A stretch of 64,000 nt of DNA from positions 62,001 through 126,000 of the forward strand of contig JAJZQX010000004.1 in NCBI GenBank assembly GCA_021806645.1. Reading direction: 5' to 3'. The first letter of the stretch is position 1; each line of letters begins with the position of its first letter. This DNA comes from Myxococcales bacterium. GTDB lineage: Bacteria > Myxococcota > Myxococcia > Myxococcales > Anaeromyxobacteraceae. Below the pieces are notes generated by a model. The model saw only the letters and a list, made by a program, of their open reading frames with translations. It was not told the DNA's origin and did no database searches. This document shows, in pieces, positions 1 to 64,000 of the stretch. The position numbers and the translations under genes were made by a program.

Positions 1-1160
1 CCCTCGACCGGCTCGGCCCGGCCGGCTTCAAGCGGCTGCTCGCCTCCGATCCCGAGCGCCAGGGATCGGCCCGCCTGCTGCTCGACACCGCGCAGGCGGT
101 GCTCCAGGCCAACGACGGCGGCGCCACCGACGCCTTCCAGGAGGTGGTGAGCGACCTGTACGACGGCTTCCTCTCGGCCGAGGACCGCCACGGGATGAAG
201 CCGCCCGACCGCTTCGTCCTGCCGCCGCTGGTCAAGTGGGGACGCCCCGACGACGGCCCCTACACCTGGCCGGTCAACGCCACCGCCTCGGTCGGCGCCA
301 CCACCGGCGTGGTGAGCCTTCCGTCCGGCAACTCCCGCCACGGGCTCTGCATCTGGGCGGCGCTCGGCCACGAGACGGCCGGGCACGACATCCTCGGCGC
401 CGACCGCGGCCTCCGGGTCGAGCTGGCCGACGCGGTGCGGACGGCGCTGCGCGAGGCCGGGCAGGTGTCGCTGGCCGGCTACTGGGCCGAGCGGATCGAC
501 GAGACCGCCTCCGACGTGATGGGGATCCTCAACATGGGGCCGGCGGCCGGGATCGGCCTGCTGGCCACTCTTCGCGGCCTGCGCCTGGCCTGGGGCGGTG
601 ACGCCCGGCTCCAGAGCGAAGGGGCCTCGGACGACGAGCACCCGGCCGACGTGGTGCGCGGCTTCCTCGCCGCCGCCCTCGTCCGCACCCTCCCCTTCGC
701 CGGCGCCTCGGCCTGGGGCGACGCCATCGACCGCGAGACCAGCCTCGACGCGCAGGTGATCCGGCTGGGCCGGCGCGAGGTGACGCCGGCCGAGGCCCGC
801 GGCTCGGCGACGGCCGCGGCCCGGGCGGTGGCGGGGACGAAGATGAGGAGCCTGGAGGGGCGCGCGCTGGGCGAGATCCAGAGCTGGCGCGACGCCGACG
901 AGGCGGTGGTGAGGCGGCTCCGCGGGGCCCTCTTCGGCACGGCCAGCCTGACCGACACCATCCAGCGGGGCGACTATGCCGCCCACGCCGTGGCGGCGGC
1001 GGTCACGGCGGCGGTCGGTGGGGGCGATCCCGCCAGGCTCCAGCAGCGGCTCGTGACCCTGCTGGTGGACATGCACCGCCACAACCCGGTCTGGGGTCCG
1101 CTCAAGGTGACCCACTCCGGAGACATGACGCGTCGGCAGTTCCTGGTGCCGCTGGGGTAG
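1..1160 (+). CDS. 5'-truncated HExxxH metallopeptidase-like protein
   Basis: The reading frame is already open at position 3, so the gene starts outside the window; a GTG at 99 is only an internal candidate. I do not recognise the family by name. Two motifs stand out. HETAGH is encoded at 369-386, and a second acidic motif, DETASD, begins at 498, with its Glu codon at 501-503, about 44 residues later. HExxxH followed by an Exx(x)AD-like motif is the zinc-site layout of dipeptidyl peptidase III (M49), so a zinc hydrolase is a reasonable inference. Overall similarity to M49 is not evident, and the usual M49 spacing is somewhat longer. There is no membrane segment in the visible part. It ends 43 nt before corA on the same strand. 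Confidence 0.6.
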   Translation, partial: LDRLGPAGFKRLLASDPERQGSARLLLDTAQAVLQANDGGATDAFQEVVSDLYDGFLSAEDRHGMKPPDRFVLPPLVKWGRPDDGPYTWPVNATASVGATTGVVSLPSGNSRHGLCIWAALGHETAGHDILGADRGLRVELADAVRTALREAGQVSLAGYWAERIDETASDVMGILNMGPAAGIGLLATLRGLRLAWGGDARLQSEGASDDEHPADVVRGFLAAALVRTLPFAGASAWGDAIDRETSLDAQVIRLGRREVTPAEARGSATAAARAVAGTKMRSLEGRALGEIQSWRDADEAVVRRLRGALFGTASLTDTIQRGDYAAHAVAAAVTAAVGGGDPARLQQRLVTLLVDMHRHNPVWGPLKVTHSGDMTRRQFLVPLG

Positions 1161-1203
1161 GCTCTGCCCCGGCGGCGGGGCGGCCCACGCCCGGGGGTCC
1201 TGC

Positions 1204-2142
1204 ATGCGGGTGCTGCGGCTGGAGGGGAGCGAGATCCGGAAGGGCGGGCCCGAGCTGGCCGGGCCGGGCGCGCCGCGCTGGATCGACCTCGCGCCCACGC
1301 CCGACGAGATGGCCTTCCTCGCCGACCGGTTCCACTTCCACCCGCTGGCGCTGGAGGACTGCCTCCACGAGGACCAGCGCGCCAAGCTGGAGGTCTACCC
1401 GGACGTCCTCTTCTCGGTGATCCACCGGCTCTCTCCTACCCCCGACGACTCGGGGCTCGAGGCCGCCGAGCTGAGCACCTTCCTCACCGCCGAGGCGCTG
1501 GTCACGGTCCACTCCGCGCCCATCCAGGAGCTGGACGCCGTCTTCGCCCGCTGCGCGGCCGAACCGGTGCTGCTCTCGCGGGGGCCGGACTTCGCCCTCT
1601 ACCTGATCCACGACGCCATCTCCGACCTGCACTTCGCCCTGGTGGACGCCCTCAGCGACGAGGCCGAGGAGCTGGCCGAGGAGGTGACCTCGGGCGCGCC
1701 CGGCCCCAACCTGGCCGAGCGGATCATGCTGGCCCGGCGGCAGCACACCCTGCTGCGCCGGCGAGTGGCACCGCAGCGCGAGCTCTTCGCGGCGCTGGCC
1801 CGGCCCGGCCAGGGGCTGGTGCGCGACCAGACCGCCGTCTACTTCCGTGACGTGGTGGACCATTCGGTGCGCCTCTCCGAGGAGATCGACACCGGGCGCG
1901 AGCTGCTGGCCACCACCATGGAGACGCTGCTCTCGCAGGCCAACAACCGGCTCACCATGGTGACCACCCGCCTCACGCTCATCGCCACCATCTTCCTGCC
2001 GCTCAACTTCGTGGCCGGCTTCTTCGGCATGAACCTGGAGATCCTGCCGGCGGCGGTGGCGGTACCGCTGGTGGTGGCGGCCATGGTGGCGGTGCCGGTT
2101 GGGATGTACGTGTTCTTCCGCAGGCGGGGATGGCTGGCCTGA
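1204..2142 (+). CDS. corA: CorA-family magnesium/divalent cation transporter
   Basis: This 312-residue protein would form the pentameric inner-membrane Mg2+/Co2+ channel. The CorA signature GMN is at about residues 275-277 (FFGMNLE), at the end of the first membrane helix (LIATIFLPLNFVAG). A second helix follows (AVPLVVAAMVAVPVGMYVFF) and the tail is basic (RRRGWLA). The N-terminal 240 residues form the acidic cytoplasmic funnel. Length is normal for the family. The ATG at 1204 follows a G-rich stretch. The gene ends 18 nt before the convergent purB stop, and the short gap contains only a weak GGCGA/TCGCC inverted repeat. Confidence 0.92.
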   Translation: MRVLRLEGSEIRKGGPELAGPGAPRWIDLAPTPDEMAFLADRFHFHPLALEDCLHEDQRAKLEVYPDVLFSVIHRLSPTPDDSGLEAAELSTFLTAEALVTVHSAPIQELDAVFARCAAEPVLLSRGPDFALYLIHDAISDLHFALVDALSDEAEELAEEVTSGAPGPNLAERIMLARRQHTLLRRRVAPQRELFAALARPGQGLVRDQTAVYFRDVVDHSVRLSEEIDTGRELLATTMETLLSQANNRLTMVTTRLTLIATIFLPLNFVAGFFGMNLEILPAAVAVPLVVAAMVAVPVGMYVFFRRRGWLA

Positions 2143-2160
2143 GGGCGAAGGCCTCGCCGA

Positions 2161-3477
2161 CTACGCCCCGAACACCCGCGCGAAGATGGTGTCGACGTGC
2201 TTCAGGTGGTACTCGAGCGCGAAGCAGGCGTCGATCTCGGCCTCGGTGAGGAGCTTCGCGATCTCCGGGTCGGCCTTGAGCGCGGTCCGGAAGTCCACCT
2301 TCTCCTCCCAGACCTTCATGGCGTTGCGCTGCACGTAGACGTACGCCTGCTGCCGGGCCACGCCCTTCCCGACCAGCGCCAGCAGCACGCGCTGCGCCTC
2401 GTAGAGGCCGCCGGTCAGGTCGAGGTTCTCCCGCATCCGATCCGGGTAGACCCGCAGGTTCTCGATCATCCCGGCGAAGCGGTTGAGCGAGAAGTCGAGC
2501 ACGATGGTGGCGTCCGGCGCGATGACCCGCTCCACCGAGGAGTGGCTGATGTCGCGCTCGTGCCAGAGCGCCACGTCCTCCAGCGCCGCCACCGCCCAGC
2601 CGCGCAGCAGCCGGGCCATGCCGGTGAGGTTCTCGGAGAGGATGGGGTTGCGCTTGTGCGGCATCGCCGACGAGCCCTTCTGCCCGGCGGTGAACGGCTC
2701 CTCGGCCTCGCGCACCTCGGTCCGCTGCAGGTGGCGCACCTCGGTGGCGTGCTGCTCCAGCGTGGCGCCGCAGAGCGCCAGGGCCGTGAAGTACTCGGCG
2801 TGCCGATCGCGGTTGACCACCTGGGTGGCGGCCGCCTCGGCGCCGGCCAGGCCGAGCCGCTCCATGACGTGCGCCTCGACGCGCGGATCGACGTTGGCGA
2901 AGGTCCCCACCGCGCCTGAGATCTTGCCGACCGCCACGGTCTTCCCGGCCGCCACCAGGGTGGCCCGGCGCCGCGCCCAGGCGTCGTACCAGCCGGCCAG
3001 CTTGAGCCCGAAGGTGACCGGCTCGGCGTGGATGCCGTGGCTGCGCCCCACCATGGGGGTGCGCCGGTGCTCCAGGGCCCGCTTCTTCACCGCCGCCATG
3101 ACCCGGTCCACGCCGGCCAGCAGGAGCGCGTTGGCCTCCTTGAGCTGCACCGCCAGCGTGGTGTCGAGCACGTCGGAGGAGGTCATGCCCTTGTGGAGGT
3201 GGCGAGCCTGCGGCCCACCCTTCTCCTCCGCCCAGGTGAGGAAGGCGATGACGTCGTGCTTGACCGTCTTCTCGATCTCCTCGATGCGGGCCACGTCGGC
3301 CGCGGTCAGCTGGTAGCCGTCGAAGACCCTGCGGAGCGCGGCCAGGTCCTCGGCCGGCACCTCGCCAAGCTTCACCATCGCCTCGCAGGCAAGCAGCTCC
3401 ACGTCGAGCCAGATGCGGTAGCGGCGCTCGCCGGTCCAGATGCGCCCCATCTCGGCGCGGGTGTAACGCGGGATCAT
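2161..3477 (-). CDS. purB: Adenylosuccinate lyase
   Basis: The 438-residue enzyme acts twice in purine synthesis, cleaving fumarate from SAICAR and from adenylosuccinate. The fumarase/aspartase superfamily signature GSSAMPHKRNP lies near residues 268-278 and carries the mobile-loop serine. The upstream conserved blocks TSSDVLDT and GRSHGIHAEPVTFG supply active-site Thr/Ser and His. Length fits the bacterial short form. The ATG at 3477 is 18 nt downstream of the dut stop, with a purine-rich GAGAGAGGGCAGG upstream, so dut-purB are probably co-transcribed. Confidence 0.96.
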   Translation of the reverse strand: MIPRYTRAEMGRIWTGERRYRIWLDVELLACEAMVKLGEVPAEDLAALRRVFDGYQLTAADVARIEEIEKTVKHDVIAFLTWAEEKGGPQARHLHKGMTSSDVLDTTLAVQLKEANALLLAGVDRVMAAVKKRALEHRRTPMVGRSHGIHAEPVTFGLKLAGWYDAWARRRATLVAAGKTVAVGKISGAVGTFANVDPRVEAHVMERLGLAGAEAAATQVVNRDRHAEYFTALALCGATLEQHATEVRHLQRTEVREAEEPFTAGQKGSSAMPHKRNPILSENLTGMARLLRGWAVAALEDVALWHERDISHSSVERVIAPDATIVLDFSLNRFAGMIENLRVYPDRMRENLDLTGGLYEAQRVLLALVGKGVARQQAYVYVQRNAMKVWEEKVDFRTALKADPEIAKLLTEAEIDACFALEYHLKHVDTIFARVFGA

Positions 3478-3495
3478 GTGCCTGCCCTCTCTCGC

Positions 3496-3945
3496 TCAGC
3501 GCCCGGTGGAGCCGAAGCCGCCGGCGCCGCGCCCGGACTCGCCGAGCGCCTCCGCCACCTGCACGGTGACCCGGGTCACCGGCGCGATGACGAGCTGGGC
3601 GATCCGCTCGCCCCGCTCGAACCGGACCGGCTCCTGCCCCAGGTTCACCAGGATCACCTTCACCTCGCCACGATAGTCCGAGTCGATGGTCCCGGGGGTG
3701 TTGAGCAGCGTCACCCCGTGGCGGGCCGCCAGCCCGGAGCGCGGCCGCACCTGCCCCTCGTGGCCGGGCGGGATCTCCAGCGCCAGCCCGGTGGGGACCA
3801 GGGCCCGCTCGCCGGGGGCCAGGGCCACCACCTCGTCGGCCCGCAGGTCCAGGCCGGCCGCGCCGGCCGTCTCGTAGCGCGGCAGCAGCATGGCCGGGCC
3901 GCGATCCCCCACCCTCGTCACCTTCAGCACGACCGTCCCCACCAT
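3496..3945 (-). CDS. dut: Deoxyuridine 5'-triphosphate nucleotidohydrolase
   Basis: This 149-residue trimeric dUTPase hydrolyses dUTP to dUMP and PPi, which keeps uracil out of DNA and supplies dTMP synthesis. The five family motifs are in order: [31 protein letters not shown] (with the catalytic Asp), [10 protein letters not shown], and the Phe-containing C-terminal arm [10 protein letters not shown] that closes over the nucleotide. The ATG at 3945 has a GAGG Shine-Dalgarno. It lies between pnp and purB on the same strand, 107 nt after pnp. Confidence 0.95.
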
Positions 3946-4021
3946 GGCTCACCTCGCTCGAAACGGAGCGGGCGGCGCGCCTGGCTCGGCGGCCGCCCGT
4001 GAGATCCTTCCGGCGTCGCGA

Positions 4022-4040
4022 CGCGCCCGTCAGGGGCGCG
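4022..4040 (-). terminator. GC hairpin downstream of pnp
   Basis: CGCGCCC (4022-4028) and GGGCGCG (4034-4040) form a perfect 7-bp stem around a 5-nt loop, 12 nt past the pnp stop on the minus strand. There is no U-tract, so it may be a 3' stabilising or processing hairpin rather than an intrinsic terminator. Confidence 0.35.
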
Positions 4041-4052
4041 CCCGCCTCAGGC

Positions 4053-6218
4053 TCAGGCCTTGGGCGCCTCGCCGGCCGGCACCGCCGCGGGAGCCTTGCC
4101 GGCCACCTCGGCCAGCGCCTCCTTGCGGGAGAGCCGGATCTTGCCGGCGCGATCGACCGAGATGACCTTGACCATCACCTCGTCGCCCTCGGAGAGCACG
4201 TCGGAGACCGCCTTGACGCGCTTGTCGGAGAGCTCCGAGATGTGGACCAGGCCGTCGGTGCCCGGGAAGATCTCCACGAAGGCGCCGAACTCGACGATCT
4301 TCCGGACCGTGCCGGTGTAGATCTTGCCGACCTCGGCCTCGGCGGTGAGGCTCTTGATCATCTTGATGGCGGCCTCGACCTTGAGCGGGTCGGAGCTGGC
4401 GATGGCGATGGTGCCGTCGTCCGCCACGTTGATGGAACAGCCGGTGCGGGCGGTGATGTCCTTGATCACCTTGCCGCCCGGCCCGATGACGTTCTTGATG
4501 AACTCCGGCCGGATCTTGATGTTGGTGATGCGCGGCGCGTACTTGCTGACGTCATCGCGCGGGGCGGCGATGGTCTTCTTCATCTCGGCCAGGATGTGCT
4601 TGCGGCCCGCGGCGGCCTGGTTGAGCGCCTTCTCCAGGATGTCGCGGGTGACGCCCCCGATCTTGATGTCCATCTGGATCGAGGTGATGCCGGCGTCGGT
4701 GCCGCAGACCTTGAAGTCCATGTCGCCGAGGTGGTCCTCGTCACCGAGGATGTCGGAGAGGATGGCGATCTTCTCGCCCTCCTTGATGAGCCCCATGGCG
4801 ATGCCGGCCACCGGCGCCTTGATGGGCACGCCGGCGTCCATCAGCGCCAGGCAGCCGCCGCAGACCGAGGCCATCGAGGACGAGCCGTTCGACTCCATGA
4901 TGTCGGAGACCAGCCGGATCACGTAGGGCCAGTTGGCGTCGTCCGGGAGGACGGCCTTGAGGGCGCGCTCGGCGAGGACGCCGTGGCCGATCTCGCGGCG
5001 GCCCGGGCCGCGCAGGAACTTGGCCTCGCCCACCGAGAAGGGCGGGAAGTTGTAGTGGAGCATGAACCGCTTGTAGGTCATGCCGGTCAGCCCCTCGATG
5101 CGCTGATCGTCGGTGGCGGTGCCGAGGGTGGCGCCCACCAGCGCCTGGGTCTCGCCGCGGGTGAAGAGCGCCGAGCCGTGGACGCGGGGCAGCAGCCCCA
5201 CCTCGCAGGTGATCTTGCGGATGTCGGCCATGCCGCGGCCACCGATGCGCTTGCCCTCGTCGGTGATCATCTTGCGCATGTACTCGTACTTCACGTCCTC
5301 GTAGTAGCCCTTGATCTCCTTCTCGCGCAGCATGAGCGTCGCGAGCTTGGCCGCGTCGCCGCCGGCCTCGGTCTTGAGCGTCGCCAGGAGCTCCTTCTTG
5401 ATCTCCGAGAGCCGGCCGTAGCGGTCGTGCTTCTCGTGGCGGCCGTAGGCCTCCTTGGTCTTCTCCCAGGTCAGGCTCTTGACCTTGCCCTTGAGCGCCT
5501 CGTCGGACTTGGGCGCTTCGAAGGCCTTCTTCTGCTTGTTGCCCGACTTCTTGTGCAGCTCGAGCTGGGCGTCGAGCAGCACCTGCGCCGCGGCGTGGCC
5601 GAAGAGGAGCGCGTCGATCATGTCCGCCTCGTTCACCTCCCGGGCTCCGCCCTCGACCATGGTGATGGCGTCGCGCGAGGCGGCCATGATCACGTCGAGG
5701 TCGCACTCGGCCCGCTGGGCCAGGGTGGGGTTGGCGACGAACTGGCCGTTGAGCCGGCCGACGCGGACGCCGGCGAAGGGGCCGGCGAACGGCACGTCGG
5801 AGCACTGCAGGGCCGCCGAGGCGCCGGTCAGCGCCAGCACGTCGGGATCGTTCTCCTGGTCGAAGGAGACCACGGTGGCGATGATCTGGGTCTCGTTGGC
5901 GTAGCCGTCGGGGAAGAGCGGACGGCAGGAGCGGTCGATGATGCGGGAGGTGAGCGTCTCGCGCTCGGTGAGGCGCCCCTCGCGCTTGAAGTAGCTGCCG
6001 GGGATGCGGCCGGCGGCGTAGAGCTTCTCCTGGTAGTCCACGGTGAGGGGGAAGAAGTCGATCCCCTCCTTCTTCTCGGCCGCCGAGACCACCGTGATCA
6101 GCACGATCGACTCGCCCATGCGAGCCCAGATCGAGCCGTGCGCCTGCTTCGCGACCTTGCCGGTCTCGAGGATGATGTCCTTGTCGCCCACGCGGGCGGT
6201 GACCTGGAACGGAGTCAT
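4053..6218 (-). CDS. pnp: Polyribonucleotide nucleotidyltransferase (PNPase)
   Basis: PNPase is the phosphorolytic 3'-to-5' exoribonuclease of RNA turnover. The 721-residue product has two RNase PH domains separated by an all-helical linker (around residues 230-310), then a KH domain ([20 protein letters not shown]) and an S1 domain ([20 protein letters not shown]). [20 protein letters not shown] and [15 protein letters not shown] are typical PH-core blocks. I chose the ATG at 6218 because AAAGG lies five bases upstream; the in-frame GTG two codons earlier overlaps that ribosome site. The C-terminal tail is Ala/Pro-rich. It follows rpsO, the usual order. Confidence 0.97.
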
Positions 6219-6333
6219 GTTCACCTTTCTTCAGTGGACCGTGGCGGGCGCCAAGCGCCCGGCTGGTCCGGTTGGCCCGCGCCGCCCGGCGCCCGGGGGG
6301 GCCTTTGAAGAGGGGCCTCTGTTCCTCACTTCA

Positions 6334-6360
6334 CCGCCTCTCGCGTCACGAGAGAGGCGG
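6334..6360 (-). promoter_or_regulatory. rpsO-pnp intergenic hairpin
   Basis: CCGCCTCTC (6334-6342) and GAGAGGCGG (6352-6360) form a perfect 9-bp stem with a 9-nt loop in the 275-nt rpsO-pnp spacer. There is no U-run. In enterobacteria a pnp-leader stem is cut by RNase III and used for PNPase autoregulation. This hairpin is in the equivalent place, but its function here is inferred. Confidence 0.45.
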
Positions 6361-6493
6361 TCCAGTCGGAAACGGAGGCTCCTGCAGGTCCCCGAGGCCC
6401 GTGGGTCTGGGCTGTCGGTTTGCGCCGCCGGACCACGTGGCCGGCAAGCGCGAGCGCCCCGTCCAGACCGGCCCGGGGCGCTTCACGGCTACG

Positions 6494-6763
6494 TCACTTG
6501 CGGATGCCGAGGCCGTCGATCAGGGCCTTGTAGCGGGACGGATCGATCCTCCGCAGGTAGTCGAGGAGCCGCCGCCGCTGGCCGACCAGCTTGAGCAGCC
6601 CGCGCCGGCTGTGGTGGTCCTTCTTGTGGGTCTTGAAGTGCTCGGTCAGGTAGTTGATCCGCTCGCTCAGGAGCGCCACCTGCACCTCGGGGGACCCGGT
6701 GTCCTTCTCGTGCTGGCGGTACTTCTGCACCAGCTCGGTCTTCTTCTCCTGCAGCATCGCCAT
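6494..6763 (-). CDS. rpsO: 30S ribosomal protein S15
   Basis: S15 (89 residues) is a primary 16S rRNA-binding protein of the platform of the small subunit. The family blocks are all present: [37 protein letters not shown], seen in pieces, then [12 protein letters not shown] and a C-terminal Tyr-containing segment. Length is canonical. The ATG at 6763 has GAGGAA upstream. In most proteobacteria rpsO directly follows truB. Here about 1.9 kb of foreign-looking sequence separates them, so rpsO-pnp may have its own promoter. Confidence 0.97.
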
Positions 6764-6983
6764 ATGTGCTTCCTCTCGAGTGTGCCGGTCACCGCCGCGG
6801 GGGCGAAGGCGTGCGCCGCGGGCGGCCGTGAACGGCCGTGAAGGCGGGTGTTTACGTCATCGGGTGGGGGGTGTCAACGCCCGGGCCGGGACTGGGAGGT
6901 GGGCTACTGGTTCAGTTGCCAGGCGCCGCGGTCCAGAGGGCTGTGCCGGCACCCCTGATCCCGGATGTGGTCCCTCCAACGCA

Positions 6984-7001
6984 ACTTTGGGCGCCCAAAG
7001 T
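6984..7001. repeat. 18-bp perfect palindrome
   Basis: ACTTTGGGCGCCCAAAGT is identical to its reverse complement. It stands alone in a non-coding stretch about 205 nt upstream of the beta-barrel gene. It could be an operator for a dimeric regulator, a recombination or attachment site, or a cruciform-forming remnant. There is no U-tract to suggest termination. Confidence 0.7.
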
Positions 7002-7173
7002 GGCTTTTGGGGGAGTCGTGTGCTCGAACCGCGCCGCCACCTTCTCTGTTGCGCCGGCGAAGGCACGAGGCGACTAGAGCAACCAGAGCTTCCCGCGCTG
7101 CGGGCCGTGCTGGCCCGGCACTTCTCCTGGCCAGCCTTCTGGGCGGCTGCACGTTGCCCGTCCCATTCAGTGC

Positions 7174-7201
7174 TTGACGCAGGACGGACCCTCGGTAGAA
7201 A
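7174..7201 (+). promoter_or_regulatory. Sigma-70-type promoter with start-codon-proximal -10
   Basis: TTGACG (7174-7179) is followed after 16 nt by TAGAAA (7196-7201), and the ATG at 7209 lies 7 nt beyond the -10. A transcript would begin at or next to the A of the ATG and be leaderless. Confidence 0.55.
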
Positions 7202-7208
7202 TGGGAAG

Positions 7209-7835
7209 ATGCGCTTCTCTCCTCGGCCCGCTCGACCGCGGCTCCTGCTGGTCTGGCTCATGGTGCTCCTGGCAACGCCCGTCACGGGAGGCGCCGAGGT
7301 GCCGCCTTACGAGTCGCCCCACCTCCCGGGCTACCGCGCACTGAAGGTAGACGCGGGTCTCGGCCTGGACTTTGCGAGCAACCAGAATGACCGGACGGTC
7401 GAGGGGAGCGGGAAGGGATTCTACGGAGGCGTCGAGTACGTCTTGCGGCCCGAGTCATGGTTCTCACCCCGGCTCTACACCGGGCTGATCCTCGCCTTCC
7501 CGCGATCGGACTGCGGCCTCCAAGTGCAGCCGTGCGACGTGTCGGCCCAGTACGTGTTCGCTGGCGCCAAGGCCAGGGTGATGATCCCCATCCCCTGGGT
7601 CGCCCCGTTCATCGAGCTCGGACTCGGGGGCTCGCTGGGGCACTTCTCCACGCGGAGCGGCCAGGTCGTCGCCAGGCACACCGATGGCCTCGCCTACCAC
7701 GTGCCCTACGCACTGGGTCTTGCCCTGGGAGCGCGCCGCCAGTTCGAGGTCGCCTTCACTTACCTCTCACACCCTGCACAGGCGCAGGTGTCGGGTGCGG
7801 TGGCGCTTGGAGTGCAATTCCCGCTCGACCAGTGA
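7209..7835 (+). CDS. Exported beta-barrel-like protein, unknown function
   Basis: The 208-residue product begins with a basic n-region and hydrophobic core (RLLLVWLMVLLATPVTGGA), a Sec signal peptide. The mature part alternates short amphipathic strands with Gly-rich turns (VDAGLGLDFASNQND, GFYGGVEYVLRPESWFSPRLYTGLILAF, AKARVMIPIPWVAPFIELGLGGSLG) and ends in a strand, GAVALGVQFPLDQ. This pattern fits a small outer-membrane beta-barrel. I cannot name the family. The start at 7209 is supported by the signal peptide and the promoter immediately upstream, without a clear Shine-Dalgarno. Two Cys (CGLQVQPC) may form a disulfide. It lies in the AT-richer segment interrupting truB-rpsO and reads against the flanking operons, which suggests acquisition. 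Confidence 0.7.
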   Translation: MRFSPRPARPRLLLVWLMVLLATPVTGGAEVPPYESPHLPGYRALKVDAGLGLDFASNQNDRTVEGSGKGFYGGVEYVLRPESWFSPRLYTGLILAFPRSDCGLQVQPCDVSAQYVFAGAKARVMIPIPWVAPFIELGLGGSLGHFSTRSGQVVARHTDGLAYHVPYALGLALGARRQFEVAFTYLSHPAQAQVSGAVALGVQFPLDQ

Positions 7836-8213
7836 CGTCGTCGCGGTGCACGGCCCACTGTTGTCCGCGCTGATCGTCCGGAAGCTCGTGGCGCGGGAGG
7901 ACTTCGCCGACGCCCACCCCGTTGACCAGCTTTCCCTATCTGGGAACCTCCCTGCCCCGGCTCCGGGGGGGGGCCTGGGCCCCACCAGGCCCCAGGGACT
8001 GAAGCCTGGTCCACTATGCGAAGCGGTGCGGCAAGGCCACGCCGGAGCGGATGGTCGGCGACCGCACAAGCCGGCGGTGGCCACCAATTCCTTCGACTTT
8101 CGAATTAGTTCTGACGTCAGAACCGCACCCTCAGTACGTCCACGGAACTTCCGCTGGACTTGCGCGAGCTTGGAAGTTGTAGAACTGGTGAAACAGTTGA
8201 AGGAGGAGAAGTC
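7836..8213. other. 378-base spacer upstream of orphan antitoxin
   Basis: I translated this stretch mentally looking for a RelE/HigB-type toxin and found none. It holds a 9-G run (7965-7973), a small hairpin (GGCCTGG 7972-7978 with CCAGGCC 7985-7991, 6-nt loop) that could end the upstream gene, a 16-bp palindrome (8108-8123), and a CGGAA-C-TTCCG element (8143-8153). The right-hand part is clearly AT-richer than the surrounding genome. Confidence 0.55.
8108..8123. promoter_or_regulatory. 16-bp perfect palindrome, candidate antitoxin operator
   Basis: GTTCTGACGTCAGAAC is self-complementary over its whole length and sits about 90 nt before the antitoxin ATG. Xre/HigA-type antitoxins commonly bind such dyads to autorepress. 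A second weaker dyad, CGGAACTTCCG, lies at 8143-8153. Confidence 0.5.
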
Positions 8214-8528
8214 ATGAAGCGCAAGGCTGCGAAGAGCTCGGCGTTCTCGAAGCTGAAGGCGGGTCTCGAAGACGCCATCGCGTACCACCAGGGCGCCCGA
8301 CAGTTGACCGTTCGCGATGTCGAGCTGATACCGCCGCCGCCCATGGGTGCCAAGGACGTGCTCGCCGTCCGTGTCCGCCTCCGCGTGTCCCAGGCCGCGT
8401 TTGCCCGCATCCTCAACGTAAGCCCGAGGACCGTCCAGGCCTGGGAGACGAGCGCCCGGCGCCCTTCGGACGCAGCGCTGAAGCTCCTGGCTGTCGCCAA
8501 GAAGCATCCCGAAGCCCTGCTCGCGTGA
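8214..8528 (+). CDS. Orphan Xre-family HTH antitoxin (HigA/NadS-like)
   Basis: The 104-residue protein has a charged N-terminal region, a conserved linker ending VELIPPPP, and a C-terminal helix-turn-helix (RLRVSQAAFARILNVSPRTVQAWE) followed by RRPSDAALKLLAVAKKHPEALL. That is the layout of COG2944-type antitoxins partnered with RelE/HigB-like toxins. The ATG at 8214 is preceded by AAGGAGGAG, so this start is firm. In this family the toxin usually lies directly upstream, but none is recognisable, and downstream is only the 3' end of truB. It is either a solitary regulator or the survivor of a decayed toxin-antitoxin pair. A palindrome at 8108-8123 may be its operator. Confidence 0.75.
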   Translation: MKRKAAKSSAFSKLKAGLEDAIAYHQGARQLTVRDVELIPPPPMGAKDVLAVRVRLRVSQAAFARILNVSPRTVQAWETSARRPSDAALKLLAVAKKHPEALLA

Positions 8529-8646
8529 GCGCAGGAGCCTTTCGGCGTAACCCTCCGGGCGGGCGTCGCAGGCGACCGCCGTCCCGGGGTCGTGCCGCCC
8601 CATGGACTTCGGCGGATCGGCGTGATCTCGACGACGCCCGCCGCCT

Positions 8647-9582
8647 TCAGCTTCTTCGAGGGGCGCCCGGCGCGGGCGCCACCACCGGCGCGGTGATGAC
8701 CCGGACCGGCCGGAGCCGCTCCGCCTTCACCTCGCCCACCGCCACCAGCGCGCCGTCGGGGCCGACCACCCGGCAGAGGCCGTCCGGCTCGCCGGGGCGG
8801 CTGAGCTGCCGGCCGCGAGAGAGTGCGATGGCCCCGTTGGCGTCCACGGTGGCCAGCGGGAAGAAGCTCACCGCCTCGGCCGGCGGGATGATGCGGCTGA
8901 GCAGCCCCGGCCGGTCGCTCGCCGCCAGCTGCTCCAGAACCTCCAGCGGGAGCGCCTCCTCGAGCGCGAAGGGGCCGGCCACGGTGCGGCGCAGCGCGCC
9001 GAGGTGGGCCGGCACGCCCAGCGCGCGGCCGAGATCGGCCGCCAGCGTCCGCACGAAGGTCCCCTTGCCGCATCGGACCGCCAGCTCGGCCCGCCGCAGC
9101 CCGTCGGGGCCGACCGGCCCCAGGCTGCCCAGCTCCAGCGAGTGGACCGTCACCCGGCGCGCCGTCCGCTCCACCGTCTCGCCGGCCCGGGCCGCCTCGT
9201 GGAGCCGCCGCCCGTCCACCCGCACCGCCGAGTACATGGGCGGCACCTGGTCGATCTCTCCCGTGAGCGGCGCCAGCGCCGCCCGGATCCCGGCCTCGGT
9301 GAGCGCCGACGGATCGCCGCGCTCGACGACGGTCCCCTCGGCGTCCTCGGTGGTGGTGGAGGCGCCGAAGGCGACGGTGGCGAGGTAGGCCTTGTCGCCC
9401 TCAACCAGCCAGCGCTGCAGCTTGAGGGCGTCGCCGAGGCAGACGGCCAGGAGGCCGGTGGCGGCCGGGTCGAGCGTGCCGGTGTGGCCGGCGTCGCGCG
9501 TACCGAGGGCGCGGCGAATCCGGCGGACCACGTCGTGCGAGGTCGGGCCGGCCGGCTTGTCGACGAGGAGGACGCCGTGCAT
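8647..9582 (-). CDS. truB: tRNA pseudouridine(55) synthase
   Basis: TruB isomerises U55 in the T-loop of all elongator tRNAs. The catalytic-Asp motif GHTGTLDPAATG is near residue 35, after the N-terminal signature GVLLVDKPAGPTSHDVV, and the conserved QVPPMYSAVRVDGRRLHEAARAG follows. A PUA-like C-terminal region of about 60 residues completes the 311 residues, with a Pro/Arg-rich tail. The ATG at 9582 is 12 nt after the rbfA stop, which places truB in the nusA-infB operon. Downstream, rpsO is not adjacent as it usually is. Confidence 0.96.
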   Translation of the reverse strand: MHGVLLVDKPAGPTSHDVVRRIRRALGTRDAGHTGTLDPAATGLLAVCLGDALKLQRWLVEGDKAYLATVAFGASTTTEDAEGTVVERGDPSALTEAGIRAALAPLTGEIDQVPPMYSAVRVDGRRLHEAARAGETVERTARRVTVHSLELGSLGPVGPDGLRRAELAVRCGKGTFVRTLAADLGRALGVPAHLGALRRTVAGPFALEEALPLEVLEQLAASDRPGLLSRIIPPAEAVSFFPLATVDANGAIALSRGRQLSRPGEPDGLCRVVGPDGALVAVGEVKAERLRPVRVITAPVVAPAPGAPRRS

Positions 9583-9594
9583 CCGGAGAAGGCC

Positions 9595-9981
9595 CTACTT
9601 CTCGCCCTCGCCGCCCGGGGCGGCGCCACGGGCGCGGGCCTCGCGCAGCAGCCGGTCGATCCGGTCGCCGCGCTCCACCGACTCGTCGAAGACGATGCGC
9701 AGGTGGGGGGTGTGGCGGAGCCTGAGGTTGCCGGCCACCTCCCGCTGCAGGTACGTCGCGGCGGCGCGCAGCCCCTCCAGCGTCGACTTCTTCACCGGCT
9801 CGTCGCCGAGGATGGAGAGGTAGACGGTGATGTCCTTCAGGTCCGGCGCCATCTTGGCGCCGGTGACCGTGACCAGGCCGGTGATGCGCGGGTCCTTGAG
9901 GCCGCCGCGTGCCAGCACCAGCCCGAGCTCGCGCGCGAACTCGCTCGCCACCCGCGCCGGCCTGTCGTGTCCCATCCCCAT
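9595..9981 (-). CDS. rbfA: 30S ribosome-binding factor A
   Basis: RbfA is a KH-type assembly factor for 16S rRNA 5'-end maturation and the cold response. The 128-residue product shows the family blocks RVASEFARELGLVLARGGLKDPRI, VTVTGAKMAPDLKDITVYLSILGD and LRHTPHLRIVFDESVERGDRIDRLL, and a short charged tail. The ATG at 9981 starts MGMGHDRP; the second ATG two codons later is possible. It lies between infB and truB, the standard gene order. Confidence 0.95.
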   Translation of the reverse strand: MGMGHDRPARVASEFARELGLVLARGGLKDPRITGLVTVTGAKMAPDLKDITVYLSILGDEPVKKSTLEGLRAAATYLQREVAGNLRLRHTPHLRIVFDESVERGDRIDRLLREARARGAAPGGEGEK

Positions 9982-10045
9982 GGCGTCTCCCGCGCGCCGA
10001 TCGACCAGGCCTGCGGCGCCGCCTCACCGGCCGGCGCCACGTCGC

Positions 10046-12733
10046 CTAGTCGATCGACTGGCGGATCTCCTCCAGCTCGAAGCACTCGAGCACGTCGCCG
10101 GTCTTGAAGTCGGAGAAGCCGTCGATGCCGATGCCGCACTCCAGCGGCGCGGCCACCTCGCGGACGTCGTCCTTGAGCCGCTTCAGCGACACGATCTTGC
10201 CGGTCTGGACCGGCTTGCGGTCGCGCATGACGCGGCCGTGCGTGTTGCGCTTGATGACGCCCTCGGTGACCGCCGAGCCGGCGATGGTGCCGACCCGGGT
10301 GATGTTGAAGACCTGGCGGACCTCGGCCTTGCCCAGCGGCTTCTCCTTGATGATGGGCGGCAGCAGCGTCGCCATCTCCTCGCGGATCTTGTCGACCGCC
10401 TCGTAGATGATCTCGAAGAGCAGGATGCGGACCCCCTGCTGGCTGGCGATCTGCTCGACCTTGGTCTCCGGCTTGGTGTGGAACCCGACGATGACGCCCT
10501 TGCCGGCCGCCGCGGTGAGCACGTCCGACTCGGTGATGTTTCCGACGCCGGAGTCGAGGACCTTCACGCCGACCTTCTTGGTGGCGCACTTCTCCAGGGC
10601 CTGGCGGACCGCCTCGGAGGAGCCCTGCACGTCGGCCTTGACGACCACGTTGAGGGCCCGCTGGGTGGTGGCCTTCCCCTTGGCGAAGAGGTCCTCCAGC
10701 GTGGCCCGCTTGACCGAGGCCATCGCCTTGTTGCGCGACTTCTCGGCGCGGTGGACGGCCACCTCCTTGGCCGCCTTCTCGTCCTCCACCACGTCGAACT
10801 CGTCGCCGGCGGTCGGCACGCCGGAGAGGCCGAGCACCTCGACGGGGAAGCCGGGACCGACCTCCTTCACCGGCTCGCCGCGCTCGTTCATCATGGCGCG
10901 GACCTTGCCGTACTCGGAGCCGGTCACCAGCGCGTCGCCGATGCGGAGCGTCCCCTCCTGCACCAGCACGGTGGCCACCGGGCCTCGCCCCTTCTCCAGC
11001 TTGGCCTCGATGACCACGCCGGTGGCGAGCATCTCGGGGTTGGACTTGAGGTCGAGCACCTCGGCCTGCAGCGCGATGTACTCGAGCAGCTCCGGCAGCC
11101 CCTGCTTGGTGCGCGCCGACACCGGCATCATGATGGTGGTGCCGCCCCACTGCTCGCCCACCAGCTCGTACTCGGTGAGCTGCTGCATGACGCGCTCGGG
11201 CTGGGCGCCCGGCTTGTCGATCTTGTTGATGGCGACCAGGACGGTCACCCCGGCGGCCTTGGCGTGCTTGATGGCCTCGATGGTCTGCGGCATCACGCCG
11301 TCGTCGGCGGCCACCACCAGCACCACCAGGTCGGTGACCTTGGCGCCGCGCTCGCGCATGGCCGTGAAGGCCTCGTGGCCCGGCGTGTCGAGGAAGGTGA
11401 TGGGGCCGTGCGCCGTCTGCACGACGTAGGCGCCGATGTGCTGGGTGATGCCGCCGGCCTCGCCACCGGCCACGTCGGCCTTGCGGATGGCGTCGAGGAG
11501 CGAGGTCTTGCCGTGGTCGACGTGGCCCATGACCGTGACCACCGGCGGGCGGTTGACCAGCTTCGACTCGTCGACGGCGATCTCGGGGATGTACTCCTCG
11601 ACCTCGAAGCCCTGCTTCTCCACGGTGAAGCCGAAGTCGGTGGCCAGCAGCGCCGCCGTGTCGGCGTCGATGAGCTGGTTGATGGTGGCCATGGTGCCAC
11701 CCTGCATGAGCTTGCGGATCAGGTCGGACGCCTTCACGCCCATGGCCTGGGAGAGCGTGGAGACCGAGATCGACTCCTCCATGCGGATGACCTTCTTGTG
11801 CTCGGCGCGCTCGGTCACCTGGGTCTTGGCCCCCTTCTTGGTCGGCCTCTTCTTCTTGCCGCGGACCGGCACGTAGGTGCGGTCCTGCATGGCGGCGGTC
11901 AGCAGCTCCTTGGGGTTGAGCGTCTTGGCGGCCTCCTCGGTGGGCCGCCCGGCGCCGCGCTTGTTCTTGTTCTTGTCGCGGCTGACGTCGATGAACTCGC
12001 GCTCGCGGCCCAGCGAGCCCGGGACCACCTTGAGCTCGCGGACCTCGCCGAGGGCGCGCGGACCGGGCGCGGCCGGGAAGCGGCCGCCGGAGCCGGTCGG
12101 CGGCGTGACGCGCCGGACCGGGATGAGCGGCCGCGAGAGGACCACCGCCTGCGTGGAGGTGGGGCGCTGCGTGCGCGGATCGATCTGTGGCCTGGGCGGC
12201 GCGGCCGAAACGGCCGGCGGCGTGGCGGTGGCGGCCGGCGCTACCGCCGGGGACGGTGCGGGCGCGGCGATGGCGGCGGGCGCCTCCGACTGGGCCGAGG
12301 CGGTCGCGGCGGCCGGCTCGGCGCCAGGCAGCGCGGCCTCGGCGATCACCGGCGAGGTGGACTCGGGCTCGCCGGCCGGCTCGAAGGCCGGCTCACCGGC
12401 CGGTGCCTCCTCCTCGGCGGGCGCCTGCTCCTCGACCGGCTCCGGGTGCGCGGCCACCGGGGCCGGCGCCGCGACGACCGGCGGCACCGGGATGGTCGAC
12501 TTCTTGCGGACCACGAAGCCGGGTCCCGCCGCGCGTGGCGCGGGCGCCTTGGGCTTCTTCTCGCCGACGATCTTCTCGAAGGCAGCCTGGGCCTGATCGT
12601 CGTCGAGCGACGACGAATGGCTCTTCACCTCGAAGCCGAGCTGATGAAGCCGGTCGACGAGCTCCTGATTGGAGAGCTCGATCCCGTGCTCCTTGAGCTG
12701 CTTCGCCAGCTCGTGAACCCGCTTCTTGGACAT
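10046..12733 (-). CDS. infB: Translation initiation factor IF-2
   Basis: IF-2 is the GTPase that brings fMet-tRNA to the 30S subunit and promotes subunit joining. The 895-residue protein has the IF2 N-terminal domain ([13 protein letters not shown]), a long low-complexity Ala/Pro/Glu-rich linker (about residues 85-200), a second IF2_N segment, and the G domain. G1 GHVDHGKTS is near residue 402, followed by DTPGHEAF and NKIDKPGA. Beta-barrel domains and the C-terminal fMet-tRNA-binding domain follow. The linker explains the length. The ATG at 12733 has GGAG upstream. It follows ylxR by 12 nt. Confidence 0.97.
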
Positions 12734-12745
12734 ATGTGCCGACTC

Positions 12746-13023
12746 CTAATCCCTGCCAACGACATCCCTGCCAACGACGACCGTCAACTCACCGCGGAGG
12801 GCGTCCGCGTCCCACGTCACATCCCCGCGCCGGAACGCCCGGGCGAAGCTGCGCCGCTTGAGGGCCCGCTCCAGGCAACCCGCCCCGCGGTGCAGCCACG
12901 CACCCCGCCCACCGCTCCGCTTCACGTCCACCACCACACGCGCTCCGTCTCCGACCCGGACCCGGGCCAGCTTCGCTTGCGCCGCGGCCTCGCCGCAGCC
13001 CACGCAGGTCCGGACCGGAGCGG

Positions 13024-13027
<4 letters not shown>
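12746..13027 (-). CDS. ylxR: YlxR-family (DUF448) RNA-binding protein
   Basis: The 93-residue protein has the YlxR signature RTCVGCG near its start, followed by RSGGRGAWLH and CLERALKRRSFARAFRR. YlxR proteins bind nucleic acid and sit between nusA and infB, exactly as here; the proposed roles (RNase P or nucleoid association) are not settled. The GTG at 13027 overlaps the nusA stop in GTGA, so translation is coupled. The last ten residues are VVGRDVVGRD, encoded by two perfect 15-bp units (12749-12778), apparently a recent in-frame tail duplication. Confidence 0.9.
12749..12778 (-). repeat. Tandem 15-bp duplication at ylxR 3' end
   Basis: ATCCCTGCCAACGAC occurs twice head-to-tail with no mismatch, directly before the ylxR stop, adding one VVGRD unit. 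Confidence 0.9.
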
Positions 13028-14685
<1,658 letters not shown>

Positions 14686-14688
14686 GGC

Positions 14689-15204
14689 TCAGTCCTTCCT
14701 GCGGAGCTCGGCCTCGAAGTCGTACTCGAGGTTGGCCTTGGCGATCTGGTCGTGCGGGACGCGGTGCAGCACCCCGTCGACGTCGATCTCGACGGTGCCG
14801 TCCTTGAATCCCTTGAGAGTGCCGGACCAGTGCTTGCGGCCGGGCGAGGCGGGGGCGGTGCCGAGCACCGGTCCGTAGGACTTGATGCGGGCACGCTGCC
14901 CGGCGAAACGTTCGAAATCCGAGGGCTTGCGGAGCGGGCGCTCCAGGCCGGGCGAGGAGACCTCGAGGTCGTAGGCCGGTTCGATGAACTCCTCGACGTC
15001 GAGGATGGGCTCGACGATCCGGCTGACCGCCTGGCAGTCGTCGATCCCGAAGCCGCCGGCCTTGTCGACGTAGAGCCGCAACGTCCAGCGACCGCCGGCG
15101 CGGGCCCACTCCACCTCGACCAGTTCGTAGCCGTCACGGACGAGGATCGGCTCGAGCAGCCGCCGCGCCTGCTCCGCGATCGGTTGATGTGCGATGCCAG
15201 TCAT
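14689..15204 (-). CDS. rimP: Ribosome maturation factor RimP
   Basis: RimP assists 30S maturation around the uS12 and central pseudoknot region. The 171-residue protein has the N-terminal alpha/beta domain (LEPILVRDGYELVEVEW, YVDKAGGFGIDDCQAVSR, YDLEVSSPGLERPL) and the C-terminal SH3-like barrel (GTLKGFKDGTVEIDVDG, IAKANLEYDF). The ATG at 15204 is preceded by GAGG. It is the first gene of the nusA-infB operon. Its leader carries a terminator-like hairpin ending 16 nt before the start codon. Confidence 0.95.
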   Translation of the reverse strand: MTGIAHQPIAEQARRLLEPILVRDGYELVEVEWARAGGRWTLRLYVDKAGGFGIDDCQAVSRIVEPILDVEEFIEPAYDLEVSSPGLERPLRKPSDFERFAGQRARIKSYGPVLGTAPASPGRKHWSGTLKGFKDGTVEIDVDGVLHRVPHDQIAKANLEYDFEAELRRKD

Positions 15205-15219
15205 GTCCTCGAATCCAGA

Positions 15220-15253
15220 AAAGAAAAAAGTGGGCGCTGCTGCGGCCCACTTT
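15220..15253 (-). terminator. Intrinsic terminator/attenuator in rimP leader
   Basis: On the minus strand AAAGTGGGC (15253-15245) pairs with GCCCACTTT (15235-15227): a 9-bp stem with a 9-nt loop, followed at once by an uninterrupted T-run and then CTTTTC. It is one of very few U-tracts in this GC-rich window. It could end the upstream MBL gene (150 nt away), but a promoter-like element lies between the two, so it may instead attenuate the rimP operon. Confidence 0.7.
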
Positions 15254-15292
15254 CGCGCCCGGTCACCCGGGATACTCGAAAATGTGGGGGGT

Positions 15293-15321
15293 TAGGTAGC
15301 AGAACGAGGGACGCCGGTCAA
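15293..15321 (-). promoter_or_regulatory. Candidate rimP-operon promoter
   Basis: On the minus strand TTGACC (15321-15316) is followed after 17 nt by TACCTA (15298-15293). Transcription would begin near 15286 and run through the 15220-15253 hairpin before rimP. The -35 is strong and the -10 is weak. Confidence 0.4.
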
Positions 15322-15401
15322 GGCGAGCGGGGTGCTCGATGACCCGCCCGGGGGACTCGCCGTCCGCCACCCGAACCGCCTCCAGGACCGCCGGGATCCG
15401 G

Positions 15402-16358
15402 CTACCTGGCCGGCGTGTCGAGCCAGACGCCGAGCCCCTGCGCGTTGAGCTCGAGGTCGTTCCCGAAGACCTCCAGCGACTCGGCCTGGGGGAGCGGCAC
15501 GCCGTGGGCGGCCAGGTCGGCCCGCAACTGCGCCGTCAAGCCGGCCTTGATGGCCTCATGGCGGCCGGGCCCTGGGGGAGCGGCGCGGGCCACGCGGACG
15601 TGTGCGTCGATGCTGCGGTGGAGCGCGGCGCCGTGGGCGTCGATGTTCCCCTCCACGCAGCCGTAGTGCGTCAGGAAGACCCGGAGCGGCCGCTCGGCGA
15701 GCATCCGGTCGAGCGTGGCGTGGAGCGCCGGCGGATCGAACTGCACCGGTGTGGTGGAGATGCAGAAGAAGGGGCCGTTCGGGCCACCGTCGGTCTCGCG
15801 GTAGCTCAGGCCGAAGGAGTCGCCGGTGAAGAAGCCGCGCGTGGCCTCGTCGAAGACCACGAAGTGGTGCTTGGCGTGGCCGGGGGCGTCGAGGAAGCGC
15901 AACGGGCGCGCGCCGAGATCGAGCGAGAAGCCGTCCGGCGCCTCCACCACCCGCTCCGCCGGGACCGGGACGGGCTCGCCGTAGAGAGAGCTGGTGGCCG
16001 CCTCGCCGTAGACCGCGACGGTGCCGGCCCAGAGCTTGGCGGGATCGACCATGTGCCGGGCGCCGCGCGGATGGGCCACCAGCGTGGCCCGGGGGAGCTC
16101 CCGCATGAGCGCACCGGCGCCGCCGGCGTGATCGAGGTGGACGTGGGTGACGATGACGTGGCTCACCGCCTCGCGGGCGATGCCGAGCTGCCGGAGCGCG
16201 GCGAGCAGGCGCGGCACCGTCTTGAAGTGGCCGGTCTCGACGATGGCCGCGGAGTCGCGGCCGCGGACGACGTAGCAGGCGGCGAGGCGCGGCCGGAGGT
16301 AGCCGGTGTCGACGAGGAAGACCCCGGGGGCGACCTCGCTGGCGGGCTGGGAGGTCAT
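15402..16358 (-). CDS. MBL-fold metallohydrolase
   Basis: The 318-residue protein has the metallo-beta-lactamase-fold metal motif HVHLDHAGG near residues 75-83, preceded by the usual hydrophobic strand (AVSHVIVTHVHLDH). Further metal-ligand candidates are the His in LDAPGHAKHHF, the Asp in FFTGDSFGLS, and the His in FLTHYGCVEG. This layout matches two-metal hydrolases such as glyoxalase II-like or lactonase-like enzymes; the substrate cannot be told. There is no signal peptide. The ATG at 16358 lies 2 nt after the stop of a DUF1214 remnant, with no strong Shine-Dalgarno, so it may once have been translated by coupling. Confidence 0.85.
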   Translation of the reverse strand: MTSQPASEVAPGVFLVDTGYLRPRLAACYVVRGRDSAAIVETGHFKTVPRLLAALRQLGIAREAVSHVIVTHVHLDHAGGAGALMRELPRATLVAHPRGARHMVDPAKLWAGTVAVYGEAATSSLYGEPVPVPAERVVEAPDGFSLDLGARPLRFLDAPGHAKHHFVVFDEATRGFFTGDSFGLSYRETDGGPNGPFFCISTTPVQFDPPALHATLDRMLAERPLRVFLTHYGCVEGNIDAHGAALHRSIDAHVRVARAAPPGPGRHEAIKAGLTAQLRADLAAHGVPLPQAESLEVFGNDLELNAQGLGVWLDTPAR

Positions 16359-16359
16359 G

Positions 16360-16531
16360 TCACCTGGCCGGCGTGACGGCCGGCGGCCTCCACGGCCCGT
16401 CGAGGATGGAGGGGGGCTTCTCCCGCGGCCAGTGGAGCCGCGGCATCAGGTTGAACGCGCCGGGCGGTGCCGGCAGCCAGTTGGCCCCTGGCCTTGCCTG
16501 GCGAGTCCTTCTGGAGGAGCAGGTGGGGCAT
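16360..16531 (-). pseudogene. C-terminal remnant of a DUF1254/DUF1214 protein
   Basis: The minus-strand reading ends with ANWLPAPPGAFNLMPRL, then HWPREKPPSILDGPWRPPAV, which is the characteristic C-terminus of DUF1214 proteins (ANWLPAP..PF.L.LRLYWPK...ILDG.W.PP.V). The preceding conserved piece LLLQKDSPGK is in a different frame, so a frameshift (two bases missing, or one extra) falls at about 16485-16495. Nothing of the other several hundred residues is present. This is a decayed fragment. Its stop (TGA, 16362-16360) lies 1 nt upstream of the MBL gene's ATG. Confidence 0.75.
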
Positions 16532-16705
16532 GGTTCCCTCTCTCTGTCAGCCGTGCGGCGGATGCGGCCCCGGACCACCGGGGGGGATTGGACCGGGACA
16601 GGAAGTATAGCGGAACGGGGAGCGCGTCCACCCGTTCGCCGACACGGGGAGGTGGGACCGTGAATCACGGTCGCCGGGCCCCCCGATTCGTGGTCTCCTG
16701 ACGCC
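16532..16705. other. Spacer between pseudogene remnant and OMP gene
   Basis: I see no gene, repeat or convincing promoter. A TATAGC hexamer near 16603 lacks a partner at proper spacing. Confidence 0.4.
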
Positions 16706-17152
16706 ATGCGCTCCCACCGAACCCTGATCCTCGCATTCGCCCTGGCCGGCGCGATCGGCTGGGCACGGCCCGCCGCCGCCAGCTCCCAGGTCGAGCTCGG
16801 CCTCGGCGCCGACTGGCTGGCCTCGCCAAGGGAGGGAGCCTTCCAGCTGACGCTGGCCGGCGACAATTGGGTCGGCCAGCACCTCTCCTGGGGTGGCCGG
16901 ATCGGGCTGCTGGTCCTCACCGATCCGAGCCGGTTCGGCGTGCCCATCGACTTCCGGCTGCGCGGCCACTTTGGCCGGATCTACGTCGAGGGGCTGGTGG
17001 GGCCGTGGTTCCTCCCCCGCGACAACGACGCGCTCCACTTCCACGGCGGGATCGGCTTCGGCCTGGTGACCAACCACGTGCGCGTCGGGCTGGAGGTCGG
17101 CTACCTCGACCCGACCTCCATGGTCGGGCTGCGGTTCGCCTTCCCGCTCTGA
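16706..17152 (+). CDS. Small outer-membrane beta-barrel-like protein
   Basis: The 148-residue product has a clear signal peptide (RTLILAFALAGAIGWARPAAA, cleavage before SSQ). The mature part consists of alternating strands with aromatic girdles and Gly turns: SQVELGLGADWLA, HLSWGGRIGLLVL, IDFRLRGHFGRIYVEGLVGPWF, LHFHGGIGFGLV, VRVGLEVGYLD. It ends in GLRFAFPL, a terminal strand with an aromatic near the end, as BAM substrates have. About eight strands would fit an OmpA/OmpW-size barrel. I cannot name the family. The next gene, yedK, follows by 63 nt with its own promoter-like element. Confidence 0.75.
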   Translation: MRSHRTLILAFALAGAIGWARPAAASSQVELGLGADWLASPREGAFQLTLAGDNWVGQHLSWGGRIGLLVLTDPSRFGVPIDFRLRGHFGRIYVEGLVGPWFLPRDNDALHFHGGIGFGLVTNHVRVGLEVGYLDPTSMVGLRFAFPL

Positions 17153-17201
17153 CCTCCCGCGCGGCCAGCGGCGCGGGCCGCGCGCGCCCGGCCGGCGGCG
17201 T

Positions 17202-17207
17202 TATGGT
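17202..17207 (+). promoter_or_regulatory. -10-like TATGGT 8 nt before yedK start
   Basis: TATGGT lies 8 nt upstream of the yedK ATG with no Shine-Dalgarno between, as expected for a leaderless transcript. No good -35 is seen. Confidence 0.4.
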
Positions 17208-17215
17208 GTCCGGGC

Positions 17216-17872
17216 ATGTGCGGCCGCTTCTCGCTCACGCTCGCCGACCTCGCCGCGCTGGCCAAGGTTTGGGCCGCCGATCTCGACGTCCTGCTGGCGG
17301 AGCGCTGGCGGCCGCGCTTCAACGTGGCCCCCGGCCAGCCACACCCGCTCCTGCGCGAGGTGGCGGGGCGGCGGCGCATGGAGGAGGCCACCTTCGGCCT
17401 GGCCGGCCCGCGCGGCTCGCTGCTGCCCAACGCCCGGTCGGAGACGGCGGCCGAGCGGCGCAGCTTCGCCCGGCCGCTGCGCGAGGCCCGCTGCGCCGTA
17501 CCCATCGACGGCTTCTACGAGTGGGAGGGGCCGGCCTCGGCCCGGCGACCGAGCTGGTTCCACCGAGCCGACGGCGCGCCGCTGCTGCTGGCGGCGGTGG
17601 CGGCGCCGGCGCCGGACGGGCGGCTCGGCTTCTCCATCCTGACCACCGGGGCCGTCGAGCCGGTGGCGCGGCTCCACGACCGGATGCCGGTGATCCTGCC
17701 GCCCGAGCTGGTCGCCTCCTGGCTCGCCGCCGGCCCCCCGCCGCTGCTCCCCGCGCCCGTGCCCGGCCTGCTGGCCGCGCGCCCGCTCTCGCCGCGCGTC
17801 AACTCGATCGCCCACGACGACCCGGAGTGCCTCGAGCCGGTGAAGGGGGAGGGTCAGCTGAAGCTGCTGTAG
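17216..17872 (+). CDS. yedK: SRAP-domain abasic-site DNA-protein crosslinking protein (YedK/HMCES)
   Basis: YedK forms a thiazolidine crosslink through its N-terminal Cys2 to abasic sites in single-stranded DNA, protecting them from cleavage. The protein begins MCGRF, so Cys2 is the catalytic residue after Met removal. The other family motifs are present: RFNVAPGQ, LLPNARSET (active-site Asn), CAVPIDGFYEWE (active-site Glu), FSILTTGA, and LHDRMPVILP (active-site His). Length of 218 residues is normal. The start is fixed because Cys must be residue 2. It converges on the GGDEF pseudogene with a 9-nt gap. Confidence 0.95.
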   Translation: MCGRFSLTLADLAALAKVWAADLDVLLAERWRPRFNVAPGQPHPLLREVAGRRRMEEATFGLAGPRGSLLPNARSETAAERRSFARPLREARCAVPIDGFYEWEGPASARRPSWFHRADGAPLLLAAVAAPAPDGRLGFSILTTGAVEPVARLHDRMPVILPPELVASWLAAGPPPLLPAPVPGLLAARPLSPRVNSIAHDDPECLEPVKGEGQLKLL

Positions 17873-17881
17873 GCGGGCCGC

Positions 17882-18732
17882 TCACGCCACCTCGACCCGG
17901 TAGAGCGCCTCGTCGGCCCGTGCCACCAGCCGCTCGGCCATGGCCCGGGCGCCCGCCAGGTCGGTCTCCGGGAGCACGGCCAGGAACTCCTCGCCGCCCC
18001 ACCGCCCCAGCAGGTCGGACTCGCGCAGCGCGGCGCCGGCGGCCTTGGCCAGGCCCCGCAGCACGGCGTCGCCACCGGCGTGGCCGTGGGTGTCGTTGGT
18101 CTGCTTGAAGAGGTCGATGTCGAGCAGGATGCAGGCGCAGCGGCGGTCGTGGCGCTGCGACCGGGACAGCTCCTCCTTGAGCCGCAGCTCGGTGAAGCGC
18201 CGGTTGTGGAGGCCGGTCAGCTCGACGGTGATGGCCAGCTCGACGATGCGCGCCTCGGCGGCGTTGAGCGGCGATGCAGGCTGGAGACCAGCCCGCCCAG
18301 CACCATCAGCAGCGCCACCGTTGTGAAGCCGAAGAGGCTGATGGCGATCCAGCGCGCCTGGACGACCCCCTTCTCCGTGTCGGTGACGTCGAAGGTCACG
18401 CTGATTTCGCCGCGGACCTGTCCGATCTGGTAGCCCTGGGCGGTGTGGCACTCCAGGCAGCTCTGCTCCACGCGGAGCAGCCCGAGGTAGCGGAACAGCA
18501 CGCTCTCCCCGCGCCGCTCGCGGCCGGAGACCTCGGGCTCGCCGCGATCGAGCCGGGCCAGCACCAGCGCGCCGAAGATGGTCCTGGCCCGGGTCGCGAT
18601 CTCCGCCTCGATGGTCCGCCCCGTGCTCAGCGCCAGGCCGGTGCAGAGGCCCGACACCGCAAGCAGGATCACCAGGCTCAGGTTGATGAAGAAGGCGCGC
18701 CAGTGACCACGCGTGGTTGGCACGACGTCCAT
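17882..18732 (-). pseudogene. Broken heme-sensor (DUF3365-like)/GGDEF diguanylate cyclase
   Basis: The first frame (from ATG 18732) encodes a membrane helix (FFINLSLVILLAVSGLCTGLAL), a periplasmic domain with the heme-c motif CLECH (DUF3365/Tll0287-like), and a second helix (WIAISLFGFTTVALLMVLGGLV). At about 18267-18272 a CGCCGCTC stands where CGCCGGCTC would give continuous LHRRLNAAEARIVELAI. With that base missing, the frame shifts and the GGDEF part continues in another frame (LTGLHNRRF, LLDIDLFKQTNDTHGHAGGD, RWGGEEFLAVLP). The GGDEF domain then jumps from AMAERLV to ADEALYR, so about 45 residues are absent, and the usual DELTGL Asp is Val. The gene is therefore disrupted twice. A lone sequencing error could explain the frameshift but not the deletion. 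Confidence 0.8.
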
Positions 18733-18738
18733 CTTGGA

Positions 18739-18744
18739 GTCGTA
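18739..18744 (-). promoter_or_regulatory. -10-like TACGAC 6 nt before GGDEF pseudogene start
   Basis: TACGAC (18744-18739, minus) precedes the ATG by 6 nt, with no Shine-Dalgarno. It fits the start-proximal -10 pattern seen elsewhere in the window, but the hexamer is weak. Confidence 0.25.
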
Positions 18745-18849
18745 ACCCTGCGCTGTGCGTCACAGCGAACCGCCGGGCGGGTTGGCTCAAGTGGGGGCAG
18801 GCCGGCCACGCCGCGCCCCACCTTGTCCGGCCGTGGCGCTGCCACTACC

Positions 18850-19689
18850 ATGCGACGTATTCCGGCCCGCCCCTCCATCCTCGTCCGCGCTCGCCAGGAG
18901 CTGCGCGCCGCCCTCGGCCTGGGGCGAGTGCGGGGCTTCGCCCGCTTCGCCAGGGCGGTCCAGGGCCGGTCCGGCCTGGAGATCGGCGGGCCCAGCCCGG
19001 TCTTCACGCGCACCGATCGGTTGCCGCTCTACGACCGGGTGGGCGCGCTCGACAACTGCGTCTTCGCCTCCTCGACGGTCTGGGCCGAGCAGTCGCACGG
19101 TTACGCCTTCAGCCCGCGCCGCCCGGCCGGGCGCTGCCACATCCTCGACGCCAGCGCGCTCACCGGGCTGCCCGACGGCGGCTACGACTTCGTCATGTCG
19201 GCCCACGCCCTGGAGCACCTGGCCAACCCGGTCAAGGCCCTGCGCGAGTGGCTGCGGGTGCTGCGGCCCGGGGGGCCGCTGGTGCTGGTGCTGCCCGACC
19301 GCCGCCACACCTTCGACCACCTGCGCCGGCCAACCCCGGTGGCGCACATGCTCGAGGACGCGGCGCGTGGGGTGGGCGAGGACGACCTGGCCCACCTCTC
19401 GGAGATCCTGGAGCTGCACGACCTCTCTCGGGACCCGGGCGCCGGAACCCCGGAGCAGTTCCGGGCCCGCTCGCAAGGCAACGCCACCAACCGCTGCCTG
19501 CACCACCACGTCTTCGACGAGGCCAACGCCCGCGGGCTCCTGCAAGCGGTGGGGCTGGAGGTGGAGGTGGTTGAGCCGGCCGGGCACCTGCACCTCTGCC
19601 TGCTGGCCCGGGCCCCGGGCGGCGTCAGGCGACCGGCCCGGGGGCCAGCAGGATCCCCTCCAGCGTCTCCACCGAGCGCGCCCAGGTGA
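18850..19689 (+). CDS. SAM-dependent methyltransferase (Methyltransf_11-like)
   Basis: The 279-residue protein has a class I methyltransferase core. A shortened SAM motif I is GLEIGGPSPVF, and LDASALTGLPDGGYDFVMSA follows, then HALEHLANPVKALREWLRVL and LRPGGPLVLVLPDRRHTFDH, the post-II/III blocks that define Methyltransf_11. The substrate is unknown. Its neighbours are a GT4 glycosyltransferase and UDP-galactopyranose mutase, so a role in surface-polysaccharide modification is plausible. The C-terminus is Pro/Ala-rich and overlaps the 3' end of the convergent glycosyltransferase gene by 65 nt. The ATG at 18850 has no evident Shine-Dalgarno. Confidence 0.75.
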   Translation: MRRIPARPSILVRARQELRAALGLGRVRGFARFARAVQGRSGLEIGGPSPVFTRTDRLPLYDRVGALDNCVFASSTVWAEQSHGYAFSPRRPAGRCHILDASALTGLPDGGYDFVMSAHALEHLANPVKALREWLRVLRPGGPLVLVLPDRRHTFDHLRRPTPVAHMLEDAARGVGEDDLAHLSEILELHDLSRDPGAGTPEQFRARSQGNATNRCLHHHVFDEANARGLLQAVGLEVEVVEPAGHLHLCLLARAPGGVRRPARGPAGSPPASPPSAPR

Positions 19690-20848
19690 AGCGCTGGCTC
19701 ATGGCGTGGCCGCGCGCCGCCAGCGCGGTGCGGTAGTCCAGGTCGACGATGAGCCGCTGCAGCCCCGCCGCCACGCTCTCCGGATCTCGCGGCAGCACCA
19801 CCTCGGCCGTCTCCCCGGCGATGGCGTAGGCCTCGGTCCCGGGCGCGGTGGTGATGGCCGCCAGCCCGCAGGCCATGGCCTCGATGGGGAAGAGCGGGAA
19901 GCTCTCGTACCAGGAGGCGCTCAGCAGCAGGTCGGCGCGGCGGTAGGCCTCGGCCAGCAGGCCGGGCTGGAGGAAGCCGAGGTCCTCGTAGGCGGCGATG
20001 GGGTTGTCGGCCGGCAGGGCCGCGCCACCGTAGACCTGCCAGCGCACCCTGGTGGCGGGCAGCCGCTGCCGCACCAGGCGGACCGCCTCGGCCATCTCCT
20101 TGAAGCCCTTCCAGGCGATGCCGCGCCCGCCGAAGCTCAGCACCACCACCTCGTCGGCGCGGCGCGCCACCTTCGGCTCCCCGTTGAAGACCTTGAGGTC
20201 CACCGCGTTGGAGCACAGGTGCGTCTCGCCGCCGGGCGCCGCCTCCCGTACGCGGGCCTGCAGCCAGGGGGAGTTGGCGATCATGCGCAGCCCGAGCCGG
20301 TAGCTGGCCCGGGCGTCCAGCTCCGCCAGGTGGGGGTCGGTCGACTCCTCGCGGAAGTAGGGCTCGAAGTGCTGCATGAAGTAGCAGCGCCGCCCGGTGC
20401 CGAAGAGGGCCACCGCCAGCGCCGTCTCGTAGAAGGTGGCCACGGTGACGTCGGCCTCGGGCAGCGCTTCGCGGAGGTGCTCCAGCGACACGGCGCGCCG
20501 GATGGCATAGGGCAGGCGGCCGGCGCTGGCCCGCAGGGCCAGGATGTCCGCGGCGGTGCGGGCCTCGCCGCGCCGGGTGCGCAGCCCCCGCGATAGCGGA
20601 GAGGCGGCGGCCAGGAGGGCGGCCTTCAGGGCGGCGCGCCGGTGACGCCAGCGGAAGGTGGCGGGGTCCTGGGCCAGGACACGGTAGCCGCCGCGGCACC
20701 AGCGCGGCTCCAGCGACGGCAGCATGGGCACCACCATGACCTGGTGGCCGCGCTCGGCCAGCCCGGCGGCGTACTGCATGATGCAGGCGATGCCGCCGCT
20801 GAACCGGGTTGGATGAAACGTCGGGACCACGAAGGCGATGCGTGCCAT
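19625..20848 (-). CDS. GT4-family glycosyltransferase (GT-B fold)
   Basis: The 407-residue enzyme begins MARIAFVVPTFHPTRFSGGI, the GT-B N-terminal Rossmann strand with a Gly loop. Its C-terminal half carries the GT4 nucleotide-sugar block ADLLLSASWYESFPLFPIEA followed by MACGLAAITTAPG, which contains the E(x7)E pair. A middle segment VLSFGGRGIAWKGFKEMAEA is typical of the interdomain region. It transfers a sugar from an activated donor to a growing glycan at the inner membrane; donor and acceptor are unknown. It lies 8 nt after glf, so the donor may be UDP-galactofuranose or another sugar of the same polymer. Confidence 0.88.
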   Translation of the reverse strand: MARIAFVVPTFHPTRFSGGIACIMQYAAGLAERGHQVMVVPMLPSLEPRWCRGGYRVLAQDPATFRWRHRRAALKAALLAAASPLSRGLRTRRGEARTAADILALRASAGRLPYAIRRAVSLEHLREALPEADVTVATFYETALAVALFGTGRRCYFMQHFEPYFREESTDPHLAELDARASYRLGLRMIANSPWLQARVREAAPGGETHLCSNAVDLKVFNGEPKVARRADEVVVLSFGGRGIAWKGFKEMAEAVRLVRQRLPATRVRWQVYGGAALPADNPIAAYEDLGFLQPGLLAEAYRRADLLLSASWYESFPLFPIEAMACGLAAITTAPGTEAYAIAGETAEVVLPRDPESVAAGLQRLIVDLDYRTALAARGHAMSQRFTWARSVETLEGILLAPGPVA

Positions 20849-20856
20849 GTCCGTCC

Positions 20857-21939
20857 CTAGAGCAATCGGCCGGCCGCCTGCAGGGCCGCGGCCACGACCT
20901 GGTCCATGTTGAGGTAGGTGAAGCGCCCGAGCCGCCCGATGAACATGGTGTCGCGCTCCCTGGCCGCCAGCTCCCCGTAGGCCGCCGCCAGCCGGTCGCT
21001 CTCGGGGTCGTGGACCGGGTAGTAGGGATCCCCCTCCGCCTGCGAGTACTCGCGGACGATGGAGGTCCCGGGGTGCACCTGGCCGGTCAAGTGCTTGAAC
21101 TCGGTGATGCGGGTGAAGTCGTTCTCGCTCGGGTAGTTCACCACCCCCACCGGCTGGAAGCGCTCGACGCCGGGGAGGTGCTCATGCTCGAAGCGGAGCG
21201 AGCGGTAGGGGAGGCGCCCCAGTGGGCAGCCGAAGTAGGCGTCGAGGGGACCGGAGTAGACCACCGGCCCGCGCCAGGGACGGGCCCGCACCTCCTCCCA
21301 CTCCACCCCGAGCTCGAGGCGGATGTTGCGGTGGTGGAGCATGCGCTCGAACATGGCCGTGAAACCGTGGAGCGGCATGGCCTGGTGGCGATCGGCGAAG
21401 TAGCGATCGTCGCGGCTGGTCCGCACCGGGATCCGTGACGTCACCCGGGAGGCGAGCTCGGAGGGATCCCGCCCCCACTGCTTGCGGGTGTAGCTGCGGA
21501 AGAAGGTCTCGTAGAGGTCGCGCCCGACCGCGTTGAGGACCACGTCCTCGGCCGTGCGGATGGGGTCGCGGTGCTCGCGCACGCGCTCGTAGTGGGCCGC
21601 CACCCCGGCCTCGTCCAGCTCCAGGCCGTAGAGCCGGTTCACGGTGTCGAGGTTGATGGGGATGGGGTAGAGGCGGCCCTTCACCGAGGCCAGGACGCGG
21701 TGATGGTACGGCCGCCAGTCGGTGAAGCGCGACAGGTAGTCGAACACCTCGTCGGACTGGGTGTGGAAGATGTGCGGGCCGTACCGGTGGACCAGCACGC
21801 CGGCGGCGTCGGTCTCGTCGTACGCGTTGCCGCCCACGTGCGGCCGGCGGTCGATGACCAGCACCTGGCGGCCGGCGCTGGCGAGCCGCTCGGCCACCAC
21901 GCTCCCCGCGAACCCAGCGCCGACGACTACGGTCTCCAT
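20857..21939 (-). CDS. glf: UDP-galactopyranose mutase
   Basis: Glf is the flavoenzyme that converts UDP-galactopyranose to UDP-galactofuranose. The 360-residue product starts METVVVGAGFAGSVVAERLA (FAD dinucleotide motif) and has the family blocks RPHVGGNAYDE, YGPHIFHTQ, FFRSYTRKQWG, RIPVRTSRDDRYF and the C-terminal FIGRLGRFTYLNMDQVV. The start at 21939 has AGGAGG six bases upstream; longer in-frame extensions have no family similarity. It is the first gene of a two-gene operon with a GT4 glycosyltransferase, implying a galactofuranose-containing surface glycan. Confidence 0.96.
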   Translation of the reverse strand: METVVVGAGFAGSVVAERLASAGRQVLVIDRRPHVGGNAYDETDAAGVLVHRYGPHIFHTQSDEVFDYLSRFTDWRPYHHRVLASVKGRLYPIPINLDTVNRLYGLELDEAGVAAHYERVREHRDPIRTAEDVVLNAVGRDLYETFFRSYTRKQWGRDPSELASRVTSRIPVRTSRDDRYFADRHQAMPLHGFTAMFERMLHHRNIRLELGVEWEEVRARPWRGPVVYSGPLDAYFGCPLGRLPYRSLRFEHEHLPGVERFQPVGVVNYPSENDFTRITEFKHLTGQVHPGTSIVREYSQAEGDPYYPVHDPESDRLAAAYGELAARERDTMFIGRLGRFTYLNMDQVVAAALQAAGRLL

Positions 21940-22131
21940 GGTCCTCCTGTTGCGGCCGGACCGGCCAATCCGCGGTCCACTCCGGGAGGCCAGGGATCCG
22001 CCTGCCGGGCCTGCCGGGAAGCGGGCTGGACCCTCGCACGGCTCTGCGTTCAGTCGCAAGAGTCGTCCGGGGAGCCAGTGACCGGTGGAGTGGCCTCGCG
22101 GGGCGCCCCACCGAGGCGAAGCTCCCCGGGT

Positions 22132-22890
22132 TCAGGGCTCCGCTCGCCCCGGCGTCAGCCTCAGCCCCAGCAGCCACTCGCGGTTCCCCGCCGGCCCCTG
22201 GATCGGGCTCTCGGCGTGGCCCATCACCTCGAAGCCGAGCTCCCGCGCCGCGGCGGCCACGCCCTCGAGCGCGGCCAGCCGCTTCGAGTCCTCCCTCACC
22301 ACCCCGCCCTTCCCCACCTCGCCCTTGCCCACCTCGAACTGCGGCTTCACCAGCAGCAGGGCCCAGCCTCCCGGCTTCAGGATGGCCCGAACCGCCGGGA
22401 GGATGAGCTTGAGCGAGATGAAGGAGAGGTCGCCAACCACGAGATCGACTTGCTCGCCGAGCGCCTCGGCGGTGAGGGCCCGGGCGTTCTCCCGCTCGCG
22501 CACCACCACCCTAGGGTCGCCGCGAACCTTGTCGTGGAGCTGGCCGTAGCCGACGTCCACGGCGTGGACGCGCGCCGCGCCGCGCTGGAGCAGGAGATCG
22601 GTGAAGCCGCCGGTCGAGGCGCCCAGGTCGGCGCAGGTGAGGCCGGCGGGCGAGACAGGGAAGACCTCCAGCGCCTTCTCCAGCTTGAGCGCGCCGCGCG
22701 AGACGTACTTCTGCGGCGCCGCGCCCTCCTTGAGCCGGAGCGGCAGCGCCTCGTCCACCAGTTGCCCGGGCTTGTCTACGCGCGCCTCGCCGGCCACCAC
22801 CGCGCCGGCCATGACCAGCGCCTGCGCCTTGGCCCGCGACTCGGCGAGGCCGCTCTCCACCAGGAGCAGGTCGATCCGCCGCCTCGGCAC
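22132..22890 (-). CDS. tlyA: TlyA-family rRNA 2'-O-methyltransferase
   Basis: The 252-residue protein combines an N-terminal S4 RNA-binding domain (RIDLLLVESGLAESRAKAQA) with an FtsJ-like SAM domain (CADLGASTGGFTDLLLQRGA, then RVHAVDVGYGQL, DLVVGDLSFISL, LLVKPQFEVGKGEVGKGGVV). Related TlyA proteins 2'-O-methylate 16S and 23S rRNA cytidines; the older name hemolysin A is probably misleading. The GTG at 22890 follows the dxs stop by 8 nt. The order ispA-dxs-tlyA is common in bacteria. Confidence 0.92.
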   Translation of the reverse strand: MPRRRIDLLLVESGLAESRAKAQALVMAGAVVAGEARVDKPGQLVDEALPLRLKEGAAPQKYVSRGALKLEKALEVFPVSPAGLTCADLGASTGGFTDLLLQRGAARVHAVDVGYGQLHDKVRGDPRVVVRERENARALTAEALGEQVDLVVGDLSFISLKLILPAVRAILKPGGWALLLVKPQFEVGKGEVGKGGVVREDSKRLAALEGVAAAARELGFEVMGHAESPIQGPAGNREWLLGLRLTPGRAEP

Positions 22891-22898
22891 CCGGCGCC

Positions 22899-24809
22899 CT
22901 AGGCGACCCCGCGCGCCTTCTTCTCGCCGACCAGCGCCCGGCAGGCGGCCACGATGGCCGCCGCGTCGATGCCGGCGTCGATGCGCTGGCGCGGCTGCTC
23001 GGCGTGGGTGATGAAGCGGTCGGGGATGCCGAGCCGCTTCACCCGCAGGCCGCCGGCGACCAGGCCGTGCGCCTCGAAGGCCTCCAGGCAGGCGGACCCG
23101 AAGCCACCGGCCAGCGCGTTCTCCTCCACGGTAACGACCCGGCGGATGGCCGCCGCCTCGCCGCAGATGAGCGCCTCGTCGAGCGGCTTCACGAAGCGCG
23201 GGTCGATGACGCGGGCGTCGAGGCCGCCACGCGCCAGCTCCTCGGCCGCGGCCAGCGCCGGGGCCAGCGTCGAGCCGGCCGCCACCAGCAGCAGGTCGGG
23301 CTTGGCGCCGCCGCGGCGGACCACCCGCCCCTTGCCGATGTGGAGCACCGCCGCCGGGCCATCGACGGACACGCCCAGCCCGGCGCCACGCGGGAAGCGG
23401 AAGGCGCAGGGGCCCGGCTGCCGCAGCGAGGTGTGGAGCATGTCCCGCAGCTCGGCCTCGTCGGAGGGCGCCATCACCACCAGGTTGGGGATGCAGCGCA
23501 GGTAGGAGAGGTCGAACGCGCCCTGGTGCGTCTTGCCGTCGGCCCCCACCAGCCCGCCGCGGTCGAGCGCGAAGGTGACCGGCAGCTCCTGGAGCGCCAC
23601 GTCGTGGATGATCTGGTCGTAGGCGCGCTGCAGGAAGGTCGAGTAGATGGCCACCACCGGCCGCATCCCCCCGCAGGCCAGGCCGGCCGCGAAGGTGACG
23701 GCGTGCTGCTCGGCGATGCCGACGTCGTAGGTCCGCTCCGGGAAGGCCTTCTTGCACTTGATGAGGCCGGTCCCCTCGAGCATGGCGGCGGTGATGGCCA
23801 CCACCTTGTCGTTGGCCTTCATCTCCTCGATGAGGGCCTCGGCGAAGAGGTCGGTGTAGGCCTTGGGCGCCGGCTTCTTCACCGACTTGCCGGTGGCCAC
23901 GTCGAAGAACGAGAGCCCGTGGCCGCGCGTGGCGGGATCCGACTCGGCCGGGTGGTACCCCTTCCCCTTGTGCGTGATTACGTGGAACATGACCGGGTCG
24001 CCGAAGAGGGCCAGCTTCTGGAACGTGTCCACCAGCGCCGCCACGTCGTGGCCGTCGGCCGGGCCGACGTAGTGGAAGCCGAGCCCCTCGAACATCACGC
24101 CCGGGGTCACCAGCGCCTTGGCGGCGACGATGCCGTGGCGGATGGCGTCGATGGCCTCGTGCCCCTTGGGCAGCTTCTCGAGGAACTCCTTCACGCCCTT
24201 GCGCCAGCGGTTGTAGGTGCGCGAGGTGAACTTCTTCGAGAGCCACTCGCCCATGGCGCCGACGTTGGGCGAGATCGACATCGCGTTGTCGTTGAGCACC
24301 ACGACCAGGTCGCGCTTCAGGTAGCCGGCCTGGTTGAGCCCCTCGAAGGCCTCGCCGCCGGTCATGGCGCCGTCTCCGAGCACCGCCACCACCTTGCCGG
24401 GCTGGCCGGAGAGGTGCTTGGCCTCGATCATGCCGAGGGCGGCCGAGATGGCGGTGGAGGCATGGCCCACGCCGAAGGCGTCGTGCTCCGACTCGTGCCG
24501 CTCCGGGAAGCCGGCCAGGCCGCCCTCGGTCCGGATGGTGCGGAACCGCTCGCGCCGGCCGGTCAGCAGCTTGTGGGCGTAGGCCTGGTGGCCCACGTCC
24601 CAGACCAGCTTGTCGGTCGGCGACGAGAAGACGTAATGGAGCGCCACGTTCAGCTCCACCGCGCCCAGCGAGGAGCCGAGGTGGCCGCCGTTGGCGGCGC
24701 AGGTCTCGATGATCTCCTCGCGGATCTCCGCGCAGAGCGCCGGCAGGTCGGCCACGGCGAGCTTCTTCAGGTCGGCGGGCGAGTCGATCGCGTCGAGCAG
24801 GCGGCCCAT
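22899..24809 (-). CDS. dxs: 1-deoxy-D-xylulose-5-phosphate synthase
   Basis: Dxs condenses pyruvate and glyceraldehyde-3-phosphate with thiamine diphosphate, the first step of the MEP isoprenoid pathway. The 636-residue protein has the transketolase-like blocks GGHLGSSLGAVELNVALHYV (His-containing), WDVGHQAYAHKLLTGR, the ThDP motif VLGDGAMTGGEAFEGLN, and in the second domain AIAEQHAV-like DVGIAEQHAVTFAAGLA, YSTFLQRAYDQIIHDVALQ and DRGGLVGADGKTHQG. The ATG at 24809 has GGAGGAGACG upstream. It lies 14 nt after ispA, feeding the same pathway. Confidence 0.97.
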   Translation of the reverse strand: MGRLLDAIDSPADLKKLAVADLPALCAEIREEIIETCAANGGHLGSSLGAVELNVALHYVFSSPTDKLVWDVGHQAYAHKLLTGRRERFRTIRTEGGLAGFPERHESEHDAFGVGHASTAISAALGMIEAKHLSGQPGKVVAVLGDGAMTGGEAFEGLNQAGYLKRDLVVVLNDNAMSISPNVGAMGEWLSKKFTSRTYNRWRKGVKEFLEKLPKGHEAIDAIRHGIVAAKALVTPGVMFEGLGFHYVGPADGHDVAALVDTFQKLALFGDPVMFHVITHKGKGYHPAESDPATRGHGLSFFDVATGKSVKKPAPKAYTDLFAEALIEEMKANDKVVAITAAMLEGTGLIKCKKAFPERTYDVGIAEQHAVTFAAGLACGGMRPVVAIYSTFLQRAYDQIIHDVALQELPVTFALDRGGLVGADGKTHQGAFDLSYLRCIPNLVVMAPSDEAELRDMLHTSLRQPGPCAFRFPRGAGLGVSVDGPAAVLHIGKGRVVRRGGAKPDLLLVAAGSTLAPALAAAEELARGGLDARVIDPRFVKPLDEALICGEAAAIRRVVTVEENALAGGFGSACLEAFEAHGLVAGGLRVKRLGIPDRFITHAEQPRQRIDAGIDAAAIVAACRALVGEKKARGVA

Positions 24810-24823
24810 GATCGTCTCCTCCT

Positions 24824-25705
24824 TCACTTCTTCCGGTCGATGAGGTGACGGGCCAGCGCGCGCAACGCCGCTGCGCGCGGACCCAGGGGTGAAAGGGCGG
24901 TGAGCGCCTCGGCCAGCAGCGCCTCGGCGCGGGCCCGGGCGGCCTGCTCGCCGAGGAGCGAGGGGAGCGTGGCCTTGCCGGCGGCGGCGTCCTTGCCGGC
25001 CCGCTTCCCCAGCGTGGCGGTGTCGGCGGTCAGATCCAGCAGGTCGTCGGCGATCTGGAAGGCCAGGCCGAGCTTCAGGCCGACCGGGTAGACGGCCGCG
25101 GCGGCGGCGCCGGCGCAGCGCGCCCCGCCGGCGATCGAGGCGGCCAGCAGCGCGCCGGTCTTGGTGCGCATTAGCGTTAGCACCTCGGCCTCGCCGAGCG
25201 GCCGGTGCTCCGCCTCGATGTCCCGCTGCTGCCCCTCGACCATGAGGAGCGCGTTGTCGGCCAGCAGCCGCGCCAGCTCGCCGGGCCCTGGCTCGGGCGC
25301 CGCCAGCAGGTGGGCGAAGGCCAGCGACTGGAGCCCGTCCCCGACCAGCACCGCGGTCGCCTGGTCGAAGGCGACGTGGACCGTGGGCCGTCCGCGGCGG
25401 AGGTCGTCGTCGTCCATGGCCGGCAGGTCGTCGTGCACCAGCGAATAGGTGTGGATGCACTCCATTGCCAGCGCGAAGCGCATCGCCAGCGACGGGTCGG
25501 AGACGTCACCCCCGTGGGCCTCGCAGGACGCCAGGACCAGCGCGGGCCGGAGCCGCTTGCCGCCGCCGAGCAGCGCGTACTTCATGGCGTCCACCAGCCG
25601 GGCCGGGGCCACGCCGCGGCGGGACTCGACGACCGCGGTGAGGCCGGCCTCCACGCGCGCGGAGGTCGACCGCAGGTAGGGCTCGATGGCGAACGGATCG
25701 CTCAC
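24824..25705 (-). CDS. ispA: Polyprenyl (farnesyl/geranylgeranyl) diphosphate synthase
   Basis: This trans-prenyltransferase condenses isopentenyl diphosphate with allylic diphosphates. The first Asp-rich motif DDLPAMDDDDLRRG lies near residue 90, with GGGKRLRPALVLASCEA upstream, and the second, FQIADDLLD, near residue 220. Length of 293 residues matches IspA. Product chain length (C15 or C20) cannot be fixed from sequence alone. The start is a GTG at 25705 with no Shine-Dalgarno; TAGAAG lies 9 nt upstream, so the message may be almost leaderless. xseB, its usual upstream neighbour, is about 4.9 kb away. Confidence 0.93.
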   Translation of the reverse strand: MSDPFAIEPYLRSTSARVEAGLTAVVESRRGVAPARLVDAMKYALLGGGKRLRPALVLASCEAHGGDVSDPSLAMRFALAMECIHTYSLVHDDLPAMDDDDLRRGRPTVHVAFDQATAVLVGDGLQSLAFAHLLAAPEPGPGELARLLADNALLMVEGQQRDIEAEHRPLGEAEVLTLMRTKTGALLAASIAGGARCAGAAAAAVYPVGLKLGLAFQIADDLLDLTADTATLGKRAGKDAAAGKATLPSLLGEQAARARAEALLAEALTALSPLGPRAAALRALARHLIDRKK

Positions 25706-25714
25706 GGATGGGGC

Positions 25715-25743
25715 CTTCTAGCATGGCCCGGCCGAGCGGTGAA
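25715..25743 (-). promoter_or_regulatory. Candidate ispA-dxs-tlyA promoter
   Basis: On the minus strand TTCACC (25743-25738) is followed after 17 nt by TAGAAG (25720-25715). The ispA GTG at 25705 is 9 nt beyond, so the mRNA would start within about 3 nt of the start codon. Confidence 0.45.
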
Positions 25744-25899
25744 ACCGCCATGGATCCAGGGCTCAAGGAAGGCCATGCCCAACCGGCCGAAGGCGACCGT
25801 GGCGATGACCCGTACCCGGCCGCGGCCGACCACCCGGGCCGCGAAGAGGCCGGGCGGGATGGGCCGTCCGTCACCGATCAGGAGCCGAACCGAGTTCCC

Positions 25900-25919
25900 C
25901 CGGCCCGCCGGCGGGCCGG
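25900..25919 (-). terminator. 20-bp GC palindrome after glycosyltransferase stop
   Basis: A perfect 20-bp self-complementary sequence, CCGGCCCGCC then GGCGGGCCGG, starts 2 nt past the stop of the exostosin-like gene. No U-tract follows on that strand. It may be a weak terminator or an mRNA-stabilising hairpin. Confidence 0.4.
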
Positions 25920-25921
25920 TT

Positions 25922-26926
25922 TCACCGCGGCAGCTGGGCGACGAACCGCTCCCAGAGCTCGGGTCGCCGGCGGGAGTACATCCCGCGCTCGAGGAAGCGC
26001 TCGAGGAACTGGACGTTCTCCTCGAGCAACTCCGGCCGATCGCGCCGCAGGGCCAGCGCCCGCTCGATGGCCGGCACGACCAGCTCACCGGCCTCGACGT
26101 GGACCATCCCCTCGATGGGGAGGGGGATGAGCGTCCGGATGGGCCGGAAGTCGCTGGTCACGATCAGCGATCGCGCGTAGATGGCCTCGTAGTGCCGGTA
26201 GGACCACGGGGCGTTCCCCTCCGGCGTCAGCGCCACCCGGCTCTGCTGCAACGCACGGAAGTACCGCCGGAACGGCACCTTGTCACGTATCGTGAAGTGC
26301 GACAGGTCGCCGTACCGCTCCTTCAACCACGGCGCCATGGTCCGGGCCAGCAGGCCGCCCCAGAGATCGAGGTGGCCGCCTCGCGCCTTCAGCTCCAGGA
26401 GCCAGTCCACCCGCTGGTTGGAGGCGAGCGCCGGGTCGCCCCCGGTGGCGGCGCCGAGAAACAGGACGTCGTACCGGAGCGGCGGGGCGGCGAGGCCGAG
26501 CGCCCGGCGAAGGCGGCCAGCCTCCAGCGCCAGCCGCAGCTTGCCATAGCGCCGGATGGGCGCGACCCCCATCCTCACGCCGAAGTCCCAGCGCGCGTCG
26601 GTCCACGCCTTCAGGTAGAGGCCGGAGATTCCGAGCAGCAGTGGACGGTTGGCCTCGGTCCAGAGCGGATGGCGGTGGTCGAAGAGGTCGTAGAGGACCA
26701 CCCGGCGACCGCGCAGCGCCGCGAGGTGGCGTTCTGTCACCGGGCTGGGGAGGCCGAGGAAGACCGTCTCGGCGCTCACCGGGCCACCCCGCAGCAGGTC
26801 GGCCGCCGAGCAGCAGCCGACCGCGCCGAAGCCGGCGAAGGTGCGGAGGAACTGGACCAGCGTGCGGCCGTTGACGCCGCGCCCGTGGCCGGGCATCTCG
26901 CTCATCACCACCAGGAACTTGCGCAA
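25922..26926 (-). CDS. Exostosin-like glycosyltransferase
   Basis: The 334-residue product starts RKFLVVMSEMPGHGRGVNG and contains, around residues 225-275, ALQQSRVALTPEGNAPWSYR then HYEAIYARSLIVTSDF. That resembles the exostosin/GT47 donor-binding block (F.LCP.G....S.R.YEA...GCIPV). The family call is moderate. There is no signal peptide or membrane helix. I chose the TTG at 26926, because GAGGAGAGCC lies just upstream and it gives MRKFLVVMSEMPG; the ATG at codon 8 is an alternative. It diverges from the next glycosyltransferase across 57 nt, and a GC palindrome follows its stop. Confidence 0.6.
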   Translation of the reverse strand: MRKFLVVMSEMPGHGRGVNGRTLVQFLRTFAGFGAVGCCSAADLLRGGPVSAETVFLGLPSPVTERHLAALRGRRVVLYDLFDHRHPLWTEANRPLLLGISGLYLKAWTDARWDFGVRMGVAPIRRYGKLRLALEAGRLRRALGLAAPPLRYDVLFLGAATGGDPALASNQRVDWLLELKARGGHLDLWGGLLARTMAPWLKERYGDLSHFTIRDKVPFRRYFRALQQSRVALTPEGNAPWSYRHYEAIYARSLIVTSDFRPIRTLIPLPIEGMVHVEAGELVVPAIERALALRRDRPELLEENVQFLERFLERGMYSRRRPELWERFVAQLPR

Positions 26927-26983
26927 CTTCGGCTCTCCTCGGCCAGCCCAAAGTGGATTATCGTCCGCCCTCGTCACTTCGCC

Positions 26984-27919
26984 ATGATCACCTTCATAGT
27001 CTGCTCCATCCGGGAAGATCACCTGTCCGGCCTCGCCGAGAACCTGGCCGCCACCGCCGGCGTCGAGTTCGAGCTGCTGGCCCATGACAACCGTGAGACG
27101 CGATGGGGCCTGGCGCGCGTCTACAACCGGCTCGCCGGACGGGCGCGGCATCCCCTCCTCTGCTTCGTCCACGAAGACGTCCGTTTCCTCTCCCCGCCGG
27201 GATGGGGACGGGAGATCACGGCCTTCTACTCGGCCCACCCGGAGGCGGGCGTGGTCGGCTTCGCCGGGTCCCAGGTCAAGACTCGCGCCGATTCAGGCTG
27301 GGGCAACCTGCGGCCCTACAACCGGCAGAACCTGGTGCAGCACGGCGGCTCGGGAGGCGCGCGGACCATCCGGCTCAACCCCGCGCGCGAGCCGTTCTCG
27401 CGGGTCACCGTGCTCGACGGCCTCTGCCACTTCGTGCCGAAGGCGGTCTGGGAGACCCACCGCTTCGACGAGGTGACCTTCCCGGGCTTCCACCTCTACG
27501 ACCTCGACTTCAGCACCCAGGTGGCGTTGGACCGGTCCAACTTCGTCTGTCACACCGTGCTGGCCGAGCACTTCTCGCCCGGCTCCTGCAACGAAGCGTG
27601 GGGCGTGGCGACCGACGACTACCACCTCAAGTGGAGCGCGAAGCTGCCGATCTCCTGCGTGCCGCTCACGCCGGACCAGCTGGAGCGCTGCGAGGCCTAC
27701 AGCGCCTACCGCGCGCTGCGCGAGCTGCTCAAGAAGCCGGGGATCAGCCACGGGCGGCTCGAGCAGGCCTGGGCCGACTACCGGGTCCACGCCCGGCCCG
27801 GCTACGATCTCCGGCTGGTGCGTCACCGGCTTCGCGCCGCCTGGCGCCGTTTCAGGGCGCGCTGGGCGCAAGAGCCGCGGCCGCGCACGCCGCCGCCACG
27901 TGCGGCGCCCAGAACTTGA
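26984..27919 (+). CDS. GT2-like glycosyltransferase (Glyco_tranf_2_5 type)
   Basis: The 311-residue protein begins ITFIVCSIREDHLSGLAENL and shows the PF13712-like order: AHDNRETRWGLARVYNRLAG, then LLCFVHEDVRFLSPPGWGRE (with the DxD-equivalent HEDV), AGVVGFAGSQV, LDGLCHFVPKAVWETHRFDE and FHLYDLDFSTQVAL. This is a GT-A fold enzyme; donor and acceptor are unknown. The basic C-terminal tail ([20 protein letters not shown]) overlaps the 3' end of the convergent DUF5672 gene by 68 nt. There is no Shine-Dalgarno; TATCGT at 26959-26964 is a possible -10. Confidence 0.75.
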   Translation: MITFIVCSIREDHLSGLAENLAATAGVEFELLAHDNRETRWGLARVYNRLAGRARHPLLCFVHEDVRFLSPPGWGREITAFYSAHPEAGVVGFAGSQVKTRADSGWGNLRPYNRQNLVQHGGSGGARTIRLNPAREPFSRVTVLDGLCHFVPKAVWETHRFDEVTFPGFHLYDLDFSTQVALDRSNFVCHTVLAEHFSPGSCNEAWGVATDDYHLKWSAKLPISCVPLTPDQLERCEAYSAYRALRELLKKPGISHGRLEQAWADYRVHARPGYDLRLVRHRLRAAWRRFRARWAQEPRPRTPPPRAAPRT

Positions 27920-28682
27920 GGTGCCGTCCCTTGTACCAGCCGTGCGCCGCCATTGGCAGGTGACCGCCGGCCATGCGGAAGAGCCGGTCCGGGTTGATGT
28001 CCCAGGAGAAGGCGAGGGCCTCGTCCACCAACGGGGTTCGGTGCGGGTGGCCCCGCTTCGACGGCTCGACGCTCCAGAAGATGTCCTCGTGGAAGTGGTG
28101 GGTCCCCTGGTTGCGCAGGTAGTGGTCGATGACGTCCTTCATCACCAGGCTGAGCCGGTGGTGGGTCTCGACCTTGCGCAGCGAGAAGCCGCCGTTGCCG
28201 ACCCGGTTGCGCGTCTCGTACCGGTAGACCTTGTCCTGCACGCCCAGGAAGAGCTTGCTGAGCGCCATCTTGGCCTGGTGGATGCGGACGCTCACCTCGG
28301 TCTTGGAGACCCACGGCGCGCCGACGTAGTCGTAACCCCGGGCCACCCAGCCGGCCAGCTCGTCGCGGAAGACGAAGACGTCGAGCTGGCAGATGAGCAG
28401 GTAGGCGCTCCCCATGAACCGCTCGTAGAACCCGGTGGAGAGCAGGAGCCGGTTGTAGCCCTGGATCGACTCGAAGAACCCGGGGTCGAAGGTCTCCACC
28501 GCCTTGAAGGGAAAGCGGGTCTCGAGCTCCCCGGTGTCGAGCCCGGCCGGCTTCACCATCACCAGGTGGTGCGCCCCCAGCACCCGGAACACGCTCTCCA
28601 GCGAGATGGCCTCGTTGGCGTCGAGAAAGGGCCGGTAGACCGGCACCACGACGGAGAGTTGACTGGCGGGGAGCCCGGGCAT
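27852..28682 (-). CDS. DUF5672 glycosyltransferase-like protein
   Basis: The 276-residue product carries the DUF5672 signature. It reads [50 protein letters not shown] and, further on, [12 protein letters not shown]. The N-terminal [20 protein letters not shown] is a GT-A-type first strand, so glycosyl transfer is likely. The ATG at 28682 follows a G-rich run; TTG at 28703 would add seven residues. It diverges from rmlA across 74 nt and overlaps the convergent GT2-like gene at its 3' end. Confidence 0.7.
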
Positions 28683-28742
28683 GTCCCCCGGCAACCTACC
28701 CAATGTCGGAGGATATCGCCAACGGGCGTCGCGGCCATCTGG

Positions 28743-28748
28743 TACAAC
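28743..28748 (+). promoter_or_regulatory. -10-like TACAAC 8 nt before rmlA start
   Basis: TACAAC is followed by 8 nt and then the rmlA ATG; no Shine-Dalgarno intervenes. The position fits leaderless initiation, although the hexamer is imperfect. Confidence 0.35.
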
Positions 28749-28756
28749 ACGCGGCC

Positions 28757-29644
28757 ATGACCTCCTCGCGCAAGGGCATCATCCTCGCCGGCGGCGCCGG
28801 CACCCGGCTCTACCCGGCCACCCTGGCGGTCTCCAAGCAGCTCCTGCCGGTCTTCGACAAGCCGATGATCTACTACCCGCTCACGGCCCTGATGCTGGCC
28901 GGGATCCGCGAGGTGCTGATCATCTCCACGCCGCAGGACACGCCCCGCTTCGAGGCGCTGCTGGGCGACGGCACGGCCTGGGGGATGCGCTTCGAGTACA
29001 CCGTGCAGCCGAGCCCCGACGGGCTGGCGCAGGCCTTCATCCTCGGCGCCGGGTTCGTGAAGGGGGGGCCTTCGGCGCTGGTGCTGGGCGACAACATCTT
29101 CTACGGCCACGAGTTCCAGCAGATCCTCAAGGCCGCCGACGCCCGCCGCGACGGCGCCACGGTCTTCGCCTACGCGGTCCACGACCCGGAGCGGTACGGG
29201 GTGGTGGAGTTCGACGCCACCCGGAACGTGCTCAGCATCGAGGAGAAGCCGGCCAGGCCCAGGTCGCGCTACGCCGTCACCGGCCTCTACTTCTACGACG
29301 AGACGGTGGTGGAGCTGGCCCGGCAGGTGCGTCCCTCGGCGCGCGGCGAGCTGGAGATCACCGACCTCAACCGGCTCTACCTGGAGCGGAAGAAGCTCAC
29401 CGTCGAGATCATGGGGCGCGGCTACGCCTGGCTCGACACCGGCACGCACGAGTCGCTCATGGAGGCCGGGCAGTTCGTGGCCACCATCGAGAAGCGGCAG
29501 GGGCTCAAGATCTCCTGCCCAGAGGAGGTGGCCTGGCGCCAGGGCTGGATCGACGACGCCGCGCTGGAGCGCTGCGCCATCGCGCTGGGCAAGTCGAGCT
29601 ATGGCCAGTACGTCCACGGCCTGCTCGGCACCAGGGTGTTCTGA
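28757..29644 (+). CDS. rmlA: Glucose-1-phosphate thymidylyltransferase
   Basis: RmlA makes dTDP-glucose from dTTP and glucose-1-phosphate, the first step to dTDP-rhamnose and related deoxysugars. The 295-residue enzyme has the nucleotidyltransferase P-loop [20 protein letters not shown] followed by [20 protein letters not shown]. It also has [15 protein letters not shown] (metal Asp), [19 protein letters not shown] and [19 protein letters not shown]. The ATG at 28757 has a start-proximal TACAAC rather than a Shine-Dalgarno. rmlC follows by 4 nt, but no rmlB or rmlD is in the window. Confidence 0.96.
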
Positions 29645-29648
29645 CGCC

Positions 29649-30200
29649 ATGAAGGCGCATCCCACCAGCCTGCCCGGGGTCTTCCTGGTGGAGCCGGCCG
29701 TCTTCGGCGACGCCCGGGGGTTCTTCTACGAGAGCTTCAACCAGCGGGAGCTGGAGGCGGCGCTCGGCCGCGAGCTCCGCTTCGTGCAGGACAACCACAG
29801 CCGGTCGGCGCGCGGCGTCCTGCGCGGCCTCCACTACCAGCTGCCGAGGCCGCAGGGGAAGCTGGTGCGGGTGGTCCTCGGCGAGGTCTTCGACGTGGCC
29901 GTGGACCTGCGGCGCGACTCGCCCACCCGGGGGCGCTGGCTGGGCGAGGTGCTCTCCGCCGGGAACAGGCGGCAGCTCTGGATCCCCGAGGGGTTCGCCC
30001 ACGGCTTCCTGGTGCTCTCCGGCGAGGCCGAGTTCCTCTACAAGACCACCGACTACTACGCCCCCGAGCACGAGCGCTGCATCCGCTGGGACGACCCGAG
30101 CATCGCCATCGCCTGGCCGGCCACCGGCGGTCCGCCGCTGGTCTCGGCCAAGGACGCCCGGGGGCTGTCGCTGGCCGAGGCGCCTCTCTTCGACCTTTAG
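29649..30200 (+). CDS. rmlC: dTDP-4-dehydrorhamnose 3,5-epimerase
   Basis: RmlC epimerises dTDP-4-keto-6-deoxyglucose at C3 and C5. The 183-residue cupin shows FGDARGFFYESFN, the catalytic-His segment RGVLRGLHYQ, GEVFDVAVDLRRDSPT (with the active-site Asp) and WIPEGFAHGFLVLS, followed by FLYKTTDYYAPEHE. Length is canonical. It begins 4 nt after rmlA and shares its last bases with the stop of the convergent receiver gene (30197-30200). Confidence 0.95.
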   Translation: MKAHPTSLPGVFLVEPAVFGDARGFFYESFNQRELEAALGRELRFVQDNHSRSARGVLRGLHYQLPRPQGKLVRVVLGEVFDVAVDLRRDSPTRGRWLGEVLSAGNRRQLWIPEGFAHGFLVLSGEAEFLYKTTDYYAPEHERCIRWDDPSIAIAWPATGGPPLVSAKDARGLSLAEAPLFDL

Positions 30201-30607
30201 TGCCCCACGCCGGGGCCAGCCAGGATCTCGCGGATCCGGCCGGTCAGCCCGCCCATGTCGATCGGCTTCGAGAAATAGGCGACCGCCCCGACCTCGATCC
30301 CGGTCCGCTCGTCCTCCGGTCCCTTGCGCGCCGAGATGAAGATGACCGGGATGTCGGCGAAGGTCGGGTTGCGCTTGATGGCCCGGCAGAGCTCGAAGCC
30401 GTCGATCCAGCTCATCATCACGTCCAGCAGGATCACGTCGGGGCGATCGACGTGCATGGCGGAGATGAGCCGCAGCCCGTTGGCGGCCTGGCCGACCTCG
30501 AACCCCTCCAGCTCCAGCGCCAGCGTCAGCATCTCGCGGGTGTCGCGGTCGTCGTCGACGATGATGACGCGCGGGCGGGCCGCGACGGGGCTGGCGGCGG
30601 CGGTCAC
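30197..30607 (-). CDS. Stand-alone CheY-like response regulator
   Basis: The 136-residue protein is a single receiver domain. Acidic pocket residues are D18-D20 (VIIVDDDRD), the phospho-acceptor is D62 (VILLDVMM), the switch Ser is S92 (FISARK), and the conserved Lys is K114 (YFSKPI). No output domain follows, so it would act by protein contact. The GTG at 30607 overlaps the xseB stop in GTGA, implying translational coupling to exonuclease VII small subunit; this is an odd pairing. The 3' end overlaps rmlC by 4 nt. Confidence 0.88.
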   Translation of the reverse strand: MTAAASPVAARPRVIIVDDDRDTREMLTLALELEGFEVGQAANGLRLISAMHVDRPDVILLDVMMSWIDGFELCRAIKRNPTFADIPVIFISARKGPEDERTGIEVGAVAYFSKPIDMGGLTGRIREILAGPGVGH

Positions 30608-30873
30608 GGCTCGACCCGGTCCAGCGGCGCGACGGTCTCGACGCCGGCCGCGTCCTTCACCAGCTGCTCGACCCGGCGCTCGGCCTCGTCCAGCTTCAGG
30701 CCCGCGTCGCGGGCCAGCTTGACGCCCTCGGCGAACCGCTCCACCGACTGCTCCAGCGAGAGGTCGCCGGCCTCCAGCGCCTCGACCACCTTCTCGAGGC
30801 GCCCCACCAGCGCGTCGTAGGACGCCTCGGCCGCCCTCTCCGGCTTGTCGCTCGTCTTCGCCACCATCTCCAT
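30604..30873 (-). CDS. xseB: Exodeoxyribonuclease VII small subunit
   Basis: XseB is the helical small subunit that assembles several-fold on each XseA. The 89-residue product shows the family core ASYDALVGRLEKVVEALEAG followed by DLSLEQSVERFAEGVKLARD. The start is ATG 30873 or the ATG two codons later (MVAKTSD). A TAAGTG lies 7 nt before the second ATG, so the downstream start is a real possibility. It follows xseA by 26 nt. In many genomes ispA comes next, but here a receiver gene and a polysaccharide block intervene. Confidence 0.92.
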   Translation of the reverse strand: MEMVAKTSDKPERAAEASYDALVGRLEKVVEALEAGDLSLEQSVERFAEGVKLARDAGLKLDEAERRVEQLVKDAAGVETVAPLDRVEP

Positions 30874-30899
30874 TCACTTAGCCCCGCCATCCCGGAGGG

Positions 30900-32342
30900 T
30901 CAACCGGAACCCCCGCCGGCGCCGCCGCGGCCCCGTCCCGGCACCGGATCGTCACCGGCGTCCAGCGCCGTCACCTCGGCGTCGAGCCAGCCCTCCCCCA
31001 GCGCCACCCGCAGCGGCTGGCCCGGGGCCATGGCCACGCTCCGCGTCACCAGCTTCCCGTCGCTGAGCGCCAAGGCGAAGCCGCGCTTCAGCAGCCGGGC
31101 CACGTTGGCCGGCTCCAGCCGTGCCGAGAGCCCGGCCAGCCGAAGCGCCTCGCGCCGGAAGGTGGCCGCCTGCCACCCCTCGAGCCGCCGCCGCGCCGCC
31201 TCGACCCGGCCTCGCAGCGCCTTGAGCCGCGCCCTCGGCTCGGCCCGGGCCAGGCGCACCCGCAAGGGCTCCAGCCTGGCCCGCCCCGCCTCGACGGGCC
31301 GCAGCGCTCCCGCCTCGGCCCGCCGCGCCAGGTCCTCCAGCCGGTGACGCTGCGTCGAGAGCAGGTGGGTGGGGTCGCCCAGCTCCGCCTGCAGCGCCCG
31401 CAGGTCGCGCCGCCGCCCGTCGACGGCCCCGGTCATGGCCCGGTGGAGCCGCCCGCGCAGCCCAGCCAGCTCCGCCAGCAGGTCGTCCCGGACCGGCGCC
31501 ACCAGCTGCGCCGCGTGCGTCGGCGTGGCGGCCCGGGCGTCGGCCACCAGGTCCGCCACGGTCACGTCGGTCTCGTGCCCGACCGCCGAGACCACCGGCA
31601 CCGGCGAGGCCGCGATGGCGCGGGCCAGGAGCTCGTCGTTGAAGGCCCAGAGGTCCTCGCGCGAGCCGCCGCCGCGCGTCACCACGATCACGTCGGCGCC
31701 GTGGCGCGCCAGCGCCATCACCGCCGCCGCCACCGTCGCCGCCGCCCCCTCGCCCTGCACGCGGCAGGGCGCCACCAGCACCGGCAGCCCGGGGAAGCGG
31801 GTGTGGAGCACTCTCAGGAAGTCGCGCAGGGCCGCGGTGGTGGTGCTGGTGGCCACCCCGACCCGGCGCGGCAGGAACGGCAGCGGCCGCTTGCGCGCCT
31901 CGGAGAGCAACCCCTCCGCGGCCAGCCGCGCCTTCAGCTGCTCGAGCTGCAGCGCCAGCGCGCCCGCGCCGTGCGGCTCCACCCCGGTCGCCACCAGCTG
32001 GTACTTGCCGTGGGGTGGGTAGATCTCGACGCGGCCGTGCGCCACCAGCTCCAGCCCCTCCTCCAGCTCGAAGCGGAGCCTCCGGGCCTGCGCGGCCCAG
32101 AGCACGCAGGGGAGCGTGGCCCCCTCGTCCTTGAGCGTGAAGTAGACGTGGCCGCTCGACTGCACCCGCAGGTTGGCCACCTCACCGCGGACGTGGACGT
32201 CGTCGAAGCGGGGCTCGACGGCGGCCTTGAGCGACTGCGTGAGCTGCAGCACGGTGAGCGGCTGGGCCGGTCCGGCCGGGGTCCGTGGCGCGAACAGGTC
32301 GCCGGTCTCCGTCGCCGGCGGCCGGCGCGGCGGACGGTTCAC
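30900..32342 (-). CDS. xseA: Exodeoxyribonuclease VII large subunit
   Basis: XseA degrades single-stranded DNA bidirectionally. The 480-residue protein has an N-terminal OB-fold (VHVRGEVANLRVQSSGHVYF), a catalytic core with VGVATSTTTAALRDFLRVL, VTRGGGSREDLWAFNDELLA and PVVSAVGHETDVTVADLVAD, and a long helical region that forms the stalk. It closes with LKRGFALALSDGKLVTRSVA, the usual C-terminal block. The GTG at 32342 overlaps the otsB stop (GTGA) and has GAGGGAGGGG upstream, which decides the start over longer frames. Confidence 0.95.
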   Translation of the reverse strand: MNRPPRRPPATETGDLFAPRTPAGPAQPLTVLQLTQSLKAAVEPRFDDVHVRGEVANLRVQSSGHVYFTLKDEGATLPCVLWAAQARRLRFELEEGLELVAHGRVEIYPPHGKYQLVATGVEPHGAGALALQLEQLKARLAAEGLLSEARKRPLPFLPRRVGVATSTTTAALRDFLRVLHTRFPGLPVLVAPCRVQGEGAAATVAAAVMALARHGADVIVVTRGGGSREDLWAFNDELLARAIAASPVPVVSAVGHETDVTVADLVADARAATPTHAAQLVAPVRDDLLAELAGLRGRLHRAMTGAVDGRRRDLRALQAELGDPTHLLSTQRHRLEDLARRAEAGALRPVEAGRARLEPLRVRLARAEPRARLKALRGRVEAARRRLEGWQAATFRREALRLAGLSARLEPANVARLLKRGFALALSDGKLVTRSVAMAPGQPLRVALGEGWLDAEVTALDAGDDPVPGRGRGGAGGGSG

Positions 32343-33112
32343 CGGCCCCTCCCTCTCGCGTGCTGGCGCAGTGAAAGCAGCCGCGCCAGCAGCTCGTCTA
32401 CCCGGACCTGGGACTCCAGCCGCCACGGAGCCAGCGAGCGTCCCGGCCCGACGTGCACGCCCAGCACCAGCGGCATCCCCACCGCGAAGGCGTCCTCGTC
32501 GGTCACGTCGTCGCCGAGGTAGAGCGCCGCGCCCAGCGTCAGCCTGGCCAGCAGGGCCCGGAGCGCGTCTCCCTTGTTGGGAAACTGGCGCGGCAGGATG
32601 TTGAGCACCTTCTTGCCGGCCACCAGCCGCGTCCCGGTGAGCTGGTTGGCGGCGGCGTACGCGGCCTGCTCGGCCCGCCGCCAGGCCCGGTCCAGCCCGT
32701 AGTGGACCGCCAGCGTCGATCGCTTGTCCTCGAAGTAGATGCCGGCGACGCCGGCCAGCGCCGCCTCCAGCTGCCGCCGCCAGCCTCGCACCTGGCGCAG
32801 CACCGCCTCCGGGACCGGCCTGGCGCGCAGGAACTCGAAGCCGTGGTTCCCCACCACGTACGGCGCCACCCCCTCCGTCAGCCGGCGGGTGTGGGTCCAG
32901 CTCCGCCCCGAGACCGCCGCCACCGGGTAGCGGCGCGCCAGGCGGACCAGCAGGTCGCGGGTGGTGCGGCGCATCCCGGCGCCCTCGGGGTCGCGGACCA
33001 CCGGGGCCAGCACGCCGTCGTAGTCGAACGCCAGCAGGACCGGGTTGGGCGCCTCGACGCCGGCGAAGCGCTCGAGGATGGCGCGATGGGAGGGGTGGAG
33101 GATGTCCCGCAT
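32339..33112 (-). CDS. otsB: Trehalose-6-phosphate phosphatase
   Basis: OtsB removes phosphate from trehalose-6-phosphate to give the compatible solute trehalose. The 257-residue HAD enzyme has motif I LLAFDYDGVLAP (nucleophile Asp and acid/base Asp), motif II VAAVSGRS, the cap residues GNHGFEF, and motif IV YLGDDVTDEDAF, with Lys in FPNKGDAL. No otsA (trehalose-6-phosphate synthase) is in the window. A TATCAT -10 is 17 nt upstream. It leads an operon otsB-xseA-xseB-receiver with overlapping stops and starts. Confidence 0.92.
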   Translation of the reverse strand: MRDILHPSHRAILERFAGVEAPNPVLLAFDYDGVLAPVVRDPEGAGMRRTTRDLLVRLARRYPVAAVSGRSWTHTRRLTEGVAPYVVGNHGFEFLRARPVPEAVLRQVRGWRRQLEAALAGVAGIYFEDKRSTLAVHYGLDRAWRRAEQAAYAAANQLTGTRLVAGKKVLNILPRQFPNKGDALRALLARLTLGAALYLGDDVTDEDAFAVGMPLVLGVHVGPGRSLAPWRLESQVRVDELLARLLSLRQHARGRGR

Positions 33113-33129
33113 GTCGGATCAGGGTCCCG

Positions 33130-33187
33130 ATGATACCACCCTGCCTGAGCAGGGATCGCGTGTGTTCCGGCCGCGCATGCGTAGAAT
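33130..33187. promoter_or_regulatory. Divergent promoter region otsB / PATAN-J gene
   Basis: On the minus strand TATCAT (33135-33130) sits 17 nt before the otsB ATG. On the plus strand TAGAAT (33182-33187) sits 6 nt before the GTG at 33194. Neither has a good -35. The plus-strand message would start at the GTG itself. Confidence 0.45.
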
Positions 33188-33193
33188 GGCGCC

Positions 33194-35059
33194 GTGCCCC
33201 GTATCCTTCTCGTCGAGGCGCTCGCAGCGACCCGCGAGATCGTCCAGAAGAGGCTGGTGGATTCCGGATTCGACGTGCTGGTCTCCGAGACCTGCGACGC
33301 GGCGCCCGGGATCTACGCTGCCCAGCGCCCGGACGCCGTGGTGCTGGCCGTCAACTCGGAGGGGGCCGTGGAGGCGGCGCGCCGCCTCCACGAGCTCGAC
33401 CAGCGGCTGGTGCTGGTGGCGCTCGATCACGGCCACCTCGAGGAGCCGCTGGGGGCCGGCGCGGTGGCCCCGCTCCAGGCCGGCGCCTACGTGGCGTCCC
33501 CGCTCGGACGCGAGCTGGCCGATCGGCTCTCTCTCCTCATCGGACAGGCCACCGCCAGTCGCGCCCGTCTCTCGGGAGTGGCGCTGCTCCTCTCCCGGCC
33601 GCCCGCGGCGACCGGCGAGATCCAGCCGGGCGTGGTGGCTCGGCTCATCCACCAGCTCTGGCGCTCCACCAGCGACGGCGTGCTGGTCCTGGAGGGGGAG
33701 GGGCCGGTGCGGCGCCTCTTCTTCCTGCGCGGCTCGCCGGTGGCGGTCGAGTCGTCGGAGCCGGGCGAGGCGCTGGCCGGCTGGTTCAACACCACCGGTC
33801 GCCTCGACGAGACGGCCCGCGACGCCGTGCGGGACGCCATGGCTGGCGGGCTCTCGGCCGGCGCCGCCCTCATCGCCGCCGGCGTGGTGGAGCCGGGCGA
33901 AGGGCTGCTGGCCGCGCTGCGGGCGCACGTCCGGTCGCTGCTCATCACCAGCGTCGGCGCCCGGGGCGGCCAGTGGCGCTTCCACCTCGGCGACGAGTTC
34001 ACCGCCCAGCTCCAGACCGTGGAGGTGCTGCCGCTGGCGCCGCTGCTGGAGGGGGCGCGGGCCCACCTGACGGTGAAGCACTTCGCCGACGCGTTGAAGG
34101 CCGTGCTGGTCGCCATCCCCACCCGCACCGTCGAGTGCCAGAAGCTCGTCGCGCTGGTGGGCCTCGGCATGGCCGACCAGCGGCTGCTGCAGGCGCTCGA
34201 CGCGCGCCCCACCACCAGGGCCTTCCTCGAGGCCCGCAAGGCGGACCTGAAGGAGGCGCTCTCGCTCCTCTGGTTCCTCTCGCTCATCGGCGCCGTGGTC
34301 TTCCACGAGAGCGCCCCGGAGCCGGGCCCCGGCATGACCGCCGCCGCCGACACCGCACGCGCCCGCCCCCCGCTGCCGTCCGACCGCGCCGAGGCGGTCC
34401 GGCAGGCGGCCATGCGCATCCTCCCGGGCACCTACTTCCACGCGCTCGGGGTCGACATCGCCGCCGACTCGGAGGAGATCGAGCGCGCCTACCACGAGGT
34501 GTCGGAGCGCTTCCACCCCGACGCCTTCGCCGACTGGGAGGTGGGCGACCTCAACGATCTCCTGCTCTCGGTGCAGGAGAAGGTGTCGGCGGCCCACCGC
34601 GTCCTCTCCACCGAGGAGAAGCGCCGGCAATACCTCTCCTTCCTGTTGCTCAAGTTCGAGCTGGCCGGCGTGCGCCGCCCGGGCATCGTCCTCGACGCCG
34701 AGGTGGCCCTGAAGCGGGGCGAGCGAGCACTGCGGGCGCGTCGCGGCGACGACGCGGTGGCGGCCTTGCGCCTGGCGGCCGACCTCAACCCGCGCGAGCC
34801 GGAGTACCTGGCCATGCTCGGCTTCGCCGAGCTGCAGGCGACCGGCCGGCCGGTCGGGGCGCGGTCCGGCGCGGCCATCGTCAGCGCGGGGCGGGCCCTG
34901 GAACTCGACCCCGGCCACCATCGGGCGCTGGTGGTGCTGGCGCTGGCCGAGGAGGCGGCGGGGCGGCCCGAGGCGGCCCACGCGGCGGCGCTGCGCGCCA
35001 TCGAGGCCCACCCGGGCAGCGAGCTGGCCAGGCGGGTGCTGGCCTCGCTTCGACCGTGA
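33194..35059 (+). CDS. Pseudo-receiver/PATAN (DUF4388)/J-domain/TPR protein
   Basis: This 621-residue protein is a four-part signalling or scaffolding fusion. Residues 1-120 look like a receiver (PRILLVEALAATREIVQKRL), but the acidic pocket is VEAL and the phospho-Asp position is Ala52 (DAVVLAVN), so it cannot be phosphorylated in the usual way. Residues about 145-300 form a DUF4388/PATAN-like domain (GVLVLEGEGPVRRLFFLRGS). Around 410-500 is a J-domain with the HPD tripeptide intact (H441-P442-D443). TPR-like helices follow. Such proteins are typical of myxobacteria and include motility and polarity factors; a specific role is not known. The GTG start has TAGAAT 6 nt upstream and no Shine-Dalgarno. 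Confidence 0.8.
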   Translation: MPRILLVEALAATREIVQKRLVDSGFDVLVSETCDAAPGIYAAQRPDAVVLAVNSEGAVEAARRLHELDQRLVLVALDHGHLEEPLGAGAVAPLQAGAYVASPLGRELADRLSLLIGQATASRARLSGVALLLSRPPAATGEIQPGVVARLIHQLWRSTSDGVLVLEGEGPVRRLFFLRGSPVAVESSEPGEALAGWFNTTGRLDETARDAVRDAMAGGLSAGAALIAAGVVEPGEGLLAALRAHVRSLLITSVGARGGQWRFHLGDEFTAQLQTVEVLPLAPLLEGARAHLTVKHFADALKAVLVAIPTRTVECQKLVALVGLGMADQRLLQALDARPTTRAFLEARKADLKEALSLLWFLSLIGAVVFHESAPEPGPGMTAAADTARARPPLPSDRAEAVRQAAMRILPGTYFHALGVDIAADSEEIERAYHEVSERFHPDAFADWEVGDLNDLLLSVQEKVSAAHRVLSTEEKRRQYLSFLLLKFELAGVRRPGIVLDAEVALKRGERALRARRGDDAVAALRLAADLNPREPEYLAMLGFAELQATGRPVGARSGAAIVSAGRALELDPGHHRALVVLALAEEAAGRPEAAHAAALRAIEAHPGSELARRVLASLRP

Positions 35060-35067
35060 TCCGGCGG

Positions 35068-36024
35068 TCAGCCTGGCGAGTGCCCGGTGAGGCCATTCTG
35101 GACCACGTCGGCCAGCGCGGCGATGAAGTCGGGGCGCGTCCCCAGGGCCGGCACGCGCAGGTAGAGCGAGGCGCCGGCCCTGGTCGCCGCGTCCTTCGCC
35201 AGGATGTCCAGGTCGTAGAGCGTCTCGAGGTGCTCGGAGACGAAGGCGATGGGGACGGTCACCACCGCCCGGCCGCCGGCGTTCCGCTCCAGGAACCGCA
35301 CGGTGTCGGGACCGAGCCACCGGGCCGGCCCGACCTTCGACTGGTAGGTGATCTGCCAGTTGGTCACCCCGGCCCGGCGGGCCGTCTCGCGCGAGGTGAT
35401 CTCGACCTGGCGCGGATAGGGATCTCCCCTCCTCACCTGGCTCATGGGCAGCCCGTGGGCGCTGAAGACCACCAGCGCCTCGGCGCGGAGCGTCGGCGGC
35501 ACCTCGGCCAGCACCTCGCGAAGCGCCGCCGCCGAGGCGTCGAGGTACCCGTCGTGGTCGTGCCAGGAGGAGATCTCGACCAGCGGCAGCTCTCTTGGCC
35601 AGACCCGGCGCAGCTCGACCAGCGAGCTGAGGGTGGTGGCATTGGCCCACTGCGGGTAGAGCGGTAGCGCCACGGCCCGGTCGGCGCCGCGCTCCAGCGC
35701 CGCGCGCACCCCCTCCTCGGTGGAGGGGTGGCCGCAGCGCATGGCGAGGTGGCAGGAGTACCCGGGACCGAGCGCCGCCTCCAGCGCCCGGGCCTGCGCC
35801 TCGGTCCCCGCGACCAGCGGGCTCCCGCAGCCGATTAGGGCGTACTTCTCGGCCGACGAGGGGGCTCGCAGTCGGGAGACGAGCCGCGCCAGCAGCGGAC
35901 GGAACGGGCCCAGGGGGGCGGTGACGACGAGCGGGTCGGAGAAGAGCTCGTAGAGGTACGGCTCCACCTCCTCGAGGTTCCGGGGACCACCCAGGTTCAT
36001 CAGGAAGACGGCGGTGTGCGCCAT
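35068..36024 (-). CDS. hemH: Ferrochelatase
   Basis: HemH inserts Fe2+ into protoporphyrin IX. The 318-residue protein opens MAHTAVFLMNLGGPRNLEEV and has CGSPLVAGTEAQ, HLAMRCGHPST, the active-site His segment VVFSAHGLPMSQV, TYQSKVGPARWLGP and the closing FVSEHLETLYDLD with the conserved Glu/His. Length and blocks are typical of the bacterial enzyme. It is third in hemE-hemN-hemH, 18 nt after hemN, and ends 8 nt from the convergent PATAN-J gene. Confidence 0.96.
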   Translation of the reverse strand: MAHTAVFLMNLGGPRNLEEVEPYLYELFSDPLVVTAPLGPFRPLLARLVSRLRAPSSAEKYALIGCGSPLVAGTEAQARALEAALGPGYSCHLAMRCGHPSTEEGVRAALERGADRAVALPLYPQWANATTLSSLVELRRVWPRELPLVEISSWHDHDGYLDASAAALREVLAEVPPTLRAEALVVFSAHGLPMSQVRRGDPYPRQVEITSRETARRAGVTNWQITYQSKVGPARWLGPDTVRFLERNAGGRAVVTVPIAFVSEHLETLYDLDILAKDAATRAGASLYLRVPALGTRPDFIAALADVVQNGLTGHSPG

Positions 36025-36042
36025 GGTGACGGGGCTCCGGGC

Positions 36043-37419
36043 TCAGACGGTTCGCGAGAACTTCTTGGCGCCGTCGGGCTTCTGCAGGTAGGCGTCGAAG
36101 AGCATGGCGACGTTGCGGACCAGGAGCTGGCCGAGCGGCGTCACCGCCAGCAGCCGGCCGTCGAAGGTCACCAGCCCGTCGGCCTCGAGCTCACCGACCC
36201 CGGCCTGGAGCGAGGCGGCGATGGCGGCGCGCGCCGGCTCGCCGAACCGGGCCTTCACCTCGTCGAGGTCGAGCCGCAGCTGGCACATGACCCGGTTGAT
36301 GACGAAGCGGCGGAGCACGTCGTCGTCGCTCATGGCGGCGCCGCGCTCCACCGGGATGACGCCGGCCTCGACCCGGTCGCTCCAGTCCTTCAGCTTGTGC
36401 GAGTTCTGGGCGTAGGCGCCGCCGATGTCCGAGATGGAGCTCATGCCGAAGGCCACCGTGTCGGTGGCCGGACGGACGGTATAACCCTGGAAGTTGCGGA
36501 ACATGGTGCCGGCCGACTGGGCGCGCGCCAGCTCGTCGCTCTCCAGCGCGAAGTGGTCGAGCCCGATTAGCCGGTAACCGGCCGCGGTGAAGGCCTCCAC
36601 GGTCTGCAGGAAGAGCTCGACCCGCTGCTCGGCCCTGGGGAGCGCCTCCTGCGGCAGCAGCCTCTGGTGTGGCTTGAACCAGGGGGTGTAGGCGAAGCCG
36701 AAGACCGCCATCCGGTCGGGGTGGATGCGGATGATCCGCTCCAGCGTGTCCTTCCAGGTGGCCCCGGTCTGGTAGGGCAGGCCGTAGATGAGGTCGAGGT
36801 TGACGCCGCGGAAGCCGGCGGCGCGCGCCGCGGCCACCAGGTCGGCGGTCTCCTTCTCCCCCTGGATGCGCCCCACCGTCTCCTGCACCTTCTGGTCGAA
36901 GTCCTGCACGCCCATGGAGATGCGGTTGAAGCCGAGCCGGCCCATCAGGTCGATCTGCGACCTGGTGGTGATGGCCGGGTCGATCTCGATGGCCAGCTCG
37001 GCGTCGGGCAGGAACTGGAAGTGGCGGGCCAGGATGGCGTGGCAGCGGGCCAGCTGCTTCTCGTCGAGGAAGGTGGGCGTGCCGCCGCCCCAGTGGAGCT
37101 GGGAGACGGTGCGGCGCGTGGGCAGGTGGGCGGCCACCAGCGCCACCTCCTTCTCCAGCACGTCCAGGTAGGCGTCGGCGCGGCTGCGGTCGTGGGTGGC
37201 GATGACGTTGCAGCCACAGAAGCGGCACATCTCGCGGCAGAACGGCAGGTGAACGTAGATGGAGAGCGGGCCGCCGGCCGCCTCGGCGCGCGCCAGGTGG
37301 CCGAGGTACTGCGGCGCCTTGAAGTCGTCCTTCCACTCGGGTGCGGTCGGGTAGCTGGTGTAGCGCGGCCCCGGCCGGTCGTACTTCTTGATCAGGTCCC
37401 AGGAGGGAATCCGCAGCAC
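36043..37419 (-). CDS. hemN: Oxygen-independent coproporphyrinogen III oxidase
   Basis: HemN is the radical-SAM enzyme that decarboxylates coproporphyrinogen III without oxygen. The 458-residue protein starts with the family-specific KYDRPGPRYTSYPTAPEW; the radical-SAM cluster is CREMCRFCGC (Cys-x3-Cys-x2-Cys, plus the adjacent Cys that distinguishes true HemN). LHWGGGTPTFLDEKQ, DPAITTRSQIDLMGRLGFNR and FGFAYTPWFKPHQRLLP follow. These features separate it from HemW. Its presence suits a facultative or anaerobic lifestyle. It lies between hemE and hemH. Confidence 0.96.
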   Translation of the reverse strand: MLRIPSWDLIKKYDRPGPRYTSYPTAPEWKDDFKAPQYLGHLARAEAAGGPLSIYVHLPFCREMCRFCGCNVIATHDRSRADAYLDVLEKEVALVAAHLPTRRTVSQLHWGGGTPTFLDEKQLARCHAILARHFQFLPDAELAIEIDPAITTRSQIDLMGRLGFNRISMGVQDFDQKVQETVGRIQGEKETADLVAAARAAGFRGVNLDLIYGLPYQTGATWKDTLERIIRIHPDRMAVFGFAYTPWFKPHQRLLPQEALPRAEQRVELFLQTVEAFTAAGYRLIGLDHFALESDELARAQSAGTMFRNFQGYTVRPATDTVAFGMSSISDIGGAYAQNSHKLKDWSDRVEAGVIPVERGAAMSDDDVLRRFVINRVMCQLRLDLDEVKARFGEPARAAIAASLQAGVGELEADGLVTFDGRLLAVTPLGQLLVRNVAMLFDAYLQKPDGAKKFSRTV

Positions 37420-37426
37420 GGGAGCC

Positions 37427-38473
37427 TCACTTCCAGCGGAAGGCGTGGACCGCGTCGACCACCGCCTTGACGTTCTCGGGCGGCGTCCCCACCTGGATGC
37501 CGTGGCCCAGGTTGAAGATGTAACCGGGGGCCGGCCCGGCCGCCCGGCAGACGCCGAGCGCCTTGTCCACGCCGGCCTGGGTGGGGCCGAGCAGCACCGT
37601 GGAGTCGAGGTTGCCCTGGATGGCCACGCCCGGGGCGCGGCGGCGGGCCTCGTCGATGGGGATGCGCCAGTCGACCGAGACCACGTCGAAGCCGAGGCCG
37701 GCCAGCCGCTCCAGGTGGCCGCTCATGCCGGTGGCGAAGAAGATCGAGGGCACGCCGGTCTTCTTCACCGCCTCGGCGATGCGGGTGAGGTAGGGGAAGG
37801 AGAACCGCTCCAGGTCCTCCCGATCCAGCTCGCCGAGCCAGCTCTCGAAGACCTGGGCGGCGTGGGCGCCGGCGGCGATCTGCTCCTCGATCTGGACGAT
37901 GGCGGCCTGGGTGAGCTTCTCGAAGAGCGCGTGGGCCGCCTCCGGCGCGGCGTAGAGCATGGTCTTGAGCCGGTTGAAGCCCTGGCTGCCGCCTTCCACC
38001 ACGTAGCTGGCCACCGTGAAGGGACCGCCCACGAAGCCGATGAGCGGCACCCGTCCAGCCAGCCCGGCCTTGATGGCCCGGATGCCGTCCAGCACGTACT
38101 TCAGGTCGCGGCTGGGGACCGGCACCTTGAGCGCGTCGACGTCGGCCCGGGTCCGGACCGGGTTGGAGATCCTCGGGCCGCCGTCCCCCTTCCCCTTCTC
38201 GCCCTTCTCGAAGGTGAGATCGAGCCCAATGGCCGGCAGGTGGACGAGGATGTCGGAGAAGAGGATGGCGGCGTCGAAGCCGAACTCGTCGATGGGCGCG
38301 CAGGTGACCTGGGCGATCAGCTCCGGCGAGCGGCAGAGCTCGAGGAAGCCGACCTGCTGGCGCACGGCCCGGTAGCTGGGCTGGTAGCGGCCGGCCTGGC
38401 GCATCATCCAGACGGGGAGGCGGTCAACGGGGCGGCGGCGGCAGGCCTCGAGGAAGCGGTGGGTCGTGGGCAT
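37427..38473 (-). CDS. hemE: Uroporphyrinogen decarboxylase
   Basis: HemE decarboxylates the four acetate chains of uroporphyrinogen III. The 348-residue protein has PVDRLPVWMMRQAGRYQPSY (substrate-binding Arg residues), FGFDAAILFSDILVH (catalytic Asp), GFVGGPFTVASYVVEGG, QVFESWLGELD and YIFNLGHGIQVGTPPENV (conserved His). I chose ATG 38473, which gives MPTTHRFLEACRR. There is no Shine-Dalgarno; TAAGAT lies 11 nt upstream, so the leader may be only a few bases. It is the first gene of the heme operon, 197 nt downstream of the DUF167 gene. Confidence 0.96.
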   Translation of the reverse strand: MPTTHRFLEACRRRPVDRLPVWMMRQAGRYQPSYRAVRQQVGFLELCRSPELIAQVTCAPIDEFGFDAAILFSDILVHLPAIGLDLTFEKGEKGKGDGGPRISNPVRTRADVDALKVPVPSRDLKYVLDGIRAIKAGLAGRVPLIGFVGGPFTVASYVVEGGSQGFNRLKTMLYAAPEAAHALFEKLTQAAIVQIEEQIAAGAHAAQVFESWLGELDREDLERFSFPYLTRIAEAVKKTGVPSIFFATGMSGHLERLAGLGFDVVSVDWRIPIDEARRRAPGVAIQGNLDSTVLLGPTQAGVDKALGVCRAAGPAPGYIFNLGHGIQVGTPPENVKAVVDAVHAFRWK

Positions 38474-38670
38474 GGAGGGGGCGCATCTTAGTCGATTTGC
38501 CGCGTCGGCGCCCAATCGCGTCGGGGCCAGTCTCTAGCGGCCACGACGCAAGATCCGGACTACGTCTCAGGGTGCGGAAACGTGTGCTTGCCGAGATCAC
38601 GGCCGGGATCCCGCGAGCACCCTGGGCGTTGCGTGAGGCGATCCGCCTGAGGCAGGGCTCGAGTTGCTGG

Positions 38671-39012
38671 CTAGAGGCTTGCTCCGCCCGAAGGCGGCGC
38701 GAATGGCAGCAGCGCCGCCACCACCGCTGCCGCCGTCACGCCCGTCACCCGCACCGTCTTGCGCCGGCCGGTCTCGCCGCGCAGCACCTCGACGTCCGCC
38801 TTCTTGACCCGTATGGCTCGGGCCAGGAACTCCACCAGCGCGGCATTGGCCTCGCCGTCCACCGGCGGCGCGGCCAGCTGCACCTTGAGCCGGCCGTCGT
38901 GCTCTCCGACCACGCGGGTCCGGGAGGCGCGCGGCTGGACCAGCAGCTCCAGGATGAGCGCCCCGCCCTGCTCCTCGCGCAGCCAGGCCGGCTCGACGCC
39001 CGCCGCCGGCAT
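38671..39012 (-). CDS. DUF167 (YggU-family) protein
   Basis: The 113-residue protein has the compact alpha/beta DUF167 pattern: [40 protein letters not shown] and [22 protein letters not shown] with TGRRKTVRV. The function of this widespread family is not established. The ATG at 39012 overlaps the lpxI stop in TGATG, so it is translated with the lipid A genes. The end is hydrophobic Ala/Val-rich and then Pro/Gly. Confidence 0.88.
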
Positions 39013-39815
39013 CAGCGGAGCCCGACCACGGCGATCCCCGCCTTGTCGGCCCGGCGGACCAGTTCCTCGACGTCCATCACCAGCGTGGCGCCCGCCTCGA
39101 TGGCCAGCACGCGACAGCCGGCCTTCTTCATCGAGTCGATGGTCGATGGCCCGACCGCCGGCAGGTCGAAGCGCCGGTCCTGCTGCGGCTTGACCGCCTT
39201 CACCACCACCGCGCCGCCCCTGGCCAGCTCGCCGCCGCGCCGGATACAGGCGTCGGTCCCCTCCAGCGCCTCCACCGCCACGCCCACCCGCTCCTTCACC
39301 ACCACGGTCTGGCCCAGGTCGAGCCGGCCGACGGCGCGGGCCAGCTCCAGCCCGTAGCGGGCGTCGGCCCACTCGGCCTCGGTCGGCTGGTGCCGCCCCA
39401 GCACGCCCTCTCGCGCCAGCGCCTCGGCGAGGAAGGGGGTCGGGTCAATCACCGGCATGCCGCGCTCCTCCAGCATGGTGGCGATCATCCGCAGCAGGTT
39501 GTCGTCCGAGCGGATGGCCACCTTGGCCATCAGCTCGAGCCCCACCGCGTCGGGGAGGGCGTCCACGAAGAACCGCTTCTTGGTGATGGCGCCGAGCAGC
39601 ACCGACCGGGTGGCCCCGCCGGCCCGGAGCGCCTCGACGATCTTCCCGAACTGCCCCAGCTTCACCCAGGTGATGGCGTCGGCGTGGCGCTCCAGCGCCG
39701 GGTCGGTCTGGTTGACGTGGGCCACCGCCACCACGCGGTGGCCGGAGCGCCGGGCCGCCGCCGCGAAGAGGGCCGGAAAGCCGCCGCCGCCCGCGATGAG
39801 GCCGATGGTGGTCAT
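39012..39815 (-). CDS. lpxI: UDP-2,3-diacylglucosamine pyrophosphatase LpxI
   Basis: LpxI hydrolyses UDP-2,3-diacylglucosamine to lipid X and UMP, replacing LpxH in many alpha- and deltaproteobacteria. The 267-residue product starts [20 protein letters not shown], with later conserved blocks [39 protein letters not shown] (family DDxLLR), [20 protein letters not shown] then DACIRRGG, and [21 protein letters not shown] chose the ATG at 39815; a GTG six codons upstream is possible. It lies 21 nt after lpxA. Confidence 0.92.
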
Positions 39816-39836
39816 GGGCTCGGGCCGGGCCACCGG

Positions 39837-40610
39837 TCAGCGCGTGATGCCGCGCTTCGACCCCTCGATGAAGGTGATCAGGTGGGCCACCTCGGGGTAC
39901 GGCCCCAGCTCGGACTTGAGCTGCGCCAGCGCCTCGGCCGCCTGGAGGCCGGAGCGGAAGTAGATCTTGAAGGCCTGCTTGACGCGGCCGACCTGGTCCT
40001 CGGTCATCCCCGAGCGCTGCATGCCGATGGTGTTGAGGCCGGTCAGCTCGCCGCGCGCGCCGTTGGTCATGCAGTAGGGGGCCACGTCCATGGCCACGCC
40101 GGTCATGCCGCCGATGAAGGCGAGCCTGCCGACGCGCGAGAACTGGTGGGCCGCCGAGAGCCCGCCGAAGTGGACGTGGTCCTCGAGGACGACGTGACCG
40201 GCCAGCGCCACCGAGTTGGCGATGATGGCGCCGTCGCCGACGACGCAGTCGTGGCCGACGTGGCTGTTGGCCATGAAGAGGCAGCCGTTGCCGATGCGGG
40301 TGACGCCCTGGTCCTGCACCGTCCCGGCGTTGACGGTGACGTACTCGCGGAAGGTGTTGTCGTCGCCGATGACGGTCTCGGTCGGCTCCCCACGGTACTT
40401 GAGGTCCTGGGGGATGCCTCCGATCACGGCGCCGGAGAAGACCCGGTTTCGTGCGCCCAGCGTGGTGTGCCCGGTGACCATGCCGTGCGGAGCCACGGTG
40501 CAGCCGGGGCCCATCCGGACCTGCGGCCCGATCCAGGCGAAGGGGCCGACCTCGCAGCTCGGGTCGACCCGGGCGCCCGCCTCGACGATCGCGGTGGGGT
40601 GAATGGCCAT
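39837..40610 (-). CDS. lpxA: Acyl-ACP--UDP-N-acetylglucosamine O-acyltransferase
   Basis: LpxA transfers an R-3-hydroxyacyl chain to UDP-GlcNAc, the first lipid A step. The 257-residue protein is a left-handed beta-helix of hexapeptide repeats (IHPTAIVEAGARVDPSCEVG, IGNGCLFMANSHVGHDCVVG) with the catalytic His in NSHVGHD and GGIPQDLKYRGEPT typical of the family. The helical C-terminus (TGLNTIGMQRSGMTEDQVGR) completes it. The acyl-length ruler residue cannot be judged reliably by eye. It is 12 nt after fabZ. Confidence 0.96.
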   Translation of the reverse strand: MAIHPTAIVEAGARVDPSCEVGPFAWIGPQVRMGPGCTVAPHGMVTGHTTLGARNRVFSGAVIGGIPQDLKYRGEPTETVIGDDNTFREYVTVNAGTVQDQGVTRIGNGCLFMANSHVGHDCVVGDGAIIANSVALAGHVVLEDHVHFGGLSAAHQFSRVGRLAFIGGMTGVAMDVAPYCMTNGARGELTGLNTIGMQRSGMTEDQVGRVKQAFKIYFRSGLQAAEALAQLKSELGPYPEVAHLITFIEGSKRGITR

Positions 40611-40622
40611 GGTCGGTCCAGC

Positions 40623-41099
40623 CTACGCCGGCGTTTCCCGGTCCGCGAGCATGGCCATGTACTCGGCCTCGGCCACCACCTGCCCGTCCACCAGGGCCTG
40701 GCCGGCCTGCTTCCAGACCGCGCCCTTGTGCCTGGTGACCTGGACCAGCAGCTCGAGCCGGTCGCCGGGGACCACCGGCTTGCGGAAGCGCGCCCCGTCG
40801 ATGCCCATCAGGTAGGTCACCTTGCGCCGCAGCTCCTCGGGAGGCAGCGACAGGATGGCCAGCAGCGCGCAGGCCTGGGCCAGCGCTTCCAGGATGAGCA
40901 CGCCCGGCATGACCGGGTGACCGGGGAAGTGCCCCACGAAGAACGGCTCGTTCATGGTCACCGCCTTGATCGCGGTGAGCCGGTCGTCCGGGCTCCAGGA
41001 GGTGACCCGGTCCACCAGCAGGAACGGCGGGCGATGCGGCAGCAGCCGCTGGATGACCTCCACGTCGAGCACCTGCCCGGGAACCAGATCTCCGCTCAT
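40623..41099 (-). CDS. fabZ: 3-hydroxyacyl-ACP dehydratase FabZ
   Basis: FabZ dehydrates 3-hydroxyacyl-ACP in fatty-acid elongation and competes with LpxA/LpxD for the same substrate. The 158-residue hot-dog-fold protein has LLPHRPPFLLVDRVTSW, the catalytic-His segment NEPFFVGHFPGHPVMPGVLI with the active-site Glu following in LEALAQ, and KFR-like GIDGARFRKPVVPGD. The ATG at 41099 overlaps the lpxD stop by 4 nt (ATGA), so the two are co-translated. Confidence 0.95.
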   Translation of the reverse strand: MSGDLVPGQVLDVEVIQRLLPHRPPFLLVDRVTSWSPDDRLTAIKAVTMNEPFFVGHFPGHPVMPGVLILEALAQACALLAILSLPPEELRRKVTYLMGIDGARFRKPVVPGDRLELLVQVTRHKGAVWKQAGQALVDGQVVAEAEYMAMLADRETPA

Positions 41100-42151
41100 G
41101 GCTTCTCCTCTTCTTCCAGTTTCGCCACCCTGCGCATCAGGTCGCGCAGGTCCCGGCGCAGCTCGTGGAGCCGGCCGAAGGCCACGGCGTTGCGGGCCCA
41201 GCGCCGCTCGTCGATGGCCGGGAGGCCCGCCACCCGCTGCCCGGCCGGGACGTCGTGCGCCACGCCTGACTGCGCCGCGATGTTCACCCGGTCGCCGATC
41301 TCGATGTGGCCGTTGATGGCCACCTGCCCCCATACCGCCACGCCCATGCCCATGCGGGTGGATCCGGCCACGCCCGCCTGCCCGGCCACGATGCAGAGCG
41401 GACCCACCTCCACGTTGTGGGCGATCTGGACCAGGTTGTCGATCTTGGCGCCGCGCCCGATCCGGGTGACGCCGAGGGTGGCCCGGTCCACGCAGGTGTT
41501 GGCGCCGACCTCGACGTCGTCCTCGACGACCACGATGCCGGCCTGCGGGATCTTGAAGTGGCGCGGTCCCTGGCCCTCTCCCTCCATGTCGAGCGCGTAG
41601 CCGAAGCCGTCCGAGCCGATGACGCAGCCGGGCTGCAGCGCCACCCGGTCGCCCAGCACGCACCGCTCCCGGACCACCACGTTCTGGTAGAGCAGGCAGT
41701 CGGCGCCGATCCTGGCGCCCGCGCCCACCTGCACCCCGGGGTGGAGCACGGTGCGCGGTCCGATCACCGCCCCGGGCCCCACCGAGACCAGCGGCCCGAC
41801 CTGCGCCGAGGCGTCTACCCGGGCCGTGGGATCCACCTCGGCCCGCGCCGAGATCCCCGGCACCGCCACCGCCGCGGGGTTGAAGAGCGTGGAGATCCTG
41901 GCGAAGGCCAGGTACGGATTGGAGGAGCGCAGCAAGCTCCTTCCGCCGCCCGCCGCCTGGTCGCGCGCCACGACGACCGCGCCGGCCTTCGAAGCCTCGA
42001 AGGCGGCGCGGTACTTCTTGTTGGCGAAGAAGGAGACCTGGCCGGGCCCAGCCTCCTCCAGCGGGGCCACCCCGGTGACAAGGAGCGACCCGTCCCCGGA
42101 CACCTCGCCGCCGACCAGCGCGGCGAGCTCGGCGAGGGTTTGGGCGGTCAC
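41096..42151 (-). CDS. lpxD: UDP-3-O-(3-hydroxyacyl)glucosamine N-acyltransferase
   Basis: LpxD adds the second hydroxyacyl chain in lipid A synthesis. The 351-residue protein has the N-terminal uridine-binding domain (VTGVAPLEEAGPGQVSFFAN), a hexapeptide-repeat beta-helix (VGPGAVIGPRTVLHPGVQVG), and the catalytic-His segment IDNLVQIAHNVEVG, with VIGSDGFGYA preceding it. A C-terminal coiled region ends EEEEKP. The GTG start at 42151 is 9 nt after the skp stop. Confidence 0.95.
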   Translation of the reverse strand: MTAQTLAELAALVGGEVSGDGSLLVTGVAPLEEAGPGQVSFFANKKYRAAFEASKAGAVVVARDQAAGGGRSLLRSSNPYLAFARISTLFNPAAVAVPGISARAEVDPTARVDASAQVGPLVSVGPGAVIGPRTVLHPGVQVGAGARIGADCLLYQNVVVRERCVLGDRVALQPGCVIGSDGFGYALDMEGEGQGPRHFKIPQAGIVVVEDDVEVGANTCVDRATLGVTRIGRGAKIDNLVQIAHNVEVGPLCIVAGQAGVAGSTRMGMGVAVWGQVAINGHIEIGDRVNIAAQSGVAHDVPAGQRVAGLPAIDERRWARNAVAFGRLHELRRDLRDLMRRVAKLEEEEKP

Positions 42152-42160
42152 GCCTCCACC

Positions 42161-42748
42161 CTACTTCTTGGCCGGGGCCGTGGCTGGAGCCGGCGCCGCG
42201 CCCTTCTTGGCCGGGGCGGCGGCCCCCCTGCCGGCCCCGTAGCGGGCGTTGTACTTGCGGACCAGCTCGTTGGTGACGTCGAGGGACGGCGGCGCGTAGA
42301 GGACGGTGTTGCGGTCGAGGACCATGGTGAAGCCCTCGGCGTCGGCCAGCTCGCGGACCATCGCGATCATCTTGTCGAAGAGGCCGCGAGTCACCTCGCG
42401 CTCCCGGCCGGCCAGGTCCTTCTGCAGCCCGACGAAGAACTGCTGCACCTCGACCTTCTTGCGGTCGATCTCGGCCGCCTTGGCCGCCTTGGCGTCCGGC
42501 GCCATGACCAGGGCCTGCTTCTGGAAGTCGGCGTCCAGCCTCTTCACCTCGTCGGTGCGCTGGTCCAGCTGCTTCTGCTTCTCGTCGAATTCCCTCTTGA
42601 GCTGGGCCTTGGCGGCCTTGCCCTCGTCGATCTCCTCGAGGGCGCGCTGCAGGTCTACGTACCCGAGCTTGAGGTCGGCGGCGAGGGCCGTCAGTGGGAC
42701 AAGGGCCAGCGCCACGGTGGCGACGGCGGTGCGAAGGGTCATGGACAT
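42161..42748 (-). CDS. skp: Periplasmic OmpH/Skp-family chaperone
   Basis: Skp holds unfolded outer-membrane proteins in the periplasm for delivery to BamA. The 195-residue precursor has a signal peptide (TLRTAVATVALALVPLTALA, cleavage near ADLKLG), the family start LGYVDLQRALEEIDEGKAAK and long coiled-coil arms (residues about 45-120). It ends in a Lys/Pro/Ala-rich tail (AAPAKKGAAPAPATAPAKK) that is unusual. GGGAGG precedes the ATG at 42748. It lies between bamA and lpxD, the standard arrangement. Confidence 0.92.
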   Translation of the reverse strand: MSMTLRTAVATVALALVPLTALAADLKLGYVDLQRALEEIDEGKAAKAQLKREFDEKQKQLDQRTDEVKRLDADFQKQALVMAPDAKAAKAAEIDRKKVEVQQFFVGLQKDLAGREREVTRGLFDKMIAMVRELADAEGFTMVLDRNTVLYAPPSLDVTNELVRKYNARYGAGRGAAAPAKKGAAPAPATAPAKK

Positions 42749-42769
42749 GGGTTCCTCCCGAACCTGGAG

Positions 42770-45154
42770 CTAGAAGAAGTTGCCGATGGTGAACTGGAAG
42801 TCAATGGGTTGGTCGATGTAGATGCCGGACCCCCCCGGATCCTTGCGGCGGTTGAGGGGGATGCCCCACTCGAAGCGCAGGGGACCCATGGGGCTGAACC
42901 AGCGGAAGCCGAAGCCGACCGACTTGTAGAGCGAGTACGGGACGGAGGCGTCCTTCCAGACCCCGGCCGCGAAGACGTTGCCGGCGTCGGCGAAGAGCAC
43001 GCCCTTGATGCCGGCGCTCTGGACCAGCGGGAACTCGAGCTCGAGGTTGAGGATGGCCTGCTTGTTCCCGCCCGTGGCGATGGTGGCGAGCGCGGCCAAC
43101 GGGTCGTAAGGGTTGCGCGGCACCTGCTCGGTCGGCGAGATGGAGAGCATCCGGTACCCTCGCACCGAGTTGATGCCGCCGGCGTAGTAGTTCTCCGACA
43201 TGGGCACCGCGTGGTCGGCGTCCCAGTTGCGAAGCACGCCGAGGGTCAGCTTGGCGCGCGCCACCACCCCGAAGAGGAGCGGCCGGTAGACGCGGGCATC
43301 CACGGTGTACCGGGAGAAGAGGTTGACCTTCTGCCCGAAGACCGCGCTGGGGGCCAGCAACGGCGGCGCGTACTCGGCGCTGGCCGTGAGGAAGAAGCCC
43401 GAGGTCGGGAAGATGCGGTTGTCGCGCTTGTCCCACTGCCAGGAGAGGCGGACCGAGCTGGTGGACCCCGACCGGTACTGGTTGTAAAGGACGTACTGGG
43501 CGTCGCCGGACACCGAGACGTACTCGTTGGTGTAGGTCCCGAAGACCCGCATGTCCTCGAGGCGGCGGGCGAACGACCAGAAGGGGGCCAGGCCGGAGAG
43601 CTCGTAGCCCCAGGTCATGTTGCCGCCCACCGCCCGCCGGTTGAAGCTGGTGTAGTAGCTCTCGGTGGCGTAGAGGTCGAAGGCGAAGGTCCAGCGGGTG
43701 TCGAGGAAGTAGGGCTCCACGAACTGGACCTGGCCGAGCTGCCGGATCGACGACCACTGGATCTGGAGGCTCAACGTCTGGCCCCAGCCGAAGAAGTTCT
43801 GCTGCGAGATCTGGCCGGTGAGGATGAAGTTCTCGTAGCTGGAGAAGCCGGCGCCGAGCTGGAAGGAGCCGGTGGCCTTCTCCTTCACCTCGACGGTGGC
43901 GACCACCAGGTCCTCGGCGCTCCCCTTCTTGGTGGTGATCTCCACGGTCTCGAAGAAGCCGAGCGCCATGACCCGCCCCTTGGAGGTGCGCATGGCCGCG
44001 CCGCTGAAGGTCTCGCCCTCGTAGAAGCGCAGCTCGCGCCGCACCACCTTGTCGCGGGTCTTCTCGTTCCCGACCACCTCGATCTTCTCCCAGCGGCACT
44101 TGATGCCGGGCTGGACGTCGAAGGTGAGGTCGATGATCCGGGTCTTGTCGTCCACGTGAGTCTGGGGCGTGACGTTGGCGTAGGCGAAGCCGCGGTCCTT
44201 GAAGATGTCGCCGATGGCGAAGAGATCCTGGCCCACCTTGGACCGGGAGAAGAGCGCGGAGGACCTGGTCAGGAGGATGCGCCGCAGCAGCGGCTCCTCG
44301 CCGAGCAGCTCGCCGGTGAAGTTCACCTTGCCGATCGAGTACTGCTCGCCCTCCTCGACGGGGATGGCGACGAAGAGGAAGCGGCGGTCCGGCGAGAGGG
44401 CGATGGACGGGCGGCCCACCTTCACGTTGACGAAGCCCTGGTCCATGTAGGCCATGCCGATGGCGGCCAGGTCCCGCTGGAACATGTCCTCGCGGAAGGT
44501 GCCCTGCGACCCGAAGACCGAGAGCAGCCCGCCCTCCTGGGTCAGCATCACGCCGCGCAGCTCCTGGCTGGAGAGCCGCTGGTTGCCGTGGAACCGGATC
44601 TCCTTCACCAGCACCTTGGCCTTCTCGTCCACCACGTAGCGGACGGCGACCTGGTTGTCGGGGAGCTGCTCGAGCTTGTAGTTGACCTCGGCGAGGTAGA
44701 AGCCCTTCTCGACGTACTTCTCCTGGATCCTCTTGACGTCCTTCTTCACCGCCACCAGGTCGAGGATGGTGAAGGGCTTCACCTCCACGGTGTCCTTGAG
44801 ATCCTCCTTGGAGAGCTCGTCGTTGCCGACGATGGTGGCCTCGCGGACGGTCGGGCGCTCGGTGACCTTGAAGACCAGCACCGGGCGATCGGCCTTTCCC
44901 TCGACCTCGACCACCACGTCGGAGAAGAAGCCGAGCTTCATCAGCGCCCGGACGTCGGCCTCGACCCGGCGGGGGTCGTAGAGGGCCCCCTTCTTGGTGA
45001 CGGTGGCCTTGATTGTGTCCACCTCGACGCGCCGGTTCCCCTCCACCTTGACGCCGGCCACCACGACCGGCTCCGCGGCGCGGACGGACGTGGCCAGCGG
45101 CGCCAGCGCGAGCGCGGCGGCCAGCAACCAGCCGGTGAGGGGGCGGTGCTTCAC
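42770..45154 (-). CDS. bamA: Outer membrane protein assembly factor BamA
   Basis: BamA is the Omp85 core of the outer-membrane beta-barrel assembly machine. The 794-residue precursor has a signal peptide (HRPLTGWLLAAALALAPLAT, cleavage after VRAA), five POTRA domains (for example EPVVVAGVKVEGNRRVEVDT; VLVKEIRFHGNQRLSSQELR), and a 16-strand barrel with NYYAGGINSVRGYRM, the loop-6 VRGY motif. It ends in a Phe (FQFTIGNFF), as barrel substrates do. I chose the GTG at 45154 because it starts the signal peptide cleanly; a TTG at 45193, with GGAGAG upstream, would add 13 residues and overlap lolD. skp follows. Confidence 0.95.
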   Translation of the reverse strand: MKHRPLTGWLLAAALALAPLATSVRAAEPVVVAGVKVEGNRRVEVDTIKATVTKKGALYDPRRVEADVRALMKLGFFSDVVVEVEGKADRPVLVFKVTERPTVREATIVGNDELSKEDLKDTVEVKPFTILDLVAVKKDVKRIQEKYVEKGFYLAEVNYKLEQLPDNQVAVRYVVDEKAKVLVKEIRFHGNQRLSSQELRGVMLTQEGGLLSVFGSQGTFREDMFQRDLAAIGMAYMDQGFVNVKVGRPSIALSPDRRFLFVAIPVEEGEQYSIGKVNFTGELLGEEPLLRRILLTRSSALFSRSKVGQDLFAIGDIFKDRGFAYANVTPQTHVDDKTRIIDLTFDVQPGIKCRWEKIEVVGNEKTRDKVVRRELRFYEGETFSGAAMRTSKGRVMALGFFETVEITTKKGSAEDLVVATVEVKEKATGSFQLGAGFSSYENFILTGQISQQNFFGWGQTLSLQIQWSSIRQLGQVQFVEPYFLDTRWTFAFDLYATESYYTSFNRRAVGGNMTWGYELSGLAPFWSFARRLEDMRVFGTYTNEYVSVSGDAQYVLYNQYRSGSTSSVRLSWQWDKRDNRIFPTSGFFLTASAEYAPPLLAPSAVFGQKVNLFSRYTVDARVYRPLLFGVVARAKLTLGVLRNWDADHAVPMSENYYAGGINSVRGYRMLSISPTEQVPRNPYDPLAALATIATGGNKQAILNLELEFPLVQSAGIKGVLFADAGNVFAAGVWKDASVPYSLYKSVGFGFRWFSPMGPLRFEWGIPLNRRKDPGGSGIYIDQPIDFQFTIGNFF

Positions 45155-45189
45155 GGAGCCGCGGAATCTAATGCATGGGGAGGCGTGGC

Positions 45190-45876
45190 TCAAAGGCTTT
45201 CTCTCTCCAGCCGTCCGCCCGAAAGGTGGAGGCGGCGTGGCAGGGTCCGCGCCAGCTGCTCGTTGTGGGTGACCACCACCGCGGTGATGCCGAGCCGCGA
45301 GTTGAGGTCGGCGATGAGGGCGTGGATCCCCTCGGCGGTCCTGGGGTCGAGGTTTCCGGTCGGCTCGTCGGCCAGCAGCAGCCGGGGCTTCAGGCAGAGC
45401 GCCCGGGCCAGCGCCACCCGCTGCTGCTCCCCGCCGGAGAGCTCCCCGGGCCGGTGGTGGAGCCGGTCGCCCAGCCCCACCTGCGCCAGCATCTCCTCGG
45501 CGCGCGCGTAGGCGTCGGCGCGGGCCAGCCGCCTGATCAGCCCGGGCATGGCGGCGTTGTCGAGCGCGGTGAACTCCGGGAGCAGGTGGTGGCTCTGGAA
45601 GACGAAGCCGATGTTCCGGTTGCGGAAGGTGGCCAGGGCCTCCTCCCCCGCGGCGAAGGCGTCGGCGCCATCGTAGTAGACCCGGCCGGCGCTGGGCGAG
45701 TCGAGCGTGCCGAGCACGTTGAGGAAGGTGCTCTTGCCCGAGCCGGACGGCCCGGTCAACGCCACCAGCTCACCGGACGCGATCTCCAGCGAGAGGTCGC
45801 GGAGCACCTCGAGCCGCTTCTCGCCCATGACGTAGGTCTTGCCGAGCCCCTCGACCCGGATGAACGGCGCGGCCAT
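45190..45876 (-). CDS. lolD: Lipoprotein-releasing ABC transporter ATPase LolD
   Basis: LolD powers extraction of outer-membrane lipoproteins from the inner membrane. The 228-residue ABC protein has Walker A GPSGSGKS, the family LGTLDSPSAGRVYYDG, a Q-loop in FVFQSHHLLPEFTALDN, the ABC signature LSGGEQQRVALARAL and Walker B LLLADEPTGNLD, with the H-loop in VVVTHNEQLA. The SHHLLPEF segment is typical of LolD rather than MacB. The ATG at 45876 overlaps the permease stop (TGATG). Confidence 0.95.
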   Translation of the reverse strand: MAAPFIRVEGLGKTYVMGEKRLEVLRDLSLEIASGELVALTGPSGSGKSTFLNVLGTLDSPSAGRVYYDGADAFAAGEEALATFRNRNIGFVFQSHHLLPEFTALDNAAMPGLIRRLARADAYARAEEMLAQVGLGDRLHHRPGELSGGEQQRVALARALCLKPRLLLADEPTGNLDPRTAEGIHALIADLNSRLGITAVVVTHNEQLARTLPRRLHLSGGRLERESL

Positions 45877-47825
45877 CACTCGCTCCTCAGGCCGTCGACC
45901 GGCCGCAGCCGGGCGGCCTTGGTGGCCGGGTAGATGGTGGCGAGGAAGGCCAGCGCCAGCGACATCAGCGCCACCATCACCCACTGTGACGGGTCGATGC
46001 GGACCGGGAGGTTGTCGATGTAGTAGACCTCCGGGTCGAGCGGGATGCCCACGTCGCCGACCAGCAGGCAGGTGAGGTAGCCGAGCACCAGCCCGAAGAA
46101 GGTGCCCACCGCGCCGATGACGATCCCCTCGATGACGAAGATCTTCATCACCGAGGGGATCCCGGCTCCCATCGACTTGAGGACCGCGATCTCCCGGGTC
46201 TTCTCCAGCACCAGCATGATCAGGGTGGCCACGATGATGAAGCTGGCCACCAGCACGATGAAGCCGAGGATCACCGCCATCACCAGCTTCTCCATGCGCA
46301 GCGCCGAGAAGAGGTTGCGGTTGAGCTCGCCCCAGTCCTTGGTCCGGTAGGGCCAGCCGCCCAGCGTCGCGGAGACGCGGGAGAGGATGGCCCGGGCCCG
46401 GTCCACGTCGGAGACCTTCAGCTCCAGCCCGGTGATCCCGTCGCCGGTCCCGAAGAAGCGCCGCGCCTCGTCGAGATCGAGGTAGGCGAACTTGGCGTCG
46501 TACTCGTACATGCCGCTGAAGAAGATGGCCGCCACGCGGAAGGCGCGGCTCTTCGGCTGCGGCCCGGCCGGCCCGAGATCGCCGAAGGGGGAGATGACGT
46601 TGACCTGGTCGCCGACGTCGACGCGCAGCGACCGGGCCATCTCGCGCCCCACCACGATGCCGGCCAGCCGGCGCCCCGAGGGCGGCTCGTCGAGGTCGCG
46701 CAGCGGGCTCTGCGGGATCAGCTCCGGCGAGGAGAGCCACTCCAGGTTGCCCCCCCGCTCGACCGAGGCCGGCAGGTCGGTGACCGTGCCGATGGTGGCG
46801 GGGTCGATCCCCTTGAGGAGCGCGCCGGTGAGCCGCTGCCCCGAGGAGAGCATCACCTCGTTGTAGAGGAAGGGGGTGGCCCCGACCACGCCGGGGACCG
46901 AGAGCACCTGGTCGCGGACCTGACGCCACCCGGTGAACTCGTTCTGCCCGGCCTTCATGAGGATGCCGTGGGCGTTCTGGCCGAGGATGCGCGACTTCAG
47001 GTCGCCCTCGAAGCCGTTCATCACCGAGAGCACCACGGTGAGCGCCCAGACGCCGATGGCCACGCCGCCGATGGAGATGAGGGTCATCAGCAACGTCTCG
47101 GCCATGCGCCGGCGGCCCAGCAGCAGGCCGCGCCGCTCGGCCCGGCGCTCGCGGGCGTCGGCCACCAGCGAGCGGACGAAGAGGAAGAGCAGGCCGGGGA
47201 GGATCCCGGTCACCACCAGCGCGAAGAGCGAGAGCAGGGTCCGGCGGGTCAGCTTGAGGTGGCTCCTCGCCACGTAGAACTCGAACGACACCGAGAGGTC
47301 GAGCCGCCCCGTGCCGCCGACGAGATAGGCCAGCGTGGCGCCCACGAAGACGGCGGTGGCCGCCAGCGCGCCGGCGCCGAGCAGGCCGAGCACCACCACC
47401 AGCAGCCCCTGCTGCTCCAGGCCTTCGAGGCCCGCCGCCGCGCCGCGCTGCGAGCCGAGCACCGCGACGCGGAGCGCGACCGAGCCGACCCAGGCCAGCA
47501 TCGCCGCCGTCACCTCGTAGAACCCGATCCGCCTGGCGGCGAGGGCCGCCGCGGCGCCGAAGCCGGCCGCGAACAGCGACGCCACCAGCACCGCCCCCGC
47601 CATGGCCAGGGCCGGCGGGAGTCCGCCGCGCCCGGCCAGGACCGCCTGCAGCAGCGGCGCGCCGGTGGCGGCCCCCACCAGCCCCACCAGCACCAGCAGG
47701 AAGGCGGTGGTGGAGAAGACCGGCGCCACCGGGTGGGCGGCCCCGCCGCCGGTAGCCGGGGCGGTGCGCGCGGCGGGCGGGCCGGCCGGGGCCGGCGGCG
47801 CGATGGTCGGGGTGGACTCGGTCAT
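45876..47825 (-). CDS. LolC/E-type permease with extra N-terminal membrane region
   Basis: The C-terminal 410 residues are a normal LolC/LolE permease: TM1 with LISIGGVAIGVWALTVVLSV then MNGFEGDLKSRILGQNAHGI, a periplasmic MacB-like domain, and three C-terminal helices (ILGFIVLVASFIIVATLIML, REIAVLKSMGAGIPSVMKIF, and the last near PATKAARL). The total is 649 residues because about 235 extra residues precede TM1: a Pro/Ala-rich tail and roughly five further hydrophobic segments (for example AFLLVLVGLVGAATGAPLL). The last of these, in VARSHLKLTRRTLLSLFALV, itself resembles a LolC N-terminus. No second permease gene is nearby, so it may act as a homodimer with LolD. The gene starts 23 nt after lysS. 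Confidence 0.85.
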   Translation of the reverse strand: MTESTPTIAPPAPAGPPAARTAPATGGGAAHPVAPVFSTTAFLLVLVGLVGAATGAPLLQAVLAGRGGLPPALAMAGAVLVASLFAAGFGAAAALAARRIGFYEVTAAMLAWVGSVALRVAVLGSQRGAAAGLEGLEQQGLLVVVLGLLGAGALAATAVFVGATLAYLVGGTGRLDLSVSFEFYVARSHLKLTRRTLLSLFALVVTGILPGLLFLFVRSLVADARERRAERRGLLLGRRRMAETLLMTLISIGGVAIGVWALTVVLSVMNGFEGDLKSRILGQNAHGILMKAGQNEFTGWRQVRDQVLSVPGVVGATPFLYNEVMLSSGQRLTGALLKGIDPATIGTVTDLPASVERGGNLEWLSSPELIPQSPLRDLDEPPSGRRLAGIVVGREMARSLRVDVGDQVNVISPFGDLGPAGPQPKSRAFRVAAIFFSGMYEYDAKFAYLDLDEARRFFGTGDGITGLELKVSDVDRARAILSRVSATLGGWPYRTKDWGELNRNLFSALRMEKLVMAVILGFIVLVASFIIVATLIMLVLEKTREIAVLKSMGAGIPSVMKIFVIEGIVIGAVGTFFGLVLGYLTCLLVGDVGIPLDPEVYYIDNLPVRIDPSQWVMVALMSLALAFLATIYPATKAARLRPVDGLRSE

Positions 47826-47848
47826 CCCGGGGGGCGGCGCGGCACCGG

Positions 47849-49408
47849 TCACTCGCGCGGCTTGAGCAGCGGAAAGAGGATGACGTCGCGGATCGACGGC
47901 GAGTCGGTGAGGAGCATGGCCAGGCGATCGATGCCGATCCCCTCGCCGGCCGTGGGCGGCATGCCGTGCTCGAGGGCGCGCACGTAGTCCTCGTCGAAGG
48001 GCATGGCCTCCTCGTCGCCGGCCACCTTGGCCTTCACCTGCGCCTCGAAGCGGGCGCGCTGGTCGGCCGGGTCGTTCAGCTCGCTGAAGGCGTTGGCCAG
48101 CTCCATGCCGGCGGCGAAGAGCTCGAAGCGGTCCACCAGGCGCGGGTCGGCGTCCCGGCGGCGCGAGAGCGGCGAGGTCTCGAGCGGGAAGTCGACCACG
48201 AAGACGGGCCGGTCCACCGGGAGCTTCGGCTCGCAGAGGACCTCGAAGGCCACGGCGACGGCCTCGCCGGGGGTCTTCCCGCCGGCCTGCGCCAGCTTCC
48301 AGGCCTCCGCCTTGTCGGAGAGTCCCCCGGCGGCTCGAGCCAGCGCCTCGGCCAGGCCGCGCCCCGAGAGCGCCTGGTCGGCGGTGAGCCCGAGCGCCCG
48401 GGCCGCCTCGCCCAGCATGGAGACGCGCGGGAAGGGCGGCGTGAAGTCGATGTCCTGCCCCTGGAAGGTGATGACCTGGCCGCCGGTCACCTCCACCGCC
48501 AGCCCGCGGCAGAGCTCCTCGGTGAGTTGCATCAGGTCGTCGTGCGTCGCGTACGCCTGGTAGAACTCTATGGAGGTGAACTCCGGGTTGTGGCGCCGGT
48601 CGATCCCCTCGTTCCGCCAGATGCGCCCGATCTCGTAGACGCGGTCGAACCCCCCGACGATGAGCCGCTTGAGGTGGAGCTCGGTGGCGATGCGGAGCTT
48701 GAGATCCAGGCCGAGCGCGTTGTGGTGGGTCTCGAACGGCCTGGCGGTGGCGCCGCCGGCCTCCTCGGCCTTGTGCAGCGTCGGCGTCTCCACCTCCAGG
48801 TAACCGCGTGCGTCGAGGAAGCGGCGGATACCCGAGACCATCCTGGCGCGCTTCACGAAGACCTCGCGCACGCCCGGGGTCACGACCAGATCCACGTACC
48901 GCTGCCGGTAGCGCTGCTCCACGTCGGTGAGCCCGTGCCACTTCTCCGGGAGCGGGCGGGTGGCCTTGGTGAGGATGGTGAAGTGGGCCGCCTCCAGCGT
49001 CAGCTCGCCGGTCCTGGTCCGGGTGGCCGGCCCCTCGGCGGCGACGAGGTCGCCCACGTCGAGCAGCTTGAAGATCTCGAAGCCCTTCTCGCCGACCTTG
49101 TCCTTCTTGACCCAGACCTGCAGCTCACCGCTCCGGTCGCGCACCTTGAGGAAGGCGGCCTTGCCGAAGCTGCGGAGGGCGAGCACCCGGCCGGCCACCG
49201 ACCAGGCACCGGGCGCCCGGCCGATCTCCTCGACCGGGGCGTCGCCATAGCGGGCGTGGAGGTCGGCGGCCAGGTGGCGCGGCGTCACCCCGTTGCCGAA
49301 CGGGTTGACGCCGAGGGCGCGCAGCGCCTCGGCCTTCTCTAGCCGGGTCGTGATGATCTCGCGCTCGGTCGCGCCGAGGTCGTCGCTGGCAGGGGTCTTG
49401 TCGTCCAT
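47849..49408 (-). CDS. lysS: Lysyl-tRNA synthetase (class II)
   Basis: LysS charges tRNA-Lys. The 519-residue protein has the N-terminal OB anticodon-binding domain (VAGRVLALRSFGKAAFLKVR) and class II motifs: motif 1 RYRQRYVDLVVTPGVREVF, motif 2 YEIGRIWRNEGIDRRHNPEF then TSIEFYQAY, and motif 3 GEGIGIDRLAMLLT. It is slightly longer than E. coli LysS because of a segment near residues 315-375. A promoter-like TTGACG-N17-TAGCCT is upstream. It leads a run of envelope genes through lol, bamA and lpx. Confidence 0.96.
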   Translation of the reverse strand: MDDKTPASDDLGATEREIITTRLEKAEALRALGVNPFGNGVTPRHLAADLHARYGDAPVEEIGRAPGAWSVAGRVLALRSFGKAAFLKVRDRSGELQVWVKKDKVGEKGFEIFKLLDVGDLVAAEGPATRTRTGELTLEAAHFTILTKATRPLPEKWHGLTDVEQRYRQRYVDLVVTPGVREVFVKRARMVSGIRRFLDARGYLEVETPTLHKAEEAGGATARPFETHHNALGLDLKLRIATELHLKRLIVGGFDRVYEIGRIWRNEGIDRRHNPEFTSIEFYQAYATHDDLMQLTEELCRGLAVEVTGGQVITFQGQDIDFTPPFPRVSMLGEAARALGLTADQALSGRGLAEALARAAGGLSDKAEAWKLAQAGGKTPGEAVAVAFEVLCEPKLPVDRPVFVVDFPLETSPLSRRRDADPRLVDRFELFAAGMELANAFSELNDPADQRARFEAQVKAKVAGDEEAMPFDEDYVRALEHGMPPTAGEGIGIDRLAMLLTDSPSIRDVILFPLLKPRE

Positions 49409-49441
49409 CTCTCGGTTTCGACGGGGAAAACGGGTTGGCGC

Positions 49442-49470
49442 AGGCTATTCGGCGAGGCGCCCTGCGTCAA
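49442..49470 (-). promoter_or_regulatory. Candidate promoter for lysS-lol-bam-lpx genes
   Basis: On the minus strand TTGACG (49470-49465) is separated by 17 nt from TAGCCT (49447-49442). Transcription would start near 49435, giving a leader of about 27 nt before the lysS ATG. Confidence 0.5.
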
Positions 49471-49590
49471 CGGAGGCAACACCCGGGCGGGGCGGTTGTT
49501 CCCGCCGCGCCACCGGACGCGGCGGCGCCTGGTGGCGTGACGCGCCGGCCCGCGGGGGCGCGGCCTCGAGGCGGAAATGGCGCCTCCCGC

Positions 49591-51186
49591 TCACCGCGAG
49601 CGGTACACGGTGTGGTCGATCTCGGGGAAGATGTTGTCCTTCGCCTCGACCGAGTGGAGCCAGCCCTCGTCGAGCTGGCGCGCCCGGAGCTGGTCGTGGA
49701 GCCGCGTGAAGCGGAGCACGTGCTCCTTGGTGCGCCGGATGGCGTACTCCACCATGGTGCCGGTCTTCATGATGAAGGCCCAGTCGGAGGACTGCGCCAG
49801 CAGCAGCTCGCGCGCCGCCTGGTCGAGGGCGCGCCGCTCCAGCGGCGTCGGCTGGCGGATGTCGTTGGCCAGCGCGATCATCCGCTCGGCGGCCTTGTGG
49901 AGGTGGCGGTAGATCCAGTCGTTGGTCCCGTCGAGCCAGACCGCCGCGTACCCGCCGGCGCCCCACGAGCTGAGCGGGGGGGTGGCCAGCTGCTGCTCGG
50001 GGTTCTCGCGCAGGTAGTCGCCGGGCGTGGCCAGCTTGAAGACCTCCTGGTCGAAGGCCACCTTGCGGATCAGGAAGTCGATGAACTGCGGCCCCTCGTA
50101 CCACCAGTGGCCGTAGAGCTCGGCATCGTAGGGCGAGACCACGATCGGCCGTGTGCCGCCCATGCTCCCGGCCAGGTGCTCGATCTGCCGCTCCCGGTTG
50201 TACATGAAGTTGCCGGCGTGGGAGGCGGCTCGCTCGGAGGCCCGCCGCGGCGAGTAGGGCTCCTTGTCCGGCGTCTTCCCGGTGATGCGGAAGTACTTGA
50301 TGCCGACGTTCTTGCGGGCCCCGGTGGGCTGCACGTAGGGCTTCACGTAGTCGAGGTCGAGGTCCCAGCCGATGTCCCGGTAGAACTCCCGGTACTCGGC
50401 GTCGCCGGGATAGCCCGACTCGGCGCTCCAGACCTGCAGCGACGACTCGGGGTCGCGGGCGAAGGCCGCCGGCCCGCTGGGCGTGTAGAGCGGGGCGTAG
50501 ACGCCATGGCGCGGCCTGGGCGTGGCGTCGGTGACGCCGTGGGTGTCGACGAAGAAGTAGCGGATGTTCTGCTCCGCCAGGACCTCCTCGACGCCGGGGA
50601 AGTAACCGCACTCCGGGAGCCAGATGCCGGCCGGATCCTTGCCGAAGTGGCGCCGGTGGTGCGTGGCCGCCACCGCCACCTGCGCCCGCACCGCCTCGGG
50701 GTGCTGCTGCATGAGCGGCAGGAAGCCGTGGGTGGCGCCGCAGGTGAGCAGCTCGAGCCGCCCCGCCTCCTCGAGCCGCCGGAACGCGCCCACCAGGTCA
50801 CGGTGGTAGCGGTCGTGGAAGAGCCGCCGCAGGTCGAAGAACTCGTCCCTGTAGTGGTGCGCCAGGCCGTGGAAGGCCGGGTCGTGGCGGGTGCGGTGAA
50901 TCTCCTTCTCGGCCAGCTCGCAGAGCTGGTCGAGCCGGCGGGCGTAGCGCCCCATCAGCAGGTCGTCGCGCAGCATCGCCACCAGCGGCGGCGACATGGT
51001 GAGCGAGATGCGGAAGGGTATGCCCTCGTCGGTGGCGCGGTCGAAGACGCGCAGGAGCGGGAGGTAGGTCTCGGTGATGGCCTCGTAGAGCCAGTCCTCC
51101 TCGAGGAAGTCCTCGTACTCCGGGTGCCGGACGAACGGCAGGTGCGCGTGGAGGTGGAGGGCGACGTAGCCCCTGGGCGCGGCCAT
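49591..51186 (-). CDS. GH57 1,4-alpha-glucan branching enzyme
   Basis: This 531-residue (beta/alpha)7-barrel enzyme would form alpha-1,6 branches in glycogen-like glucans. It opens GYVALHLHAHLPFVRHPEYE, the GH57 first motif. The catalytic nucleophile Glu is in AGIWLPECGYFPG (about residue 191) and the acid/base Asp in VSPYDAELYGHWWYEGPQF (about residue 353), both at the positions known for GH57 branching enzymes. A helical C-terminal domain follows. There is no signal peptide, so it is cytoplasmic. It starts on the base adjacent to the stop of the DUF4912 gene, so the two are expressed together. Confidence 0.9.
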   Translation of the reverse strand: MAAPRGYVALHLHAHLPFVRHPEYEDFLEEDWLYEAITETYLPLLRVFDRATDEGIPFRISLTMSPPLVAMLRDDLLMGRYARRLDQLCELAEKEIHRTRHDPAFHGLAHHYRDEFFDLRRLFHDRYHRDLVGAFRRLEEAGRLELLTCGATHGFLPLMQQHPEAVRAQVAVAATHHRRHFGKDPAGIWLPECGYFPGVEEVLAEQNIRYFFVDTHGVTDATPRPRHGVYAPLYTPSGPAAFARDPESSLQVWSAESGYPGDAEYREFYRDIGWDLDLDYVKPYVQPTGARKNVGIKYFRITGKTPDKEPYSPRRASERAASHAGNFMYNRERQIEHLAGSMGGTRPIVVSPYDAELYGHWWYEGPQFIDFLIRKVAFDQEVFKLATPGDYLRENPEQQLATPPLSSWGAGGYAAVWLDGTNDWIYRHLHKAAERMIALANDIRQPTPLERRALDQAARELLLAQSSDWAFIMKTGTMVEYAIRRTKEHVLRFTRLHDQLRARQLDEGWLHSVEAKDNIFPEIDHTVYRSR

Positions 51187-52179
51187 CTACCGACCCTCCC
51201 CGCCGGAGGGGCGCGACGGCGAGGAAGGACCGCCGGCCGGCGAGCTCGGGCCGGAGCCGGCACGGCTGTGGCCGAAGCGGTCCCAGCCCGAGAGCCGGGC
51301 CAGCAAGGCCCGCGCCTCCTCGCTGAATGGACCGCCGGGCACGCCCGGGCCCATCAGCTTCGGCAGCGGCACGTCCCACGGCAGCGTGGCGAAGCGGTCG
51401 TCGACGATCGGCGACGGCCCCACCGGGGGCAGCGCCGTGCCGAGTGAAGGGCCGGGCAGCAGGCGGTCCTGGCCGCCCGAACCGACCACGTGGAGCTCGG
51501 CCCGGTAGGGCCGGCCGGGCTCGAGGTCGTGGACGTACCAGCCACGCGCCTCGAGCGCGACGTCGACCACGCGGACGCGATCCCACCGGTCTCCTCCGGC
51601 GAAGATCCAGAGCTGCACCTTGGGGTCGGGGACTCCGGCGAAGGCGCCGTCCACGGTGGCGCGCGCCTGGTCCCAGTAGACGAAGAGGGTCCGAGGATCG
51701 CGCGGCAGGGCGACCAGCAGGTCGTCGCCGTAGGTCCACGGCAGCTCGCCCAGCCCCTCGTCGTCGAGCAGTGGCGCCGGCGGCTCCTCCTCCCAGCCGC
51801 CCGGCTCCTGCAGCTGGTGCGGCGCGTCGCGGACCGCATCCTCGCCGCGCACCCGGGCCACGAAGAACCCCTCGGGGTCCGGGCCGTCGCGGCGGCCGGC
51901 CTCCTCGAGGTGCGCGGCGACCTTGGGCCTCTTCACGGCCGCGGTCCGGGCCGGCTTCTTGACGGCCACCGGCTTCTTGACGGCCGCCGGCTTCTTGACG
52001 GCCGCCGGCTTCTTGACGGCCGCCGGCTTCTTGACGGCCGCCGGCTTCTTGACGGCCACCGGCTTCTTGACGGCCACCAGCTTCTTGACGGCCGCCGGCT
52101 TCTTGACGGCCGTCCGCTTCGCAGCCGGCTTTCTCGTCGTCTTGCTCGCGGCGGACTTCTTCCGATCTGGGCCTGGCAT
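51187..52179 (-). CDS. DUF4912 protein with histone-H1-like KKPAAV tail
   Basis: The 330-residue protein has two parts. The N-terminal 90 residues are Lys/Pro/Ala/Val-rich, with about ten hexamer repeats of the KKPAAV type after a basic KKSAASKTTRKPAAKRTA, resembling histone H1 C-terminal tails and likely to bind DNA or polyanions. The rest contains a DUF4912 domain (LPWTYGDDLLVALPRDPRTL followed by FVYWDQ, later ARGWYVHDLEPGRPYRAELH), a carbohydrate-module-like fold of unknown function, then a Pro/Gly/Ser tail. The ATG at 52179 has TAGGCT 9 nt upstream and no Shine-Dalgarno. It is immediately followed by the GH57 branching enzyme, so a role in glucan handling is plausible. Confidence 0.82.
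   Translation of the reverse strand: MPGPDRKKSAASKTTRKPAAKRTAVKKPAAVKKLVAVKKPVAVKKPAAVKKPAAVKKPAAVKKPAAVKKPVAVKKPARTAAVKRPKVAAHLEEAGRRDGPDPEGFFVARVRGEDAVRDAPHQLQEPGGWEEEPPAPLLDDEGLGELPWTYGDDLLVALPRDPRTLFVYWDQARATVDGAFAGVPDPKVQLWIFAGGDRWDRVRVVDVALEARGWYVHDLEPGRPYRAELHVVGSGGQDRLLPGPSLGTALPPVGPSPIVDDRFATLPWDVPLPKLMGPGVPGGPFSEEARALLARLSGWDRFGHSRAGSGPSSPAGGPSSPSRPSGGEGR
51955..52116 (-). repeat. Nine 18-bp tandem repeats in DUF4912 gene
   Basis: CTTCTTGACGGCC recurs every 18 bp at 51955, 51973, 51991, 52009, 52027, 52045, 52063, 52081 and 52099. Each unit encodes one hexamer of the AVKKPx type on the minus strand. Units differ only at a few bases, so copy number is likely to vary between strains by slippage or recombination. 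Confidence 0.92.
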
Positions 52180-52188
52180 GATGTCCAA

Positions 52189-52194
52189 AGCCTA
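52189..52194 (-). promoter_or_regulatory. -10-like TAGGCT 9 nt before DUF4912 gene
   Basis: TAGGCT (52194-52189, minus) is followed by 9 nt and the ATG at 52179; no Shine-Dalgarno is present, so the message may be nearly leaderless. A second TAGGCT on the plus strand (52250-52255) could serve the divergent kinase gene. Confidence 0.35.
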
Positions 52195-52280
52195 CACCAA
52201 GAACTTCGACGTCGCCGCGACCCGGCCGGCCACCCGGCGGCTTCTCTGCTAGGCTCCCATTTTCGGCACGGAGTGTTCAC

Positions 52281-54293
52281 TTGGACCGCGCAGGAAACGC
52301 CACCCCGAGCTGCCCCGACTGCGGAGAGGCCCATCCTCCGGGGGAGCGCTGCGGCCAGGCCACCGTCCAGCTCGCCACCGAGCCCCGGAGCGAGACCCTG
52401 CTCTTCGGTGGCGACAGCCTTGGACCACCGCCGACCCCTCCGCCGGTGGTCGCGCCCGCCACCGACCCGCTGATCGGCACCCAGGTCGGCTCCTTCCGGG
52501 TGGTGCGGCTGCTCGGCCGCGGCGGCATGGGCACCGTCTACCTGGCCGAGCACCCGGCCATCGGCAGCAAGGTGGCGGTCAAGTTCCTCCACGAGGCGCT
52601 GGCCGAGAACCCACAGGTGGTGGCGCGCTTCTACGACGAGGCGCGCGCCGTCAACCTGATCGGCCACGAGAACATCGTCGCCATCTACGACCTCAACCTG
52701 CTCCCGCCCAACCGGTACTACTTCGTGATGGAGTACCTGGACGGCGAGACGCTTCACGCCGCCGTCCGCGCCAAGCGCCTGGAACCCTCCGCGGCCATCG
52801 ACGTGCTGCTCCAGCTCTGCGACGCGCTCCAGTGCGCCCACGAGCGCGGCGTCGTCCACCGCGACCTGAAGCCGGACAACGTCTTCCTGGTGACCCGCGG
52901 CGGCAAGCACCACTTCGTCAAGCTGGTGGACTTCGGCATCGCCAAGCTGCGCGGCGACGCCGTCACCAGCGGCGGGCGGACCTCGGCCGGGCTGATCGTC
53001 GGGACCCCCGAGTACATGGCGCCGGAGCAGTGCGACGACGGCGCCATCGACGCGCGCACCGACGTCTACGCGCTCGGCGTCATGGCCTACGAGCTGCTCG
53101 CCGGCCGCCTCCCCTTCCAGGGCAAGACGGTGACGCAGCTGTTGCTGGCCCACCTGCAGCAGCCGCCGCCGCCGCTCTCGCAGCTGGTTCCGGGCATCGA
53201 CCCCGAGCTGGAGCGGACCATCTTGAAGGCGCTGGCCAAGGCGCCGGCCGATCGCCATGCCGACATGGCCCACTTCGCCGAGGCGCTCCGGCCCATCCGC
53301 GCGCGGCTCGGGACCAGCGGCGAGCCCTCGCCGGCCGCTTCGGCGGCCGTCCTGGCGCCAGCCCCGGCCACCCCGGCCTCGGTGGCCGCACCCACGCCGG
53401 CCTCCGCGCCGGCCCCGGCCGTCCCGCCGCCGGACCCGGTCAGCGTGGAGCTTCGCGGCGGCGACACCACCCGCCGCCTGGTGGCGGTCGAGGTGACCCG
53501 GGGCGGACTCTTCCTCGGCGCCGAGTCCGACCTCCCCCCGCTCTTCTCCCGCGTGGCGCTCACGCTCTCGCACCCGTCGCTCCGGACCAGGCTGGAGCTG
53601 AACGGCGAGGTGGTGCGCCACGTGTCCGCCGCCGAGGCGGGGCGCTGGCACATGGTGCCGGGCTTCGCCGTACAGCTGGTGGAGCTGACGCCCGAGCGGC
53701 GGGCGGCCATCACCGACCTGGCCGAGGCGACCCGCGGCGCCCCGCCGCCGGCGGCGCTGGCCCCGGCCCCGCCCAGGACCTCCGAGGCGCAGCTGCGGGA
53801 GCTTGAGGAGCGGCCGGCCGCCACCCACTACGGCTTCCTCGGCCTCCCGCTCGACGCCGAGTTCGCCGAGATCCGGAAGTCGGCCCGCGAGCTGCGCGCC
53901 CGGCTCGAGGCCATCCGCGCCCGACCCGAGGCCCTCGACCAGCACGCCCGCGCCACCGCGCTCCTCGCCAGGCTCGACGTGGCGCAGCACGCCCTCTCGG
54001 TCCCGGCCGAACGGCTGGTCTACGACTCGGGGCGAGGCAACTACCTCGGCGTGGCCCGCTGCATGGCGGCGGGCGTCCCGCAGGCCGTGATCGTGGGGCG
54101 CCGCCGCGAGTACCTCGCCCGTCACGCCGACCGGGATCGGGCGGCGCAAGGCCACCTGGCGCGGGCGCAGGTGGCGCGCAAGATGAAGAACCCCGCCGCC
54201 GCCATCGCGGCCTACGAGGCGGCGCTGGCCGCGGACCCGCTCGACCTGGCGACGCTGGAGGCCTACGTGGCCTACCGCCGCCAGGCCAGCTGA
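52281..54293 (+). CDS. Ser/Thr protein kinase with PilZ-like and J-like C-terminal domains
   Basis: This 670-residue Hanks-type kinase begins with a small Cys4-like knuckle (CPDCGEAHPPGERC). The kinase domain (about residues 75-340) has LLGRGGMGTVYLAEHP, VAVKFLHEAL, HRDLKPDN at about 193-200, VDFGIAKL and GTPEYMAPEQ, all intact, so it should be active. A Pro/Ala-rich linker leads to a PilZ-like region (VEVTRGGLFLGAESDLPPLF), then a J-like region (THYGFLGLPLDAEFAEIRKS) lacking HPD, and TPR-like helices (AAIAAYEAALAADPLD). There is no membrane helix. The start is a TTG at 52281 with CGGAG upstream. It is divergent from the DUF4912 gene. Confidence 0.9.
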   Translation: MDRAGNATPSCPDCGEAHPPGERCGQATVQLATEPRSETLLFGGDSLGPPPTPPPVVAPATDPLIGTQVGSFRVVRLLGRGGMGTVYLAEHPAIGSKVAVKFLHEALAENPQVVARFYDEARAVNLIGHENIVAIYDLNLLPPNRYYFVMEYLDGETLHAAVRAKRLEPSAAIDVLLQLCDALQCAHERGVVHRDLKPDNVFLVTRGGKHHFVKLVDFGIAKLRGDAVTSGGRTSAGLIVGTPEYMAPEQCDDGAIDARTDVYALGVMAYELLAGRLPFQGKTVTQLLLAHLQQPPPPLSQLVPGIDPELERTILKALAKAPADRHADMAHFAEALRPIRARLGTSGEPSPAASAAVLAPAPATPASVAAPTPASAPAPAVPPPDPVSVELRGGDTTRRLVAVEVTRGGLFLGAESDLPPLFSRVALTLSHPSLRTRLELNGEVVRHVSAAEAGRWHMVPGFAVQLVELTPERRAAITDLAEATRGAPPPAALAPAPPRTSEAQLRELEERPAATHYGFLGLPLDAEFAEIRKSARELRARLEAIRARPEALDQHARATALLARLDVAQHALSVPAERLVYDSGRGNYLGVARCMAAGVPQAVIVGRRREYLARHADRDRAAQGHLARAQVARKMKNPAAAIAAYEAALAADPLDLATLEAYVAYRRQAS

Positions 54294-54314
54294 CCCGAGT
54301 GGGGCACCCACCCC

Positions 54315-54992
54315 GTGCGCCGCGCCGCCGCCAACCCTGCCGCCCTGACCCACGCTGCCGCCGCGTGCCTCGTCGCCGCGACGCTGGTCGCCAATCCGAT
54401 CTCGGCCCCGGCCCTCGCCTCCGTCGATCCCGCGCCGCTTCGCGTCGATTGCCGGGGCGAGGCCGGGCGGCTCCTCGCCACCGTCGACCTCGGGCCGGCC
54501 GTCGACGCCGGGCTGGAGCGGAAGCTGGGCAATGGCCTCGCCAGCACGGTCCGGCTCACCGTCGCCGCGCTGGACCCATCGGGCGCGGGCGCCGGCGGCG
54601 TGGAGCGCGACTTCGACGTCCGCTTCGACGTCTGGACCGAAACCTTCACCGTCACAATTCGTGAACCGGGCGCCGCCGCCTCCTCCCGGACGGTGTCCGA
54701 CTGGGCGACGGTGCGCCGGCTGCTGGCCACCCCCGCCCCCTTCGACCTCGGGCCGCTCGCCGCGCTGCCGGAGCGGTTCACCGTCGAGGCCCGGCTCGAG
54801 CTCGACCCGGTGACCGGCCTCCAGCTGGGGAGGACCCGCGAGCGGCTGGCCCATCCGGCCGGCGGCCGCTCGCTGCTCGGCTCGCTGGCCGCCTTCCTGC
54901 TCCGCGCCCCGCCGCCCGATGCCGAGCGGTATCGCTCCACCTTGCTAACCCGCTCCGACTTCGCCGGGGGCGCCGCGTCCCGGGCCAGATGA
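54315..54992 (+). CDS. Secreted DUF4390-like protein
   Basis: The 225-residue product has a signal-peptide-like start (AALTHAAAACLVAATLVANP, cleavage near ALAS). The mature part resembles DUF4390: DAGLERKLGNGLASTVRLTV, then RDFDVRFDVWTETFTVTIRE, a TVSDWATVRRLLATPAPFDL stretch and LPERFTVEARLELDPVTGLQ. DUF4390 genes often precede NtrY-type kinases, as here: its stop overlaps the kinase ATG by 4 nt (ATGA). Function is unknown; a periplasmic partner of the kinase is a guess. The start is GTG 54315. Confidence 0.6.
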   Translation: MRRAAANPAALTHAAAACLVAATLVANPISAPALASVDPAPLRVDCRGEAGRLLATVDLGPAVDAGLERKLGNGLASTVRLTVAALDPSGAGAGGVERDFDVRFDVWTETFTVTIREPGAAASSRTVSDWATVRRLLATPAPFDLGPLAALPERFTVEARLELDPVTGLQLGRTRERLAHPAGGRSLLGSLAAFLLRAPPPDAERYRSTLLTRSDFAGGAASRAR

Positions 54993-56524
54993 TCACGCCG
55001 CTGGCCACGCCTGCCGCCACGCCCCCGGCGCCCGCCCCGCCCGGCCCCCCGCCCTGGCGTTCCCGCTTCTCCATGAAGCTGGTCGGCGCGCTGCTGCTGG
55101 CCGCCACGCTCCCGCTCGTCCCGGCCCTCCTGCTGGCCAACTGGCTGGCCGACTCCAACGCCGGCGTCTGGCTGGCGCCGCGGGTGGCCGAGCGGCTCTC
55201 CGAGGTGCCCGGCACCTACCAGGAGCTCTTCCGCGCCCGGAAGGCGCTCTACGCCGAGCGGGCGCTGAGCCTGGCCCGTGGCCTGCCGCACCGGGCCGCG
55301 GCGCAGGCGGCCTACCTCGAGCGCGCCGTCGCCACGGTGCCGCGGCTCCAGCACGCCGAGCTGCTGGCCGCCGACGGCCGGCTGCTCGCCGAGGCCGAGC
55401 GCCCGCGCGGGCGCGACGAGGAAGGCGGATGGCGTCCGGTGCCGGCCGAGGTCTCGCTGCCGGGCGGCGGCACGCTCCGCGCCACCTTCAGCATCGAGGC
55501 GGCCCTCTTCGCCGAGCTGGACGAGACCCGCGAGCTGGCCGAGACGGCGCGGGACATGGATCGCGCGCGCGGTGAGCTGCGCCGCAGCATCCTCCTGGTC
55601 TTCGCCGCCATGGTGTCGGTCGCCGCGTTGCTGGCGGTGCTCATCGGCCACCTCATGGCCCGGCGCACCGTGGCCCGGCTGACCAGGCTGGCCGAGGCCC
55701 ACCGGCGCGTCGCCGCGGGCGATCTCTCGGCGCGGGTGGAGCCGGCCGGCGGCGGCGACGAGGTGGCGGCGCTCTCGGAGGGCTTCAACGTGATGGTCGA
55801 GGAGGTGCGCCAGGGGCGCGACCGGATCGTCTACCTGGAGAAGATCTCGGGCTGGCAGGACGTGGCGCGCCGGCTGGCCCACGAGATCAAGAACCCGCTC
55901 ACGCCCATCCAGCTGGCCTTCCAGCAGCTGGAGGCCCGCTGGCGGGCCACGCCGGGCGGCGACCAGACCTTCGGCCGGCTCCTCGGCGAGGCCGGCGAGA
56001 TCGTGCGGCAGGAGGTGGCGACCCTGCAGCGGCTGGTGGAGGAGTTCTCCGCCTTCGCGCGGCTCCCCGACGTGGCCCCGGCGCCCGCCGACCTCGGTGA
56101 CTTCGTGACCGAGTTCGTCCGCACCAGCCCGCAGCTCGGCGATCGGGCCGAGGTCACGGTCACGCTGGCGGCCGACCGGATCCCGGTGGCGCTCGACGCG
56201 GCGCTGATGCGGCGGGTGCTGGTCAACCTCACCGAGAACGCCGTCCAGGCGGCCGGTCCGGCCCGGGCCCACCTCCACCTCGGCGTGGCGCGGGCCCGTG
56301 AGCGGGCCGTCCTCACCGTCTCCGACGAGGGGCCGGGCGTGGAGCCGGCGCTGCGCCCACGCGTCTTCGACCCCTACTTCACCACCAAGGGCGACGGGAC
56401 CGGCCTCGGGCTGGCCATCGTGAAGAAGATCGTGCTGCAGCACGGCGGCGAGGTGGAGCTGGGCGCGCGGCCGGGCGGCGGCGCCTGCTTCACCATCTCG
56501 CTCCCGCTGGCCGGCGGCCCGTAG
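54989..56524 (+). CDS. NtrY-like sensor histidine kinase
   Basis: The 511-residue membrane kinase has one helix near residues 28-52 (LVGALLLAATLPLVPALLLA), a periplasmic region of about 145 residues, and a second helix (SILLVFAAMVSVAALLAVLI). A HAMP domain follows (RLTRLAEAHRRVAAGDLSAR), then the HisKA domain with H298 in LAHEIKNPLTPIQLAFQQLE and the ATPase boxes: N in LVNLTENAVQA, G1 SDEGPGV, and G2 TKGDGTGLGLAIVKKIVLQH. The EIKNPLTPIQ block is typical of NtrY. Its likely partner, the NtrX-like activator, lies 3 kb downstream beyond two unrelated genes. Confidence 0.92.
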   Translation: MITPLATPAATPPAPAPPGPPPWRSRFSMKLVGALLLAATLPLVPALLLANWLADSNAGVWLAPRVAERLSEVPGTYQELFRARKALYAERALSLARGLPHRAAAQAAYLERAVATVPRLQHAELLAADGRLLAEAERPRGRDEEGGWRPVPAEVSLPGGGTLRATFSIEAALFAELDETRELAETARDMDRARGELRRSILLVFAAMVSVAALLAVLIGHLMARRTVARLTRLAEAHRRVAAGDLSARVEPAGGGDEVAALSEGFNVMVEEVRQGRDRIVYLEKISGWQDVARRLAHEIKNPLTPIQLAFQQLEARWRATPGGDQTFGRLLGEAGEIVRQEVATLQRLVEEFSAFARLPDVAPAPADLGDFVTEFVRTSPQLGDRAEVTVTLAADRIPVALDAALMRRVLVNLTENAVQAAGPARAHLHLGVARARERAVLTVSDEGPGVEPALRPRVFDPYFTTKGDGTGLGLAIVKKIVLQHGGEVELGARPGGGACFTISLPLAGGP

Positions 56525-56582
56525 AGCCCGGCGGGGGCGCGGGGGCGCGCGTTCTCGGGCTGACGCGGGGCCGCGCCGGCGG

Positions 56583-56588
56583 TACCAT
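56583..56588 (+). promoter_or_regulatory. -10-like TACCAT 7 nt before ydfG start
   Basis: TACCAT is followed by CCGCGCC and the ATG at 56596; there is no Shine-Dalgarno. Position and sequence (GTACCATC) match the GTATCATC elements before otsB, the EF-G gene and ntrX. Confidence 0.45.
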
Positions 56589-56595
56589 CCGCGCC

Positions 56596-57366
56596 ATGAC
56601 CGCTCCCCTCGAAGGCTTCACCGCGCTGGTCACCGGCGCCTCCTCCGGCATCGGCCTCGCCTGCGCGGAGCGCTTCATCAAGGACGGCGCCACCGTGGCG
56701 GCCGTGGCCCGCCGCGCCGACCGGCTCACCGCCCTGGCCAGGCGGCTCGGCCCCAGGCTCCTCCCCTTCCCGCTCGACGTCACCGACCGCGAGGCGGTGA
56801 CCCGCGCCCTCGACGGGAGTTCCGGGGCGATGCCGCCGCTCGACATCCTGGTCAACGCGGCGGGGATGGCCCTCGGCCTGGAGCCGGTCCACCGGGCCTC
56901 GATCGACGACTGGGACCGGATGATCGAGACCAACTGCCGGGCGCTGGTCTTCGCCACCCGGCTGGTGCTGCCGGGCATGGTGGCCCGGGGCCGCGGACAC
57001 ATCGTCAACATCGGCTCGGTGGCCGGCACCTACCCCTACCCGGGCGGCAACGTCTACGGCGCCACCAAGGCCTTCGTCCGGCAGTTCTCGCTGGCCATCC
57101 GTTCGGACCTGCTCGGCACGCCGGTGCGGGTCACCAACGTCGAGCCGGGCATGTGCGACACCGAGTTCTCCACGGTCCGCTTCTCCGGCGACAAGAGCAA
57201 GGCCGACAAGGTCTACGAGGGCATGACCCCGCTCGGCGCCGCCGACGTGGCCGACGTGGTCGCCTGGTGCGTGAGCCGCCCGGCCCACGTCAACGTCAAC
57301 ACCATCGAGCTGATGCCGGTCCAGCAGGCCTTCGGCGCCTTCGCGATCCACCGCGACCGGGCCTGA
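56596..57366 (+). CDS. ydfG: YdfG-like NADP-dependent short-chain dehydrogenase
   Basis: The 256-residue classical SDR has the cofactor motif LVTGASSGIGLACAERF with Arg-rich VAAVARRADRL (NADP preference), the NAAG element (LVNAAGMALG), catalytic Ser in NIGSVAGTYPYPGG and YxxxK in VYGATKAFVRQFSLAIRSDL, followed by PVRVTNVEPGMCDTEFS. The ending, VNVNTIELMPVQQAFGAF, is characteristic of YdfG, a 3-hydroxy acid/L-allo-threonine dehydrogenase; the physiological substrate is not certain. The message appears leaderless. Confidence 0.9.
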   Translation: MTAPLEGFTALVTGASSGIGLACAERFIKDGATVAAVARRADRLTALARRLGPRLLPFPLDVTDREAVTRALDGSSGAMPPLDILVNAAGMALGLEPVHRASIDDWDRMIETNCRALVFATRLVLPGMVARGRGHIVNIGSVAGTYPYPGGNVYGATKAFVRQFSLAIRSDLLGTPVRVTNVEPGMCDTEFSTVRFSGDKSKADKVYEGMTPLGAADVADVVAWCVSRPAHVNVNTIELMPVQQAFGAFAIHRDRA

Positions 57367-57426
57367 AGGTCTCCCCGGGGCCTTGGCGGGCGGTCACGAT
57401 GGCTCCGGCGCCGGGCCGACCCGGCG

Positions 57427-57432
57427 TATCAT
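57427..57432 (+). promoter_or_regulatory. -10-like TATCAT before second EF-G gene
   Basis: GTATCATC at 57426-57433 lies 17 nt before the ATG at 57450; a GAGGGGG ribosome site fits between, so this message would have a short leader of about 10 nt. Confidence 0.4.
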
Positions 57433-57449
57433 CGGCGCGAGGGGGCGCC

Positions 57450-59522
57450 ATGGGCGGCCAGCCGGACGGGACGGAGCGGGCGGCGGTGCGGAGGCTGCGG
57501 GCCATCCGGAACCTCGGGCTCATGGCCCACATCGACGCCGGCAAGACCACGGTCGGCGAGCGGCTCCTCTTCGTCGCCGGGCGCACCCACCACCTGGGCG
57601 AGGTCCACCAGGGGGACACCGAGCTCGACTGGATGGAGCTGGAGCGGGAGCGGGGGATCACCATCACCGCCGCCGTCACCACCCTGGCCTGGCACGGCCA
57701 CGACCTGCACCTCGTGGACACGCCGGGCCACGTCGACTTCACCATCGAGGTGGAGCGGAGCCTGCGAGTGCTCGACGGCGCGGTGGCGGTCTTCGACGCG
57801 GCGCATGGCGTGGAGCCGCAGAGCGAGACGGTCTGGCGGCAGGCCGATCGCTGGCGGGTGCCGCGGCTCGCCTTCGCCAACAAGATGGACCGCGTCGGCG
57901 CCGACTTCGAGGCCACGCTCCACTCGCTCCGGACCCGCTTCCCGGGGCACGCCATCGCGCCGGTGCAGCGGCCGCTCGGGGTCGCCGGGAGCTTCGTGGG
58001 CTTCGAGGATCTGGTCGCCGGCCGCCGCGTCACTTTCACGGATCGTGACGACCCGCGGGCCTTCACCGTGGAGGAAGGACTCACGCCGGAGGGCCTGGCG
58101 GCGCGGCGGGCGCTGCTCGCCCTGCTGGCCGACCACGACGAGGCGGCCGCCGACGCGCTGCTCGGCGATCGCGACCTGCCTCCCCCCGAACTCTCGGCCG
58201 CCATCCGGCGCGCCACGCTGACGGGGAAGCTGGTCCCGCTCCTCTGCGGCTCGGCGCTCCACAACCAGGGGATCCCGCAGCTGCTCGACGCCTGCTGCGA
58301 CTGGCTCCCCTCCCCGCTCGACGTGGCGCCGCCGCCGGCCACCACCCCGGGCGGCGTGCCGGTGGTGCTCTCCGCCGCCGAGGAGGGCGGCCCGCTGCTG
58401 GCCCTGGCCTTCAAGGTCTCCCTGCTCGACGAGCGGCGCCGCTTCGTCTTCCTCCGCATCTACTCGGGCACGCTGTCGGAGGGGGACGAGGTCTGGAACG
58501 CCAGCCTCGACAAGGTGGAGCGGGTGGCGCGGGTGATCCGGCTCCACGCCGCCCACAAGACCCGCCTCGCCTCGGCCACCGCGGGCCAGATCGTGGTGGT
58601 GCTGGGGCTCAAGGAGGCGCGCACCGGCGACACCTTCTCCGACCGGGCCCGGCCGGTGCTGCTGGAGCGGATCGGCGGCCAGCCTCCGGTGATCACGCAG
58701 GCCGTCGAGCCGGCCGTGCAGCGTGAGCGCGAGCCGCTGCTGGAGGCGCTGGCCCGCATCGCCGACGAGGACCCGACCTTCCGGGCCGGCGAGGATCCCG
58801 GCACCGGGCAGCTGGTCATCTCCGGCATGGGGGAGCTGCACCTCGAGATCGTGGTGGAGCGGCTCAAGCGCGAGTTCGACCTGGCGGTCCGGACCGGCCC
58901 GCCGCAGGTGCTGCTCCGCGAGACCCTCACCGAGGAGGCGGCGGGCACGGGGACCTTCGAGCGGGCGCTGGACGGCGCGCCGGTCTTCGCCGAGGTGAGC
59001 GCCCGGGTCCGCCCCCTGCCCCGGGGCGAGGGGCTCCGCTTCGAGGTGGCTCCGGCCGCCGCGGCCGTGCTGGCGCCGCACGGCGAGGCGCTCGACTTCG
59101 CCGGGCAGGGGGCGCGCGAGGCGGCCGAGGCCGGGGCGCTGGAGGGCCACCCGCTCCAGGACGTCGAGGTCACGCTCACCAGGGCGACCTGGCGCGACGG
59201 CGCCTCCAGGCCCTTCGCCTTCAAGGTGGCGGCGGCGGCCGCGGTGCGGGAGGCGGCCGGACGGGGACATCCGGTCCTGCTCGAGCCGGTGGCGCGGCTG
59301 GAGGTGGTGGTCCCCGACGCGCAGCTGGGCGAGGCGCTCGGGGCCATCGACCGGCGACGCGGGACCATCCTCGAGGTGATCGACCGGGACGGCGCCCTGA
59401 AGGTGATCACCGGGGAGGCGCCCTTGCGGGGGCTCTTCGGCTTCGCCACCGAGCTCCGCTCCATGACCCAGGGGCGGGCCCTCTTCACCTTGCGCCTCGA
59501 CCGGTTCGACGTCGCGCGGTGA
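57450..59522 (+). CDS. Elongation factor G paralogue (EF-G2 type)
   Basis: The 690-residue translational GTPase has G1 [19 protein letters not shown], switch [16 protein letters not shown]3 [21 protein letters not shown]4 [12 protein letters not shown] and G5 [10 protein letters not shown], then EF-G domains II-V ([40 protein letters not shown]). It is not in a str operon with rpsL, rpsG or tuf, and it shows shortened loops. It is therefore probably a secondary EF-G (EF-G2 class, whose roles are unclear) rather than the housekeeping copy. It lies between ydfG and the NtrX-like gene. Confidence 0.88.
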
Positions 59523-59525
59523 GTG

Positions 59526-59531
59526 TATCAT
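59526..59531 (+). promoter_or_regulatory. -10-like TATCAT 7 nt before ntrX start
   Basis: TATCAT is followed by CGCGGCC and the ATG at 59539, with no Shine-Dalgarno. TTCGAC at 59505-59510 (15-nt spacer) may act as a -35. The element overlaps the end of the upstream EF-G gene. Confidence 0.5.
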
Positions 59532-59538
59532 CGCGGCC

Positions 59539-60978
<1,440 letters not shown>

Positions 60979-61048
60979 GGCGTCAGGTTTCCCGGCCCCG
61001 CTGCTCCCTGGATGAGCGGCCACCTCCGCGCCGCCCCGGAGCCACCAC

Positions 61049-64000
61049 ATGCCCATCCTCACCGACGCCGCGCTGGAAGCCGAGGTGGTCGCCGCCACCC
61101 GCGGCGACCGTGACGCCTTCGCCCGGCTGGTCGCCGCCACCAGCTCGCTGGTCACCGCCATCACCCTCTCCGAGACGCGGGACGTGGAGCTGGCGCACGA
61201 CGCGGCGCAGGACGTCTACCTCCGGGTCTGGGGCGGCCTCGGCCAGCTGCGCGACCCGGGCAGCTTCCTCCCCTGGCTGCGGCAGGCGGCGCGGCGGCAG
61301 GCGCGGCGGCTCTCCGTGCAGCGGGCCCGGCGCGCCCGCGGCCGGGAGGCCGACGCCGCGCTGGCCGAGGCGCCCGACGCCGGCCCGGGCCCCCGCGAGC
61401 GGCTGCTCGACGGCGAGCGGGCGGCGCTGGTCCGGACCGCGCTCGAGTCGCTCCCCGACGAGGCGCGCGAGACGCTCATCCTCTACTACCGCGAGGGGCA
61501 CTCGACGGCGCAGGTGGCCCGGCTGCTCGGCCTGAGCGACGCGGCGGTGCAGCAGCGGCTCTCGCGGGCGCGGTCACGGGTGCGCGAGGAGGTGCTGCAG
61601 CGGCTCGGCGAAGCGCTGGAGCGGACCGGCCCGGCGGCCGCCTTCACCGTGGCCGTGGTGGCGCTGCTCGCCCCGCGGACCGCGGTGGCGGCCAGCGCCC
61701 AGGCGGCGGGCGGCTTGCTGGCGGCGCTGCAGGTGCCGAAGGCGGCCATCGCCGCTGCGGCGGCGGTGCTGGCGGCGCTCGGTTTCCTCTTCCTCGGTGG
61801 GCCGCTCCGCCCAGGCGGCGGTGGGCCACCGACCGTGACCATCGCCCGGCCGGCGGGGGAGCGGGCTCCGGGCGAGCCGGCGCGAGAGACGCCGCGGATC
61901 GAGTCGCCGGCCGTGGGCGACGGGGCACTGGAGGTACGCGTCACCGCCGCCGGCCGGCCGACCCCCGGCGCCGTGGTCCGCATCTACACCTACGTCCCGA
62001 CCGACGCCGGAACGTCACGCCCGGCCTGGCGGCTGCTGGCGTCGGCGACGGCCGACGTCGCCGGTCTCACCCGCGTCCCCGCCTCGCCGGGGGCCTACCT
62101 CGTGGTCGCCCGCGCTACGGCCTTCGCGCCGGGTCAGCTGACGGTGGTCCGCCCGTTTGGCGAGCCGGTCACGCGCGTCGACGTCGCGCTGGAGGCTGCG
62201 GTCGCTCTTGCCGGCCGGACCATCGACCGGGCCGGCCAGCCGGTGCCACTCGCCTCGCTCTCGCTGATGCGCCTCGGCGAGCCGGGCGCGCCGCGCGTCG
62301 ACCTGCCGGCCGAGGAGCGGTTCTACGCGGCCAGCGACGCGCGCGGCGCCTTCGGGATCGATGGGCTGGCTCCGGGGCGCTGGCAGCTCACCGCCGAGGC
62401 GCCCGGGCACGCCCGGACCACCGTCGACCGGCTCACCCTGCCCCACTCCTCGCCGCTCGACGTGCAGCTCGGCTCGGCCGGCGTCATCGAAGGGCTGGTG
62501 GTCACCGCCGACGGCAAGCCGGCGCCGGGGGCGGAGGTTCGCTTCGCCGGCGGGACGGAGCTGGTGCAGGTGGAGAGCGGGCCGTCCGGCGGCTTCGCCG
62601 CCGAGCTGGCACCGGGGAGCTACCGGGTCTCGGCGGTGCGCGGGGAGGAGGCGGGGTGGGTCGATCGGACCGTGTCGGCCGGCGACCGGGCTGCCGTGAA
62701 GGGGCTGGTGATCCGGCTCGGGACCGGAGCGCGGTTTCTGGGTCGGGTGGTCGATTCGAAGGACGCACCGGTTGGCGGGGCGCAGGTGCTGATCACGCCG
62801 TTCGGAGCGACGGGTGAGTTCACCCGGCTGGAGAGCGGGGCCGACGGCCGCTTCCTCTCTCCGGCCATGCCGCCAGGCGAGTACGACCTCGACGCGTCGG
62901 CCGACGGCAAGGCACCACGTACCGAGCGCGGCCTGGTCCTGCTCGCCGGCCAGCGTTTCGAGCTGACGTTGAAGCTCACCGGCACCGGAGCGATCGCCGG
63001 CACGGTGCGCGGGACCACCGGCGGTCCGCTCGCCGGGGTCCGGATCCGCGGCGGGCTGCGCCGGGGCTCCAGCTTTGGCCAGGTGGATGGCGAGGCGGTG
63101 ACCGACGGCGACGGCCGCTACAGGCTCGACCGGCTCACGCCTGGCGTGGTGGCGGTCACGGCCCGTCGCGGCGAAGAGGCCCTCGGCGCCAACCGGAACG
63201 TCGAGGTGAGGGCCGACGACGCGGCCGCGGCCGACTTCGTGCTCCCCTCGCCGGGCGCGGTCGAGGGGACGGTCACCATGGCTGACGGAACCCCATTGCC
63301 GGAAGAGATCTCGGTCCAGGTCGGGCCCGACCAGGGCGGGTGGTCGTACCGCGAGATGTACCGGGCTGCGATCACCGCGGCAGGTACCTTCCAGCTCCTC
63401 CTCCCAGCCGGCCGCTGGCAAGCCAGCTCATGGAGCTCTGGCCTCACCGCGAAGACCCGGAGGCGGACGCGCTTCACGGTCGAGCCGGGCGCGACGACGC
63501 ACCTGGCGCTGAAGCTCGAGTCCATCACCAAGGACCCGATCTTCCTTCGCGTCCTGGTCCTCGAACCGGGCGGCGCCCCGTCGAGCGGGGCAACCCTCGA
63601 GGTGATGGCGCCCCCGGGCGCCGCCATCTCGACCTACACCAACGTGCAGGGGATCGCCGAGGTCGGCATCGGCACCTCCACGCGCGACACCAGCCCGCTG
63701 CTGGTCACGGCCCGGAACGGCGGCCGGCGCGCGGTCCATGTGCCAGTGGCGCCCGGCGTGAAGGAGGCGACCATCCAGCTGCAGCCCGGTGCCCAGCTGA
63801 GCGGACGGCTCGAGGCCACCGGCGCGCCGTTCACCGGCTTCACGTTGCGCCTGGAGTATGCGCCGTTGCCACCACTCAAGTACGCAGACTCGGAGCAGCG
63901 TCGCTTCACCGGCGACCGCTTCCTGCTGCCCGACGTCCCAGCCGGCGAGGCCACCCTCATCGCCTCGACCGACGATGGCCGCTCCGGTCGCGCCACGGTG
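61049..64000 (+). CDS. ECF sigma factor fused via membrane segment to carboxypeptidase-regulatory-like repeats (3' truncated)
   Basis: The frame runs without a stop to the window end (984 codons). Residues 1-180 are an ECF sigma factor: region 2 is AHDAAQDVYLRVWGGLGQLR (near 49-68) followed by SFLPWLRQAARRQARRLSVQ; region 4 is ALESLPDEARETLILYYREG then HSTAQVARLLGLSDAAVQQR (about 132-180). Residues 195-251 are hydrophobic, with a clear helix AAIAAAAAVLAALGFLFLGG and a weaker earlier one. The remainder has at least eight CarboxypepD_reg/CnaB-like beta-sandwich repeats (for example IEGLVVTADGKPAPGAEVRF; IAGTVRGTTGGPLAGVRIRG). If only one helix spans the membrane, the repeats are periplasmic. 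GGAG precedes the ATG by 7 nt. It follows the NtrX-like gene by 70 nt. Confidence 0.88.
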   Translation, partial: MPILTDAALEAEVVAATRGDRDAFARLVAATSSLVTAITLSETRDVELAHDAAQDVYLRVWGGLGQLRDPGSFLPWLRQAARRQARRLSVQRARRARGREADAALAEAPDAGPGPRERLLDGERAALVRTALESLPDEARETLILYYREGHSTAQVARLLGLSDAAVQQRLSRARSRVREEVLQRLGEALERTGPAAAFTVAVVALLAPRTAVAASAQAAGGLLAALQVPKAAIAAAAAVLAALGFLFLGGPLRPGGGGPPTVTIARPAGERAPGEPARETPRIESPAVGDGALEVRVTAAGRPTPGAVVRIYTYVPTDAGTSRPAWRLLASATADVAGLTRVPASPGAYLVVARATAFAPGQLTVVRPFGEPVTRVDVALEAAVALAGRTIDRAGQPVPLASLSLMRLGEPGAPRVDLPAEERFYAASDARGAFGIDGLAPGRWQLTAEAPGHARTTVDRLTLPHSSPLDVQLGSAGVIEGLVVTADGKPAPGAEVRFAGGTELVQVESGPSGGFAAELAPGSYRVSAVRGEEAGWVDRTVSAGDRAAVKGLVIRLGTGARFLGRVVDSKDAPVGGAQVLITPFGATGEFTRLESGADGRFLSPAMPPGEYDLDASADGKAPRTERGLVLLAGQRFELTLKLTGTGAIAGTVRGTTGGPLAGVRIRGGLRRGSSFGQVDGEAVTDGDGRYRLDRLTPGVVAVTARRGEEALGANRNVEVRADDAAAADFVLPSPGAVEGTVTMADGTPLPEEISVQVGPDQGGWSYREMYRAAITAAGTFQLLLPAGRWQASSWSSGLTAKTRRRTRFTVEPGATTHLALKLESITKDPIFLRVLVLEPGGAPSSGATLEVMAPPGAAISTYTNVQGIAEVGIGTSTRDTSPLLVTARNGGRRAVHVPVAPGVKEATIQLQPGAQLSGRLEATGAPFTGFTLRLEYAPLPPLKYADSEQRRFTGDRFLLPDVPAGEATLIASTDDGRSGRATV

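Follow-up and report, generated by a model that had tools for sequence, protein, structure and literature searches.

The window, i.e., the whole stretch of 64,000 nucleotides that was analysed, contains at positions 33194 to 35059 of the plus strand an open reading frame with a GTG start codon, which encodes a protein of 621 amino acids composed of a pseudo-receiver, a PATAN domain, a small alpha-beta segment, a J-domain and a TPR domain. The GC content of this frame was 0.95 at the third codon position versus 0.50 at the second, and orthologues could be aligned to its product with identities from 76% down to 35%; it was therefore considered a real gene. Its divergent neighbour encodes a trehalose-phosphatase, here called otsB (32339 to 33112, minus strand), while on the other side the gene converges with ferrochelatase (hemH), a HemN-type radical SAM protein and uroporphyrinogen decarboxylase (hemE; 35068 to 38515, minus strand). 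Beyond these hem genes, about 4 kb from the gene, are located lpxI (below the cut-off of its model), lpxA, fabZ, lpxD, an open reading frame of 195 amino acids without a family match, and bamA (39012 to 45193, minus strand). Because the hem genes intervene and the genes converge, the gene forms no operon with the lpx genes in the window.

The four-part composition given in the preliminary description was corroborated by Pfam searches, AlphaFold modelling and fold comparisons. The AlphaFold model (27 sequences) had a mean pLDDT of 87 and a pTM of 0.44, indicating that the parts were well modelled and their arrangement was not. The pseudo-receiver occupies residues 1-122 (33194 to 33559, plus strand). 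Pfam gave no receiver match on the 621-residue protein; the Myxococcus xanthus orthologue matched Response_reg over the cut-off (E 2e-11), and positions 1-124 of the alignment profile matched a solved receiver (E 1.5e-15). The model showed the (beta-alpha)5 order at residues 3-123, and residues 1-122 matched CheY-like chains with Z of about 18, so that the N-terminus does resemble a receiver. The PATAN domain (DUF4388) spans approximately residues 139-300 (33608 to 34093, plus strand) according to secondary structure and to a Pfam match at residues 148-289 (E 4e-6; 27.3 bits versus a cut-off of 25), and it scored 34-50 bits in the four orthologues that were scanned. Fold comparisons of this part gave no informative match, and the assignment comes from the Pfam profile. 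It is followed by a helical segment with two short strands (residues 301-372; 34094 to 34309, plus strand), which is winged-helix-like by eye only.

The J-domain comprises residues 412-490 (34427 to 34663, plus strand), with a Pfam DnaJ match over the cut-off at residues 414-480 (E 9e-9). Its HPD tripeptide (residues 441-443; 34514 to 34522, plus strand) was modelled between helices 426-439 and 453-471, as in a J-domain, and in a second model (residues 128-495) the region matched solved J-domains with Z up to 9.8, including the J-domain of DnaK-bound DnaJ (5nro; Z 7.7, rmsd 1.6, 63 residues). Two unnamed PHROGs also matched over this region. The TPR domain, of about three TPRs (residues 498-618; 34685 to 35047, plus strand), was assigned on fold: Pfam TPR models reach residue 618, each below its cut-off, the model contains seven helices at residues 500-618, and residues 497-621 matched TPR co-chaperones with Z up to 19.6 for the TPR domain of SGT. 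At the level of the fold, this part matched carboxylate-clamp TPRs (HOP, SGT), in which five residues bind EEVD; L506 and E510 presumably sit where the clamp has Lys and Asn. An analogy with LapB, a regulator of LpxC, was dropped; the protein had no Pfam match to the LapB zinc ribbon, and the 28-position zinc-ribbon profile was uninformative, as it matched 10 of 14 controls.

The receiver domain and its relatives

The catalytic columns of the receiver, read against a profile of relatives, hold E8, A9, A52, D78 and S102. The phospho-Asp is therefore lost, as the preliminary description had noted, the column being occupied by Ala52 (codon at 33347 to 33349, plus strand). The loss of the acidic pair that it also claimed applies to one member only: the second acid is gone (A9), while the first, which is Glu or Asp in phosphorylatable relatives, is kept as E8. 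Two further catalytic positions differ as well, with Asp (D78) in place of Ser/Thr and Ser (S102) in place of Lys. The same pattern was found in the orthologues with a lost phospho-Asp, hereafter clade A: every row covering the phospho-Asp column had Ala, Gly or Ser, all rows had Asp at column 78, and column 102 was mostly Asp and otherwise Ser, Thr or Asn; one orthologue (L115) keeps both acids. Outside clade A, 51 of the 54 rows with a receiver match, some of them duplicates, had (E/D)-D-D-S-K. The protein of the window thus lacks the complete set of a phosphorylatable response regulator (acid pair, phospho-Asp, Ser/Thr and Lys) and has the features of a pseudo-receiver, namely a receiver fold without the phospho-Asp that is conserved as such. 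The phospho-Asp column was also lost in L105, L117 and L118, which lie outside clade A and have Ala, Gly and Glu there, respectively; this suggests, from sequence, repeated loss in the wider family.

Selection was estimated from dN/dS, obtained by simple counting, for five close pairs and one more distant pair, the window protein versus L003. In the close pairs, the receiver gave values of 0.05-0.49 and the J-domain values of 0.03-0.25; the distant pair gave 0.81 and 0.26, respectively. In each of the six pairs, the J-domain had the lowest value or shared it. The values in the close pairs indicate that the receiver is kept and not decaying, although it evolves faster than the J-domain. Judged by these sequence comparisons, it is a maintained pseudo-receiver under purifying selection in the close pairs. 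An alternative is that the receiver would still be a switch, reading a ligand, a cation or a protein instead of phosphate through a new acidic pocket formed by E8, D78 and often Asp102. In the orthologue alignment A2, E8, D78, H81, L82, G87 and Y99 are invariant, and the frequent Asp at column 102 would suit such a pocket. However, the window protein itself has Ser at 102 and Ala at 52, and the conservation may reflect folding or docking; we consider a switch of this type very improbable.

Other Myxococcota proteins have the same REC-PATAN-J-TPR order with a phosphorylatable receiver. They are related to clade A over the PATAN, J and TPR parts and differ in having the full catalytic set in most rows and a longer chain. 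In a maximum-likelihood tree built on the J-domain and TPR part only, a branch supported at 100/100 separated the 43 receiver-lost rows from the others, and the states of receiver and J-domain coincided with this one well-supported split between clade A and its same-architecture relatives; the tree is unrooted and long branches meet in it, which is a warning for its reading. It leaves out 21 rows that were same-genome duplicates or short at one end, as well as L104, L105, L107, L114, L126 and L137, for which the script returned no J motif, and its 35 rows called intact include L022, without a receiver match, and L117 and L118, with Gly and Glu at the phospho-Asp column. From its being the receiver standard, we infer that the complete catalytic set was ancestral. 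Nine rows, eight from family f7 and one from f3, made up a separate group and had a complete receiver with HSD (eight rows) or HAD (one row) in place of HPD.

Two further observations were made among the relatives. The f7 proteins with a complete receiver and HSD (L023, L025-L030 and L120) are a mirror image of the window protein, while L024 keeps both the complete receiver and HPD. In the genome from which the window comes (contig C13; L066, 5920-9984), a PATAN-J-TPR protein without a receiver adjoins a REC-PATAN-TPR protein without a J-domain, an arrangement that looks like the four-part architecture divided between two genes.

The J-domain and the Hsp70s of the genome

The J-domain was compared, in the site numbering of E. 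coli DnaJ, among 46 distinct orthologues or between the 43 clade-A tree rows and the 35 other rows with HPD. HPD was present in 43 of the 46 orthologues and HPE in the other 3. The docking helix II preceding it was altered in charge. Site 22 was Glu in all 43 clade-A rows versus Lys or Arg in 32 of the 35 other HPD rows, which include the phosphorylatable relatives, and site 36 was basic in 1 of the 46 orthologues versus 35 of 35. Site 27 was Glu in 41 of the 46 orthologues, and at site 26 there was His in 35 and Arg in 5, with Arg or Lys absent in 41. In the window protein, sites 22, 26 and 27 are E430, H434 and E435; H434 thus stands in place of the basic residue of DnaK-type co-chaperones, and A444 occupies site 36, where a basic residue commonly follows HPD, which is a weak feature. 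Site 26 is likewise not basic, and mostly Phe, in the relatives whose receiver is competent, so this lack is not special to clade A. Over the 14 residues ahead of the HPD His, net charge averaged -1.1 for clade A versus +0.7 for the other rows; the same stretch carried +3 in two DnaJ-type domains of the window's genome and 0 to +3 in five further J-domains.

These changes bear on two statements of the preliminary description, that the J-domain is intact and that the protein can stimulate the ATPase of DnaK. The first holds for the HPD and the fold, and not for the Hsp70-docking charges of helix II. The second is not safe to assume, since helix II is re-charged, with sites 22, 26 and 27 altered in the orthologues, and since, in the accessible part of a mutational study, all J-domains examined were impaired when their basic residue 26 was replaced, some only partly (PMC1906734). 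The same part reports that K36A was tolerated in one chimera (PMC1906734). Recognition between J-domains and Hsp70s is described as electrostatic and co-evolving in the portion available of another paper (PMC7289447). With a re-charged helix II, the housekeeping DnaK is not an obvious partner.

The genome from which the window comes had eight J-domain matches, 13 PATAN matches and eight Hsp70 matches in profile searches, each of the latter covering at least 492 of 599 profile positions. Of these large Hsp70 matches, four adjoin a J-domain match, whereas the other four have none next to them. As a candidate partner, an Hsp70 with a complementary basic J-facing strand was looked for and was found in none of the eight, which had net charges of -1 to -3 over 13 residues by a crude proxy; this counts against a simple charge-swap partner. 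On contig C23 (36782-38649; L067), one Hsp70 match contains a single in-frame TGA and is followed 71 bases on by a J-domain match in another frame; these could be two paired genes, or else an Hsp70 that is broken or misassembled.

It is conceivable that the J-domain no longer engages any Hsp70 and that the protein serves purely as a scaffold, both of its signalling folds being silent. The inverted or lost contact charges, the lack of a complementary strand among the eight Hsp70s and the HPE of three orthologues would fit this, as would the related group of nine rows that still keeps the domain with HSD or HAD. However, HPD is retained in nearly all orthologues and the J-domain is the most constrained part, or tied for it, in every pair compared. 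We know of no role of HPD other than the stimulation of Hsp70. A scaffold of this kind is therefore regarded as rather doubtful.

Distribution and gene neighbourhood

The architecture was searched across the Myxococcota, as the preliminary description had proposed. By profile search, clade-A proteins were present in 79 of 195 genomes, all of one class, including two (G094 and G101) in which the match was cut at a contig end. Clade A and the phosphorylatable relatives occurred together in 6 of the 195 genomes, clade A only in 73, the relatives only in 60 and neither in 56, where the relatives were counted with a single query at E 1e-60 and some of the proteins counted lack a receiver (e.g., L022). 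The corresponding Fisher p values, 2.5e-11 by genome and 0.03 over 46 genera of the order, assigned by hand, are uncorrected for relatedness and are not used as evidence here.

In the Anaeromyxobacteraceae (f1), the gene is accessory. Between hemH and otsB it was cleanly absent in four collinear relatives (G011, G015, G020 and G005); in G007, xseA is followed directly by hemH, and G004 is not collinear. In G013, the slot between hemH and otsB contains a shorter protein that aligns to residues 3-366 of the window protein, and G016 has a similar front-half protein at or near the slot. Both have Gly at the phospho-Asp column, as read by eye, and end before the J-domain; the receiver was over the Pfam cut-off in G016 and just below it in G013, while PATAN was below the cut-off in G013 (E 0.002) and was not found in G016. 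In these two genomes, the first half can thus persist without the chaperone half. Front-half homologues without J-domain and TPR are located at L167 (1085-2020) and L168 (2205-3176).

The neighbourhood of the gene differed among families. In the 28 loci of Myxococcaceae/Archangiaceae type, msbA was downstream in 27, the edges of the matches being separated by 4-37 bp, and the remaining locus, which has only 664 bp of downstream sequence, shows a fragment there. Upstream, lpxB was found on the other strand in all 25 loci with upstream sequence, within 44-109 bp in 23 of them, and the gene of these bacteria sits between lpxB, which is divergent, and msbA. Family f10 has lpxB, the gene and then lpxI-lpxA-fabZ-lpxD-...-bamA. 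The window, L034 and L035, all of f1, have the lpx genes on the far side of hemE. No lpx genes were found within 8 kb in A. oryzae (L032, f1), and L031 and L033 (f1) had too little sequence for lpx neighbours; in f2, f3 and f9, no lpx-type neighbours were seen in the stretches available, which for f9 comprise 1.6 kb downstream only. Three families, f1, f4 and f10, thus show the linkage, with differing gene orders; the gene is next to lpxB in two of these families and probably forms an operon with msbA in one. L044, from a record titled Comamonas sp., has a Myxococcus-type locus (gene, lpxB and msbA), and the tree places it with M. xanthus; the record is probably mislabelled or contaminated.

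Among the phosphorylatable relatives, ten loci of 20 kb gave no match to the lpx set except a weak dxs match in one, and 57 shorter loci gave one weak msbA-type match. Among the loci compared, the lipid A linkage was thus seen only in clade A, where it occurs in three of six families. In eight of the ten loci (L173 and L175-L181), the relatives instead have a neighbour from one gene cluster, of which the one member tested with Pfam is a patatin-like phospholipase.

The location of the gene hints at the envelope rather than at polarity. Clusters of essential genes can carry bystanders, and the linkage might be a positional accident, with a function unrelated to the envelope. The families and the A. 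oryzae locus without nearby lpx genes and the accessory status in f1 would agree with an accident, which is quite possible, although the recurrence of the linkage in three families in differing arrangements, and the lack of more than weak lpx-set matches at the loci of the relatives, speak against it.

The preliminary description had suggested chaperone recruitment to a localised complex, by comparison with non-phosphorylated receivers of myxobacterial polarity systems. In this model, the pseudo-receiver would bring the housekeeping DnaK to a motility complex, at the pole or at another defined site, in the manner of FrzS or of the PATAN regulators of PilB. The analogy draws on the interaction of the FrzS pseudo-receiver with SgmX, as given in the accessible text of PMC11580455, and on that of the PATAN response regulator PixE with PilB1, as cited in the accessible text of a review (PMC7690835). 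Co-occurrence could not discriminate here: a PilM profile matched 194 of 195 genomes, and also controls (e.g., B. subtilis), whereas the gene is in 79. Helix II, without Arg or Lys at site 26 in most orthologues and with Glu at site 22 and mostly at 27, does not favour DnaK; the neighbourhood that recurs between families concerns lipid A and outer-membrane assembly, not motility; and the resemblance to FrzS does not go beyond the type of domain. A polar complex served by DnaK therefore appears decidedly unlikely.

A predicted chaperone adaptor and its likeness to known systems

The reading preferred here, which predicts function from sequence and to which we assign a probability of about 40%, is that the protein is a phosphorylation-independent chaperone adaptor for a dedicated Hsp70. 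In this adaptor, the pseudo-receiver and PATAN domain would form a constitutive docking unit, the J-domain would activate a dedicated, orphan Hsp70 rather than the housekeeping DnaK, and the TPR domain would hold a client or partner. Going by location only, the client or site may be part of the synthesis or export of lipid A/LPS, or of the assembly of the outer membrane. Recruitment without phosphorylation, as the preliminary description had envisaged, is reasonable for a maintained pseudo-receiver joined to a J-domain that keeps HPD. Against the adaptor stand the missing complementary Hsp70, the HPE of three orthologues, the accessory nature of the gene and the retention of both acids in L115. 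The readings considered are not all mutually exclusive.

In a broader and unlikely version, a single ancestral branch would have lost the phosphorylation site and reversed the charge of the docking helix, giving rise to a private co-chaperone of an orphan Hsp70 in a lipid A/MsbA-dependent step, while a parallel branch would have taken the opposite course, keeping the receiver and losing HPD. Whichever applies, the family offers a natural series of proteins with both modules competent, with a dead receiver and a re-charged J-domain, with a competent receiver and a lost HPD, and with receiver and PATAN alone. It makes two ideas testable: that a private Hsp70 partner can arise through charge reversal in a J-domain, and that the synthesis of outer-membrane lipids is served by a chaperone adaptor of its own.

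Searches of the literature for DnaJ together with PATAN, DUF4388 or pseudo-receiver, which mostly did not extend to subscription papers, returned no description of the protein or of the REC-PATAN-J-TPR architecture, and its parts can be compared with several known systems. FrzS of M. xanthus likewise has a receiver without the residues critical for phosphorylation, and 2gkg, the entry named FrzS, was among the PDB matches of the profile (E 5e-12), where phosphorylatable receivers scored as high. FrzS differs in having a coiled coil, and PATAN, J and TPR domains are not mentioned for it in the accessible text of PMC11580455, which does list MXAN_3211 and MXAN_4965 as M. xanthus PATAN proteins co-occurring with SgmX. 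In the cyanobacterial PixE, PixG and LsiR, PATAN is also joined to a CheY-like receiver; these proteins are linked to phototaxis and pili, and the part of the review available mentions no J-domain for them (PMC7690835).

The chaperone half also has counterparts. P58IPK/DNAJC3 combines a J-domain and TPRs in one chain and, according to the accessible portion of PMC3143134, has little positive charge near HPD, but it is a protein of the ER with nine TPRs ahead of the J-domain and without a receiver or PATAN. In specialised pairs of the Hsc20-Ssq1 type, docking residues likewise vary and co-evolve with particular Hsp70s, as far as the available text of PMC7289447 goes; helix II remains basic there, whereas it is acidic on average in clade A. 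Four M. xanthus proteins in which PilZ is combined with either DnaK or DnaJ, described in the accessible part of PMC8316039, share with the window protein the joining of a signalling domain to a chaperone module, the signalling domain being PilZ in those proteins and receiver-PATAN in the protein analysed here.
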